Assembly (NCBI GenBank): GCA_039000515.1
Contig: JBCFYV010000259.1
Span: 124,001-188,000 of the forward strand
Source of the DNA: Timema cristinae
Lineage: Eukaryota; Arthropoda; Insecta; Phasmatodea; Timematidae
DNA: 64,000 bases
Direction: 5' to 3'
Each line of letters begins with the position of its first letter. The stretch's first letter is position 1. Below, piece after piece: positions 1 to 64,000 of the stretch. Made by a program: the position numbers and the translations under genes. The notes beneath the pieces were generated by a model. That model saw only the letters and a list, made by a program, of their open reading frames with translations, had not been told where the DNA came from and made no database searches.

Positions 1-690
1 AGTTATTACATTCTGTTCTATCTCTTTTTTTTTAAATAGAATTATAACACCTTCCTGTCATTTTTGTGGTAGTACCTCAGGGTTCTTTGCAGAATAAACT
101 GTTAAAGGTATTATTTTAAAATGCCTTAAAAAGTTTCACTTATCTCATTTCCACAGTTTTCTACAGTAGAATACAGAAAACCACACCGCAATGAGTTGTA
201 TTACCTCTCTAATTAGTGGTATCCGTAGATTGAGTCAGTCTTCATTTATCTGATATCTACATATAGCACGAACGTGTACTAGACGCACTGGAAAATAAAA
301 AGGTTTAACAAACTAGGGCAAACTTCCCAAAGATTGTATAGTTTTAAGTAATTAACCAATTTTAAACATAATTTCTACATAATTTTATACAAAACCTAAG
401 AGTCTGTTAGTATCCCTTTCAACATGAACAATACCTTTTTTTGAAATGCTCTCTATCTTTCTCTAACGCTTTCGTGTTTCTCAAACCCTTTTGCACTTTT
501 CTTCTCTTTCTAAACTTCCCACCTTGATGACTTCATAATCGGGCCAGAGGTAGGAAAAGAATGTGGCTACTTACAGAGAACTGTGGGTCTTTACTGCCTT
601 GTATCGGGAATGCCAAGACTTTCTTAAAAGAATCTCGGTGCATAAATTACGTGAACGCTCTATTACAAACTATAAACTCTAACTTTACAA
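1..690. other. AT-rich intergenic sequence, no gene seen
   Basis: No open frame with protein-like composition and no recognisable repeat family is visible. The stretch is AT-rich with short homopolymers. Confidence 0.6.
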
Positions 691-693
691 CTA

Positions 694-892
694 CTCGCTG
701 TGTATATGTGTATATGTGTATGTGTGTATATGTATATGTGTGTGCGTGTGTGTGTATGTGTATGTGTGTGTGTATATGCGTGTATATTTGTGTATATGTG
801 TGTATATGTGTATATGCGTGTGTATATGTATGTGTATGTAAGTGTGTATATACGTGTATATGTATATGTGTGTATACATGTATGTATCAGGA
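694..892. repeat. (TG/TA)n microsatellite
   Basis: About 200 bp of alternating purine-pyrimidine sequence built from TGTGTA, TATATG and TGCGTG steps. Open frames through it on both strands encode only Tyr, Thr, His, Val, Cys and Ile repeats and are artefacts of the repeat. Confidence 0.95.
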
Positions 893-964
893 ACATGAAG
901 CTATGATATACAAACATTGAAGCTAACGTCTTTGTGTGCCTGTGTTTTTCTACATTTAATTCTT

Positions 965-1540
965 ATACGGTGCTAAAGAATTAGGAATTGGGAAGGTTTA
1001 ATTAGAGGAAGTGAACCCGAGGGTTGAACGCAGATCGTTAACGTAGAAGTCCATCACCTTGTCCTGCATGGATGAGTATGGTTCCTGCCTGGTGTGGGGG
1101 TGGGAGGGACTCGAGATGAGAATTTCTCTAAAATATACTAATTGATTCATTTTCTAGTATCTCAGTCATGTCTGAATCCGGAAGATATGTATGTCTTTGC
1201 CAGGGATTGACGCTCGGACCCTGAGGCGTCGTGTAGCGGTGGAACCAAGCCCGGACCCTGAAGCTCGGACTCCCGGGAATCGAGTCCTGGATTGATACGG
1301 AGCTATGGGAGGGTTTGGTAATCTTCACACCGACGTGTCCAGGCATGGCCAAAGCTACGACGTCAGACCCTCAGCCTGAGGAACCCTATCCCGTCATAAG
1401 AAAGGATTTAAATCTAAACTATCTCGCTACTACCCGTTCGGGTTATGTAAGGTGCATGAAGGGAGAGTGAAAAAAGCCAACCCTCAGTTCACCTGACCAA
1501 GATTCGAACCTGGATCCCCCTTTTTAATTCTTATACGAAT
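965..1540 (-). repeat. SINE-related fragments
   Basis: Pieces of the SINE family that is seen complete at 12.6 kb are present: the 'gaattgggaaggtttaatta' segment with GAGGAAGTGAACCCG near 985-1020, the 'ctactacccgttcgggttat' tail near 1430, and an inverted B-box (GATTCGAACC) at about 1502. Between them is a GC-richer stretch (1190-1310) of unknown origin. Confidence 0.55.
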
Positions 1541-2875
1541 TTCGAATATATAAGACAGATAGAATGATATACACACACGCACACAAACTTGAACGTTCAC
1601 AATGTAACAAATGTACCATCATTTGTGCATGATGAGAGTGTAAAATCATTCAGAGTACTAATTACGCTAATGGATTAGGAATTGGGAAGGTTGAATTAAG
1701 AACTCGCATTTGCTTGGAGGGGGAGCGGAAAACCAACCCCCTAGTTCACCCGACCAAGATTCGAACTTCGATCTCCCCGTTTTAATTCTATACGAATTTT
1801 GATTATATAAGACAGATAGAATGATATACACATACAAATTTGTACGTTCACAATGTAATAAATGTACCATCATTTGTGCATGATGAGAGTGTAAAATCGT
1901 TCAGAGTACTAATTGGGAATTGGGAGGGTTGAATTAGGAACCCGCAATTGCTTGGAGGGAGAGTGGAAAAACCAACCCTCTATTCACCTGATCAAGATTC
2001 GAACCTCGATCTCCTCGTTTTAATTCTTATACGAATTTTGATTATATAAGACAGATAGAATTATATACACATACAAATTTGTACGTTCACAATGTAACAA
2101 ATGTACCATCATTTGTGCATTATGAGAGTGTAAAACCGTTCAGAGTACTAATTACGCTAATTGATTAGGAATTGGGAAGGTTGAATTAGGAACCCGCATT
2201 TGCTTGTAGGGAGAGTGGAAAAACCAAGCCTTAGTTCACCTGATCAAGATTCGAACCTCGATCTCCTCGTTTTAATTCTAAAAGATTTTTAGGTTTTGAA
2301 TTTCTGAAATAGAGATGAATAAGATTTAATTTTTAAAGTAAGTACACCCGTATTAGCTTAGAGGAAGTGAACCCACATTTGCTTGGAGGGAGAGTGGAAA
2401 AACCAAGCCTCAGTTCACCTGATCAAGATTCAAACCTCGATCTCCTCGTTTTAATTCTAAATTTTTTTTAGGTTTTGAATTCCTGAAATGGAGATGAATA
2501 AGATTTAATTTTTAAAGTAAGTACACCCGTATTAGCTTAGAGGAAGTGAATCCACATTTGCTTGGAGGGAGAGTGGAAAACCAACCCCCAGTTCACCTGA
2601 CCAATATTCGAACCTGGATCTCCTCTTTTTAATTCTGATACGAATTTTGAATATATAATGTAACATGAAGTGGAATATACAGTATGGAATTGGACTACAT
2701 TATCTAATTTGAAAAAAAAAAAAAAATTTAGGTTTTGAATTCCTGAAATGGAGATGAATAATTTTTAAAGTAAGTACTCCCGTATTAGCTTAGAGGAAGT
2801 GAACCCACATTTGCTTGGAGGGAGAGTGGAAAACCAACCTTCAGTTCACCCGACCGGGATTCGAACCTTGTTCTT
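1501..2875 (-). repeat. Tandem array of tRNA-SINE-derived modules
   Basis: Seven copies of an antisense polymerase III B-box module (GATTCGAACC or near variants) lie at about 1502, 1761, 2000, 2247, 2428, 2607 and 2859. Each is preceded by the same body, with 'ggagggagagtggaaaacca' as its core. Two spacer types alternate: a unit of about 240 bp with a 'tatataagacagatagaat' segment, and a unit of about 180 bp with 'ggttttgaattcctgaaatg'. The body matches the full SINEs at 12.6 and 54.8 kb, so this is a SINE fragment amplified in tandem rather than a set of independent insertions. Confidence 0.85.
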
Positions 2876-2929
2876 CACAAACATACCAGACATCTTAGCT
2901 CCCGGCACGGCCTCGGTGGAAGGGGACCG

Positions 2930-3550
2930 GGGAAGATGTGTGTAGGGTTCATTCAGAACAAAAAAAAGTTCATTTAGACTCGACCGTCCTCGAGCAGGGC
3001 TGCAACCCATCCCCCTCACCATGACGTCGGCGCGCCACCCTCGTCATGATACCCCTCTCCACTTTTGTCCTAGCTGCCCTGAAACATGAACCATGTATAA
3101 GTGCGATACCTACATTCATTTCCCCTCGCTGCCCCAGTACATGATGGTCTTCCAGCGTGAGGGGCAGGGGGAGGAGGGGGAGAGAGACAGAGAGAGAGAG
3201 AACTCCAACATACTTCAGGGAAGGGGTAAGGAATCCTTTCTCTAATGCTCCACCTCCTTTAGCAACTCACAGGATCATACCCCACTCCCCTCTGCATGTA
3301 TAATGAAGCTAAGTGCTTCCGCGAGTCTCCTTCGCGGGAGGGGAGGGAGGTAGGGGAACACACACACACACACTTACACATTACTCCTCCGTCCCAGTAT
3401 TACCATGAGTATGTGTGTGGGAGAGAAAGAGAGAGAGAGAGAGATAGAGCCCGCGAGCCAACACATACGAGGCGCGGGAGGGGAGGGAAAGGGTTGAGGG
3501 GTGGGGAACACACACACATACACATTACCCCTTCGTGCCCTCATACATGA
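2930..3550. repeat. (GA)n and (CA)n low-complexity tract, no gene
   Basis: Contains (AGAG)n near 3185-3200 and 3425-3445 and (CA)n near 3358-3372 and 3510-3520. Two similar G-rich segments ('gggaggggagggaaaggg' type) suggest a local duplication. No coding sequence is supported. Confidence 0.6.
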
Positions 3551-6500
3551 GATTGTATACTACTCGTAATAAAATACAAAAAATTCAATTGTTTTCTGTT
3601 TTGAGTAAATTGTTGTCCCATACAGGAGCGTTTGGTGTGAAGCACTTTAAGGCCCTGTCGAGTGCAAGTCTAAAACCTATTTTGTGGATGGTGGGTGGGA
3701 GGGTGAAAGGCATGGCGTGGCTCCACAACCGACCAAAGTATCCTTCCACGCCAACAAGAACAGATGGATCACGAAAACCGTAGATGGTGTCAGTTACCGG
3801 ATATGTCTTGTGGAAAAATCAAACGTTTGGAAATATAAGTTTTCTCGAGAACGAGTGAAATTTTATAATAATATTTTCAACGCCTCTTCTAAGATAATGT
3901 ATCAATGTTTATTAGGTGTTACATTTTCTTATTTTTTGTTACTCAGCCCGCAGTTTTCTATTGAAAAATGCCAGAATTATTGATATCTGATCACTGTTAA
4001 AATTATATAGTAGGTGTGTATATAAAACGTCTAACTTAATCAACATGCTTCTATTCTTGAACAAACCGTTATCGAAAAGAAAATTGCAAGACATTAAAAA
4101 TTTTTGAAGATAACTGTTTATTCCCATGGATCTGCATTTCAACGCCAAATGAAAAGGACAAATCGCCTTAACTCGACTTGCAACAAAGACTATTATAATT
4201 GGGTCTTAATTAAAAAAAGGAGTAACTCGTTAAAGAAGAACAAGCACAGATTATATAACGAAAGGGTGTTTGCCTGAATGCAACAATAATTTAAGTTGGA
4301 TGGAACTGGAGAGTTGAGGTTATGCAACAATACACAACACTGCTAGGGCTTTACGGCTACATGACTTTAACTTAGTAAGCAAGGATTAGAACAATAGCTA
4401 AACAATACCTAAATCTGTAATGTCCTAGTTTAAAGAGTTACCACGTTGGTGGTTAAGCGGGTTAGCTAGCATGATTTGACTCCCTAATGAGTTACAAGAT
4501 TCAAAGGTTAAGTTCCTAGAACTGGAACTATAAGTTTACAAATAGTTAAAGGCGAGCTACCGGGAATCTGGGCTGTAGAGATACTATGGCCGGTCTATTC
4601 CTCATTAGTACTGTCAGGTCATTCAATAGTGCATTTAAATTTCAACACCAGTAGGGAGACAGACTATAGCAAACAGTTAAAACATTAACAGATCCAAGTG
4701 GCACCAGAAAGGGGCCGGACAAAATAAACAACACCATGCAGGCCACTACTTTGGAATAGAAGCATACCCACGAGGTAAGCTCCGTACAAAAGTACAACAA
4801 TAGAAAGATTAGAGACTGGTATCAGTCAAAGACCCAACTAGGTCATGGGACAAAGCGATAGATTACCTGATCTCACCTTTTTCCCTATCTAAAAGGTAAA
4901 GCCATCTGACACATGGCCACACAGTATAAGGCGTCGGGTAATAATCACCCAAACATTTTGTCATATGTCATATGGACAAAGAAAAACAGTTCAGAAACTC
5001 TGATATTCAAAATTATATCATATGGACATATCAAAACAGATTAGAAACTTTAACATTTAAAATTATTTCATATGGACATATCAAAACAGTTTAAAAAGAC
5101 CCTATCTAAAATACTAAATATTAAATTAAATTAAATTATATCAGATATTACATTATCTGCAGTGAGAAGGCGAGATCGACGCGTCAAACATCATGACCAC
5201 CACATGTACGCCAACTAGTTCTTGAAGTCTCCTTGGATGCTCCTTCGATGAGTCGTTGGAAATGAATACAATCATGCTGCGAGAGGCGATGGCTTGTATA
5301 AGTGGAAGGGACAACATATAGGGGGAGGGGTAATATTCCAGAAAAACCTCAGAGAATTTACCAGCGCTTTAGTCGTCATCCACGACGTTGTGGAGCGGAC
5401 CGGCACTTCAGCCGAGTCTTGCAAATGAGCCAGGTGTGGCTAGTGGGTCCTCCGGTTAGAGTTGGCTGTAAACTTAGCCAGCATTCCCTTTGAGCTGGGC
5501 CATTTTCAACAACACGATTTCACCGTGAGTTAAAAATATTCCACATATTATTTGAATTTATTAGTTCTTGCACGTATAGAGAAGATCATGAATTAGGTAT
5601 TTTTGAGTGTACGTGCTAATAGCTATTTAGCACGTTACAGATTATTGACTCATGAAAAGGTAGGCCTATGACTTTTAACCAATGATTATCTAGAAAATCT
5701 TATAAGTTAAGAACGTGATCCACAAATGAGAATGAAATAAAATATTTTTGCCACATCCCTTATAGATACCGGACAAAAAAAAGACTCGGTGCATGGATAA
5801 ATAACTTATAAAAAGGTACTGTCACATCACGCGTGAAGTGATTGATATTTATTTACGGTTATGTGCACAGTGTCAGGTCAAAATGAAATGCTCCCTTTTT
5901 ACTACAACCGTTAAAGAAAGAATGACATCTTAACAAATAAATACAAAGGGATTGGTAAGAGGGCATGTTTGAAACTAACTGGTAACTTGCTAAGAATAAA
6001 CCAAAAGCTATTATAGTTTTAAATAAAATATACTTTATTGGTAAATAAGAATATAAATAAATAGATAGATATAATTTTTAAACCCAGAAGGGGAACCATT
6101 AGAATAACAATAAAAAAAACAATTTTTGTAAATCGAATAAGATACACAAGAGAGACAACAGCTCCCTTATTTATAATCAGACTTAGAATTGTAATGACTA
6201 TAAAAAAGCCATGCCTTATCTGAAATATAAGATAGTTGCAATTCAAGGAAGCTAACAACTTTCTATATCTCTAATTTCTATCCAAACACACTATGAAAGT
6301 TGCATTATACATTAAACTATCTAACTTGCCAATATTCAACAAATAAATTCTAACTCGAAATTAGGAAAAAACAAAATATTCCAAAGGATATTTTTCTACA
6401 ATCAACTAGCTGAGAAAATTCCTGAAGGGAATCGCTTCATATTCCACACATAATGAGTTTACTAAATTCAATTAAAATATATCTCTGATAGGAAATAACC

Positions 6501-7584
6501 TTATCTTTACTAACATAAATCAAATGAATTACCTAACATTTGACATGAGTATGGATATATTTTCCTGATGGGAAAATATTTAATATTACAAACCATATTC
6601 AAATTATATTCTATACCAAATGGCTTCAAACAATTTATATTCTCGATAAGAAGTAACCAAATGTTTACTAACATAAATCCTAACATTACAACAATATGAA
6701 TATATTTTTCCTGTTGGTAAAATTTGTTAATGTTCCAACTAATGTATATCAAAGTCTAAAACAACCTAACATTGCAAATCATATGAATATATTCTCCTGG
6801 CTGAAAAATATTTAATATCTCAAACATAATGACCATATAAAAAAAATTGTAGCGTACAATATTGAGCTTACATTTAGATATGATGGCCACTACTGGCGTA
6901 GTGCCGTAATTCCTTTTGCCGCCAAGAGTGCCTTACTAGTCACTCCACGGACTATACATAATGCCCAATGTCCTAGGAGAGGTGGAAAGGAAACATTAGA
7001 AGGGGTGACGAGGGTTAACAGAACATAGTCTCCGTATCACTCTTGCAACTCCTGAACTCAAACCTTCTGGCAGTCAGTAGAAAGCCTGAGTTTCTTCCAG
7101 CATGTTTTTTTTTCCATCTGGAAGGTATTGGATTTATTTCTGAACGTATTCTTGCAGGGATAATGACGTCATGCTGGCCCGCCCCAGGCGCGGATCCAAA
7201 GTAGGAGTTTGGGAAGGGTGGGGCGATAATGACAGAGAGGGTTTTGAGGTGGTAACCCCAAGATGGACATGGGGGAGGTAAACCACCATAAAATTTAGAA
7301 ATTGTTGGTTTTGAAATGATTAAATTTAATTGTTCTAAGCTCTTGTATATTCAATTTTTTTTCCACATTTCATTAAAAAAATATATAATAATACTTGTGT
7401 TGCTTATTTTTATATTTGTACAATATACCAACAATTGCACTGACGTATGATTTTAATTCTAATTAAAGGCTAGTTTTTTAGTCTAAAATATTAAAAAAGG
7501 GGGGAAACTATGCCTGGCAGAGAAAATATTGCTGGCATGAGCTAGAAAAACAATTATACAAACACAGTATAATTTCTTCTAAAT

Positions 7585-7587
<3 letters not shown>
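3551..7587. other. Intergenic region with minor repeats, no gene seen
   Basis: No coding evidence. A possible SINE head (GTGGTTAAGCGGGTTAGC) starts near 4450. A diverged motif ('gaatatattttcctg') recurs near 6550, 6700 and 6785 in an AT-rich stretch. Confidence 0.5.
4969..5118. repeat. 50-bp tandem repeat, three units
   Basis: Units start with CATATGGACA at 4969, 5019 and 5069 and continue through 'tcaaaacag' and 'aaaattat'. The spacing is exactly 50 bp twice. Confidence 0.8.
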
Positions 7588-7636
<49 letters not shown>

Positions 7637-7675
7637 GCACCGCGTCTTACTACCTGTTCGGGTTATACGCACTTC
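7588..7675 (-). repeat. (ATT)n plus truncated SINE 3' end
   Basis: A run of ATT triplets (7588-7636) is followed by AGCACCGCGTCTTACTACC and the GTTCGGGTTATACGC tail shared with the SINE at 12.6 kb. Read on the minus strand this is a SINE 3' end followed by its (AAT)n tail, that is, a 5'-truncated insertion. Confidence 0.65.
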
Positions 7676-7914
7676 TAAATAGTAGTTTTTTAAACTTAAA
7701 TATAAACATACTGTAATAAAACTTAATGATGTGAATAATAAATTGAGATAAGAGACAATAAAAAAGATAAACAGAAAATATTTGTAATTGATGTTGCAAT
7801 GAATAAATGAAGAAAACCATCAGTAACTTTACAAAACGAATTCAATCCTGTGGGTGCTATTTATTGCGAAGCGATAAATGACACGTTCTTTGTTTACAAT
7901 GAAATTATAATAAA

Positions 7915-10200
7915 TATGCAATAATGCAAGTTCTATCATTCGGTCTTAGCATGTAGGGAATCTCAACAAAGTCTTCTCAAGGCAGAAAAGGTACTCTCCT
8001 GAATCGACACTTACGGGCAGGGTGGCAAGGATATTAAGGAGATCGTGAATGTCTGTATTCAGATCCTCATCACACTAAGCAAGTACATTGAGAGCAGTTG
8101 AAGGTATGGCAAAGCCGTTCTCCTACTCCCGGTTCCACTTCACCTCCCACAACCGAAGCTCAGCACTTAGTTGCCTCTTCGTGCAATCATTCCCATTCAT
8201 CCCAAAGATCGAGCTGTACCTCGAGGTAATTTTCTCTTCATCAGCTTAACTACATGTAGAGGTTGGTAGTAATGACAACAGATTGTGAAGCTGTTCAGTT
8301 TCTTCGGGAAATCGATATTTTAATTCTTCCACAATATGTTCTAGAATGGGAATAAATACAATCAGATGGAAGTATTCAGCAGGATCTGTTGAAGGATGAT
8401 TTTCTCAGTGGGTTTGCCTTTTCGTGATGCGAGGAATTTTCAGCTCTACTCCAAGCTGCTGAGCTATCCCTTTAGCTTTGTTGAATAGATTAGCACACTT
8501 CTCGTCGCATTTCACGCGTCTTGTACTGAGGGCAGATAGTGTGTCTACCATTATATCTTGTGCATGTTTAAGGTATATGCACGTCTTCTGGTGCAGCTGA
8601 CTCAATGGAATAGTGTCTAACAGAACTTCGGACAAATATATATCAGTAATAATGAATTCACTCTCACAAAGTGCAGCTAATAGAGTATTTGCTTTTGAAA
8701 CACTTTCAGAATCTCTCAAAGATGCGACACACTCCAAAATTTGAGCTATTTTCGGAAAATAAGTTCGGAACTGCAAGACACCATCATGTCTCACGATCAA
8801 GCGAGTTTCACAAAGTCCAGAGATTTGGTGACATAAAACCTTCTTGAGCATAGTGGATCGTTTTGATGATGCAGTGAAGAAATTTGTTATTGCTTTCATA
8901 GTTGCAACAATATTTCGCACAGATTGAACATTCGAAGATTTTGATTTAGATAAATTGATTGCATGATAGTGACATGGACAGTGAACAGAATTTTTTTGCC
9001 TCTCGCTTGACTACAGCCACAGCATCACTAATTTATGATATCATGACACTGCATCAATCTGTCGATATACCAACACAATGGCTAAGGTAGAGGCGTGATT
9101 TTTCAAAATGGAAAGTACTATCCCGGCTATTTACAATTTATTCGTTTTCATTTACTTCTTCTCCTTCTTCATCATCCATGCTGTTGCGAAGATTTAAAAA
9201 TTGAACAAAATCTTCGTGCACTGAACCTTCACGGAGGCATCTCAAAACAAATCCTAAATGGGATTCTTGGGAAACGTCAGTGGTTGCATCGAACATGATA
9301 CTATATAATTTGGAATCCTGCACCGGTTTTATAATTTGTGAGAGTATATCTTCACCGCAACATGAAATCAGCTCATTTTGGGTGGTTTTGCTGATGTAAG
9401 TAGCTCTGGAAGGTGCTATTTGAGTTCATTGTCTCCACACTCAATACGATGTCGAAGAAGTGCGCGAAAGTTGCCTTCATTGACAGGACTATTTTATTAT
9501 AATACGCCGTCATCACGATGCCTTATGAAAGCGATGTTTTGCCTCCCAAGAAAGATGATGGTATCAACTATTGGTGATAAACTGTGACGGGTTTCTTCTA
9601 TGTGTTTGAGACAATGACTGATAATCTGTTTTAAAACTTTTTCTCTGGATTTTCCACACAATGTAGAAATAGCTTTCCGGCCTCAACAGCAAATATATGG
9701 CATTCATTTATTTTATGTGACTCGAGAACACCATCTTTGCCAAGGATGTTAGCAAAGTTCTTCATAGGCTGCGTCACCAGGTTATTTAGTGAAGGGGATA
9801 ATGTAATTTTTTGAAGGTTTCCAATGGGGGAGAAAAAACGCTCTTTTAGTAAAGTTGTCAATTTTAGCACCCACACAATTACAAATGTCATATTGTACTG
9901 TACAATGTTAGAGTCTACTTTGTCGCCTGTAGGTAGTGGTATACAACACACAGATTCAGGAAGACTTCCGTCAGGAAAAGGAGTTGGGTCACCAGGATTG
10001 ATGTCGTATTCAAAATCACTGTATGGAATAACAGGCTCCCCATATACAACTGGTAGCCGTAGAGGAATGTCAGATTCGGCATCATTAAGGAAGGAGGTAA
10101 AGAGTAGAGCAGATTCTGGTGCTGGACAAAACGGTTTCTTAGACTTGGGTGGGCAAAAAAAAAACTGTCAAAAGTTTTAGAACTGCTTATTTTCTTACAT
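7915..10200 (-). pseudogene. hAT-family transposase remnant (ZMYM1-like)
   Basis: Several frames on the minus strand together resemble the domesticated or transposon-encoded 'zinc finger MYM-type protein 1-like' hAT transposases. From N to C there is an acidic leader with a VCCIPLPTGDK segment (near 9950), a frame containing NLVTQPMKNF (near 9770), a DUF4371-like piece with SIMFDATTDVS (9138-9323), and a 171-residue C-terminal piece (8405-8920). Beyond it, near 8000, are traces of the hAT dimerisation domain (STFSALRRL). Stops and frameshifts separate the pieces, so it is not functional. Terminal inverted repeats and target duplications were not found. Confidence 0.75.
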
Positions 10201-12616
10201 CCAGTGGAAGAACTCGCCTGTGAATAGGAAGCACAAATGTGTGAGCATTTACTCTTTGAATGCAGCTTAGTTGAAATATAAAGAGCGTGTGGTTCAGTGA
10301 GAGGTTAGTTAAGGAAGTGTGTTCCGTTTTAAAGACAAATATCTAATTTTTCTAAATGTCTTAAATTGTGACTCTTTCCAATAGCAATTATAACATTGGC
10401 TATGTTATGGCTTATGGTATGTCTCAAAACATTTTTTAAGTTGTTAGTGCTTGACAAATTTTGGTAGTTTCTCACCTGGAATAAGCCTCGTCAATCAAAA
10501 AAGATTTCCTCCCAAGTCCCATTTACTGCAAGTAAGAAAATAATTATACTAGTATGGTGTGAACAACTTTTAAAAATCTATTGAGCCATACCGTATGGCT
10601 CAACAATGCCAACATTTCTAATTTCTAGCTCTCCATTTACTACTTCAACGGACAGACATAAAGAGAGATATGTTGCTGCTTTTGGTAGAGTAAGGAGAAG
10701 GGATTATTAAAAGGAAGATAGTTGGGGGGCAAAGTACTTATGTTGGTGGTATCGGTTAGGGTGGTTTGGGAGGGGAGGAGGTAGGAGCTAGCACACAAAG
10801 GTCATGTGTTTATTCAAGGGCCAAGGGTGGTCAAGGTATACGGAGCTATTGCCCTCAATAATGTGTTAAGCGAGGTAATAATGTCAAATATGTTGACAGT
10901 ATGAGAGTGAAAGTAGGTATGAGAAAAATCTTCCTCGTATAAGCAAAAATCAAATACCTAATGGTTATTAACTAATTCGCCACATGTTTGCAATACATTT
11001 AAAATCTTAAAAATAAAATATACAATTGCAAATGGATATATAAAAATTTAAAATACATAATAAATATTTTATAAAGTATTTTGGCGATCAATTGTAATCT
11101 TTACAAGGTCATCAATAGCAAGTCATTATGCCAAATGAAAAATATCCGCTACTTAAAATATATAGTTTTGAAATACTTACAAATCTAATTATTTTAATTA
11201 AAACGTCAATTAGATCAAATTAAAGAAATATATATATATATATATTTGAAATTATAACACAGCCGGAATCTGTTATTTGGAGCCAACAGTTCACTTTCTG
11301 GTAAAAGTTCAGAGACTTCAACTCTTTTCATATTTTACAGTATGATTTTTACTTTTTCAAACATAGACGAAAATAAATATCCTCTATAAATTGTTTCAAT
11401 GATTTAGCAAATTTTAGCTCATGCTGCCCTCTGTTATTTGTGAGATATACTAGCCATAAATGCAAGTTTGTCGCTTGTGATGTCACCTAGCAGTATTATG
11501 ACAAACTAAAGTCCATTTATAACAGTTCCACTTTACTTATTCTTTACGGGCATAAGAATTAAAATTTAAAGTCCTCCACTTAGAGATGCAATTCAGGATT
11601 TTCATTTGGGTTGTTTATTTGTCAAGTGTCGGAAGAGAGTCTATTCCGAAGAGATACAATTCAGGAGTTCGTAGATATAATTCCGATTTTTAAAGGAAAT
11701 ATAATTCAGGATTTTCATTTGGGCTGTTTGTGTGTAAAATGACTGAAGAAGATCTCTTCCGAGGAGATATAATTCAGCTCCGTATGTATAGAACGGGTGG
11801 AAGGGAGGGGGGGGGGGAGAGGATGGTATTGCTCCCTGGAAAATTTTAAATTTTGGTGCGATAATCAAGCCTTGAACTAAGCTTTTAGGCAACTGTATTT
11901 TTAAATTTATTTGTTGACCCTGGATTTTTCAAGCTACAAGGCTTTTTCATGATGATCATTTCGTACACTTGTACTGTCCATCTATCTCAATTAGGAAAAA
12001 ACATTAACACAGAGTGAAAATATGTCTGCAGTAAAAACCTCATTATAGTTCTTTCATTGGAAAACAATTTTTTCAAAGCAAACCAATAGGAATATGTGAA
12101 TTTTAATAATGACCTGATGTGTATTAAAGTTTTTATAACAAATTTTGAAAAAGCTACTATGATTGTCCAGGTAGTTTACAAGAAACAGCGAGTTATGTTT
12201 TAGGATATTTGAGTATTTGGTCGTGGTAAACATGATGCCACTCGATTTTCCCCGCAAGAACTTAAGAAATGATCATGAGTTACGCCACTAGTATTGGTGC
12301 ACATAGCCTATATATAGTATAATATTAAAGCATTCTGGTTTTCATAAAAGGTACTGATCGATCTATCTCTGTATTATATATTCTAACATCAAAACAGGCA
12401 ATTCATTTAAATAGAATAAGTAGAAAAATGGCAATAATATTTATTATCAAGTCCTCTCAGACCCAAATTGGAATTACTTCAAAATCACATCAAAACTTGC
12501 AACTATTTCTCGTAGGTATAAAGATTAACGTTCTTTATATGAGTATATAAAACAATAACTTTCATTTAAAAAGGTTATTACCTAAGAAATTATTAATTTA
12601 CTCTTAACAAGTAACA
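10201..12616. other. Intergenic region, no gene seen
   Basis: AT-rich, with a short (TA)n run near 11228 and a G run near 11806. Near 11590-11790 the phrase 'ataattcaggattttcattt' and close variants recur, suggesting a decayed local duplication. No protein-like frame is supported. Confidence 0.5.
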
Positions 12617-12870
12617 TTATTATTTAGCATCGCGTATTACTACTCGTTCGGATTATACGCTTTAAGTACTAATTACGCTAATGGATAAGGAATTGGGAAG
12701 GTTGAATTAGAGGAAGTGAACCCGCATTTGCGTGGAGGGAGAGTGGAAAACCATTGAGGAAAAACCACCCCAGTTCACCCGACCGAGATTCGAACCTTGA
12801 TCTCCCCGTCCTCAGCAGTCGAGCTCAACATGACTAGCGCGTTAGCTAATTACGCCACCTAGGCGGGTAA
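12617..12870 (-). repeat. Full-length tRNA-derived SINE
   Basis: Read on the minus strand, the head (about 12868 downwards) has an A-box-like TGGCGTAATTAGCTAACGCG and a B-box GGTTCGAATCTCGG, followed by a conserved body and a tail ending GTATAATCCGAACGAGTAG and (AAT)n near 12617. It is the best reference copy in this window for the fragments at 1-2.9, 7.6, 54.8 and 62.7-63.1 kb. Confidence 0.85.
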
Positions 12871-14940
12871 CAAGTAACAGTTTACGTTTTACATACAATG
12901 TATTAGAATATAAAACCTAATGTTCTACGCCATAAGGACAAAATCGTAATAATGACAAAACAATATTTATAATTTGTTCATCAAACTTGACTTTATGAAA
13001 CCAAAACATAGTAGGTATAATATTTATTTGACAGTAATATTTTATTGCCTACTTCATTACGTATACTTAAAAGAGACCCAATCAAAACTATCCCATTTAG
13101 AAAAGCATAATTACTCTAATTTACCATACGTTAGTTGATTTTAATGATTAGCTATATTACTATTTCACTTTCAAAATTTCTATATCTTCATGATTTTAAT
13201 CATAAAAATAATATTCGCCATCACGGAACTCAAACTGGATCTTTCTAACCTTGAGTTTCATTCTATATCATTGTACTAAAACTCAGATTTTACACGTCGA
13301 TTAGAACAATAAAATACTTTTCCTAGCTCTAAACTCTAATTTAGTTAGCGAATCAGTTATTTACTAAATTTATTAATTATGTTCAAAAATGCATTATTCA
13401 AATATTTATTGATATATATTTAAAAAATTTCAGAATACTGGTACCCAACAAGAAGAATTCTGAATCAAAAGATTTACGTCAAATATCTACATGCCAAAAA
13501 TATAATTTTGAATGAAAGGCCAAAAAAGAATTTAAAAGCTTACATAGTACTACATAAAAAGCGTCCTCAACGAAAATCCAACCAAGAGTAAATTTCCTAG
13601 GCAAATACAGCAGCATATATTCACTCTACAGCTAAGACTGAATCGTGAAATATAGGAAAAGGGAGGGAGGAAGGAAATACATTGAACAGACATGTGATAG
13701 AAGCTTTGTCTGCCTTCTCTTCTGTGCCAAAACCTTAAAGAAGGTCAATCCAGATAGATCCACGTATTTCTGAAAGATTGTAGTCGATTCTAGTCTGTGG
13801 TGGATGTGGCATTGGATGATCCTGGAACTATTCCAAAATTCATGTGACTCGGTCAGTCGACTGGGCTAGTTGATAGGGGTTGGTCGTGTTGTTTCGGTCA
13901 TTTTGTGTTATTGAAGATTAAGTGTGGTGGTATGCTTCGTCAACAGCAGTCCGAGGATATTTTCACTAACCAGTATTATATATTATGCAGACCATAGTAA
14001 TATCTTTATTCTTGTGACTTCGACAGATGTTACATATAGAAAGGGCCTGTCCATAATTTTAATTACTGACCGAAAAAGAAGTTACCATGTTCTTCTCCAC
14101 CTAAGTTCCTACTATGTTGGTAGTGTACACAATGACAAAGAAAGGCCTTACAAAAAAATACTGCCAGTGTAAAACAAACCTCATTCAAATAGCTTCATAA
14201 GTTATCCATGGTATACAATTTTACCGGTTCAGGACCTCCGGACCCCTCTCTCAGTTGAGCCTGCCTCAGTTTATAAAGGCTATATCATTTCGTATTAAAA
14301 TTCCAAGTGTACGTAATATGCTATTTTAAAAATTAATATGCTATATACTATAAAGCAGTATACGAACTCATACCATAACAATACAACAAGCCTTTAGGTT
14401 GGTGTGATGGCATCTCTCAACCAGCTATTCAGCTTGAGGAGTAGAGTACTCAGTTGATTCAGGAGCTTATCTAAACTTGTGAGTGTCATCCTAAATTAGT
14501 TGTGAAACTTTCTTTCGTCCTTTCTTAAATCTTGATATAATGGGACGAAAGCTCCAGAAACAAGCAGGTGTATATTTAAAGAATGAACCCACTTCTCTTA
14601 ACGCTTTTTACTTTTCATATACAAATAGTACAGATACAACCATTTCTCGTGACTGTCTATGGTGGAAACTCTAGAGCAGCTAAGAGGGAACAAGGCGTGA
14701 AGGCATGTCGGAGCTTTTTCAAGATCATGCCATTTGTTTGACGGTGCATACTTTGGTATACACGATGTCGTGCTGGACACGGTGCACTGCGAAAAGTCAA
14801 ATAGTCTGAAAAGGCTGTACAGTTCAGCTGCCTCATTTATAAACTAACCTTGTTGGACACACTCAACAATAGTAGCAGTATAACTCATTCTGAGTTTAAT
14901 AGGAGTTATAACTTAAATTTAACTATTTCTCTGGACTAAC
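12871..14940. other. Non-coding DNA, probably intron or 3' flank of the IQUB-like gene
   Basis: No further IQ-motif exon could be recognised on the minus strand. Short open frames on both strands have no protein-like features. Confidence 0.4.
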
Positions 14941-15134
14941 CATGTTGATTTTGTTGAGGTCATCTCTCCTCTTGATCTCTGTAGAGTCAACATAGGTGCA
15001 TGGCTGCAGTACAATGTCCCCCACCTCTGGTATACCAAGGGCGCCTAATGGAGGCACCTGTGTTTCCCGTTCAGATGATGTGCTTACAGTCTTGGTTATC
15101 TGCTCCGCCGTCTGAGCATCCCGATGCATCTTCA
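14941..15134 (-). CDS. Internal exon of an IQUB-like host gene
   Basis: A 194-nt open exon lies between a polypyrimidine-AG acceptor (TTCTTTCTCGGTAG, ending 15135) and a GTTAGT donor (14940-14935). The frame continues the phase left by the exon at 19,181-19,360 (one base there plus two here). The peptide has a DAQT segment, a second ERETQV segment, and then PCTYVDSTEIKRRDDLNKIN. In IQUB proteins the ubiquitin-like domain is followed by RETQT and TQM repeats and a (P/G)-x-YFTA-x-E...RR stretch before the IQ motif, and the order here is the same. IQUB is a radial-spoke-associated ciliary protein. The identification is from remembered family features. Confidence 0.6.
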
Positions 15135-16229
15135 CTACCGAGAAAGAACTACTTAAGTACACTTGTATTTTATTTATAATTTGTTTTATCTTAATTGTGT
15201 TCTTAGAATCAATCGGCCTAATATCTCCAAAATTCTAGAGTTGAGTAGTGGAATTCAAGACTACACATAAGTCGAGTCTGGATATATTTTATCACTGAAT
15301 GCTTGTAGAACTGTCTATTGAAAGAACAAGCCGTATAAGAGTGATACAGGGAAGTCTTAAAATAATAGTCCTCTAGAAGGAAATTGCCCTTAAATATTTG
15401 TGTGTGTGTGTGTGTGTGAAATAGAGAGATAATTAACATACGTCCCGTTAAGGCTGTCCTTAATTCCAAAGGGAGACTAAATCACCCTAAACATTTTTTA
15501 CTAGATAGCTAGAAAAAACAAATACCAGAGTTTTATATTCTATTTTATATATTTTTAAAAATCCTTAATACTAAATACGTTACATTATTCCCCATTGGAA
15601 AAATAAATGATTACTTTTAAATTCCAATCCAGCTTAAGATACTTTTTTTTTATTGTATAATTTATTCTATAATTTTTTTCAGCCTATTAAGGGAAATCGT
15701 GCGTTATGAATTGGTTATGGGTCGAATTGATTTCCAAATGAGTAACTAGAATAAAATGACACCATCAAAGAACACCTTCGTCTCCTAAAACACAGAAATA
15801 TATTTGCATTTGTCTTTGTCACAAATACTTCAATTGAGTGAAAGTCTTTTCAGAGGTAGGGTTTATGTCACTCCAGATTCAAATACAGCCGCATGTTGAA
15901 ATATGTACTTAAGTCCCTTTTATACAACATTCACAACTTTAAATACACTGGGTTAGCAATTCTATGAACATATTCTTTATCTTCTGTGGGCCAAGTGCGG
16001 CCATAAGGACTGGGAGTTAGGAGGGGGGGGGGTATATAAATGAATCTCTCGCAGACAAGAATAGCACAACTGTTGTTATTGCTAAACACTGTTCACATAA
16101 AGAGATATGGAGGAATGGGTTTAAATCCCAGCTGTAGAAACTTGACGTGTTTTTCACTCATTGTTGTGAACTCTATTAACACAGAGATTAGTATTTTAGT
16201 TTATATCAATAAGCAGGAGGAGGATATGA
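15135..16229 (-). other. Intron of the IQUB-like gene (right of exon), no other gene
   Basis: Contains (GT)n at 15398-15418 and AT-rich sequence. The stretch lies between two phase-compatible exons, so it is inferred to be the downstream part of one large intron that runs to 19,180. Confidence 0.45.
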
Positions 16230-17140
16230 AGTGAAAGAGGAGTTAATGAGAGTGAAAACATGTATGAGGATAGCAGGAGCTGTGTTAAAATAGAGAGCGG
16301 GAGGACATAGAGGCTCCAAATAAAAATGGAGTGAAGCAACCACTATTTTTAATGGTAATGTAAATGGTCATTAACAAAGTGGCAGGAAAACTTTGGGAGG
16401 AAAGAATGAAAGCCATGATGTTTGCTGATTACTTGATGGTATGGGTGTGGTGGGGGGGGGGAGGGGGGAGGAAGAGGAAGCACAGGAATGGAATGAGGAC
16501 GTGAAAGAGAAAGAGTGTGGAATGAAATTTAGCATGGTGAAGTGATGGTAATGACAAGGAAGAGGATGAGGCTTAGTAAGGCCATAAAGTTGTATCCTGT
16601 GGAGCTGAGAAATATACAGAAAGTAAAATATTTTGGGATCCTGGCAAAAGGTGAAAGTAGAGCGGATCTAATGAGAAGAGGACAGCAGGAAGAGTTGTTA
16701 TATAGGTGCGCAAGGGACCTGCTATGGAGAAGGGTATCCCCCTGAGGTGTAAGGAAGTACTATACAGGGCATACTTTGTACCCATTGTCACATATGCAGC
16801 AGGAACATGGACAATGAATGTAGGAGAGACCAAGAAAGTGGGAGCTATGGGAATGAAGTTTTAAGGAGCATGTTAGCTGTCACGAGAAGAAACAGGATAA
16901 GTAATGGAATTATCCGAGAAAGTGTGGGCGAGGAGGGAGTACATGACATAATATAGAAAGCAATACTGAGAAGGTATGAGCATGTAATGAGGATGGAGAA
17001 GGAGAGGATGACAAATAAAATCTTGGAAATGAAGTATGTAGGAAAAAGAGCGCAAGGGAGGCCAAGAAAGATATTGGTGGACCAAATAACAGAAAATTTA
17101 CAAGTGAGAAGAGAATAATTGAAGTAATTAAAGAAGAAAG
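16230..17140 (+). pseudogene. LINE reverse transcriptase 3' fragment
   Basis: Plus-strand frames show the C-terminal part of a non-LTR retrotransposon reverse transcriptase: VAGKLWEERMKAMMFADY (palm-domain FADD box altered to FADY) near 16380-16440, KVKYFGILAKG near 16620, YVPIVTYAAGTW-like near 16780, and the terminal motif M(E)KERMTNKILEMKYVGKR followed by GRPRK near 17000-17070. Stops and frameshifts separate them. A 5'-truncated, dead copy inside the presumed IQUB intron. Confidence 0.8.
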
Positions 17141-17435
17141 AATGGTGAAAGGATAGAGGAAGATGAAGGCATTTTACTAAACTGACCCGAGCGACTACGA
17201 TGGAAACGGTTGATTGTGATGATTATGATTATATCAATAAGCACTACTATACTTGATCCACCAAATAAATAAATAAAAATATAAAAAATAATTTATTTGT
17301 AAAGAGTACTATAGGTTTAACTGAAATATAAAATTATTTTAAAGTGACCATGAATATAATCTTTGGAATAACATGTTTTTACCCACATCGATAAGCACAT
17401 ACGAAAGAAATTTAAAGCTCGCTTTGTCCGGATTT

Positions 17436-17645
17436 CTGTTGAAAAGTATGGCTTGGGCTCGAATCCCAGCTGGGTGTTTTGTGGGTGGTTTTTTAAAATA
17501 ATATTTCGACTCTCTCCTAACGCAAATTCTGGCCCATTTACCCTCATTGTAGCTCGATCATCCCTAGTCTATTAGAGCAGTAAAATGAGGTTAACCCGGT
17601 GAGTAGTAAGGCAAGCTGTATGTTTGCTTATAGATGAGCTCAAGG
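17436..17645 (+). repeat. Possible tRNA-derived SINE fragment
   Basis: A B-box-like GGCTCGAATCCC lies near 17457, followed by a body of about 180 bp. Similar B-box-like sites occur at 16120 (GGTTTAAATCCC) and 20333 (GATTCAAATCCC). No second full copy exists here to define the ends. Confidence 0.35.
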
Positions 17646-19180
17646 CTTTCATTTCGTCAACATATTGTAATAATATTAATTTATCCATCCCTTATGTAAA
17701 TTTCAGATCATAAATTTAATATATTCAAAATAATATTATATTTTAATCTTGTTTTGGCTATGGGTATGTAAGGTATTGCACACTCTTCTGTCCTTTTATT
17801 GCCCAAGCATTCTGGAGCCTTTTTCGGAAATAAAAAAAGGGAAATGACGAAGGAGGGATGCAATATCCTTACTTGTAGAAAGTTCTAGAAAATAAAAATT
17901 TATGTTAGATGCGTTTTCCACAGCAACTTTCCCCCCTCTTCAATAATAGTTCGTGCTGTAGGCATCTACCAGACACGTCGGACACTGAGATATATATTTT
18001 TACATCCATTACTGTTTCCAGCCTGTGGTCTGGATCAGCATTCTTTTTATTCAAGCCATTTATTTTCCACTACCGGCTTGCTAGGCTTGTCGTAGAGATA
18101 TATATTTAAATCTATACATAATACATATACACATTTGTATATAAATATTAAATACCTCTAGAAGCCCTTTGAAGTACTTTATATGGTAACACAGCGCTCT
18201 AATTTGTACTTTCTAAATTTTGATATTGTTTGAACCATAAATAAAGCCGTATATATTTTGTTCATAAAATTTCGGGGGGGGGGGGTTGAACCCCCAAACC
18301 CTCTCTGAATACGGCCTTGTTTGTATACTATATATATTTATTATATGTATATTAAATATATGTATTGTATATGCTAAATTATATATAGTTACATATATAT
18401 ATATATAATGTATGTATCAAATATATACATGTAGTATATTAAATATAATATGTATACCAAATATATATTTATTATATGTATATTAAATATAAATAATATA
18501 AATATATAATACGTATAGGAGATTAATATTAAATATATATGTACATTTAATATATATATATATATATGTATCTTAAGATTTAGATTAGTTGAGATATAAT
18601 GTTAATAATTCCTCAGAACAACTTATTTATTTATCATCATACCACTGTACAAAGTCAAACATACTATTAATAACTACCTAATAAATATAGTCTATCAGAA
18701 TATTGTAATTATATTTGAATTCCTAAAAGATATTTGTAGTATTTTGTAAAATAAAAATATAAATGGTCATAAAATAATCATTACCAATTATGTTGTGTAT
18801 TTAAAACGAGTTGAAATTAATAATATAACATAAATATACGTATATAGACATTTTTTTTGGTGGTAAATCCAAACACACATTTGGGCCCTAGCCTGCGAAA
18901 TAGAAAGTGAACTGTGAAAGGTTAGAAAGAGTAAATCTATTAGGCCTATATTATAATGTTTTAGATTGATAATGTCTCCCGAATGATGGGGAGCTAGCTG
19001 TCCTGTTTTCTTAAGCTGAATACTAACTTGTAGTATGGCTCATATTTCAGCCCACCGTGATATATAACAGTGCAATAGATTGTGGTAGGGAACATAAAAA
19101 TACAGTAAAGTGCAACTTACCAAAAGTACAATCTAATTTAGTGTAGAGCAATACATTAAAGTACAGAGAAAAAGACTTAC
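17646..19180. other. Non-coding, presumed intron; AT minisatellite
   Basis: 18,320-18,570 is an imperfect (TATA/TAAATA) minisatellite. At 18,246-18,330 a short inverted repeat (GCCGTAT ... ATACGGC) encloses a G run and 'ttgaacccccaaaccctct', which looks like the end of an unidentified repeat. No gene. Confidence 0.5.
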
Positions 19181-19360
19181 ATTCTGAATGTTTGACACCC
19201 AATCGTGACAGTGTTTGAGAGCTAGCGTGGTGGTATTCTACACCTGATTTCTTGTCTCTGTAGCCGCCTAGGAAAGGTTTCCTTATATGCATATTCTCGA
19301 TTTCCACTACAATCTCCTTCACGTGGTCTTCCCCACCCCAAACTGTGCCACCATCCTGAG
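19181..19360 (-). CDS. Internal exon of an IQUB-like host gene
   Basis: A 180-nt exon is bounded by an acceptor (TTAATCTCAG at 19,370-19,361) and a consensus GTAAGT donor (19,180-19,175). The peptide contains HIRKPFLGGYRDKKSGVEYH and then HASSQT. In IQUB proteins a KP(F/Y)LGG(Y/W)R..TG.EYHHA..QT block directly follows the ubiquitin-like domain, and this is a close match. An alternative reading starts at an upstream Met with a hydrophobic leader, but the splice acceptor and the family match favour an internal exon. Exons for the ubiquitin-like domain itself were not found to the right, where Polintons occupy 22-51 kb. Confidence 0.65.
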
Positions 19361-21424
19361 CTGAGATTAACAGGTTTGTTACAGAGGCAGCCAAGTAGAT
19401 CCAATAAACTACCATTTTCATTTACTAAATATTAATTGACAAGCGAGAATATTTTAAACGTGGTTTTTGAATGTACCTAAATCATTGAGAAATAAGGTGG
19501 CACATTACTTGAATTTAGCCGTAAATGTGAATTGAAAGTGCATCATATAGGCCTACTTAAACCAGCTGTTTACCTAGTGCTGTGCATGTAAGAACAAGTA
19601 GGTAAATAAATTCCCGCCTGTTGGCTGAAGCTGTTGTTTTGTGAATGGAGCAGCTAAAGTACACGTAAAACACTAATGTTAGAGGATTTACAAACTTTAT
19701 ATCAAGTTAATCGCAGGTAAGAAATATTATCAGAAATTAAAAGAACAGACAGAAGGGACAGACATAATTGTAAAACCCAATTTTAGGGTTCGTTTTCACG
19801 TAAACCGTAAAAACTAGTCATAATCTCGAGATCGATTTTTTGCACGATCATATTACTTTCTCTTGATGAGAGAAAGTAAAAATAATAATTCCAAAACTCT
19901 CGAAACTTGAAAGTGTTGTTACCTGAGATCAAAAATAATGATTTCATGTTCCTGCCTGTGTGTGATTTGAGGAAATGTTTGGTTACATGTAGAGTTATTT
20001 TAATTGTTTTTATCGTTCTTTCGTAAAAAGAGAGTTAGTGACATATAATTATTCCATCGAGGGACAGGTTTCATACTCAAAATAAAATAAATGTTGCATT
20101 GGATAATGGTAAAGAAAAGCCATGAGTAAGAAGACGCTTAATCATCTATTAGATAAGATAAGTTAAAATACTAATTTTAGGACCATTATCAAAATTTTGA
20201 TTTGGCTGTGATATTATAACTAGTTAATACAAACTATTAGAGTTCATAATAGAGTACTTACACAGTAGTTAACGTGGCTGAAGACATCAGGACTACTTTC
20301 ACTGGAATCCCAGTGACAGGAAAATCGAGATTCAAATCCCGGCGGTGTGCACTGTTTTATTTTTACCTTAATGGTCTAACATCCTCTTTCCCTATAGATT
20401 CTAGTACATTTCCTTAACCATAGAATACTATTGTCACTGTCTAATGCTGTATTGATAGAGATACGTTAATCTGACGTAATAACAGATAAAACCTTTCATA
20501 ACCTTTTTACGTGATATGAGTCTAGTTTTTAGTCCTATTTTAATTAATTTAATGTTTTGTTTTTAATTTTTAGTATTTTTATTACATCAAAATCACGTGG
20601 CAAGATCGTGTTAAATATTTTAAATTGAATGTACTCAAACACACGTTTAGGGAATTAAAAATATTGAAATAAATTAGCCAATTAATTCAATAATGATAAT
20701 TATATTAATATTTTGAAAAGCTATAATATAACTTATTTTTTTCATCCTTGCTTTCAATTTTAAGATCTATAAATCTGTTTTAACAAAACCCAAGCCTAAA
20801 TGGTTTTTTATCTATGTGTTTTATTACGATCCTGAATAGAATTAAAAGTTTTCATCCTTATATATAACTGGTGGACTGTGCGGAACATAAGTCGGAAGCT
20901 GCGTTGACAGAATCATTTAAGGATTTAGTTCTTTGTACTTTTAAACATCATTGTAAATGTGACAATGCTTGATTCAGTAGAACCATATAACAAATTATTC
21001 TATATTTTGTATATCAAATCAACAAAAAACATTATAAAATATATACAAATTTTAAAACGTTTTCACAAGCTTTTAAATTTTAGGCGTTTCAAATTACCTT
21101 ACCCCAAACCAACAACCACGGGGAAAATGAACTGAAAAATAGTACTACATTCAAACAATTAAATACATTTAGTATCTAACATAGCGAGCAAAGTTTCACT
21201 ACTCAACCGTACCGTTATTTTTATATATTTATAAAACATATCCTATGTGTTGAAATTAACAGTGGCTTACGAGTGTCTTCCCGTATCAGTAAATATGAAA
21301 TGTAGGTCTATGGGAGCAAACAATGGTAGCACACAAATAATCACAAATGAGTTATTCAAATATAAAATTTTGATCAAATATTATTCTAAAATAATACAAT
21401 ATTTCTATATTTTTATTTCTATGC
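19361..21424. other. Non-coding DNA, no gene seen
   Basis: AT-rich with one tRNA-like fragment near 20,262-20,345. No exon with protein-like composition was recognised. Confidence 0.5.
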
Positions 21425-21830
21425 ACAAGAGCATGGTGAATATGGTTGGAATGAGATATATAAGAAATGTAGGTGGAACAACTCGTATGGACAGAGTCAG
21501 TGATGGATGGATGCTGAAGGAGTCCGGCTCGAAAGGGAATCCAATAAGTCATTGTGAAAGAAGCGTCCTAAGTTGGTTTGGGCATGTTTAGAGGATGATT
21601 GTGGATCGAGTGACGAAACAAATATATGAAGGTAGAGTGTGTGGATCAAAAGGGAGGGGTAGGCCATGTATGATGTGGATAAATGTTGTAGACAAATGTG
21701 TAAAAAGGGAAAACGTTAAAGGTCTTGAGAATAAAAGAGCATGTATGACTCGGTGTGTGGATGTTGTTGAAGCGAAGGGAGAATACAATGGTAGGGAACT
21801 GTGGATAAAGTTAGTGAGGATGGATTAAGT
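21425..21830 (+). pseudogene. LINE 3'-end fragment
   Basis: The frame reads RYIRNVGGTTRMDRV, then LSWFGHV, a stop, RMIVDRVTKQIYEGRV, GRGRPCMMW and RELWIKLVRMD. This is the usual C-terminus of RTE/CR1-like LINE ORF2 (WFGHV-RM...GRGRP-W). It is 5'-truncated with one in-frame stop and lies just left of Polinton A. Confidence 0.8.
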
Positions 21831-21949
21831 AAGGTACCCAGTTGTTTTTGATCTATATTCACAGTTTCCTGCCTACCCCTTAAAGGAATGGATAATTAGG
21901 TAAATGCATGTGTGCATGTATGTATGTATTATGTATATTATACAGTAGT

Positions 21950-22231
21950 AGTGTTCTCGACATGTTGTCCCACCTCTGTGATTTGCTGAAATTAGTCACG
22001 TGACCACGCCCCCTCGCCTTCTGAATGCTGTTGGTTTTTCCCCTACCCTTCAGCCCTTCCCCCTCCTGACCTATTTTCCCGTGTTCCAAACTTGTTGGGT
22101 TACGAAATTACCTACAATACCGCCCCTTTCTTACCATCCCCCTCGCTTACCGCCCCAGACATGTTGGTTCTTGATGATTACTAATTGATTATTGTTGATT
22201 GATAATTAATTATTGGGTAGGATTGGGACGT
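21950..22231. repeat. Element A left terminal inverted repeat
   Basis: About 280 bp are inverted-repeated at 29,602-29,915. Shared features include the AGTGTTCTC end, GTCACGTGACC at 21,995-22,005, CCCCTACCC and the inner end GGTAGGATTGGG. The arms have diverged, for example in CCAAT box decay here (GATTTGCTG). Confidence 0.85.
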
Positions 22232-22479
22232 TTGAGTTTTATTTATTTATTGGTATGAGGTCCACGGCATTGGACGTTCCTCCCTCGTCATGGAGCACGA
22301 AGCTCCTTTGATGGCGGCGTTGCGTAGAGTGAAAACCGGCTCCCTATCACAAGAGTCTGTTGGAATGTCTCGGAACAAACAGCACGAACCTCTCCTGACG
22401 AACGTTTGTGGTAGAGTGTGATAAATGGTTCCCCTGCCTTGAGACCCCTTTCATTCCCCTCCTTAGAGGTATGTGTCGC

Positions 22480-22870
22480 AACCCCTTATGTGGTAATGGG
22501 TTTTCCCGGTGTTGCAAAAGTTTATGTGGTAATGGGTTTTTTCCTAGGGACTCATACGTGGAGCCAGTTTGGCGGGTCGACAAGACAAGTCGGGACAAGA
22601 ATAGATCGTTCGCTTTAATGATGGCACAATGGTTTTCCCTTGCGCCAATTTGGCGGGTCAAAAGACAAGCCAGGACAAAAATAGATCGTGACCTTAAATG
22701 ATGGCGCAATGGGTTTTCCCTGTTGACTTGCGCCAGTTTGGCGGCTCAACAAGACAAGTCGGGACAAGAATTGATCGTAACTTTGAATGATGTCGCAATG
22801 GGGTTTTCCTGATGACAGGCGACAGTTTGGTGGCTCGACAAGACAGGAATAGATCGTGACCCTGAAACTG
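22480..22870. repeat. Element A subterminal tandem repeats
   Basis: Four units of about 85-90 bp carry 'ttggcgggtcgacaagacaa' and GGGACAAGAATAGATCG, at about 22,568, 22,648, 22,738 and 22,829. Related units occupy the same place in element B (32,840-33,465). Open frames here are repeat shadows. Confidence 0.8.
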
Positions 22871-23040
22871 TGAGCTAGGTCATTGACCCTGTTCATGTTT
22901 GGTGACGGCTCGAGAAGTTGAGACCCGTATTTACGTGTAAGAGGGGACAGAAAGGCTTTGCGTGAATAAAACACGATATTACAAGACATATATTTACTAA
23001 ACATTAAATACATCATACATAATATTTATTATACACTTTT

Positions 23041-23729
23041 ACAGGAATGCCACATATATTCATTCATACGTATTTATACAGTGTTTCTTAGATGCGTTGG
23101 TAAAATTGTTTTTAGTTCACAATCCAGCATGTAATAGTCCAAACCGACAACTTTGCGTGTATAGTAGGTAGCACTGATAAGATCCAGGTTTTTGATGTGC
23201 GATTTCACCGTAGGCTGCTTGAGATCGACGACATCCACTGATTCTGTTAGCGTGTCGCATACATCCACGACGAATGTGTCGATCAAATCATTGCAATAGC
23301 GTGCGACGGATGTCGATCACATGTCCCATCGGTCGAAATAACGTCTATGAGGTCCCACACATCACAAAGACGCGCCCAGCTAGGTGCAAGATAGGCAACC
23401 CGTTTGAGTACGGCGTCTTGTTTCTCGCTGATGACAACCATACGATCACCGCACATGCGTCTCAGAGAGATTTCATGATTAGTCAGACTAATCTTCTGAG
23501 GAGGCTGCGTGCTGCTGAAAAACTTTGATATGACCGACTTTTAGCCGCACAGTTCCCTTCCGAATTTTTCAAGCTCTGCATAGGGTGTAAAATTGTTCTT
23601 GACGATCATACCGACGATGAGTCGATTGGCGTCGACTCCACCTAGCGGGTACAAAGTGTTGAAAATACTGGTGATGGCGAGCGGCTTCACTGGCTTTGCT
23701 TTGCAGGCGCAAAAGTCTTGACCTTCCAT
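23041..23729 (-). pseudogene. Element A copy of the conserved 244-aa Polinton protein
   Basis: The N-terminus (MEGQDFCACKAKP...) starts at 23,729. The C-terminal part (NLDLISATYYTRKVVGLDYY) ends at a premature stop at 23,074. Frames in between are broken. It is a clear paralogue of the intact gene at 33,515-34,249. Confidence 0.85.
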
Positions 23730-23759
23730 GATTGTTGTTCGTTTAGATTAATGTCACGA

Positions 23760-24759
23760 TTATGGTCGGCACGCCGCCGGGATGCCCCTTTTATAGGCGC
23801 ACGCTGATTGGACGCAACATCTTGAGGGGTGGCAGGACCCTACAGTCTTGAAAAATGTGTTGTAATATCTAACCACCTTAGCGTCGTTGCCAGTATGATT
23901 GGTGGGCGAGAACAGGTTTAGGAAAGTTTTCATCGGAATGGTTTGGGCACTATAGAGGAGGTACATGATACAGTAAGGTCCGTAAAAGTCTTAGGCGATG
24001 CTTTGAAGTTTTAGTGTGCTATGGGACGTATGGGAAGTGTTTTTTGCGTATAAATGCTAGATGTGACTTTATACTGGTCGGAAAACCATAACTGACAAAA
24101 TACTCTCCCACACCATGCTTGTCGATAAATATGGCCACCCAATGCGTCCCAGGCTTGGTGTATGGATCAGTGTTGATGACTAGAGCGAAGGTCGCACTAT
24201 TATTGCGGGTAGATGATCAGCAGGGAAAACACCCGACCGTACAGAACGGAACCACGGGTTTGTTTTCACCGCACGTCTTATGGTGTACGTGTCCATCTTC
24301 AATCATCCAATCTCGAAGTCCCCAAACAGAAATTCCATACAGAACTCTGTGCCGTGAACATTGTGCCATGCACATTGTGCGGCCCAATTTAAGTGTTTTC
24401 AAAGACGAACAACCTCTGTCGTACAGAACTAAGATGGTCGTAGACATGTATTTGACTAGAAAATTTTTCTTTTCTGCCCCCTTGACGTAGACGGTTTCTG
24501 CACGCGTTGTGGCACGGGAGATGAGGGATTCGAGCAGGCTGTAATCTACATCAGCGCTATCCCAGTGAATACCGTGCAGATTGTTGACGATATATTCATT
24601 TTTCTTTCTGGAATCGGTGAAAAGTTACTCGATAGCGAATGGAGGTTTTAACACCCAATGTTAAAGTAATGTACCGCATGCAGATAAAACACTCAGTTCC
24701 TTGACGATAAACTCTTTGTCGTTGTCTATAAAGCTCTGGAAATTCACAATGACGTCCAT
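23760..24759 (-). pseudogene. Element A adenain-like protease pseudogene
   Basis: Homologous throughout to the protease region of element B (34,262-35,258), starting with an ATG at 24,759. Frames are broken in several places and the catalytic His region is damaged. Around 24,470-24,485, however, the frame runs unbroken across the point where element B is frameshifted, which helps interpret that lesion. Confidence 0.8.
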
Positions 24760-24799
24760 GGCTTAAATAATGGGGGTAAGGGGCGGGACGCCGTTTACA

Positions 24800-26111
24800 T
24801 TAACTCCCATAATCGGTCACGACGTTTCTGTCCTTGTCAAGACTGAAGATGTTGGCGAATTCCCCGTACACGATACAGTTGACGGTTTCGGTGAGAACTC
24901 TGGTGAAGCTCACTTCGATGCTCAGAGAGCCGTGGCTCGTCAAATTCTAATGCGATGTCTAATGGGCGGACAGATTAGGTGTGAGATCGAAAGCTAAGAG
25001 ATGATAACCCTTAGGGAAGGCTTCCGTGTGATGTCGCTATATTCGTTCAAGAAAAGGATACCTGTTCCGGAAAACAGTCTGTGGTAGGACATGACATCGT
25101 TGTCGTTTGAAAAATCAGACTGTAGCAGTTTCGACGGCAATTGTTCCCTCTCCGCGTACAGCTAGAAATAGTTCATGCCGTAGATTTGGAAGTTGAACGA
25201 GTTCTTGGTGGCGTCTCCGTGGAACGCCGCGTTTGATACAAATCCCACGATGCATCGTTTGGGTAACTGTCCGGTGAATACGTTGTCCAGTGATTTCCCT
25301 TGCACGCCCGTAGGAATAGTGAATGTTTTTACTTCCACGCCAATTATGGGATACTTTGCGGGACTGATGTTTAATTCTTTTGCATGTACCAACAGTATAG
25401 ATGGTGCTACTTTGACATGTCGCACTAGAAGGCTGGCTTTAGGGATGTGAACCTTAAAGTGAGGGAGTTCAGGGACGGCCATAAGACTAAACCCGTATCT
25501 GGAACGGACCAACTTGACTCTGAGTTCGATGCCGTTCAAAATTTATTTCTCATGGTTAAACACTTCACCGTGTAGATATCCCAAAAGATCCACCGTCTTA
25601 TTTTTTGCGGTGTGACTGCGATGGGCCTCAAATCCCTTGTTGCTGGCGTTAGCCTCCTCAAAGGTTCCGGGGCTGTCTGCAAACCACAGACCACAAGTCA
25701 AATGCGTTCTTTGGTTTAACTGTTGTAATTGAGCAACGTCTCAATGTACGATCTATAAACATACGTGTTGCTAGACGGTGAGACTAGTTTTTTGTTTAAA
25801 AAATCATCCACCTGTGTGAATAGCGAATGCAACCTGTTGTTGATGGGGGCGATTTTATCCACCTCTGTGAAAGCGCCACCGTTGGGTTTCAGGTTGGCCG
25901 ACCTGAGATAGGGCATACTCTGTGAAATATCGATATAGAACTCGCCTTGACCGGTAACGGTAAATTCGATGGGCAAATCATTGGTGAGGGAAGAGACAGG
26001 GTTGTACTGGAGCCATTGCCCACTTTAAAGACTGGTTTGGGTGCATGGGACGGAAAAGAGATCGAGTTCACTACTGGCACACTTGCAGGACTGGGGTTGT
26101 AGAAACGACAT
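24800..26111 (-). pseudogene. Element A major capsid protein pseudogene
   Basis: Starts at ATG 26,111, and homology reaches the stop position equivalent to that in element B. Recognisable blocks are FTVTGQGEFYIDISQSMPYL (near 25,950), NTYVYRSYIETLLNYNS (25,716) and LPKRCIVGFVSNAAFHGDAT (near 25,230). Several frameshifts. Confidence 0.85.
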
Positions 26112-26507
26112 TTTAACAGAAAATATCTACCGTTTCTTTCTTTTTACGACAGGTAACGACAGAAAACTGACGTCGGTGCTTCTTACGATGCCTTGCGTTT
26201 CAGGTTAGTTCCAGCCTCACCGACACGATGCCGTAACGCCTCTTTGAAAGGACGATGGTGATTGGCAACGTGGTAGAGCACATCGATACCCATATGAAGC
26301 GCCTATTTTCAAATGGCTTTAGCGCCGCTTCTCAGCAACGGTACGAAGCTTTTGAAAAGCCCGCTGGAAAAAACTTCTTATACAATGCCCTCGTTGATAG
26401 GCAACACCATGGTAGATCGAAGATATACCTGTTCTAGCTTGGTTGACGTAGTATCTTTGGTAGGGACAGTTCATGTTGAGCAGCGTCGAAAATGAAGTTT
26501 CACGCAT
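26112..26507 (-). pseudogene. Element A pVI/core-like protein pseudogene
   Basis: The N-terminal segment (MNCPYQRYYVNQARTGISS) is readable, then frames break. Residues of the protease-site motifs seen in element B are altered (QARTG, QRGHC), consistent with loss of constraint. Confidence 0.8.
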
Positions 26508-27239
26508 ACTTTTCCAAACTCGAATGGTGCAGATTCACCATGTGTGTGTTCCTATATTGATTTCTAGGCTTTCATTTATCCCTTCTAAGCACGGGCATGT
26601 AGTGCAACGGATCATAGCTAACTGTCTTGTGTATGCCGTAGAGATAGTTTATGTTGTTGATACCAATGATAAGTAACATCGGTTCCACAATGTCATCCAC
26701 GGGTTGGGATCGACGATATCCATGTAGATGTACATTTGCGAGGGCAAGCCTAGTAGAATGTTGGTGGCGTACGGTGACTTTGGGACTTTGATCAGATTAG
26801 TCAGAGGATCGAAACCAAGCTGTAGACTTAGTTGACTTGATAGAGTCAGCAGCTGTATATTTCCTGAAGAAGAGACAATGTCAACTTTTGTGGTGGGGTT
26901 TGTGTACTTGAATAAAACTCCGGAATCGTATTTAAATGCCTCTACTTCGTTTAGAGCTTTGATAAATTCATGGAATGTACTGTAGATTTCAGGAGGGATA
27001 TGATCCTTGAATATCTGTTCCACGCCGTTATCGTCCACCCAGTTGTACCATACAATATTTTGGCCCTCGGGTACGGTGGTGAAAGAACACGGATATTGAA
27101 ATTCAGCCAGAGCGACTTCCCACTGGCCTTCGAGTTTAAGGCGGTAAGGAAGTTGCGTGGTGAAATTTGTGAGGGTATTTTTCGGGAAATATCCCATAGA
27201 GCTTTCGCTTGGCAAAGTGATGTAAAATTGGTCTTTCAT
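26471..27239 (-). pseudogene. Element A penton-like minor capsid pseudogene
   Basis: An ATG at 27,239 opens MKDQFYITLPSESSMGYF, matching the intact gene at 37,024-37,791 over most of its length. The frame is lost near 26,655. The longer open frame that starts further upstream is not supported by the paralogue. Confidence 0.85.
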
Positions 27240-27760
27240 GGTAAGGCGCTGACGTAACTGGCAGGAATACAAGAATTAAACTTGGCGGGTTGACCTTTCC
27301 ACTGCACGTACACTTTATTTCTGGCACCTTTAACCTTGACACGTATTATTTTATCAACTTTAAAAGTTTCGGGAAGACGTTGCAATTCGGGTTCGTAATA
27401 CTGTAGCAATTATTGCTCCAAGTTAAAACAAAATGGGCAAGTCAATTATAATATACTTACCCAATCTCACCGACCAGGCTAGGCACCTCGAACAACAACA
27501 CGTTTGGCCACATGAACAACACGCGAACAACTGCTAACGCCGAGCCTAGAGCCGCGTCTCACCACTAGAGACCACCACCCTGCTCAATGCCACCACAACA
27601 ACAACAATAATAGAGTAGAAAAGGATAGTATCTGCCAGGCCTTGCCAGAAGAAAATAGACGTTTCTAGTGCAGCGCGCATTCCCCCTTTTTGTGTGTTTA
27701 TCTCTGTGATCCCCACCCTTTTGTGATCCCATCTCTCTTGTTCGACGAGTGTGTGCACCA

Positions 27761-27768
27761 TATATAAG
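27761..27768 (+). promoter_or_regulatory. TATA box of the solo LTR
   Basis: TATATAAG lies 360 bp into the LTR on the plus strand. It is a plausible U3 promoter and suggests the parent element read on the plus strand. Confidence 0.5.
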
Positions 27769-27989
27769 ACCGTCCGTCAAGTAAGACTCCACTCTTGGAC
27801 TAGGCTTGGACACTGTAGGACGTAGCGGAGGCTTCAATGACATATTGATATAATGTAAGGAGAAATTCATTTTCGGCGTAAATTTAGATATTGTAACTTT
27901 TCAAAATTCTCGTTTGGTCATTCTTTCTTTTAAATATAATTATGGAAGTCTTGTATGAATCTTTGTTCTTTTTCAGAGCATTGGGTTTA

Positions 27990-28425
27990 ATTTTAGTTAT
28001 CTCACTTGTGAGTTGTTTTTCAATATGAGTTTAGTAAATATTTATCTGGGAAAGTTGTTTATAACTTTAGGTCTGAACTTATCAAAAGTTAGTACAGTTA
28101 GACGCTACGCTTGACAGTTATACATATCAAATTAACTTTATTTATCTCACATTTGTGAGTTGTGTTGCAATATGAGTTTAGTATTTATTTATGTGGGAAA
28201 GTTGTTTATAGCTTTAGGTCAGAACTTGTCAAATATTATTAAAGTTAGGCATTACGCTTGACAGTTATACATATAAAATTAACTTTATTTATCTCTCATT
28301 TGTGAGTTGTGTTGCAATATGAGTTTTGGAAATATTAATGTGGGAAACTTGTTTTTTACATTTATGTCAGAAACTTTTAAAGTGTTAGTAAAGTTAGGAA
28401 GCACCCTTGACGTTTTTTTAAAACT
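27990..28425. repeat. Three tandem 146-bp repeats inside the solo LTR
   Basis: Units begin with 'tatctcacttgtgagttg' variants at about 27,997, 28,142 and 28,288. Each contains 'caatatgagttt' and TTGACAGTTATACAT-like segments, with the third more diverged. Confidence 0.85.
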
Positions 28426-29601
28426 AACGTTATTTACCGTACATGTAGAGTTAGTAAAGAGCTACTTAGGAGGGTTCAGTAATTAGATTACCCTTGTACA
28501 TTCAAGATTAGCGACGTTATGGGGATGCTTGTTACTTATTTATAAACAATTAATTTTAAAACTTTTACTAATATGTTGTATTTTCGCAACTAGTACTGAA
28601 ATGTGTCATATAGGAGAAATCATTTATAATATCAGATATTGTCATAATCAAATTTAATAATGCCAGGCATTGATATTTAATTCACTTAATATGCCCGTGG
28701 TAAATAATATATAAATAAAAGAAAAAAGAAAAAGAGTAAATGTTTATGAAATATTTTCCGTTTGGATTATATCGAATGTTATTATTGCGCTTAGTCATTT
28801 ACTGTTATTGTATCTATGAGGAACCATTTAAGATTCTTCAAAATATATGCATGTTCTTTAATAAATACTTGCCAGAAATTAAATCAAAGTGCTCGTTAAG
28901 ACTTGAAATCTTTTAATATTGTAGTTATGCCCTGTTATCCCTAGGTTTTAGAGATGTTTAATTTATAAACCTCTTTTAACTTAGCCTTCGACCTCTTCGT
29001 ATAATATGATTTGATCATTGAAGGTGGACCGTAGTTTTCCCGCTTCTAGTGTGAGTTGCGGGCGCTGGGAACGTTTTGTGTACCCAGCATTTTTCTACAC
29101 AAACAAAAAGTTAATCACATTGCGCACACCTATTGGTCTATTTTTCCCCTTTTTTATAACACTGGATTTTTTTATATATGTATTTGAACCCCTCTAATCT
29201 TAAAGCTTGGGTTACAATACGTCCCCTCCACCTCCTCGCAATCAAGATCGGTCAGCCTTTAGACGAATGGTTGTCGCAACACGACACTGCTGACTTTGAA
29301 AATCTCTTCGCTCCAATTGCTTTCATAGCCCTTTTCAAACAGCATTTTGGATTTGCTAATATGCAAAAAAGAGAAAGGAAGTAGAATAAGGGTATGACGT
29401 GATGCGGGGAAGTGAAAGGAGGGTCACATTCAATGGCCCGCTGCTTGCGGTAGAGGTCGTGCTCTCTCAAACTGTACATTCCCTCACGAGAAGGGTTGGT
29501 GAAGGGAGGGTCCTACGTTCTCTACACCCTGTCGGTTGTTCAGCCGTCACACTCTATGCTCTGCTGCAGCGCTGCGGGCTGCATGTTCTCCTATTAAATA
29601 A

Positions 29602-29915
29602 CGCCCCAATCCTACCCAATAATTAATTATCAATCAACAATAATCAATTAGCAATCATAAATAACCAACAGGTCAGGGCGGTAGGTGAAGGGGTTGTAGG
29701 GGAAGGGGGTGGAAGGATAGGGGATTATAGGGGAGGGGTGGTAAGGCAGGGGGCGGTAGTGGAGGAAATTTCGTTACCCAACAAGTTTGGAACACGGGAA
29801 AAGAGGTCAGGAGGAGGGGAGGGGTAAAACCAACAGCCAATCAGAGAGCGAGGAGGCGTGGTCACGTGACCAATTTCAGCCAATCACAGAAGTGGGACGA
29901 CAGGTTGAGAACACT
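29602..29915. repeat. Element A right terminal inverted repeat
   Basis: Complement of the left repeat. It keeps CCAAT at 29,837-29,841 and 29,880-29,884 around GGTCACGTGACC at 29,860-29,871. Confidence 0.85.
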
Positions 29916-31684
29916 ACATTTACAGCAAATACAATAGAAATTAATACATAGGCCTACTGTTTAAATAACAATTATTAAGATTGTATTTAGTTACTGATCA
30001 AAGAATGTGTTAGTTACTATTTTTTTCGCCCACACAGCAAAGCGTTATTGATTGAAAGTAATCTATAACAAAAAAAAATGCTGTCATGTCTATTATGTTT
30101 GGAATTTATATACATAATACATTACATTTATAAAGTTATATAAAAAAACAAGTATTTGGTAAAATTGAGCTAACAACACAAAATAAAATTGTAATACGTT
30201 GTTCTCTTTTATTGATAGAAACCCTAATAAAAAAAATGCTGATGTCCAGGCACCTATCTAGGGGAGGACTCATCGGGCTGAAGTTCCCAGCCCCCCCCCC
30301 CCCCACCCCGAAATCAAACACAAATTAAAAATAATAAAATTATCTTGAATTAAAATATATGTTTAAACTCTGTGTAAACTACATTTTAAGTTCCAATAGT
30401 GTAAATAATTTACACTCTATTTCCTGAAAATGTGTTTCTTTGTTTAAGGGTAGTTTCAAACCTGCAGCAGTGTCATCAGCTTATAGTTAGTTATCACGTT
30501 TTGCAGCATTGGAATCACTTGTTCTTCAGTTTAAGTAGACTAAGTATTAAGTTCCTCGTTCATGAAATCCATTGAATGTCTTTGTTTTGTCTTCATATTG
30601 ATGTTACGTGTGTAGACGAGTGTCGAGTACAATGAAACGTTCTAAGAGACAATAGAATAAATTGAGCATCAATTCATTTTCTAAGAAATCTAAAAAAAGA
30701 TTTTGATTATAATAGTAAGTAGAGGTTATTAGCGTGGGATGCTTTATATGGATACGTTATTGTTATTGTGCGGTATTTTTATGCTTCGAAAGTCTTATTA
30801 TTTGAATACTTTTGAATTTCATGGTATTTAAATATTATTTGAATAATATTCAACTACCAGTATTAGTTGAAAGTTTACACAGAAAGGCATTATGAATGTG
30901 TTAGTGCACTGTCTAGGAATAGGTTATTTACGTTGTTGCTTACCGGTGTAGTTAGTTGAGCTATTTTTAAATATTGCTTTTAAAAGTAATACTAGAAAGG
31001 GGAGGGGGAATGATGACTTAAGAGATGTTGGAATTTTGGACAATGGTAAAATCTGACTGACAAGTGAGTTCCTTCTTCTTTGCTTGTTCGAGCGAATTGA
31101 AAGGGAAGGCCGAAAGGAATTCGTAGTAGTGAAGAGTGATAGTTACAATTAGTACAGTGTACCTTGGATACAGACTGACCCGGCACCAACAACAGTTTTC
31201 TACTTACCATATTCACCAGAAAAGCCGAGGTCTCGTACAATAACAACGATCACGCCACGGAACGACCTTGTTGTACGCACTGCATAAAACTTTGAATGGG
31301 AAGTCAGCGATTTACCCATCTCTTCTCCAAAATAAGACAATCCGTTCAAAGCGCACATGCGCGAGATTGCAATTATAAGTGGATATCAGTGGCTCGGGTG
31401 TCCGAGGTCACCCCCACCCCTATGGCTATGTGAGTCTCAACTGCGCTGTGGAAGAGTTGGACTATGTGATTGGATATTGGTGACGGCTCGATGATGTAAT
31501 TCTTTCCTTACATGTTTCCCCGCTGAGCAGAATCAAATATAAGCCTATGGCCTGCAATGAATGGCACTCTTTGATGTCGGTTAGGTGTGAGGAACACTTG
31601 GGCGCTATGTAGGCCCCTAGGATTGCCTTAAACGTAAGCTATTGTAAAGGATGGATATTACTCATAGGCCGCGATCTTTCTTTA
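29916..31684. other. Sequence between the two Polintons, no gene seen
   Basis: AT-rich with a C run at 30,286-30,304. The minus-strand frame at 30,992-31,246 has no family resemblance. Confidence 0.5.
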
Positions 31685-31882
31685 TTTCAGGTTAGGGTTC
31701 AAATCATGGCGAAGTTTAGGTAAATTATTGTAAAAGAGGGAAATTAAACTTTGACTATGATCATTGTATATTTCAGGTTAGGGTTCTAATCATGGCGAAG
31801 TTTAGGTAAATTATTGTAAAAGAGGGAGATTAAACTTTGACCATGATCTTTCTATATTCAGGTCAGGGTTGGAATCATTGTT
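31685..31882. repeat. Tandem repeat, about 85-bp unit
   Basis: Units start at 31,685, 31,771 and about 31,855 with 'caggttagggtt' and share 'atcatggcgaagtttaggta' in the first two. Confidence 0.85.
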
Positions 31883-31928
31883 AAAGAAGTCAGTCTATCT
31901 GGAGTTGTTAAGTGTTTGTTAAGTAATT

Positions 31929-32125
31929 GGGACATATTAGGTATTAGATTATTTATATTGTTAACAGTCAGATGACTTTAGTTCTTGTTGCTTTATTTGC
32001 TATCTCATGGGACATATTAGGTATTAGATTATTTATATTGTTAACAGTCAGATGACTTTTAATCTTGTTTGTTATGTTTACTATCGTTCGAGACATATTA
32101 AAGGTTAGTTTGGTTGTAATGTTAA
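31929..32125. repeat. Tandem repeat, 80-bp unit
   Basis: Units start at 31,929, 32,009 and about 32,090 with GGGACATATTA or GAGACATATTA. The first two share 'gttaacagtcagatgacttt'. It lies immediately left of the element B insertion site. Confidence 0.85.
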
Positions 32126-32169
32126 CTTACAGTTTTGAGAGCGTTATATTCATATAGGGAAGTAAATTA

Positions 32170-32175
32170 CATGTA
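32170..32175. repeat. Left target-site duplication of element B
   Basis: CATGTA, repeated exactly at 51,150-51,155. Polintons characteristically make 6-bp duplications. Confidence 0.9.
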
Positions 32176-32815
32176 AGTAGTGGAAGCGGTCGGATAAAAC
32201 AGGCTGGGATTGGTGGGATTTGGTCACGTGACCACGCCTCCTGCTCTGTGATTGGCTGCTCCCCTCCTTCCCCCGCCCCTCCTTCCCCCGCCCCTCCTTC
32301 CGCTGCCCTACTTTCCTCTGATTGGCTGTTGGTTTTCCCCTCCCCTACAAACCCTGGACATGTTGGTTCTTTTTTATTAATTATCGTTAATTGATTATTG
32401 TTAATTAATTAATTAGTTAATTGGTAGGATAGAGGCGTTGGAGTTATTATTGGTAGGATAGAGGTTTTTTTTATTCATCAATTAGGGCGCTGTAGTTTAT
32501 TTGCTGAAGCATAGAGCCACCCGGGGCTCGCGCTCCACGTCTTTCTCCTCCGATTGGTAGGATAGAGGCGTTGGAGTTATTATTGGTAGGATAGAGGTGT
32601 TTTTTATTCATCAATTAGGGCGCTGTAGTTTATTTGCTGAAGCATAGAGCCACTCCACGTCTTTCTCCTCAGGATGCGCGATAGTAAATGACACAAGCTT
32701 CTCCGGCAGGGGCTCGCTGCCTTCTGATGACCAACTCAGCCTTTCACTTTTCATTCCCCCACCCCTCCCCCAGAGCCGGGGTTGTTCATCCTGGTTTTCC
32801 CCTCCCCCGGTCATT
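32176..32815. repeat. Element B left terminal inverted repeat
   Basis: About 640 bp, matched in inverse by 50,529-51,149. From the end inwards it has GGTCACGTGACC (32,222-32,233), inverted CCAAT at 32,251-32,255 and 32,321-32,325, GC boxes (CCCCGCCCC, 32,271 and 32,286), an AT-rich (TTAATTAA) segment, and a 134-bp direct duplication starting with GGTAGGATAGAGG at 32,422 and 32,556. Confidence 0.95.
32222..32255. promoter_or_regulatory. E-box and CCAAT box in left TIR
   Basis: The 12-bp palindrome GGTCACGTGACC and an inverted CCAAT (ATTGG), 46-80 bp from the element end. The CACGTG core is the binding site of MYC/USF/MITF-type bHLH proteins and CCAAT is that of NF-Y (established). Function here is inferred from conservation in other TIRs. 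Confidence 0.6.
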
Positions 32816-32839
32816 CCTCCTCCTTCGCCACCCTGACGC

Positions 32840-33465
32840 CAGCTTGCCGGGGTGACAAGTGACCTCGATAACCTTGGGTTTTCCCAATGACGTAATCATC
32901 GCAACCCTGGCGCCGGGCTGGCGGGCAGACAAGTTGGGACAAGAATAGATCGTGACCTCAGCAACCTGGGTTTTTCCTATGACGTAATCATTGCGTGTTA
33001 TGTTGCAACTCTAGCATCTCTAATTATGCACAATCAGGGGCCTCGGAATCCACAGTTAGGGGCCACTACCCCCTGTCACAAATCTACTAAAATAGTTTGT
33101 TTGGTAGCGTCTGTCGAAATGCATGGAAATGTTCCTCCTGCCGCAGCTATCGCACAGGACAACTTGGGTTTTTTCCCTATGACGTAATCATCGCGTGTTA
33201 TGTCGCAACCCGGGCGCCAGGTTGGCGGGCAGACAAGACAATTTGGGACAAGAATAGATATTGACCCGGGCAGTGGGTTTTCCATGGCGCCATATTGTCG
33301 GGCAGACAAGACAAGTTAAGACAAGAATAGATATTGAGGTCATTGACCCTGGCAGTGGGTTTTCCCTGGCGCCAGGTTGGCGGGCAGACAAGACATGTTG
33401 AGACAAGATTAGATATTGACCCGGGGCATCGGGTTGTCGGGCAGCCAAGACAAGTTGGGACTCGT
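32840..33465. repeat. Element B subterminal tandem repeats
   Basis: Imperfect units carry 'ggcgggcagacaagacaa', GGGACAAGAATAGAT and 'gggttttcc(c)tggcgcca'. They lie between the TIR and the 244-aa gene, the same place as in element A. Minus-strand open frames across them (33,076-33,448) are artefacts. Confidence 0.8.
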
Positions 33466-33487
33466 AAATAAAAACAGATGTTACAAA

Positions 33488-33500
33488 TATATATTTATTT
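33488..33500 (-). terminator. Polyadenylation signal for the left-end gene
   Basis: The minus strand reads AATAAATAAAT 15-27 nt after the stop codon of the 244-aa gene. It is the last signal for the leftmost (most downstream) gene of the minus-strand block. Confidence 0.6.
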
Positions 33501-33514
33501 ATTAAACATCACAA

Positions 33515-34249
33515 TTATACATTTTTACAGGAATGACGCATATATTCGTTCATACGTTTTTCTACAGTGTCTCTTAGATGCGTTAGTAAAATTGTTTTTA
33601 GTTCACAATCCAACATGTAATAGTCCAAACCGATGACTTGACGTGTATAGTAAGTAGCACTGATAAGATCCAGGTTTTTGATGTGCGTTTCCACCGTAGG
33701 TTGTTCTAGGTCGATGACATCCGTCGATTCTGTTAGCGTGTCGCATACATCCACGACAAGTGTGTCGATCAAATTGTTGCAATAGCGCGCGACGGGTGTC
33801 GACCACATGTCCCGTCGGTCGACGGCGACGTCGATGAGGTCCCACACCTCACAAAGACGCGCCCAGCTAGGTGCTAGATAGGCGACCCGTTTGATTCCGG
33901 CGTCTTGTTTCTCGTTGATGACGACCATACGGTCACCGCACATACGTCTCAGAGAGATTTCGTGATTAGTCAGGCTAATCTTCTGAGGAGGTTGAGTGTT
34001 GGTGAAAAACTTTGATATGACCGACTTGTAGGTGCTCAGTTCTTGCCATTCTGTACGGTTAAACACGGCGCAGTTCCCTCCACATTTTTCTAGTTGGACA
34101 TAGGGCGTAAAGTTGTTCTTGACACTCATGCCGACGATGACTCGCTTGGCGTCGACTCCATCCAGCGGGAACAATGTGTTGAAAATACTGGTGACGGCGA
34201 GTGGTTTCGCAGGCTTTGCTTTGCTACCGCAAACGTCTTGACCTTCCAT
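33515..34249 (-). CDS. Conserved Polinton protein of unknown function (244 aa)
   Basis: Intact frame from ATG 34,249 (MEGQDVCGSKAKP). No catalytic signature, signal peptide or membrane segment is evident. There is a central FNRTEWQEL block and a C-terminal part rich in Asp, Leu and Tyr ending in a basic MRHSCKNV tail. Proteins with the same order of blocks (SIFNTLFPL, then VGMSVKNNFTPYV, then FNRTEW) are common in invertebrate Polintons and adintovirus-like elements, usually next to the protease, so a structural or assembly role is likely but unproven. It lies 12 nt downstream of the protease gene. A decayed paralogue in element A (23.0-23.7 kb) shows the same start. Confidence 0.8.
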   Translation of the reverse strand: MEGQDVCGSKAKPAKPLAVTSIFNTLFPLDGVDAKRVIVGMSVKNNFTPYVQLEKCGGNCAVFNRTEWQELSTYKSVISKFFTNTQPPQKISLTNHEISLRRMCGDRMVVINEKQDAGIKRVAYLAPSWARLCEVWDLIDVAVDRRDMWSTPVARYCNNLIDTLVVDVCDTLTESTDVIDLEQPTVETHIKNLDLISATYYTRQVIGLDYYMLDCELKTILLTHLRDTVEKRMNEYMRHSCKNV

Positions 34250-34261
34250 GATGCTCAGTGG

Positions 34262-35258
34262 TTATGGCCGCCACACCGCCGGGACGCCCTTTTTATAGGC
34301 GCACGCCGTCTGGACACGGCCTCTTGAAGGGCGACATGCCCCTACAGTCTTGAAAAATCTATTGTAATATCTCACCACCTTAGCGTCGTTGGCTGTATGA
34401 TTGGTGGGCGAGAATAGGTTTTGGAAAGTTTTCAGCGGAATGTTCTGGGCGCGATAGAGAAGGTACATGAGACAGTAATGGCCGCAAACGTCTGATGCGA
34501 TGCTTTGAAGTTGTAGCTTACTATGGGACGTGCGAAAAGTGTTTTTGCGTATAAATGCCAGATGTGACTTTATACGCGGTGGAAAACCATAACTGTCAAA
34601 GTATTCTCCCACGCCGTTCTTGTCGATAAAGATGGCGACCCAATGCGTCCCAGGTTTGGTGTGCGGATCGGTGTTGATGACTAGAGCGGCAGGTCGAGCT
34701 ATTCTTGCGGGTAGTTGATCAGCAGGGAAACACCCGACCGTACAGAACGGAACCACTGACTTGTTTTCAGCGCACGTCTTATGGTGTGCGTGTCCATCTT
34801 CAATCATCCAGTCTCGAAGTCCCCAGACGATAGAGGCAGAGCAGAAATTCCATACAGAACTATGTGCCATGCACATGGTGCGACCCAATTTAAGTGTTTT
34901 CAATGACGAACAACCTCTGTCGTACAGATCTACGATGGGTGTAGACGTGTATTTGACTAGAAAATTTTCTTTTCTGACCCTTGACGTAGACGGTTTCTGC
35001 ACGCGCTGTGGCACGGGAGATGAGGGATTCGAGCAGGCTGTAATCCACATCACCGTAATCCCAGGTGATACCGTGCAGATTGTTGACTATATAGTCGGCT
35101 TTCTTTCGGGCATCGGTGGAAAGTTCTTCGATAGCGTATGGAGGTTTTAACACCCAGTGTTGAATTAATGTGCCGCATACAGATAAAACACTCAGTTCCT
35201 TGACGATAAACTCGTTGTTGTCGTCGATGAAGCTCTGGAAATCCACAATGACGTCCAT
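34262..35258 (-). CDS. Adenain-like cysteine protease (PRO), frameshifted
   Basis: An N-terminal part (ATG 35,258; MDVIVDFQSFIDD) and a C-terminal part lie in two frames that meet near 34,960-34,985. The C-terminal domain has the adenovirus-protease layout: catalytic His in GTHWVAIF, acidic residue in YFDSYGF, oxyanion Gln seven residues before the nucleophile, and Cys in DVCGHYC. A Cys/His-rich stretch (GHAHHKTC) precedes it. Adenain-type enzymes process capsid precursors at (M/I/L/N/Q)xGx-G or xGG-x sites, and such sites occur in the pVI-like and 110-aa proteins here. Element A reads through the break without a shift and is two bases longer across it, so element B has probably lost bases in runs of G and A. 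Alternatively it is an assembly error. Confidence 0.85.
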
Positions 35259-35298
35259 AGCTTAAATGAAGGGGGTAAGGGGCGGGAAGCCGTTTATA

Positions 35299-36612
35299 TT
35301 AACTTCCATAATCGGTCACAACGTTTCTGTCCTTGTCAATGGTGATGATGTTGGCAAACTCCCCGTACACGATACAGTTTACGGTTTCGGTGAGAGCTCG
35401 GGTGAAGCTCACTTCGATGCTCAGAGAACCGTGTCTCGTCAAATTCCAATGTGATGTCATGTGGGCGGACAGATTAGGTGTGAGATCGAAAGCCATGAGA
35501 TGATATCCCTTGGGGAAGGCTTCTCGTGTGATGTCGCTACCCTCGTTCATGAAATGGATACCCGTTCCAGAAAACAGCGTGTGGTAGGACATGACATAGT
35601 GGCCGTTTGAAAAATCGGGCTGTAACGGTTTCGACGGTACTTGTTCCCCGTCCACGTACAGCGAGAAATGGTTCATGCCGTAGGTTTGAAAGTTGAACGG
35701 GTTCTTGGTGGCGTCTCCGTTGAACGCTGCGTTTGACACAAATCCCACGATGCACCGTTTGGGTAACTGGCCGGTGAATACGTTGTCCAGCGATTTCCCT
35801 TGCACGCCCGTAGGAATAGTGAGTGTTTTTACTTCCACACGGGTGATGGGATACTTTGCGGGACTGACATTTAGTGCTTTGGCGTGTGCCAACAGTATAG
35901 AAGGTGCAACTTTGACACGCCTCACTAGAAGGCCGGCTTCAACGATGTGAACCTTAAAGTGAGGGAGTTCAGGCACCGCCATAAGACTAAACCCGTCGCG
36001 GGAACGGACCAACCGGACTCGGAGTTCGGCGCCGTTCAAAAGGTATTTCTCTTGGTTAAACACGTCACCGTGTAGATACCCCAAAAGATCCACCGTCTTA
36101 CTTTTTGTGGTGAGACTGCGACGGGCCTCAAATCCCTTGTTGTTGGCGTTAGCCTCCTCAAAGGTTCCGGGGGTGTCTGCGAACCACAGACCGCAAGTCA
36201 AATGCGTTCTTTTGGCTTCGCTGTTGTAATTGAGCAGCGTCTCAATGTACGCTCTATAGGCATACGTGTTGCTGGGCGGTGATACTAGTTTTTGGTTTAA
36301 AAACACGTCCACCTGCGTGAATAGAGAATGCAGCCAATTGTTGACGGGAGCGATCTGATCCACCTCTGTGAAAGCGCCACCATCGGGTTTCATGATGGCC
36401 GCCCGGAGATAGAGCATAGTCTGTGAAAGATCGATATAGAACTCGCCTTGTCCGGTAACGGTAAATTCGATGGGTGAATCATCGGTGAGGGAAGAGACAG
36501 GTTTGTACTGGAGCCATTGCCCACTTTCAAGACTGGTTTGAGTGGGTGGCACGGAAAAGAGATCGAGTTCACTGCTGGCACACTCGCAGGACTGGGGGTG
36601 TAGAAACGACAT
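35299..36612 (-). CDS. Polinton major capsid protein (double jelly-roll, hexon-like)
   Basis: Intact 437-residue frame. The N-terminal MSFLHPQSCECASSELDLFS and the FTVTGQGEFYIDLSQTMLYL strand pair match the widespread 'F54H12.2-like' invertebrate proteins, which correspond to the Polinton major capsid protein. An IEFxIxGxGxxYIDLSxTxLxL block is the usual first jelly-roll entry. Later blocks LPKRCIVGFVSNAAFNGDAT and DLTPNLSAHMTSHWNLTRHG sit in the second half. At 437 aa it is shorter than adenovirus hexon and typical of Polintons. It follows the pVI-like gene with no spacer (1 nt between stop and next ATG) and precedes the protease. It is expected to form the trimeric capsomer. Confidence 0.9.
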   Translation of the reverse strand: MSFLHPQSCECASSELDLFSVPPTQTSLESGQWLQYKPVSSLTDDSPIEFTVTGQGEFYIDLSQTMLYLRAAIMKPDGGAFTEVDQIAPVNNWLHSLFTQVDVFLNQKLVSPPSNTYAYRAYIETLLNYNSEAKRTHLTCGLWFADTPGTFEEANANNKGFEARRSLTTKSKTVDLLGYLHGDVFNQEKYLLNGAELRVRLVRSRDGFSLMAVPELPHFKVHIVEAGLLVRRVKVAPSILLAHAKALNVSPAKYPITRVEVKTLTIPTGVQGKSLDNVFTGQLPKRCIVGFVSNAAFNGDATKNPFNFQTYGMNHFSLYVDGEQVPSKPLQPDFSNGHYVMSYHTLFSGTGIHFMNEGSDITREAFPKGYHLMAFDLTPNLSAHMTSHWNLTRHGSLSIEVSFTRALTETVNCIVYGEFANIITIDKDRNVVTDYGS

Positions 36613-36613
36613 T

Positions 36614-37060
36614 TTAACTGAAAATATCTTTGGCTTCTTTCTTGACCTTTTTACGTCGGGTGACGACCTTAGAATGACGTCGTTGCTTCTTACGACGCCC
36701 TTTATAGCCTGAGCCGGTCATCAGCGTGTTGATCTTCTGTTCAGCCTTGCGTTTCAAGTTTGTTCCAGCCTCGCCGACACGTTGCCGTAGGGCCTCTTTG
36801 AAAGGACGCCCTTGATTGGCAACGTCGGAGAGCACGTCGATTCCCGTATGAAGCGCCTGTTTTCCGATGGCTTTAGCGCCACTTCTCAGCAACGGTACGA
36901 CGCTTTTGAAAAGACCACTGAAAAAACTTCCTATCCCATGCCCTCTTTGATAGGGAACACCGTGGTAGATCGAAGATATTCCTGTTCCAGCCTGGTTGAT
37001 GTAGTATCTTTGGTAGGGACAGTTCATGTTGAGCAGCGTCGAAAATGAAGTTTCACGCAC
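36614..37060 (-). CDS. pVI/core-like capsid protein with amphipathic helix and basic tail
   Basis: 148 aa from Met 37,060. A second Met at 37,027 (MNCPYQRYY) forms an ATGA overlap with the penton stop and is the likelier start (137 aa). Layout: short N-terminal region, then GIGSFFSGLFKSVVPLLRSG (residues 42-61), an amphipathic membrane-active type of helix, a KAIGKQAL/GIDVLSDV stretch, and a very basic C-terminus (YKGRRKKQRRHSKVV, 119-133). Three adenain-type sites are visible: Q23-AGT|G27, Q38-RGH|G42 and M114-TGS|G118. This resembles adenovirus pVI (membrane lysis on entry) joined to a pX/mu-like basic peptide. Such proteins are standard in adintovirus-like Polintons. Role inferred. Confidence 0.75.
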   Translation of the reverse strand: MRETSFSTLLNMNCPYQRYYINQAGTGISSIYHGVPYQRGHGIGSFFSGLFKSVVPLLRSGAKAIGKQALHTGIDVLSDVANQGRPFKEALRQRVGEAGTNLKRKAEQKINTLMTGSGYKGRRKKQRRHSKVVTRRKKVKKEAKDIFS

Positions 37061-37791
37061 ACTTTTCCAAACTCGAATGGTACAGGTTCACCCGTGTCGG
37101 TTCTTATATTGATTTCCAAGCTTTCAATTTCCCTTCTCAGCACCGGCATGTAGTGCAACGGGTCGTAGCTAACTGTCTTATGTATGCCGTAGAGATAGTT
37201 TACGTTGTTGATGCCGACGATACGTAACAGCGGTGCCACAATGTCACCCACGGGCTGAGGCTCGACAATATCCGTGTATATGTACATTTGCGAGGGCAGG
37301 CCTAGTAGAATGTTGGCGGCGTACGGAGACTTTGGTACTTTTATCAGATTAGTCTTAGGATCGAAACCGAGCTGCAGAATTAGTTGAGTTGATAGACTCA
37401 ACAGCTGTATATTTGGTGAAGAAGAGATAACTACCACTTTATTGTTGGGGTTTGTGTACTTGAATACAACTCCGGAATCCCCTTTAAAAGCCTCTACTTC
37501 GTTTAGAGCTTTGATCAATTCGTGGATAGTGCTGTAGTTTCCAGCAGGGATATGATCCTTGAATATTTGTTCCACGCCGTTAGCGTCCACCCAGTTGTAC
37601 CATACAATATTTTGGCCTTCGGGTACGGTGGTGAAAGAACAGGGATATTGAAATTCAGCCAGAGCGACTTCCCACCGCCCTTCGAGTGTAAGACGGTAAG
37701 GAAGTTGCGTGGTGAAATTCGTGAGGGTATTTTTCGGGAAATATCCCATAGAGCTGTCGCTCGGCAAAGTGATGTAAAATTGGTCCTTCAT
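37024..37791 (-). CDS. Penton-like minor capsid protein (single jelly-roll)
   Basis: Intact 255-residue frame beginning MKDQFYITLPSDSSMGYF, followed by NTLTNFTTQLP and WEVALAEFQYPCSF. This is the signature N-terminus of the Polinton minor capsid (PY) family, predicted to form the pentameric vertex. The start is supported by the element A paralogue, whose homology begins at the same Met. The stop overlaps the likely start of the pVI-like gene by 4 bp. It is transcribed after the integrase gene. Confidence 0.88.
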   Translation of the reverse strand: MKDQFYITLPSDSSMGYFPKNTLTNFTTQLPYRLTLEGRWEVALAEFQYPCSFTTVPEGQNIVWYNWVDANGVEQIFKDHIPAGNYSTIHELIKALNEVEAFKGDSGVVFKYTNPNNKVVVISSSPNIQLLSLSTQLILQLGFDPKTNLIKVPKSPYAANILLGLPSQMYIYTDIVEPQPVGDIVAPLLRIVGINNVNYLYGIHKTVSYDPLHYMPVLRREIESLEINIRTDTGEPVPFEFGKVCVKLHFRRCST

Positions 37792-38861
37792 GGTAGTGTG
37801 CTGACGTAACTGGCGGGAATCCAGGAATTAAACTTGGCGGGGTAACCTTTCCACTGCACGTACACTTTCTTTCTGGCGCCTTTACCCTTGACACGTAGTA
37901 TTTTATCAACTTTAAAAGTTTCAGGGAGACGTACGCGTTGCAATTCAGGTTCGTAAAACGTCCCCTCCACTTCTTCGCCGTCAAGATCGGTGAGTCTGTA
38001 GACGACAGGTTGTCGCAACACGACACTACTGACTTTGAAAATCTCTTCGCTCCAATTGCTTTCGTAGCCCTTTTCAAACAGCATTTTGGATTTGCTAATA
38101 CGCACCGTGTCACCGACTTTTATTTTAGGCTTCGAGCTTGGACGCCTTTTGCCGTACAGATTATCTCTGACTTGAAGCACGTTAGTTTCTGAAACGGCGG
38201 CGGGCGCCATCTTGATGCTGGAATGCTTGGACCCGTTGTAAGCGTCGACTAGGGCTTGGAGGACGTCCACATACCGATACGTGTTATTTTTGGTAAAGTA
38301 ACGCCACATGCGTCCTTTCAGAGTTCTATTGAACCGTTCCACGATGCTTGCCTTCACGTCTGGATTATGAGTGGTGTAGTAATGCACGCCTTCTTGCTTG
38401 AGAAATTTCCGGACTAGCCGTGCCGTGAACTCTGTCCCCTTGTCCGTCTGTATACTTAGAGGTTTACGACCGCTTTGCTTAAAAATGTCCCGAAAGGCGG
38501 CTCTCACGACGCTCCCCGTCTTGGATGGAAGCGTCCTCGCCCAGGCCATCTTACTAAACACGTCGATGACGGTGAGCAAGTACACTGCACCGTCGTTGTA
38601 TTTTCTGAGACTTCTCATATCGTTGAGATCGGCTTGCCAGAGATCGTCAATGTTTGACACCACGTACTTGTTGCGTGGAAATTTTTTTAGCACAGGTTTG
38701 TGTAAGGTATAAGCGTCCTGCGCACGAAGCCATTCTCGTACTTTTTCGGGATCTTTTTTGGACGCCTTTATGAGGGACGCCGCCACTGCAAACCCTGCAG
38801 GATGAGAAGGGTCGTAGTAGATGTCGGCTAGACGTTCCATTAAGCTCTGAATGGCAGCCAC
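37788..38861 (-). CDS. Retroviral-type integrase with C-terminal chromodomain
   Basis: Intact 357-residue frame. The catalytic core shows D78 (WQADLND), D140 (IQTDKGTEF) and E175 (SIVERFNRTLK), giving a D-D-(34)-E arrangement. The C-terminus (about 313-355) is a chromodomain-like fold with VYVQWKGYPAKFNSWIPASY, a histone-tail reader that in other elements steers target choice. The N-terminal 65 residues lack a clear HHCC zinc finger. The enzyme would join the TIR ends to target DNA and create the 6-bp duplication seen around this copy. Its start overlaps the end of the 216-aa gene by 22 bp. Degenerate C-terminal fragments occur in element A. Confidence 0.93.
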   Translation of the reverse strand: MAAIQSLMERLADIYYDPSHPAGFAVAASLIKASKKDPEKVREWLRAQDAYTLHKPVLKKFPRNKYVVSNIDDLWQADLNDMRSLRKYNDGAVYLLTVIDVFSKMAWARTLPSKTGSVVRAAFRDIFKQSGRKPLSIQTDKGTEFTARLVRKFLKQEGVHYYTTHNPDVKASIVERFNRTLKGRMWRYFTKNNTYRYVDVLQALVDAYNGSKHSSIKMAPAAVSETNVLQVRDNLYGKRRPSSKPKIKVGDTVRISKSKMLFEKGYESNWSEEIFKVSSVVLRQPVVYRLTDLDGEEVEGTFYEPELQRVRLPETFKVDKILRVKGKGARKKVYVQWKGYPAKFNSWIPASYVSTLP

Positions 38862-39490
38862 CGGTTTTCGTCCACTCTCTTCAGTTTCTTCTTCTTTGGG
38901 CGTTGCGACGGTGTAAGTGGTTGTGGTACGGGCGTCGGATCTCTAATGGGCGCCAAACGTTTCGGGTTCACAATAAATTCTTTTGGAACGTTTATATTTT
39001 GCAGCGCCGTGAGAAACTCTCGCCACCCTGACGGTTCGCTGTGTCTTCTTGCTCTGACCAGATCGTTGACTAAATCCACAATATTGGATCCACGAAGAGG
39101 CGTATCTTGAATACTCACTTCTCCGTTTGAGTCCCAAGAGATGCCGCCTCGGGCCTTAATATGTTCTAGTAAAAGTTCAGCTTTTTTACGTGCCTGTGCT
39201 GGTACAGTATTAAGTACAGTTGGGATGGGAAGTACAGACACTTCAGGGGTGGTAGTGGTGGAGGTTTCAGATGGCGGTGGGTGTTGACTAAAGTGTAGAT
39301 ATCGCTGTAGCACTTGTTGGTATAAAGTCCATTTAGACTTGTCGTCAAGTTTTGAAGCGAGGATTTTTTCCATTTCCTTGTCCAACTCGGAGACCACTAG
39401 ATTTGTTGCCGAAGCCGTTTGTTGGTGGTGTTGCTCGTAACGGTGTAATGTTTCCGGGGACACCAATATCATCTTTTTCGTGTGTTCCAT
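38840..39490 (-). CDS. Conserved Polinton protein, Pro-rich with basic C-terminus (216 aa)
   Basis: Intact frame, MEHTKKMILVSPETLHRYEQ at the start, then a predicted helical stretch (residues 30-72), a Ser/Thr/Pro linker (73-95), a block with ARKKAELLLEHIKARGGISW, and a tail PSQRPKKKKLKRVDENRWLP. Invertebrate Polintons often encode a protein beginning with a K-M-x-L-V-x-x-E/P-x-x-L-x-R-Y motif at this position. The function is not known to me. The KKKKLKR cluster could be nuclear-targeting or nucleic-acid-binding. The gene ends inside the integrase start and begins 3 nt after the 110-aa gene. Confidence 0.72.
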   Translation of the reverse strand: MEHTKKMILVSPETLHRYEQHHQQTASATNLVVSELDKEMEKILASKLDDKSKWTLYQQVLQRYLHFSQHPPPSETSTTTTPEVSVLPIPTVLNTVPAQARKKAELLLEHIKARGGISWDSNGEVSIQDTPLRGSNIVDLVNDLVRARRHSEPSGWREFLTALQNINVPKEFIVNPKRLAPIRDPTPVPQPLTPSQRPKKKKLKRVDENRWLPFRA

Positions 39491-39493
39491 TAT

Positions 39494-39826
39494 TTACTTG
39501 TTGAATAAGGAACCGAGGACCCCGCTGATTAAAGGGGCTAAAAGTAAGGGCAAGAACGCTCCTCCTTTCTGAACGAGTAGTCGTCTCTTCTTCTTCCAGC
39601 ACTCTCCTCGTTTGACCAGCTTGCGCAACACCTGCTTGTGAGCACGTAACTTTGTCTTCTGCGCATTTTTCAGCGGTACCCGTCCTTTTAAAGTGTTGTA
39701 GGCACACTCGCAAACAGAGTCAACCAGTTTCTTGTCGGCTGTTTTCATCAAGGCGACTCGTTGCTGCGGGTTCATACGATACATCGCACGTAGCAGAGGT
39801 GCCTGCTTCAGCACTTTGGGACTCAT
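39494..39826 (-). CDS. Small basic Polinton protein with hydrophobic C-terminal tail (110 aa)
   Basis: Intact frame MSPKVLKQAPLLRAMYRMNP, then SVCECAYNTLKGRVPL, a Lys/Arg-rich middle, and QKGGAFLPLLLAPLISGVLG at residues 86-105 before a short SLFNK end. Proteins with the same E/C-C-x-x-N-x-L-x-G block and QKGG plus hydrophobic tail recur in Polintons of many animals; their role is undetermined. The QKGG|A junction resembles an adenain xGG|x site, so proteolysis could release the hydrophobic peptide. The tail could also be a simple membrane anchor. It lies between ATPase and 216-aa genes with almost no spacing. Confidence 0.75.
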   Translation of the reverse strand: MSPKVLKQAPLLRAMYRMNPQQRVALMKTADKKLVDSVCECAYNTLKGRVPLKNAQKTKLRAHKQVLRKLVKRGECWKKKRRLLVQKGGAFLPLLLAPLISGVLGSLFNK

Positions 39827-39828
39827 GG

Positions 39829-40488
39829 TTATGAAATAATCTGTAAGCGGGAAGTGTCGGTGTTTTTATAATTTTTGTGCGGTAGATACACGCAGCAGCC
39901 GACATTTGTGCGGGTTCTATATCTGAACCATTCTGGTGTACCTTGTTTGAAATCTAGCAATATATAGCCGTGAGGCGTACTTGTAGCATCGGTGTAAGCC
40001 TCTTGTAAAACACGGGGATTTTCAGGACAGACTTGTCGTGCAAAGTGTTGAATCTGAGCTTTATCCCTTGGATTTTTAAAAAGCACGATATAATGTGCGT
40101 TTAAGGAAATGTCTCTTTGGCCCTTGCCCTGATGGAATATATTTTGTGTAAGGTACATGACGCTAATATTTTGATGGTGGCATCCTTTGGTGAAAAGATC
40201 GACGACCACTTCGTTGGCTTCACGCATCAGGTCGTCCAGGATAATCAGCTGTGGAGAGTCATTACAGACGTCATCCATTTCCGGCAAACCCTTACAGAAT
40301 ATGACGTGGGGACTTGTCCCGTCTTGTTCGAATCCCGGTTGCCATAAAGCATAATACCATGTGATTTTATCAAATTTAACGTCACACATTGTGTCCAAGT
40401 GACGGATAAAGTCTGCTACAAAATGTGACTTTCCACAGCCGGACGGGCCGCTTATGATGGCCGAAAATGGATGTTTCAACTTGTCCAT
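39829..40488 (-). CDS. DNA-packaging ATPase (FtsK/HerA-type, A32-like)
   Basis: Intact 219-residue frame. Walker A is GPSGCGKS (residues 14-21), Walker B is QLIILDDLM (80-88), and a polar sensor-like YLTQNIF follows. The DKLKHPFSAIISGPSGCGKS opening is typical of Polinton and adintovirus packaging ATPases. It is predicted to pump genome DNA into preformed capsids. Its stop lies 2 nt before the next ATG. The 0.7 kb upstream of it is non-coding and AT-rich and may hold the promoter of the downstream block of genes, all in the same direction. Confidence 0.92.
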   Translation of the reverse strand: MDKLKHPFSAIISGPSGCGKSHFVADFIRHLDTMCDVKFDKITWYYALWQPGFEQDGTSPHVIFCKGLPEMDDVCNDSPQLIILDDLMREANEVVVDLFTKGCHHQNISVMYLTQNIFHQGKGQRDISLNAHYIVLFKNPRDKAQIQHFARQVCPENPRVLQEAYTDATSTPHGYILLDFKQGTPEWFRYRTRTNVGCCVYLPHKNYKNTDTSRLQIIS

Positions 40489-41204
40489 AATGTTTGAGAC
40501 TGAGCTTATAAGCTATATGAGCTTGTATTTATAGGATAGGAGGGAGGTGCGGGTGTAGACGTTAAAACACATACATAACAATTTTTACAATATTTATTTA
40601 CAATCAGGAAAAAAGTATACACACAGTGTAAAGTATACTGTGAATATTTACAATATATATAATTGTTTGTATAAACATAGCTGGTTTTGTTTACACACAG
40701 TGAAAAGTATACTGTGAATATTTACAATATAGGGGGAATAGTGGCCTCGGTACTAAAAGAAAATAAATATATATGTGAATAGATTTAAAATAAAAATATA
40801 TACAATCAGTCTATCATATTTGACTGAAAAAAATTTATACAAACAATGTATTGGATTTAAAATAAAAATATATACAATCAGTTTATCAGAAAAAATATAT
40901 ATACAAACAATGTATTAGATTTAAAATAAAAATATATATACAAACATTTGGCTAGAATTAAAATATATACAAGTAACTAATTGACTAGAAAAAAAATCAG
41001 GTAGGCAGAGGACTGTACTGGCAAATAAAAAAAATATAAAAAAAGTAACCCGGGTGCATAAAAAAATATAAAAAAATATGCTTGTTTTCATGCAGAAAAA
41101 AATATGAAAAAATCTCAAATCTTTGAAAAATGGTATGTCAGTGGAACTGTCTAGAGTGAAAGAAAAAAAAAGATGATTATTCAGCCCGTCTAAATGATCA
41201 CCTT
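40489..41204. other. AT-rich spacer between PolB and ATPase with short repeats
   Basis: No coding sequence. 'cacacagtg(t)aaagtatact' and 'aatatttacaatat' recur at about 40,620 and 40,693. 'ttaaaataaaaatatatac' recurs at about 40,787, 40,858 and 40,921. It is the only sizeable gap in the core gene block, so promoter elements are likely here, but none is clear. Confidence 0.6.
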
Positions 41205-41209
41205 TTATT
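41204..41209 (-). terminator. PolyA signal overlapping the PolB stop codon
   Basis: The minus strand reads CACGAATAAAAGG: the AATAAA hexamer (41,209-41,204) contains the TAA stop of PolB (41,207-41,205). Compact overlap of this kind is common in small viral genomes. Confidence 0.6.
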
Positions 41210-44200
41210 CGTGGCGAGCGCGTTTACAAGGACTCTGATACCCAAACGGCAACGTATTAAAATCATCTGTTATCCTGCGTTTGGTGTACACGGGCCGGTA
41301 GACTTTAGCCTGCGAAACGGTACATACAGTCGCAAGACCTTTTCTTACAATTTTGTGCGGTATCTGTATGTATCTTTCCGCAGCCTGTTCGGTGACCATC
41401 GCTTTCAAAACTTCAAAATTAACATCGTTCCGGTTGCCATAGTTTATGGTGATCCCGCGAACCTTGCACACCGTTTTTGTTTTGGCAGGATCACCGCCAA
41501 CGCAAACTCGGTAAGCGTAATTTTTGGGACCGCCAGATACAAAGGCGCTAATGTAGCTTTCCGGACCGTAATCCTGAAGTTCATCAGTGAGGTCACCTAA
41601 AAAGTCTCCGGTCGGTGGACTCCAATCGCCGGGGCGTTCGGTGAATAGAACGCTATCTGTATCATGATATAAAACGCGGTCCCCCAATTGTTCAAGGATG
41701 CTGTATAAGTGCAACCTAGCCATAGCAGTCGTGTAGCACGCCACCGCCACACTCGTGTTAGGGTTAGGGCGCAACGCGTCACGCGCATCCTTGTAATTGA
41801 GGAACATAACCTCATCATTTACATCAATGACGCTGTCCACGGTGATGTACGGATCCGTCAGGTACTTGTGGACGCCCTGATAGTCGTTGACAACGGCTAC
41901 GTGTGGTAAATCGGGTCTTTGCCCAAACTTTCCCCATAGTGAATTTAAAAAAAGTTTAGCAAGAGTGCGGAGACCAGGGTTTTTACAAACAGAGCCGAAA
42001 TCTAGTTTTACCCCTTCCCTTTCCTCATAATTTTGAATGTATGCTAACTTTTCCTCCTGTGAGGTACACCACTCTGGCCATCCGCTGGCTTCTTGTTTAA
42101 TTTTCAAAAAAGTATCAATGTACCTGTGAAACAACCCTCCAGAACGCGTCTGACGGTCATAAACAGATACATTGTACTCCCACACTTCGTGCACTGCTTC
42201 AACGGTGTAGCCTTTCTCAACGGCTTTCCGGATCTCGTCAATCACCCAGACGCCTGTCAACCAGCGATCTTTTTTGTCGTTGTGCTGACACGCGCCTTGG
42301 TTTTTCTCCTCCCCGCATTTCCTGCACAAGATGGACATTAGCTTGTCGTGCATCCTGGTAGGCAATACGGGCAGGAATAAATCTCGCGGAGGCGTCACTG
42401 TAACTTTGGCTATGCCTTCTACTTGATCTATAGACGGACAATTTGGTTCCAAGTGAATTTTGGGGTGGCCGACTGGGTATTTTTTGTACTTGCAAACGTA
42501 TGGATACAATGAACACACATCCAAGTACTTGATTTTCTCCCCACAAGAAAGGTCTGTTTCGTGGAAGAGCTTGATACAATTTGTACGCCCGCCAAAGAAT
42601 GCATCCCTGGGACTGAGAGGTTCCTTAGTATGCACCTCGTGCCGGAGTACAAATTGCTGCAAGTCCTTGTCTGTGCGTTTCATCGCATTAAACATGCACT
42701 CCCACATCTCTACGACCGTGTAGCCGGCATTCTTAAACCTTTCCAAACAAGCCATGGTCGCTTCATAACGCGTCTCCATGGTCTCGTGGGGGCTATTTTT
42801 GACGGGGGTGGTCCTGTCAGGGTAACAGAGAGGGCACCCGTGCCAATAACAGCCCCAAAACTGGAAGACGGTGGTGGTATCTCCAGCTTTAACAACACCG
42901 TCTACACGTCGCCCTAACACATATTCCTCACGGCCGTTACCCGCATGAAGAATAGAGACACCGCGTTGATGGGCCTCCCAGCAGAGCCATTGTACAGCGA
43001 CGTGCGACTGTTGGTCTGCGCACCGATAGCCACCGTTAGGGATAATACCGATATAGTATTCTCCTTAAGATGACTTCGGCGGTAAACCAACATGGCCGCT
43101 CCAGCTATCGTACACGCCTCTCTGAAAGGATCCACCTTTGCTTTCTCCATGAGCATCTCTCTAAACTTCAGGCAGGCCTTCCGTAGGATCTCTACATCTT
43201 TCACACAATACAGTTCCAACTCGCGTTTAAAATCAAAGACATAGTTATCTTTGACCAACGCGTCATACCACTTCTCAAAGTGCTCCTTTCCCTCAACTGA
43301 CATCTCACCGATGCCGTAGTCCTCCTTTGGCGGCAAGGGACCCCTATACCCCGCGTTTTCTTTTTTATTGAAAAAATGGGGGAAATGTCCCTTGGCCAAA
43401 GACTCGTCCAAGCCGAAAGTTTTGGGCAATTTGGACAGCGACATCGGGAGAAAGTTCAGTGAGTCAATAAAGTGGAGCGGGCCGTAACGCATGGACATGA
43501 TTTTCCCACCATTCATTATAAGTTCTGGAGTCCATTTTTTAACCTCCATCATATATTTTAAAATAAAATTTCCATCATAGGATTTAGCGTTATGGCCGAG
43601 GAGGGTGATATCCTTAAATTTTGAAGCTTTAATTTGAACAATAAATTCGAAAAATTGGGCCATTGTGGTATCACCCTTGAATATGCGAGTCCTATCGCCC
43701 CCACAGTCGGTGCAATGATAGTCATTTGCATCTATATGAACACAAGCCTTACAACACGTTTGCACGACACATAGGTTAGGTTCGTGCAAGTACGTGCCTG
43801 CCGCACCTTGAAGAAGCGTTTCTTGTCTGCATTCAAAATCATAGAACACAAACATGAAATTGCTCTTTTCCAGTGACGGCTTTGACGGGGCCTGCTTCAT
43901 ATAGCAGAAATGACCAAAAGGGCGATGGGTCTCACATACTCTACAAAAAGTCTCATAACACCTATGTGAATAATTTGATTTTTCCAAACTGAAAAATTGC
44001 CCGCATACCTCACAAACCTTTTTGACTTCACAGACCGACCTGTGACCGCTGAAAAAACCAGGACGTTTATGGTTATCAAAGCACGTCTGATTTGTGAACC
44101 AACGCCCGCAGTCTTTACAGACCACAGATCGGCCTCCGCTACAAACCGCTTTAGCGTAGCACTTTTTGCACGCGGATTCACACTTGTGCGCATTCTTATG

Positions 44201-45385
44201 ATCAAATGGCACACGGCATTCGCGACAAAAGTACGAGCACTTAAATGCGGCTGTCAAGGATGTTATGACGTCAAAATTGTTTTGCTTATCATCGTGAAAA
44301 TACAAATCAAGGTGCCCCTTAAAGGAATGTTCGGAGGGTGTAGGCCCCTCATACAAGACCTGTCTCCCCCGACGTTCCCTGAACACGGTGATTTTGTATT
44401 CGGAAAGGTATGCTTGAAATTGTTTCAGCTCAGTGAGCCCACCACCTTTCAAAAGATTCACACAGGCATCACGGCATAGTTCCTCTGCTTCGAGTTTTTG
44501 AATAGGTCGACCCATTTTGATTTGTCTAAAGGTGTTCACGTCCATGCATCCTGGCTCTCTTTTATTGTCACATATAGCTTTGGCGACAACCAATGCACGG
44601 GCAAGACAAAGTGTGTCGTCATTTTGAATCGTAATGATCCCTTTGTTATTACGGCTATATGTGCTTGCGGGAGAGAGTTTATCACAATAACGTCCACTCC
44701 CGCGAGGCTCCTTAAAGTGGGAGAGTTTAACGTACAATGGTGCAGTACTCAAAAACAAACTATTACTCTGCAGCACGCGACTTACGTTATCAAGCACTGC
44801 TCTAGCGTCTAGCTGGTCTGCTCGTCTAAATGAGACATACACAGGGCTTAACGTTGAGTCAGTGCTACTCAAAAGTAAGCCTACGTGGTCATCGGCGCTA
44901 ACGCCATGGTCCTGCAACCGATGGAGCAAATTAGTAATTTGTTCTTCAAGCCAGCTTATTGCGTCACGATCGCTTGCTGGTGCACCAAGATGTACGGTAA
45001 TTTCTCTACCAGTATAAAAGAAACGCCTCAATTGTTTAATCCTCTCTTTGATGATGCGAAGAGGGACGCCATTTTGCAATTCCCCACCTACTTGATTAAC
45101 AAGGCCACTAATTCCGTGTTGAGGGGCAAAAGACGGTCCCGCTATCGCCGGCTCCACGGGCCCCATCTCCCTCGCCGCCGCCGCCGGGGCTCGAACTCCG
45201 TCTCCCTGCTGTAGAGGCCGGAGTGAAGATGTTCCGGCTTGCAGGGACACAGGGGCTCGAACCCCTTCTCTCTGGAGCTGGGGCGATGCGGCTACATAGG
45301 GCTGGAGGGGTCCCACCGCTGGTGATGGTGGCTCTGTGGTCATCCCGCCATTTCCGGCCTCCAATTCAACTATAACACATGTCAA
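41205..45385 (-). CDS. Protein-primed family B DNA polymerase, one frameshift
   Basis: The N-terminal part (823-residue frame from ATG 45,385) has a Pro-rich leader, a Cys/His-rich region (CRECRVPFDHKNAHKC onwards), and the exonuclease motifs FYDFE (about residue 517), YDGNFIL (about 603) and YCVKDVEIL (about 730). The C-terminal part (frame at 42,920 and upstream) has motif A LDVCSLYP, motif B NSLWGKFG and motif C YHDTDSV. The frames switch near 43,041-43,055, between the TIAGAAMLVYRR block and the FWGCYWHGC block, by a net 1- or 2-base change. All catalytic motifs survive on both sides. It would replicate the element from a terminal protein at the TIRs. A start at Met-15 is also possible. 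Confidence 0.93.
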
Positions 45386-45433
45386 AGTAAGCCTTGTTAC
45401 AACAGGCGCATATTTTTTTCTTTAAAATGTATA

Positions 45434-46567
45434 ATATGTTTGAATTTTTCAATTGCTTTAGACGTAACAGGCATTTACAGAAGTGAGTCAGCGTTTGCGG
45501 GGGAGGGAGAGTGAAAATTTGTCTCTAGTTTACCTTGGTAAGATTCGAACCTAACACTCATCTCTTTAATACTTTTTGTATTATTATTATTATAGCATGT
45601 TCAATTTTTCAATTGCTTTAGACGTAACCGACATTTACAGAAGTGCGTCAGCACTTGCGGCGGAGGGAGAGTGAAAAAAATTGTCTCTAGTTTACCTTGC
45701 TAAGATTTGAAGCTCAAACTCATCTCTTTAATACTTTTTGTATTATTATTATTATAGCATGTTCAATTTTTCAATTGCTTTAGACGTAACCGCCATTTAC
45801 AGAAGTGCGTCAGCACTTGCGGTGGAGGGAGAGTGAAAAAAATTGTCTTTAGTTTACCTTGCTAAGATTTGAAGTTCAAACTCATCTCTTTAATACTTTT
45901 TGTATTATTATTATTACTATAGCATGTTCAATTTTTCAATTGCTTTAGACGTAACCGCCATTTACAGAAGTGCGTCAGCACTTGCGGCGGAGGGAGAGTG
46001 AAAAAAATTGTCTCTAGTTTACCTTGCTAAGATTTGAAGCTCAAACTCATCTCTTTAATACTTTTTGTATTATTATTATTATTATTATTATTATAGCATG
46101 TTCAATTTTTCAATTGCTTTAGACGTAACCGACATTTACAGAAGTGCGTCAGCACTTGCGGCGGAGGGAGAGTGAAAAAAATTGTCTCTAGTTTACCTTG
46201 CTAAGATTTGAAGCTCAAACTCATCTCTTTAATACTTTTTGTATTATTATTATTATAGCATGTTCAATTTTTCAATTGCTTTAGACGTAACCGCCATTTA
46301 CAGAAGTGCGTCAGCACTTGCGGTGGAGGGAGAGTGAAAAAAATTGTCTTTAGTTTACCTTGCTAAGATTTGAAGTTCAAACTCATCTCTTTAATACTTT
46401 TTGTATTATTATTATTACTATAGCATGTTCAATTTTTCAATTGCTTTAGACGTAACCGCCATTTACAGAAGTGCGTCAGCACTTGCGGCGGAGGGAGAGT
46501 GAAAAAAATTGTCTCTAGTTTACCTTGCTAAGATTTGAAGCTCAAACTCATCTCTTTAATACTTTTT

Positions 46568-46599
<32 letters not shown>

Positions 46600-46762
46600 G
46601 CATGTTCAATTTTTCAATTGCTTTAGACGTAACCGACATTTACAGAAGTGCGTCAGCACTTGCGGCGGAGGGAGAGTGAAAAAAATTGTCTCTAGTTTAC
46701 CTTGCTAAGATTTGAAGCTCAAACTCATCTCTTTAATACTTTTTGTATTATTATTATTATAT
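45434..46762 (-). repeat. Tandem array (8 units, 162-177 bp) derived from a SINE
   Basis: Units start at 45,434, 45,596, 45,758, 45,923, 46,097, 46,259, 46,424 and 46,601. They differ mainly in the (ATT)n length. Variants recur with period three: the units at 45,758 and 46,259 both have 'cggtggaggg' and 'gtctttag', and the spacings are 162, 165, 174, 162, 165, 177. So a three-unit block of about 501 bp was itself duplicated. The unit shares 'ggagggagagtg' and an antisense B-box-like region ('aagattcgaacc' in the first unit) with the SINEs at 1.5-2.9 and 12.6 kb. Confidence 0.9.
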
Positions 46763-47616
46763 CATTTTAGCAGCGCAGATTACGTCTTAAGATACTTTTC
46801 GCTTTAATTGTTTTCAACTACGAATGTGTCAATTTATTGAAAAAAAAAACGCCTGAGATTATGCTCGCGTAATGAATTGATAGCTATGATACTAGATGTT
46901 GTTTCTAACGCCTGCATAATGAGTGGATAGACAGCCCGCCGCACTTAACACAACGAAAGTTAGACACCTTAAAAGGGGTAGTAAAATTTGAGTTTATAAC
47001 AGCTTTCTTTAAATCGGGGAAAAATATGTTCAACCCTTTTCAAAAAACATTTGTTTGGTTATCATAAGCTACTAGCTGCCTCCTATATTTGAAATATGTA
47101 TCTAGAGGCAGCTGTATCCTTAACATGCATTACTTTATTTATAAAATAAGCACAACTTTTAAGATTATGTTTGGCGGTAAACAAAAGACGGTAATAAATT
47201 GACAGAGGAAATGTACAGCCCTTAACTAAAATACATTTTACTATATTAAGCCTGCAACGTGTAAACATACATAAGAACACGTAAACATTTAGACTGGAAT
47301 TAAAAAAAGTACGCCCTAAAGTGTCAGCCAGACACAAATTTAGTACAAGAAGAATAAACTCTCATTTTCATCCCCTGTTTGGATTCGAACCCGTGGCACT
47401 GCATACATATAGTTTTTAAATTGGTTACTATTACACATCATAAATTAAAGTGCACGGACTTATGTTTATGCAGAGTGAAACGTGACTGTCTAAAGTGTTG
47501 ATTACAATTTTCTGACTTTGTACAGGAAATGAACCCGTGACCAGGAGACACTAAAATGATACTCGATCACATTGTAAAACGACAATTATAATTTTCTGTC
47601 TTTGAACCCGGGACCC
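46763..47616. other. Non-coding spacer of element B right arm
   Basis: No protein-like frame. Four antisense tRNA-T-arm-like phrases (GAACCCG variants) lie near 47,382, 47,531, 47,604 and 47,673, suggesting old SINE fragments at intervals of about 70-150 bp. Confidence 0.5.
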
Positions 47617-47622
47617 TTTATT
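47617..47622 (-). terminator. Candidate polyA signal of the spliced gene
   Basis: AATAAA on the minus strand, about 175 nt after the stop codon in exon 4. Confidence 0.4.
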
Positions 47623-47795
47623 GAACAAAATAGTTGACTAAACCAGTATTTTCGCTTATCCCAAGAGGGAATTGAACCAAGGACTCCCCCCCACTGGCTC
47701 AGTATAAATCATACAGGTAGGATTTTTAATAAACGTTTAAGTAGCAATATAGTTTTCCTTGCTCTAAACTGTAAACACACGCATTCTTTTATACA

Positions 47796-48506
47796 CTAAA
47801 CGATGTAGTACAAGCTCACTGCTAGCAATTGTTTTCGACTCTGAGGGGCGATATAACAGGATTTGTGCGAGAGAGAGAAAGCTACACTGCCTACTGGCTA
47901 CATGTAGAAGGTACTTACATAGCAGTCGGTCAAGGGTGTCCAAATCTGCCCAAACAGCGGGAGGTGCATTTCCCATGGCGACGAGGGGCACCGGTGGTAG
48001 GGGCGCGGGCGCAAAGATACATGGAGAGGGCCTGGGGGCGACATCAGTGGCGTCGTGAGTGGCACCGATTCGTAAGGGCGCCTCCGGGGAGTCGATGTCT
48101 CTACAACTGACGGTATGCACCCCCGAAGCCCTTCGTCTAAACCGTACGGATCCCAGTAGTCTGAAATTAAATAAATACAAATTAATTAGCATTTACAGGA
48201 AAAAAAAAAAAACACCAACAAGACTCCAATATATATGTTTTTAGTCTGTTACTTACCCATCGACGCGTTACCATCAGCGTTGCAAATTCCGTTTTCATCG
48301 AACAGTAGCAGCTGGTCCAGGCTATTGGGATCCTCCGGTTGTAGATCCCCTCCAATCATCGGGGGCTTTTCAACTAACAAAAAAGAAAGAACACCATTGT
48401 ACACCCCAGCTGTATTAGTCAACAAAAAAAAAAAAAACACCAGTTAAAATATACAGAAAAAAAACTTACCTAAATTTAGAAAATTTTCTAGCGACTCGAA
48501 ACTCAT
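47796..48506 (-). CDS. Spliced four-exon accessory gene of element B (146 aa, unknown)
   Basis: Predicted CDS exons are 48,506-48,470, 48,373-48,257, 48,160-47,919 and 47,840-47,796. All three donors are GTAAGT. Acceptors are TTTTTTGTTAG, TTAATTTCAG and CGCCCCTCAG, each after a pyrimidine-rich tract. Phases (1, 1, 0) join without a stop into 441 nt. The protein is acidic and hydrophobic near the N-terminus (SLDQLLLFDENG; DYWDPYGLDEGL), then Pro/Arg-rich (TSTPRRRPYESVPLTTPLMS; PRPYHRCPSSPW), with an aromatic C-terminal region. I recognise no family, and no LxCxE motif is present. Alternating acidic-hydrophobic segments recall transcriptional activation domains (inference). A TATA box lies 61 bp upstream of the ATG. 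It is upstream of PolB, an 'early gene' position. Minus-strand open frames that run through introns here are artefacts. Confidence 0.7.
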
Positions 48507-48566
48507 TTTTTGATGTTCGGCGGCGTCAATCACAAATTGAAATGACCAAATGTAATGAGCGGGTTC

Positions 48567-48574
48567 TATTTATA
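48567..48574 (-). promoter_or_regulatory. TATA box of the spliced gene
   Basis: TATAAATA on the minus strand, 61 nt before the start codon, giving a 5' UTR of about 30 nt if transcription starts about 30 nt downstream. Confidence 0.75.
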
Positions 48575-48786
48575 CCCTCTTCAAAGAGCCTGCCATCTGT
48601 AATGACCTAATACTCTAATGTGTCTCTGCGCATGCGCAACACAGACCTGTCCATAAGTCCCTTTGTAAATCCCGTTATTTCAGTAGTCGGCATCGACCCA
48701 GCGAAGTGGACGGAGGTGCCTGCTCGATGCTCTGTTCCACTGCCTTAAATATGAGTGAAGAATGACCCTGAGCACGGAACGAATCC

Positions 48787-48862
48787 TGGATAGCTCAGTG
48801 GTCAGAGCAATGGCGTACTAAGCCAGAGGTCCCGGGTTTGGAACTTGAAACCTTACCTTAAA
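48787..48862 (+). repeat. tRNA-derived SINE head or tRNA pseudogene
   Basis: TAGCTCAGTGGTCAGAGCA is a good A-box/D-arm. TGGC GTACTAA GCCA forms an anticodon-like arm and CCCGGGTTTGGAAC is a poor T-arm. No matching acceptor stem, so not a functional tRNA. Confidence 0.6.
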
Positions 48863-48984
48863 TATTTTAATTTGTTTGGTAGAAAGACCAAAACTATAGT
48901 ATGAAGAGCATATAGCTACTTTACCGGCGGTCAGTATCTATCAACATACTTGCTCGGTATGCGTTTGTTATTCACCTGCATCAC

Positions 48985-49250
48985 AGGTAGCGTAGTCTAA
49001 GGCGTCACTGCCAATGCCTGGGAGGTCGCGGGTTTGATTCCCGTTCTGGTACATGACCATTCTAGGTGTCAGCCCTCCCGCAAACGTAGACCAAAGGTGT
49101 TTTTTCCGCACCCTTCGTGAAAATGCGGGTACATTTTCCGTCCTCCTATCTACTTAGCGGGGTTCATCATTGGTTTGACTTCGAACACTGAGGCAAATGC
49201 GGGTACACTATCCCAAGATATTAAATACCGTGTGTGAACTCGTCACCTTA
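48985..49250 (+). repeat. tRNA-derived SINE
   Basis: The head has GTAGTCTAAGGCG (A-box) and GCGGGTTTGATTCCCG (T-arm), as in tRNA-Leu/Ser-derived SINEs, followed by a body with 'aaatgcgggtacatt' and a related 'caaatgcgggtacacta' 70 bp later. Confidence 0.6.
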
Positions 49251-50099
49251 CCTTAAATATTAACAACATATTCTTACTAGTTTTTTTATTGACAATCAAC
49301 AATTAATTTACAAGCGCAATATTATTTAGGTCTTTGCCGACTGTGAGTACTTGACGTATGAATAGGGGATTCTGCCTGTTTAAAGTATATGCTGTATATC
49401 ACATGACTTGAGACGTATGAATATGTTAAATAGTGAGTATTCAGACAGAACTTTTATTTGCTTTCTACCCTAGAATTATTTGTACTGCAGATCACCTGAC
49501 TTGTCGTATGAATACGGGGTTCTGACTGTTTAAAATATCACATGGCCGGGCGTATGATAAATACTCAGCAAATTGTTAAAGAAAACCTTACATTGACTTA
49601 TTTATTATTTGTAAACTCTCCTAGAAACCTTACATTAACTAAACTGGCTTTCGATGCCATCTAGTGGGCCGATAAGCAAGCACGACAAACCCTGTACGGC
49701 AATTAAATAATATTAATATAATATTAAATATTAAATAATGTATAACCTTTACACATGTTCCTATGTTAAATACCTCGGGAAAAAAATCATGGCGGCTATA
49801 TATATTTTGATAACATAAATAATAACTTTTACATAAGTTTATAAGTAAAATATCTAGGAAAAAAAATCACGGTGCTTATGTAGTATAGTCTTTTGCTATA
49901 GTAGCGCCTTAAACCATGTGGTCATTCTTTATGTTACGTGCAATGATAAGCTAAATACCCGTTTTCATATTCGTTATACAGATACAATTACCGAGGATTA
50001 GCCATTTAATTTATCTGTACTTAGTCCGCTCTTGCAGAGGGCGAGAGAATTATTAACATTGAGTCGAAGTTGTGCGGTGTTATCGCCTATTAAGGGGTA

Positions 50100-50300
50100 A
50101 CTAACTAATCGGGCCGTCGGTAAGGCGCTCAGTAATTTGATGGTCTCTGGTTCGAATCCAATCTAGACACACGAATTACAAAATAACTTAGCTATAGAAC
50201 AGTAAATTCACCGTGCAAACGGGCGTCGCTAAAATCTACCCTCCCTCAGTGCATCTGAAGGTACTCTCGCAAATGTTGAGTGCATTGATGTGTGGGCTTA
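50100..50300 (+). repeat. tRNA-derived SINE fragment
   Basis: GTCGGTAAGGCGC (A-box-like) is followed by a perfect B-box GGTTCGAATCC at about 50,147. The 3' boundary is not defined. Confidence 0.55.
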
Positions 50301-50528
50301 AACTTTCATAGGGATATAGTTTCGAACATTAAATTCAATATTATTCCTCCGTTGCGAGCATTGAGCGTTGAGAGCTGACTTGGGCCGTCCGCTTTCACGG
50401 GATGTAAAAGCGAATCTACCGTTTAACGGGAGTTTTCATAGCTGCCTTACAGGTGTCTATTTTGAGAAACACAATGACTCCTCAAGGTGAATGGAGGTTA
50501 TTGCTCGGTACGTCGCCCCCCCAGAAGG

Positions 50529-51149
50529 TAATGACCGGTGGGAGGGGGAAAACCAGGATGAACAACCCCGGCTCTGGGGGGAGGGGTGGGGAGGGAAAAG
50601 TGAAAGGCTGAGTTGGTCATCAGAAGGCAGCGAGCCCCTGCCAGAGAAGCTTGTGTCATTTACTATCGGGCATCCGGAGGAGAAAGACGTGGAGTGGCTC
50701 TATGCTTCAGCAAATAAACTACAGCGCCCTAATTGATGAATAAAAAACACCTCTATCCTACCAATAATAACTCCAACACCTCTATCCTACCAATCGGAGG
50801 AGAAAGACGTGGAGCGCGAGTGGCTCTATGCTTCAGCAAATAAACTACAGCGCCCTAATTGATGAATAAAAACACCTCTATCCTACCAATAATAACTCCA
50901 ACGCCTCTATCCTACCAATTAACTAATTAATTAATTAACAATAATCAATTAACGATAATTAATAAAAAAGAACCAACATGTCCAGGGTTTGTAGGGGAGG
51001 GGGAAAACCAACAGCCAATCAGAGGAAAGTAGGGCAGCGGATGGAGGGGCGGGGGAAGGAGGGGAGCAGCCAATCACAGAGCAGGAGGCGTGGTCACGTG
51101 ACCAAATCCCACCAATCCCAGCCTGTTTTATCCGACCGCTTCCACTACT
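50529..51149. repeat. Element B right terminal inverted repeat
   Basis: Inverse of 32,176-32,815. It contains CCAAT at 51,015-51,019 and 51,070-51,074, GGTCACGTGACC at 51,092-51,103, the same internal 134-bp duplication, and ends ...CCGCTTCCACTACT. An outward-reading open frame (50,491-50,736) is mirrored in the left arm. Confidence 0.95.
51070..51103. promoter_or_regulatory. E-box and CCAAT box in right TIR
   Basis: Same arrangement and distance from the terminus as in the left TIR. Confidence 0.6.
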
Positions 51150-51155
51150 CATGTA
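51150..51155. repeat. Right target-site duplication of element B
   Basis: CATGTA, identical to 32,170-32,175. Confidence 0.9.
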
Positions 51156-51637
51156 CCCCTTGTTTAGTTTGGTCACAATTATTAGGGACGGCTTTCCTGT
51201 CAATGCCAAAATATGATATCCTGTTGTATATCTATAAATATGAGGAGTATTACTTTGTTAATTATACCCGAGTATTGATATCTATCAAAGTTGAATATAC
51301 CAAATTGTGCATATTATTCAATGTTAATAATCACCCTAATAAACTAGCCCTTGGGCTGTATTTGTTACCTTCGCTTGTTCTTGTCTGTACCCAGACTCCC
51401 TCATGGTATTTTCCCTTAGACTTAGCTATAATAACTCTGGTGAGACAAGGGTTTTGTTGGGCTTGCTGAGAATGGATAATATAGGTTCCTAGTGATTACC
51501 CTTCTTTTAATTTGTAATATTGCAACTCGCATCTGTGGTGGTTGGTTGGGAACTTAGGCGATACAGCTAAGATACCGACCCCACGGTGTGCGGTTGAACA
51601 GTAGCAATAGCACTTTTGACATTACATTTCACCGCCC

Positions 51638-51669
<32 letters not shown>

Positions 51670-51726
51670 ATTCTTTGTTTAATTTTTATATTTATCTTCT
51701 ATATTTTTATTTGTTTAGTAACAGAG
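51156..51726. other. Flank between element B and a hAT remnant, no gene
   Basis: Continues host sequence after the insertion. (ATT)n at 51,640-51,668. The plus-strand frame covering 50,978-51,469 crosses the element boundary and is not a gene. Confidence 0.5.
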
Positions 51727-53990
51727 CTACCAAGCGGTAGCACCCCTAACAACAGTATTGAACAAGAAAGTGAACCTGTGCTATCAATGGATTCTGGACA
51801 CAAGTCTTATATTGTTACTGCAGCTGCACATGATTCCAGGGTCAACGTTCCAATAGAAAGTGATTCTGATTATGCAAATTCATCGACTAACCCATCTAAG
51901 AACACGGTAGAAATATGTCAAGTCGATCATTTTGACATTAATGACGTAAGGAGAGATCTTTAACAGTTTTTGATGATAACACGAAAAAAACATTCTTACT
52001 TCAGTTCTGCCAACTAAACAACCTTATGCCTTCCCAGTCAGTAACTGAAGGAAAGAAACAGAATAGAAATTTCCGAGAGACTTGAATAAAAGATCCAGAT
52101 ACCGGATTTCTTTTTATTGACTATTCCAATAAAGATGATGGTGTTTATTGAAAACATGGCTGTTTGTTTTTTAATGAAGGAGTAGGAAAAGTAGGTCATG
52201 AAAATCCAGGGAGACTAGTATCTATCTGATTCAGAGATTGAAAAAATTATTGAGAAATTTCCTAAAACACACTAATAGGCAGTCTAACAAAGATTGTGTT
52301 ATGTTAGCAGAGACATTTCTCGAAGTTTCATCAGGAAAATATCAGGACATCATTTCTCAGAGCTATACAAAAATAAGAAATAGAGCAGCTATTGACAGTG
52401 GTCCTTTTTCTCTTTAGAGGAACCTGAACATAAGGATGGAAAATTTCAAACTCTTTTGCAATTTAGAGCTAACTCTGGCAACGGAGACTTAAAAGGGTAC
52501 ATTATCAATAGCCATAGAAATGCCACATATTTGAGTCCAGGCATAATAAATGAAATTATATATTTATGTTCGAATATAGTTACAGAAGAAATAATTAATA
52601 AGGTGAATAATGCAAGTGGTTTTAGTCTACTTGCCGACGAAGCTTTGAATGTGTCAGGCACTGAACACTTTATATCTGTGTTAGGTATGTAGATCTACTG
52701 AAGGTTTCACAAACTCCAGTAATACGTGAAATTTTTTTGAGATTTGTTCCAATTCATGATCAGTCTTAAGAAAACTTGACCAAAGTCATTTTGCAGGTAT
52801 ATGACGAGCTAGGACTAGACATGTCTAAAGGTGTTGAACATGGGTATTATGGTGCAACCAAGTGGTGTCCAATTGAGAATCGCACAGCAGTATTCGAAAG
52901 TGAAATATGTTAATTGTGCAAGTCATCGCTTAAATCGTGCACTGTAACATTCCATGTCGATTCTTGTGGTCGGAAACTGTCTTAGTGTTGTCAATGAAGT
53001 AGCAAACATTTTTAGAAACCATCTAATGCAAATAGAACTCTTCATGATGAAATTTCAATACATGCCCTAGAGAGTAGAAAAAGAAGACTATCCACCTTTG
53101 TTACACCAGATTCATCGAAAGGCATGACAGTGTCCTAACATTAGTTGGGCTCTTTATATGCATTTGCATTAGTTTGGAAGAGATTTCTAAGACGACACGA
53201 AAGATTTCTTCAACAGCCTCAGCTTTATTGGAAGCCATGGAGAAGAGTGAATTCATTGTTAGCCTAATTGTCACAAACTCTTTAGCCTTACTCTGCTTTT
53301 GTCTGTATTTCTTCAAGAAAAGTATCTTGATTTGGTATCAGCTCTAAACCATGCTTATGAAGTTCCGATTACCCTGAAAAATCAGCGAAAAGATGAAGAA
53401 AATTTATTTCAAGAAGTATTTAATTCTGCTTCACGGCTTGGGGATGAGGTGTGACAAATTAAACTGAAGGTTCCAAGATTCACACCAAAGTAGACCAAGT
53501 GCGCAAACCCTCCAACTACTTATATTGAAGAATATTACAGCTTGACTGTCTTCATTCCTAGGGTTGATAGTCTTATTAAAAATTTATCTGATAGCTTCAT
53601 TTCAAATAAGGATATTCTGCCAAGTTTCCAAGTGCTTCTTCCAGGCATTGTTTCTGTTTATGAGAGAAACAAGTTGGAGAATCTATCTCCTTACTTTTAT
53701 GATGAAATCTCACTCTCTACAGTGAAAGTTGAGTTTAAATTGTGGTGTGAAAAAGTTTCCACTAATGACACTGACCTTGAGGTCCTGAACATGCTGAAAT
53801 ACTGCAATGTGACCTATTATCGTACAATTAAATATCTACTTACTGTATCGGCCATACTGCCAGTGATAACTGCTGGTGCACAGAGATCCTTCTCTACAAT
53901 TAAAAGAGTGAAAACTCTGTCACGTAGTGTAATTAGTGATGACAGAATGAATCACGTGCCATGATTTAAATTCACTGAAGTGTTACTGTA
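51727..53990 (+). pseudogene. hAT-family transposase remnant (P52rIPK-like)
   Basis: Plus-strand pieces in several frames: a Ser/Asn-rich leader (51,727-51,960), a DUF4371-like part with QFRANSGNGDLKGYIINSHR and SGFSLLADEALNVSGTEHFI (52,456-52,692), and a 140-residue C-terminal piece (53,542-53,964) with the hAT dimerisation motif AGAQRSFSTIKRVKTLSRS. The family is the one annotated as '52 kDa repressor of the inhibitor of the protein kinase'-like. Multiple stops and frameshifts make it non-functional. It belongs to a different subfamily from the copy at 7.9-10.2 kb. Confidence 0.85.
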
Positions 53991-54789
53991 GAACCAGATA
54001 AAGTGATCAACATTATGGCTGGGAAGAAGTCAGGGAAATTGTTTCTGTAGTGAGTACCATGTAAAACTTAAAAATAGAGCATTTCAAATTTTATAATACT
54101 CATTTTTATGATTTTAGACATCTGTAGTAATAAACTGCTGGGTAGTTAAAGAAATACAGTAGTAATTAGTTTCCCTTTCACTTTCTTAACTGGACTAAAC
54201 ATTGTGAATAATAAGCTGTAATATACTCAAGAATTCCTCCACACAGAGAAATTTCGTAAAAAAATATATTAAAGTTGCCCCACTACTAATTAATTAATCT
54301 ACTTTTTATGACTTTTAATAGAAAATGTAATAGTTTTTATAAAAATGTATATAAAATTAGTATATTTTCTATTAAAAGTTATAAAAATCATACCAATTAT
54401 TATTAATGAGTGCAAGAATGGGTCTACTTCAATCTATTTTTGTACGAAATTATTTATATTTATTCTTCTCTCCATGCAGGACAGATTCGTCCAGCCCTCC
54501 CTCCACGGTTTAGTTTTGAAATTACTGTTGTGGCCAGAAAATTCTGGATATGGACCTGCTGATGTCACATCTCTGATGTGTCCATTCTATAAACTTATAC
54601 ATGCAAGCCAAAACCTTATTGATACAGTGCTAATAAAAACGAGTTTTGGGTGATATTTTGCTAAAAAAAAAAGAGCAAAAAACAAGTTATTAGTCACTTA
54701 TTAAGCAAACCATTATTATTGGTTGACTACAATAGAGGAAGTTGCTACATTATATTATGTTATATTATATTATATATTATATCAATAAT
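53991..54789. other. No gene recognised
   Basis: AT-rich. A plus-strand frame at 54,345-54,653 has no recognisable family. (TTATATTA)n at 54,745-54,782. Confidence 0.45.
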
Positions 54790-55028
54790 AATAATAATAT
54801 TTAGCACCGGGCTATACGTTTTAATTACTAATTACGCTAATGGATTAGGAATTGGGGAGGTTGAATTATAGGAAGTGAACCCGCATTTGCGTGGAGGGAG
54901 AGTGGAAAACCATTTAGGAAAAACACCCCCAGTTCACCCTACCGAGATTCGAACATCGATCTCCCCGTCCTCAGAAGTCGAGCTCAACACGACAAGCGCG
55001 TTAGTCAACTACGCCACCGATGCGGACT
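54790..55028 (-). repeat. tRNA-derived SINE
   Basis: Close copy of the SINE at 12.6 kb: head on the minus strand with GTGGCGTAGTTGACTAACGC and a B-box-like CGATGTTCGAATCTCGG, and (AAT)n tail at 54,790. It is inserted in TATATTA-rich sequence present on both sides. Confidence 0.85.
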
Positions 55029-55859
55029 ATATTATATTATATTACAAATATATTTATACCTTTCTTTGTACAATAAAGAATAGACAAAATATGTTGTCAA
55101 GAGTTTCTTGAGGAAAAACAAAAATTTTCTATGGATTGCTGTTGAATTCTCTTTACCACTCATTATTAAAGATCAGTCACAATAATGAAAATTGCTGCCA
55201 TCTCTCCCACGAAGACACTTATAGGCTTACATACAATGGACGTGCCACTTCAGCTCACAACTCATCTTCAGATTCATCCAAATGGTCATTTTTCAGTTTG
55301 TGGACCTTCTTTGACTGTATGACTTTGTGGTATCCACTTGAACGCCAACATTTTTATTTTGAAACTAAATAAATGTATACGTGGGAATAAAATGGCAACC
55401 TTATTACTCAATTGATTTACTACATGATAACCTTAAAATTGGAAGTATAGACTATTTATAAACCTTTTTTTTAAAACATTTTATAGGTTAGAAAAATTGA
55501 AGAATATGTAGTATACATAATATTGTTAGTCTAATACTTCTTGAGAACTTCAAACATAACAATTAATCAAAAATTATTACAGTTATTTTTATAACGAAGT
55601 TAATGGTACCGGTAACCCTCAAATGAAAACATGGAAAAAGAAACAACACCTACCTCACTTTGACTAAAACAATTTGAGCATTTACGTATTACCTTTGATG
55701 ATAAACTATAATCAGTATCATTATCATCATCATTAACAACTTCACCATCACTATCGTCACCAAATACTTCCCTTAAAACTCTTGAAACATCTTAAATAGT
55801 ACTGCTACAAACAGCTGTGGCATTCATTTTGATTTTGTGGGCTACCATTATATCATTAC
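55029..55859. other. No gene confirmed; acidic minus-strand segment
   Basis: On the minus strand near 55,835-55,640 a frame with one stop reads VLREVFGDDSDGEVVNDDDN followed by DTDYSLSS, and near 55,290 another short acidic segment (DHLDESEDEL). This looks like a decayed transposase leader or exon, but no family can be assigned. Confidence 0.3.
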
Positions 55860-56243
55860 TATTTAGTATGAATATACTTATTGAGCCAGCTGTGCTCTAT
55901 TTTGTTTGTAATTAATTATACTTATTAGCACTAGGTGTCAGCACCACATTGACTCTTCTCTCTTAATGGCTCTGGGTTCGCCTATCCCGCGCTTTTTCTT
56001 AGTATAACGGTAAAAACAGCGTTCAAGCGTCTCTTAGTCTTGGGGTAAACAGCCATGAAAATCTCTCGTGTGAAATAATAATTAAGTACTCAAGAATCAA
56101 GATTGGGGCTACCTAGATATCATCTCATCACTCCAGGTACTCTGTCACCATTCGCAAAGGTAGGCTCATCGCAAATAAATTGTTTCTCTGTGTTATAATT
56201 AAAACGTTTGCCAAAATCTCGCTTGTTAATAACGCACATAACA
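55860..56243 (+). repeat. BEL/Pao 5' LTR
   Basis: Starts TATTTAGTATGAATATAC (TG in the 3' copy) and ends about ...ATAACA before TTTGGTCCCCCGGGCC, which would contain the primer-binding site. The first 105 bp or so match the 3' LTR with few differences. Confidence 0.75.
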
Positions 56244-56449
56244 TTTGGTCCCCCGGGCCGGATCTATTTCTTTAAAATGAATGAACTCTCGCTATGGAAC
56301 AGTACAGTTTATTAAGAGAACTAACTCTGCTTTTAAAGTTATTAATAACTACAAAGTGTTTTTAATCGTGTTAAATTATTTTTGTAAACGCGAGCCTAAC
56401 CATTTTAGTTTTTATTTCATTACAAAAACATATTTGTAAACTCGCCCCT

Positions 56450-57850
56450 GTGTCCCCGGACTTTAGGTTCAGTTTCGATTGTCATGTTGATAAGGTTCAT
56501 AATCGCGTAATTTTGTTGTATGTCTTTCTCACGAACCTGTTGGGTGGTTTCTTGATTTTGTGTTTGATTGTATCTCTATTAATTAGTTCAAGTGTATTTT
56601 TGTTTATTGTACTAATATTGGTCAACATGAGGTTCGTAACTTTCACTCGGCAATACGACCTTATAAAGAAACGCCTTGTTAAGATTAGGGAGTTAGTAAT
56701 GAAAGCAAATTCCATTGGGGACAAAGGGGAAGTATTGTCCGAGTATCATATTCGAAAACTAGCTTTGTTCAAAAAGGAAGTGGAGTCCAAACGTAATGAG
56801 TTTGAAGTGTTGCTATCTAAGATTGTTTCGGAATAGATTGAGGATTTCAATAATGATATTGTAATTCAAAATCAAGACGAAATATTTGAATTACATACGT
56901 TTTTAAGCTGTATAACAATGTTACTTCCCACGCCTGAACCTCAACTGGACGATTCAAGTCACTCCACGCCTAGTGGGTCTATGGTTCCAACGCCCTCTAT
57001 ACACTTACCGAAAATTTAACTACCGACCTTCTCTGGTGATTCATCACAGTGAATGAGTTATCACAATTTATTCAACATAACTATTCACCAAAATTCCAGC
57101 TTAACACCTGTTGAAAAATGTCATATCTGATGTCAACTCTAAGCTTAGAAGCGTGTAATTTAATTAAGAGTCTCCCCCTTTCCGCCCCCAACTATCAGAT
57201 AGCCTACGCTTTATTGTGTAGTCGCTATCACAACATAAGAAACTTAACTTCTCTTTACATAAATAAAATAATTGATTTGCCTCATGTCACTAGTGGGTCA
57301 CTCAAGAGCCTACGTAACATGCTCAGTAGCTACGATGAAAACAGTCAAGCTCTCCACGCTCTTGAACAAGACACAGCTCTCGAAGGTCCTCTATTGTTTT
57401 CATTGTTGTTGCAGAAACTCAACAGCGACACTCGACACAGGTTCGAGACCAGCCGCGGTACAAATGTAAGTTTACCGATGGTAGATGAACTGATTAAGTT
57501 TTTACATCTTGAAGCGTCACACCTTGAGTCAGCCAACAATGTGAATACTACCCAAAAGCACCCGCACACTTCTCATACACCACAAGTTTCTTACTCATTG
57601 TCAAGGATGCCAGGTGGCATCAAACTCACGTCCTATCAAAATCACAAGGTCACGCTATTATCCACCCCTCACACTAATTGTGTTTTTGTAAAGCTGACAC
57701 TCATTCAATTTATCGCTGTCCAGATTTCCAAGTCGAAACTCCTCAAGAAAGATTTAATTTTGTATAAGCTAATGGAATATGTTATAATAGTCTTGGTCAC
57801 TCTCACACACTGAAAAACTGTGAATCAGCACGTTCATGTAAAAAATGTAA
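56450..57850 (+). pseudogene. BEL/Pao gag region
   Basis: A coiled-coil-like N-terminal part (56,630-56,836; RQYDLIKKRLVKIRELVMKA) ends in a stop. A DUF1759-like part (57,118-57,600; LPLSAPNYQIAYALLCSRYH) follows in another frame. Zinc-knuckle sequence (CYNSLGHSHTLKNC, then CKKCNKRHH) lies at 57,780-57,860 in the pol frame after a 1-base loss near 57,685 and an in-frame TAA near 57,763. Gag would build the retrotransposon particle. This copy is broken. Confidence 0.85.
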
Positions 57851-57875
57851 TAAAAGACATCACACTTCACTACAT

Positions 57876-58880
57876 TTGGACCCAGACCCGTCTAAGGTTG
57901 CTCAAGGTCACTCTACTCGTCCACCGCACAACACCCAGAGTTTTTCACGTCAACAAGCATCAGCCAACGTATCAACCACAAATACTCCGTTTGTTGGTTT
58001 GTCACACGTACATAACACCGTGCTTTTAGCAACAACTCTTGTTAATCTCTCAACGGCTGATGGTGTCTCCCTTGTTGTTCGTGGAATATTGGATTCTGCT
58101 GCTCAAAGTACTTTCATCACGGAACAATGTGTTCAATTGCTACAGGTTAAACGCACTCGCGCCTCAAGATCAATCAATGGTATTTCCCAAGCTTTGGTAA
58201 ATACTAAAGACTTAACTTATCTTAATATTTCGTCTCTGAATGGAAATATAATATCCCGAGAGTATCCCATATTAATATTGGATAAGATAACTTCAGATCG
58301 TCTTCGTGCAGCCCTTTCACCTGACATAAAAAGGAAGATAGCCTCCTTTTTCCTAGCTGAACCCACATTTGACACCCTGGCATCCATAGATATCCTCTTA
58401 GGTGCAGACTTGTTTGCACAAATTATGACTGGTGACCAATATATTCTCGGAAAAGACCTGCCCATTGCCTTTGGTACTGTTTTTGGTGTCGTCCTTATGG
58501 GACCCACCCCCTGCTCTGCACCCAGTGTACCTCCAGCACATTTTAATGGTGTCAACACTCTGCTCTCCACCAATGATATCGACCTTCACTACTCCTTTCA
58601 AAACTTCTGGAAACTTGAAGAACCTCCACATAGCGTGGGCCTCTCTAAAAAAGAACAATTATGTGAAGATAATTTTGTCTCTAAGCACACTCGAGATGAT
58701 ATCGGTCGATATGTAGTACGACTCCCATTCAAGGAATCTCACCCTCCTCTCGCTGACTCGTCAAATAAGGCAAGAAATAGATTTAATGTTTTAGAACGAC
58801 GATTTGCTAGTCAACCTCAATTCAGACAAATGTATGTTCACTTCATGGAGGATTATCTTACAGCTGGTCACATGACTTAA
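57876..58880 (+). pseudogene. BEL/Pao aspartic protease and start of reverse transcriptase
   Basis: 334-residue open segment. VRGILDSAAQSTFITEQC is the DUF1758 retropepsin active-site region (D-S-A in place of the D-S/T-G seen in many). VFGVVLMGP and the later FNVLERRFASQPQFRQMYVH and MEDYLTAGHMT are typical of the protease-RT junction in BEL/Pao polyproteins. It ends at an in-frame TAA where the family continues into RT. Confidence 0.88.
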
Positions 58881-60284
58881 TGCAAATCACCTCCCACTAT
58901 TAACTCACCACACTACTTCTTGCCCCACAATGGAGTCATGAAATCAACCTCATCCACAACTAAGCTACGGGTCGTTGTCGATGACAGCGCCCGCACCTCT
59001 AACTCAGTTTCGTTAAATCAGGTTTTATCACCTGGGCCTAAACTTCAAAATGATATTTGTGATGTGATCACTCACTTCCGTCGCCACCCCATAGTCTTCT
59101 CATGCGATATTAGACAAATGTACAGACACATCTTGATACACCTTGATGATCAAACGTACCAATTGATTTACTGGCGTGACAGTCCCGCAGTACCTCTTAC
59201 TGTCTACCAACTTAGCACTGTCACTTATGGAACTACCTCGTCCCCATATCTTGCACTAAGAACTCTTCGCCAGTTAGTGAAGGATGAAGGACACAACTAC
59301 CCGCGTGCATCCAAAGTATTGCCAACACAAATTTTTGTAGATGATGCAGTTTGTGTAGAAGACATCATAGAAGATGCGCTACTTCTCCAAGATGAACTTA
59401 CCAAGCTGTTAAAATTAGGAGGCTTTGAATTACGAAAATGGTCAAGTAATACTACTCAACTTCTTGATTCAGTGCCACAGGACCATAGAGAAACCCCTCT
59501 CTATTTTCGGACACCAGAACAAGCATTGTTTAGCATTCTTGGGCTCCAGTGGACACCTGACTCTGACAACTTCTCCTATCGCATGCGAGTGACAGGAGAC
59601 GCTCACAAGCCTACAAAGCGTATCGTTCTTTCAATTGTGGCTCAAATCTATGACCCTTGTGGTTGGTTAACTCCTGTCGTGTTCTGAGTGAAGTCTTTCA
59701 TCCAGCTGTTATGGACATTAGGCCTACAGTGGGATGAACCCTTGCCTGCTTACATTGCTAAAAACTGGGAAAGATTTTTGAATAAGATTCCCGTGTTAGA
59801 AGCCATTATCGTACCACGATATTTCTATCTCGCTCCTGCTACCAACATTCAGCTCCGTGGGTTCTGTGATGCCAGTGAGGAAGGGTATGGGTGTTGCCTC
59901 TACCTCAGATGTTTTGACCACGACAACAAAGTGAGTCTTCTCATCGCCAAATCAAGTGTATCTCCTCTCAAAAGAATTTCCATACCTCGCTTGGAACTCT
60001 GCGCCGCTCACTTACTTGCCAAACTTATGTACTATTGCACTGACCTCTTATCACTACATTGCAAAATTGACTCAAGAACTGCTTGGTCAGATTCTATGAT
60101 TGTCCTCTCGTGGATTCATACATCACCATATCGGCTCAAAGTGTATGTGGCCAATCGTATCGCCCAAATCCAAGAATGGCTACCTCCTCACACTTGGATG
60201 CATATCGCTTCTCCCCACAACCCAGTGGACCGTGACTCTCGAGGTTTATCCCCTACAGATATCAACCAACATCCTCTGTGGTGA
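58881..60284 (+). pseudogene. BEL/Pao reverse transcriptase and RNase H
   Basis: The same frame resumes after the stop. YFLPHNGVMKS, TKLRVVVDDSARTSNSVSLN, SCDIRQMYRHI and the catalytic IFVDDAV box (motif C) are clear RT signatures. A TGA at 59,685 interrupts the frame. The next part (59,688-60,284) has LRGFCDASEEGYGCCLYLR (RNase H-like, first Asp), RLELCAAHLL (Glu) and WSDSMIVLSWI (Asp). Confidence 0.9.
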
Positions 60285-61862
60285 TCTGGTCCTCCGTGGC
60301 TCTCTCTTCCACCTGAACAGTGGCCTCTTTCTCAATTCACTCCTGTTGCCGAAGTGGCATTGCCCGCCGGTCAAACACTCACCATTAAATGATCTCATTA
60401 CGAACCCTTCTACTGATTCAATTCAAACATTACTGCTCAAATACTCGTCGTGGACGAAACTCATCAACATAATTGCTTTTTTACTTCGCTTCCTTAAACA
60501 CTGCAGATCGAAAGATCGCTAAACAGGACCCCTCAGCCCTCAAGAGCTCAATGAAGCCATTCAACGCATCTGCCAAGTTATCCAAGCTGGAACCTTCACC
60601 ACCGACATAGAGCTCATTAAGGCTAAGAAACCATGCAGCACCAAACTTCAACGCTTATCCCCGTTCCTGGACATCCAAGGCATACTGAGAGTAGGCGGAC
60701 GACTCAGTCACTCAAATTTGGCTCATGAAGCTAAACACCCTATCGTGTAACCAAAATCCCATTAGATTGTCAACCTGATCATTGATCACCATCACCTCAA
60801 ACATCTCCATGCTGGACATGAATAGTTGCAGTCTATTTTGTCCCAACAATTCTGGATCTTCTCTGTTCGCAGCACAATTAGACTTCGAATTTTTAAATGT
60901 ATTCGTTACTTTCGCCACAAACCAATGCTCATAACTCCCATGATGGGTGATCTACCTGAACCTCAAGTTACTCCCTCACGTCAATTTCTCAAATCTGGAA
61001 TGGATTATGGTGGCCCATTCTCAGTGAAGTTACACACTCTCAGACGCCTCCAGCCTATTAAAGTCTATCTCTGCTTGTTTGTCTGCTTCTCAACTAAAGC
61101 CGTCCACCTCTAAGTCGTCACAGACCTTACATCAGATGCATTCATCGCTGTCCCCATCCGCTTTGTCTCAAGAAGAGGGCTCTGTTCAGACCTATATTTG
61201 GACTGTGGGACAAACTTCATAGGTGCCTCTCACCAGTTGAAGAAAACCATTAACGATTATCTAGCTAAAGACCACACACAACAACTTCAACAGTTTGCAT
61301 CACAACAATCCATCAAATTTCATTTCCAGCTGCTATAAAAAGCGCCAAATACCACCTCTCAAGAGTAATTGGAGATCAGATATTGACCTTAGAAGAATTC
61401 ATAGCGTTGACGACTAAAGTGGAAGCTATGTTGAACTCTAGACTGATAGTCCCTCTAGCCACTGACCCAAACGAACTAAATGCTCTAACTCCGGGACACT
61501 TCTTGATCGGCTCTCCTCTCGTTGCCGTACCTAAAACAGATGTGTCTGACATACCATGCAACCGATTGAAAAGGTGGAATTTAGTCAAATCACTCTCTCA
61601 ACACTGCCGGAAAAGATGGCATAAGGAGTATTTACACACTCTTCAGCAACGCTCAAAATGGACAACGCAGAAAGCTAATCTGCAAGCAGGAGATCTCGTC
61701 CTCATTCATGAACCCAACACACCACCTCTCTCTTGGAGTCTTGGACGCGTCACTTCAACCTCGCCTGGGAAAGATGGCATTGTACGAGTTGTCCATCTGC
61801 ACACCCAAATGGGAACACTTTCTAGGCCTGTCGTCAAAGTGTTTCCCCTCACACTCAACTAG
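60285..61862 (+). pseudogene. BEL/Pao integrase and DUF5641-like C-terminus
   Basis: Broken integrase pieces: a HHCC-like start with HHHLKHLHAGH (60,785-60,825), GMDYGGPFSVKLH (near 61,000), CFSTKAVHL (61,090) and LDCGTNFIGASHQL (61,200, second catalytic Asp). The end (61,383-61,862) is an intact 159-residue C-terminal module with GDLVLIHEPNTPPLSWSLGR and RPVVKVFPL, characteristic of BEL/Pao. Confidence 0.88.
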
Positions 61863-61989
61863 GGTTGTAGGTAATTATATCGTTCCTTTTTTGTTATCAC
61901 TTCTTTTTTTTTGGCTTTCTTGTCTCTTTAATTGTTGGATCTTGTATTTTTGTTTCTTTTGTTCTACTCATTCATTGAACTAGTAGTTC

Positions 61990-62097
61990 AAGGGGGTGGT
62001 ATGTTTAGTATGAATATACCTGCTGAGCCAGCTGTGCTCTATATTGTTTGTAATTAATTATACTTATTAGCACTAGGTGTCAGCACCACATTGACTC
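61990..62097 (+). repeat. Purine tract and truncated BEL/Pao 3' LTR
   Basis: AAGGGGGTGG at 61,990-61,999 is the polypurine tract. The LTR starts TGTTTAGTATG at 62,002 and matches the 5' LTR to ATTGACTC at 62,097, then stops. Confidence 0.85.
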
Positions 62098-62099
62098 AC

Positions 62100-62265
62100 G
62101 TCCGTGAAGTTGCCCCCCCCCCCCCACTTTTAAAAATTCAAGTTTTTTTGATTGCGATCGTTTGTTCTTCGTTTGTTCCGGATTGTTCCGCAAAAAATTT
62201 CGTTTGTTCCGTTTTTGATAGCCTCACGAATGATATGTTTACACTGGGGGGGCCAACTTCACGGT
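62100..62265. mobile_element. Small inverted-repeat element or hairpin
   Basis: CCGTGAAGTTG plus a C run (62,102-62,127) is inverted as a G run plus CCAACTTCACGG at 62,246-62,264. The roughly 165-bp unit abuts the broken end of the BEL LTR. It could be a MITE or a rearrangement product. Confidence 0.5.
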
Positions 62266-62690
62266 AACCCCAGTAAGGGGAAAGTGAGAATACTGCAACA
62301 GGGGGGAGGGGGGATGGGGGGATGGGGGGGATGTGGGGATAGGAAGGGTTGTAGCACGCGATGGTGGCAGAGGGGTGAGTGTGTGGAGCATCTGGTTTTT
62401 TTTTCTGTGACTCATTAACATAATAATGGATGTTGGGAGGGTTGATGTGTGTAGGTTGGTGGATGGAGGACTTGGGTGGAGGGGGAGGGGGGCAAAAAAA
62501 TTTTTTGGGGACACATCGGAGGAGGGTGGGGCAGAGGACGTGACTGGGAGCTGCTGGAGGGGGGAGGGGTGTTGAAGCGCCAGACTCGGGATGGCTGAGA
62601 GGGGGTCGGGGGAGACTAGCATACGGGGAACAGGGTTTTCTCTCCCTCTCTCGTGGGAGGACAGCTTATGGACCTCGAACCCCCGATGGT
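62266..62690. other. G-rich low-complexity sequence, no gene
   Basis: Runs of G and GGA dominate. The minus-strand frame at 62,239-62,703 is a Pro/Ser/His artefact of composition. Confidence 0.6.
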
Positions 62691-63275
62691 CAAGATATGA
62701 CAAGTATTATTCACCTCTAAATAAATATTATCCTGCAAATGCGGGTTCACTTCCTCTAATTAAACCTTCCCAATTCCTACGTGGGAGGACAGCCGAACTC
62801 TGATGGTCGGTCCTAGCAAAGATTGGGAATTAAGGATATGACAAGTATTATTCAGTACATCACGGGTCTCGAACCCCCGGGATATGACAAGTATCCACTC
62901 TACCTTTAATTAAACCTTCCCAATTCCTACACGGTCTAAAACCCTGGGAATTAAGGATATGACAAGTATATCTCTCCCTCTCTCAAAGTCTTAGTCTTTT
63001 CACGGGTCTCGAACCCCGGGATATGACAAGTATCCGCTCTACCTCTAATTAAACCTTCCCTATTCCTACACGGTCTAAAACCCCGGGAATTAAGGATATG
63101 ACAAGTATATCTCTCACTCTCTCAAAGTCTTAGTCTTTTCACGGGTCTCGAACCCCGGGATATGACAAGTATCCACTCTACCTTTAATTAAACCTTCCCA
63201 ATTCCTACACCGTCTAAAACCCTGGGAATTAAGGATATGACAAGTATATCTCTCTCTCTCTCTCAAAGTCTTAGT
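62690..63275. repeat. 139-140-bp tandem repeat containing SINE pieces
   Basis: CACGGGTCTCGAACCCC starts units at 62,861, 63,001 and 63,140. Each contains GGATATGACAAGTAT twice and 'taattaaaccttcccaattc', which is the complement of the SINE body at 12.6 kb. A partial leader unit covers 62,690-62,860. Confidence 0.85.
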
Positions 63276-63559
63276 TTTTTTTCGGTATGGAACACTCGGG
63301 TGGAGGGGTTATCTCTCGCATCGTGACGTAGTGTTTAGACCCCCATGGGTAGGGTTATAAGGCGTCCCACACGGTAAAGTGTGTAGTGGGGGGCTTGACC
63401 TAGTGACTGCGGTGCACAGCTGCTCTTGAAAGAGCCGTACATTAACATAACAGTCAAGGTATAAGAACATAAATTTCTTTCCAAGTGACATGCTTAGAAT
63501 CACATTGAGGGTCTAGATCTGGGTACTTTGTGGGAGGGGGAGAGGCGTGGCTTGGAGCC
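63276..63559. other. Upstream region of the right-edge gene
   Basis: No coding sequence. GC content rises towards the TATA box. Confidence 0.5.
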
Positions 63560-63567
63560 TATAAATA
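63560..63567 (+). promoter_or_regulatory. TATA box of the right-edge gene
   Basis: TATAAATA, 49 nt before ATG 63,609, with an initiator-like GGTCAGCCC in between. The octamer is identical to that of the spliced gene in element B. Confidence 0.75.
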
Positions 63568-63608
63568 AGGGTGGTCAGCCCTATCATTAACCGGTAGCTA
63601 TATTAGCC

Positions 63609-63906
63609 ATGGCGTCAGAATTTGTGGCCGCATTTTTGACGGAGGTGGGATGTAATGAGATACTTCCACGTAAATTAACTGAGTTGGAGATAGGTCACGC
63701 GTACCGTATTTCTTCAATAAAATCTGTAAATACTCGATTCGGTCGTCGTATACTTACTGTACTCGATGCCAAGTATCAAGTTTGGCAGCCGCGAAGATTT
63801 TCGACGCTCACCGATCTTCAGATAGAGGATATCTCGAAAGCAGATCTGCTACTTGTCTACAAAGGTCTCTCTACCGCCAACAAAACAGCCATTCTGAACT
63901 TTGAAG
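63609..63906 (+). CDS. First exon of an unidentified small-protein gene, runs off the window
   Basis: ATG in good context (TAGCCATGGCG) opens 99 codons plus one base, then a consensus donor GTAAGT at 63,907, followed by a (GT)n stretch. The peptide starts MASEFVAAFLTEVGCNEILP and has LTELEIGHAYRISSIKSVNT, RFGRRILTVLD and YKGLSTANK. A G-x-x-Y-x-I...T-x-F-G-x-x-I-x-x-x-L pattern recalls small OB-fold-like proteins found repeatedly in arthropod mobile DNA, but this is only a resemblance. Given the setting it could belong to another large element starting here or to a host gene. Confidence 0.6.
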
Positions 63907-64000
63907 GTAAGTGTGTGTGTGTGTTAGGGTAACTGAACTTAATTGTTTACATCAGGCTCGTGTGCGTGTGCGAGTGGGTGTTAATGAGTTTTTTAAAAAG
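63907..64000 (+). other. Start of intron 1 of the right-edge gene
   Basis: Begins GTAAGTGTGTG. No acceptor within the window. Confidence 0.5.

Follow-up and report, generated by a model that had tools for sequence, protein, structure and literature searches.

A predicted spliced gene in the right arm of a Polinton

The window, by which we mean the whole 64-kb stretch of DNA analysed from a genome of 1.29 Gb, holds a Polinton of ~19 kb, and the gene unit described here belongs to that element. Terminal inverted repeats are present at 32176-32807 and 50540-51149, and the minus strand carries a PolB, predicted to be protein-primed, with DNA_pol_B_2 in two ORFs, as well as a retroviral-type integrase (rve, E 4.3e-15; Chromo, E 1.3e-05). 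Matches to an adenovirus-type protease (Peptidase_C5, 17.8 bits) and an A32-type ATPase (Pox_A32, 20.1 bits) on the same strand lie below the curated cut-offs, and the ORFs at 35299-36612 and 37024-37791, compared for capsid proteins, gave no Pfam match at E 0.01. The predicted spliced gene sits between PolB and the right inverted repeat arm, on the minus strand like PolB. An earlier note on this DNA had described the other genes of the element as uninterrupted, a description that PolB does not fit, being split here over two overlapping ORFs in different frames. The features are as follows.

32176..32807, no strand: left terminal inverted repeat region, imperfect and internally repeated (repeat search)
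41205..45385, minus strand: Polinton PolB, two overlapping ORFs in different frames (DNA_pol_B_2, E 1.4e-18 and 1.5e-25)
47617..47622, minus strand: candidate poly(A) signal AATAAA (pattern only)
47730-47725, minus strand: second candidate poly(A) signal, ATTAAA (pattern only)
47796..47840, minus strand: predicted exon 4, 45 nt
47841..47918, minus strand: predicted intron 3, 78 nt, the least certain
47919..48160, minus strand: predicted exon 3, 242 nt in the window, with a one-nucleotide frameshift relative to most copies
48161..48256, minus strand: predicted intron 2, 96 nt, GTAAGT...TCAG, with a CTAAT branch-like site by eye
48257..48373, minus strand: predicted exon 2, 117 nt, encoding LDQLL
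48374..48469, minus strand: predicted intron 1, 96 nt, GTAAGT...TTAG, with a CTAAT branch-like site by eye
48470..48506, minus strand: predicted exon 1, 37 nt, starting with ATG (kept in 93 of 94 copies)
48567..48574, minus strand: TATA promoter element TATAAATA (exact in 92 of 94 copies)
50540..51149, no strand: right terminal inverted repeat region

All of the signals claimed in the earlier note were found on the minus strand, namely the TATA element, an ATG at 48506, 60 nt below TATAAATA, three GTAAGT donors at 48469, 48256 and 47918, and three pyrimidine-rich acceptors ending at 48374, 48161 and 47841. The exons have the lengths it gave (37, 117, 242 and 45 nt), the introns of 96, 96 and 78 nt compare with its estimate of ~80-100 nt, and the window copy read as four exons encodes 146 aa. 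Its judgment that this combination is unlikely by chance was borne out by 400 dinucleotide shuffles of the 824-nt stretch searched with strict splice signals, among which models with at least two introns arose five times (1.25%). Only one shuffle (0.25%) yielded a multi-intron model reaching 100 aa, and this model, at 173 aa, exceeded the 146 aa of the window copy. A cluster of three GTAAGT in 600 nt of a single strand is in itself less rare, each strand of the 64 kb having one. With the strict donor set, the automatic search returned no multi-intron model in three of four other copies (L088, L091 and L086) because donor 2 in these is GTAATT; in the fourth, L010, its preferred model was one of 183 aa that retains intron 3. 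A search of the genome for exon-joined copies across junctions 2 and 3, allowing up to three mismatches, gave no matches.

Several other features surround the gene. An array of ~162-177-bp direct repeats lies at 45430-46770, between PolB and the spliced gene, and tRNA B-box-like motifs cluster in the right arm at 47381-47678 (minus) and at 48784-48844, 49031-49041 and 50149-50159 (plus), with 44 such matches in the 64 kb against 20.1 expected. One tRNA match in the right arm near the gene is weak, at 23 bits against a gathering score of 29. Elsewhere in the window, a BEL/Pao-type retrotransposon remnant lies at 57118-60284 on the plus strand (DUF1759, Peptidase_A17 and a weak RVT_1).

Genomic copies and the family reading frame

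Copies were sought by a DNA search of the genome, in which the best 40 of 1054 candidate places were scored and showed 97-100% identity over the 1-kb stretch, and by tblastn, in which the best 150 of 1312 candidates were scored. The alignment consists of the window and 93 copies, taken from L001-L119 after repeats of the same place had been dropped; it is a non-random sample of best matches and chosen diverged copies, and L118 and L119 served for wider comparison only. The copies fall into lineage A, ~92-100% identical to the window, and lineage B, 84-90% identical (L062, L070, L078, L079, L084, L088-L092 and L095). PolB and the gene are collinear both in L119, a lineage A copy, and in L118, a lineage B copy, and we therefore count the gene as part of the element. 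A stretch of ~1.5 kb on the upstream side of the L118 promoter (6262-7795) has no match to the window arm at the threshold used, and the promoter-distal arm looks as if it had been exchanged.

Conservation of the signals in the 94 copies is high. Besides the promoter element (92) and the ATG (93), the GT of donor 1 is kept in 92 copies (of the GTATGT type in lineage B) and the AG of acceptor 1 in all 94; donor 2 has GT in all 94 (GTAATT in 17) and acceptor 2 has AG in 93; donor 3 is GTAAGT throughout and acceptor 3 is TCAG in 89. Given that most copies are young, this conservation is by itself weak. Lineage B, with its gene structure kept, is on comparison of the copies the stronger point. L088 differs from L010 at 23 of 58 sites in the 5' UTR, 9 of 37 in exon 1 and 22 of 86 in intron 1, and this divergence leaves the start, the exon lengths and the phases unchanged. 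In 6 of the 11 lineage B copies (L088-L092 and L095) the exons measure 37, 117 and 243 nt; in the remaining five, exon 2 or exon 3 is slightly altered in length. The earlier note had proposed a comparison of homologous arms; among the copies compared here, most of the 93 keep the signals, and 51 of the 94 lack the family product.

Relative to most copies, exon 3 of the window has a length change of one nucleotide, so that the C-terminal half predicted from the window is off the family frame; the gene in the window copy is, judged from the alignment, frameshifted relative to the family. When each copy is spliced with its own letters, 43 of the 94 (36 full length and 7 with in-frame deletions) end in ...WADLDTLDRLL, with a stop codon that arises where exons 3 and 4 join; in this family frame the first two bases of exon 4 finish the codon and the remainder would be 3' untranslated. 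Another 21 copies read into exon 4, as first predicted or nearly so, and 30 are truncated. The single frame over four exons that the earlier note had reported is therefore not a property of the family, and is present in the window only because of the one-nucleotide length change in exon 3. We rejected it as the family product, the LDRLL frame being commoner and also the one in which the exon 3 tail shows a silent bias. We likewise rejected a dual-coding design for exon 3, since the length difference between copies explains the conflict of frames. An apparent TAG shared in the four-exon frame is more likely to reflect frame drift upstream, and in that frame the tail has no shared stop change.

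Intact copies of the gene exist among those aligned, and frame-breaking shared 1-nt deletions are common, occurring in 13 and 2 copies in exon 2 and in 8, 16, 6 and 3 copies in exon 3. Such one-nucleotide length changes recur in unrelated copies in both exons. Some of the changes may be slippage or assembly error, as indicated by this recurrence and by a copy that matches the window at 99.9% identity over 4 kb, with 2 mismatches and 3 gap positions.

Variation in exons and introns

We compared shared differences, defined as those present in at least three copies with gapped cells left out; the resulting selection tests are mutually correlated, and their P values are uncorrected for several frames and cut-offs. 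Shared exon indels longer than 1 nt measure 6, 48 and 75 nt, and all three are multiples of three, which would happen by chance one time in 27 if lengths were random. The 5' UTR, intron 1 and intron 3 have shared indels of 2, 5, 2 and 28 nt among others, many of them in simple repeats; this count leaves out two longer runs at the start of the upstream region, which are ends of trimmed sequences.

Read in the family frame, the shared differences of the exon 3 tail comprise 14 silent and 12 replacement changes, where 7.9 silent ones would be expected (P = 0.010); with singletons included, P rises to 0.054. The frame of the four-exon prediction gives 11 silent differences in the same tail (P = 0.13) and the third frame P = 0.996. 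Exon 2 alone gives P = 0.165 in the family frame and P = 0.015 in another frame, which is closed by a stop. Exon 1 showed no constraint in the silent/replacement test; lineage B alters most of its FESLENFLNL, and the first leucine of LDQLL is altered in nine copies. For the CDS as a whole, tested at four count cut-offs, the silent excess gives P = 0.035-0.12, or P = 0.004-0.096 outside lineage B and L082.

At non-CpG positions of exons 2 and 3, 11 of 66 silent sites vary compared with 13 of 216 replacement sites (P = 0.011). The corresponding figure for intron 2, intron 3 and the downstream region is 20 of 333, which is indistinguishable from that for replacement sites (P = 1.0) and lower than that for silent sites (P = 0.0086); outside lineage B and L082 the counts are 8 of 66 silent, 10 of 217 replacement and 15 of 337 intron and downstream sites. 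Given that replacement sites are no slower than introns and that silent sites are faster, the contrast may owe something to base composition or mutability, and part of the silent bias may reflect exon mutability rather than constraint. The replacement/silent rate ratio of the gene is ~0.36, and PolB, taken as a yardstick, gives 0.18 (window versus L118) and 0.23 (window versus L119), so that the gene seems to be constrained, more loosely than PolB. The earlier note had proposed a test for purifying selection; a moderate silent bias was found, with exon 2 by itself short of significance and replacement sites as variable as introns.

When L010, L088 and L104 were compared, the exons appeared to evolve faster than introns 2 and 3, an effect that is largely due to CpG sites, yet exons 2 and 3 also exceed the downstream flank at non-CpG sites. 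CpG sites in exon 3 vary about four times as often as its other sites (17 of 60 versus 13 of 183), which suggests mutable, perhaps methylated CpGs in the element.

The signal statistics, the copies, the in-frame deletions and the silent bias all argue for a spliced coding gene in the Polinton right arm, which we consider highly probable. What does not stand of the TATA-driven spliced gene as first drawn is its C-terminal half, which is off the family frame.

The predicted product and its possible role

The product predicted from L010 is 132 aa long, with a pI of 4.05, a net charge of -18 and no lysine. It contains two LxxLL motifs, LDQLL and LDRLL; at least two arise in 1.3% of letter shuffles of the product, LxxLL being a low-information motif. 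Blocks without amino-acid alternatives in at least three copies include DQLLLF, SMDYWDPYGLDEGLR and WADLDTLDRLL. Composition windows and the two LxxLL place amphipathic motifs of leucine and aromatic residues in an acidic context, from which an activation domain is predicted. The L010 product has no basic NLS-like run, LxCxE, PxDLS or PxLxP. The earlier note had recognized no family, and this holds for Pfam (no match), for PHROGs (at best one unnamed family, E 0.14), for PDB sequences (weak matches only, the best at E 0.26) and for IMG/VR, where scans with PolB, exon 3, the integrase and a 437-aa ORF, as single-sequence queries that reach close relatives only, returned no relative. The segment DYWDPYGLDEG, which we took to resemble an E2F-like Rb-binding peptide, matched only Fgr and metalloproteinase weakly among PDB sequences (E of at least 0.26), and no such claim is made. 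Matches of the whole product to PDB "Fiber" chains (E 0.34-0.54) were taken as chance.

Promoter, position and composition make an early-regulator role plausible, and the explanation that we favour, tentatively and with doubt weighing slightly the heavier, is a spliced Polinton gene encoding an early activator-like regulator. In the interval from PolB to the right inverted repeat, the Polinton would possess a gene of its own that RNA polymerase II transcribes from the TATA promoter; the host spliceosome would process the transcript at two fairly confident introns and possibly a third. The gene would encode a short (~132 aa), acidic, lysine-free and probably disordered protein that acts, we infer, early and as a transcription-activator-like regulator. 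Its LxxLL-type amphipathic segments, in their acidic context, would recruit host coactivators through KIX/TAZ or nuclear-receptor-box contacts, and this recruitment would turn on element genes or host cell-cycle genes, as in adenovirus E1A, without the motifs of the latter. We hold this activator mechanism as possible, with slightly greater reserve than the explanation as a whole.

It is also possible, if unlikely, that the gene is spliced and that its protein instead antagonizes a host factor, for example as a cell-cycle or ubiquitin-pathway adaptor working through short linear motifs. The acidic, lysine-free composition and the motif-like conserved blocks are consistent with such a protein, as is the description of adintoviruses with "oncoid" genes, which are mentioned in the available parts of PMC11071296 and PMC10812802 and defined by short motifs in the former. 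LxCxE, PxDLS and PxLxP are, however, absent from the product, and PDB sequences give no match below E 0.25. The window gene resembles the oncoid genes in being a small accessory gene of a PolB/integrase element with an interest in short linear motifs; it differs in that the L010 product has no LxCxE, and the likeness drawn here is one of features.

Intron 3 is, on present comparison, the doubtful one of the three, because the family frame stays open through it, for 51 codons, in 36 of the 43 family-frame copies (it is closed in 7). Its retention would give a product of ~183 aa with a basic C-terminal tail, and the automatic model for L010 and the lack of a clear branch site by eye point the same way. 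Donor 3 and acceptor 3 are nevertheless kept in 94 and 89 of the 94 copies, the intron carries the shared 28-nt deletion and 2-nt insertions, and it shows no silent bias (3 silent, 5 replacement, P = 0.40), all of which makes retention improbable.

That there is no gene, and that GC-rich promoter- or origin-like DNA with chance splice-like signals has spread with the element, we regard as very improbable: the copies are mostly young and share signals partly by common descent, exon 2 is not significant in the selection test and replacement sites are no slower than introns, but the shuffle test, the long in-frame deletions and the silent bias speak against it. Least probable is that the functional protein is the 146-aa form, to which exon 4 gives the tail SRKQLLAVSLYYIV, possibly as an alternative product set by homopolymer length, since the 21 copies that read into exon 4 (one in lineage B, L062), and the open alternative frame with its non-significant 11 silent differences against 7.9, are set against 43 copies in the family frame, a silent bias in the exon 3 tail that favours the other frame, and a 99.9%-identical copy with the 2 mismatches and 3 gap positions that slippage or assembly error would give.

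The favoured reading, a spliced gene for an early activator-like regulator, recalls adenovirus E1A, a terminal, TATA-driven, spliced gene for a short acidic disordered protein with LxCxE and PxDLS motifs. The window gene is also terminal, TATA-driven and predicted to be spliced, with a short acidic product, but the L010 product has neither motif and no sequence similarity was found in Pfam or PDB, so that the comparison is only of how the two may work. In the available parts of PMC8097293, intact vertebrate Mavericks have genes without introns, as Kapitonov and Jurka (2006) are cited there as having reported; they resemble the element described here in having a gene in the accessory region between core genes and inverted repeat of a PolB and rve integrase element, and differ in that theirs are reported intronless whereas the window gene is predicted to be spliced. 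Drosophila adintoviruses are described in PMC8363768, in whose main text, as far as available, the word "intron" does not occur, and the introns of polinton-like viruses in the accessible part of PMC12220804 are group I introns, of a different kind. Among the literature matches listed, mostly without subscription papers and so a weak absence, no spliceosomal gene in an animal Polinton was found, and the available parts of the Polinton literature examined name no regulator of Polinton expression.

More broadly, and rather doubtfully, some animal Polintons may have evolved or captured a spliceosome-dependent early transactivator, E1A-like without sequence relation, that would couple element activation to host nuclear splicing and possibly give two C-terminal isoforms through retention of intron 3. 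If real, a conserved spliced gene located where an early regulator is expected would offer a handle on the switch from silent insertion to expression and would connect the arms of Polintons with early regions in small DNA viruses. Dozens of near-identical copies share one genome, which puts the splice prediction within reach of ordinary RNA-seq.
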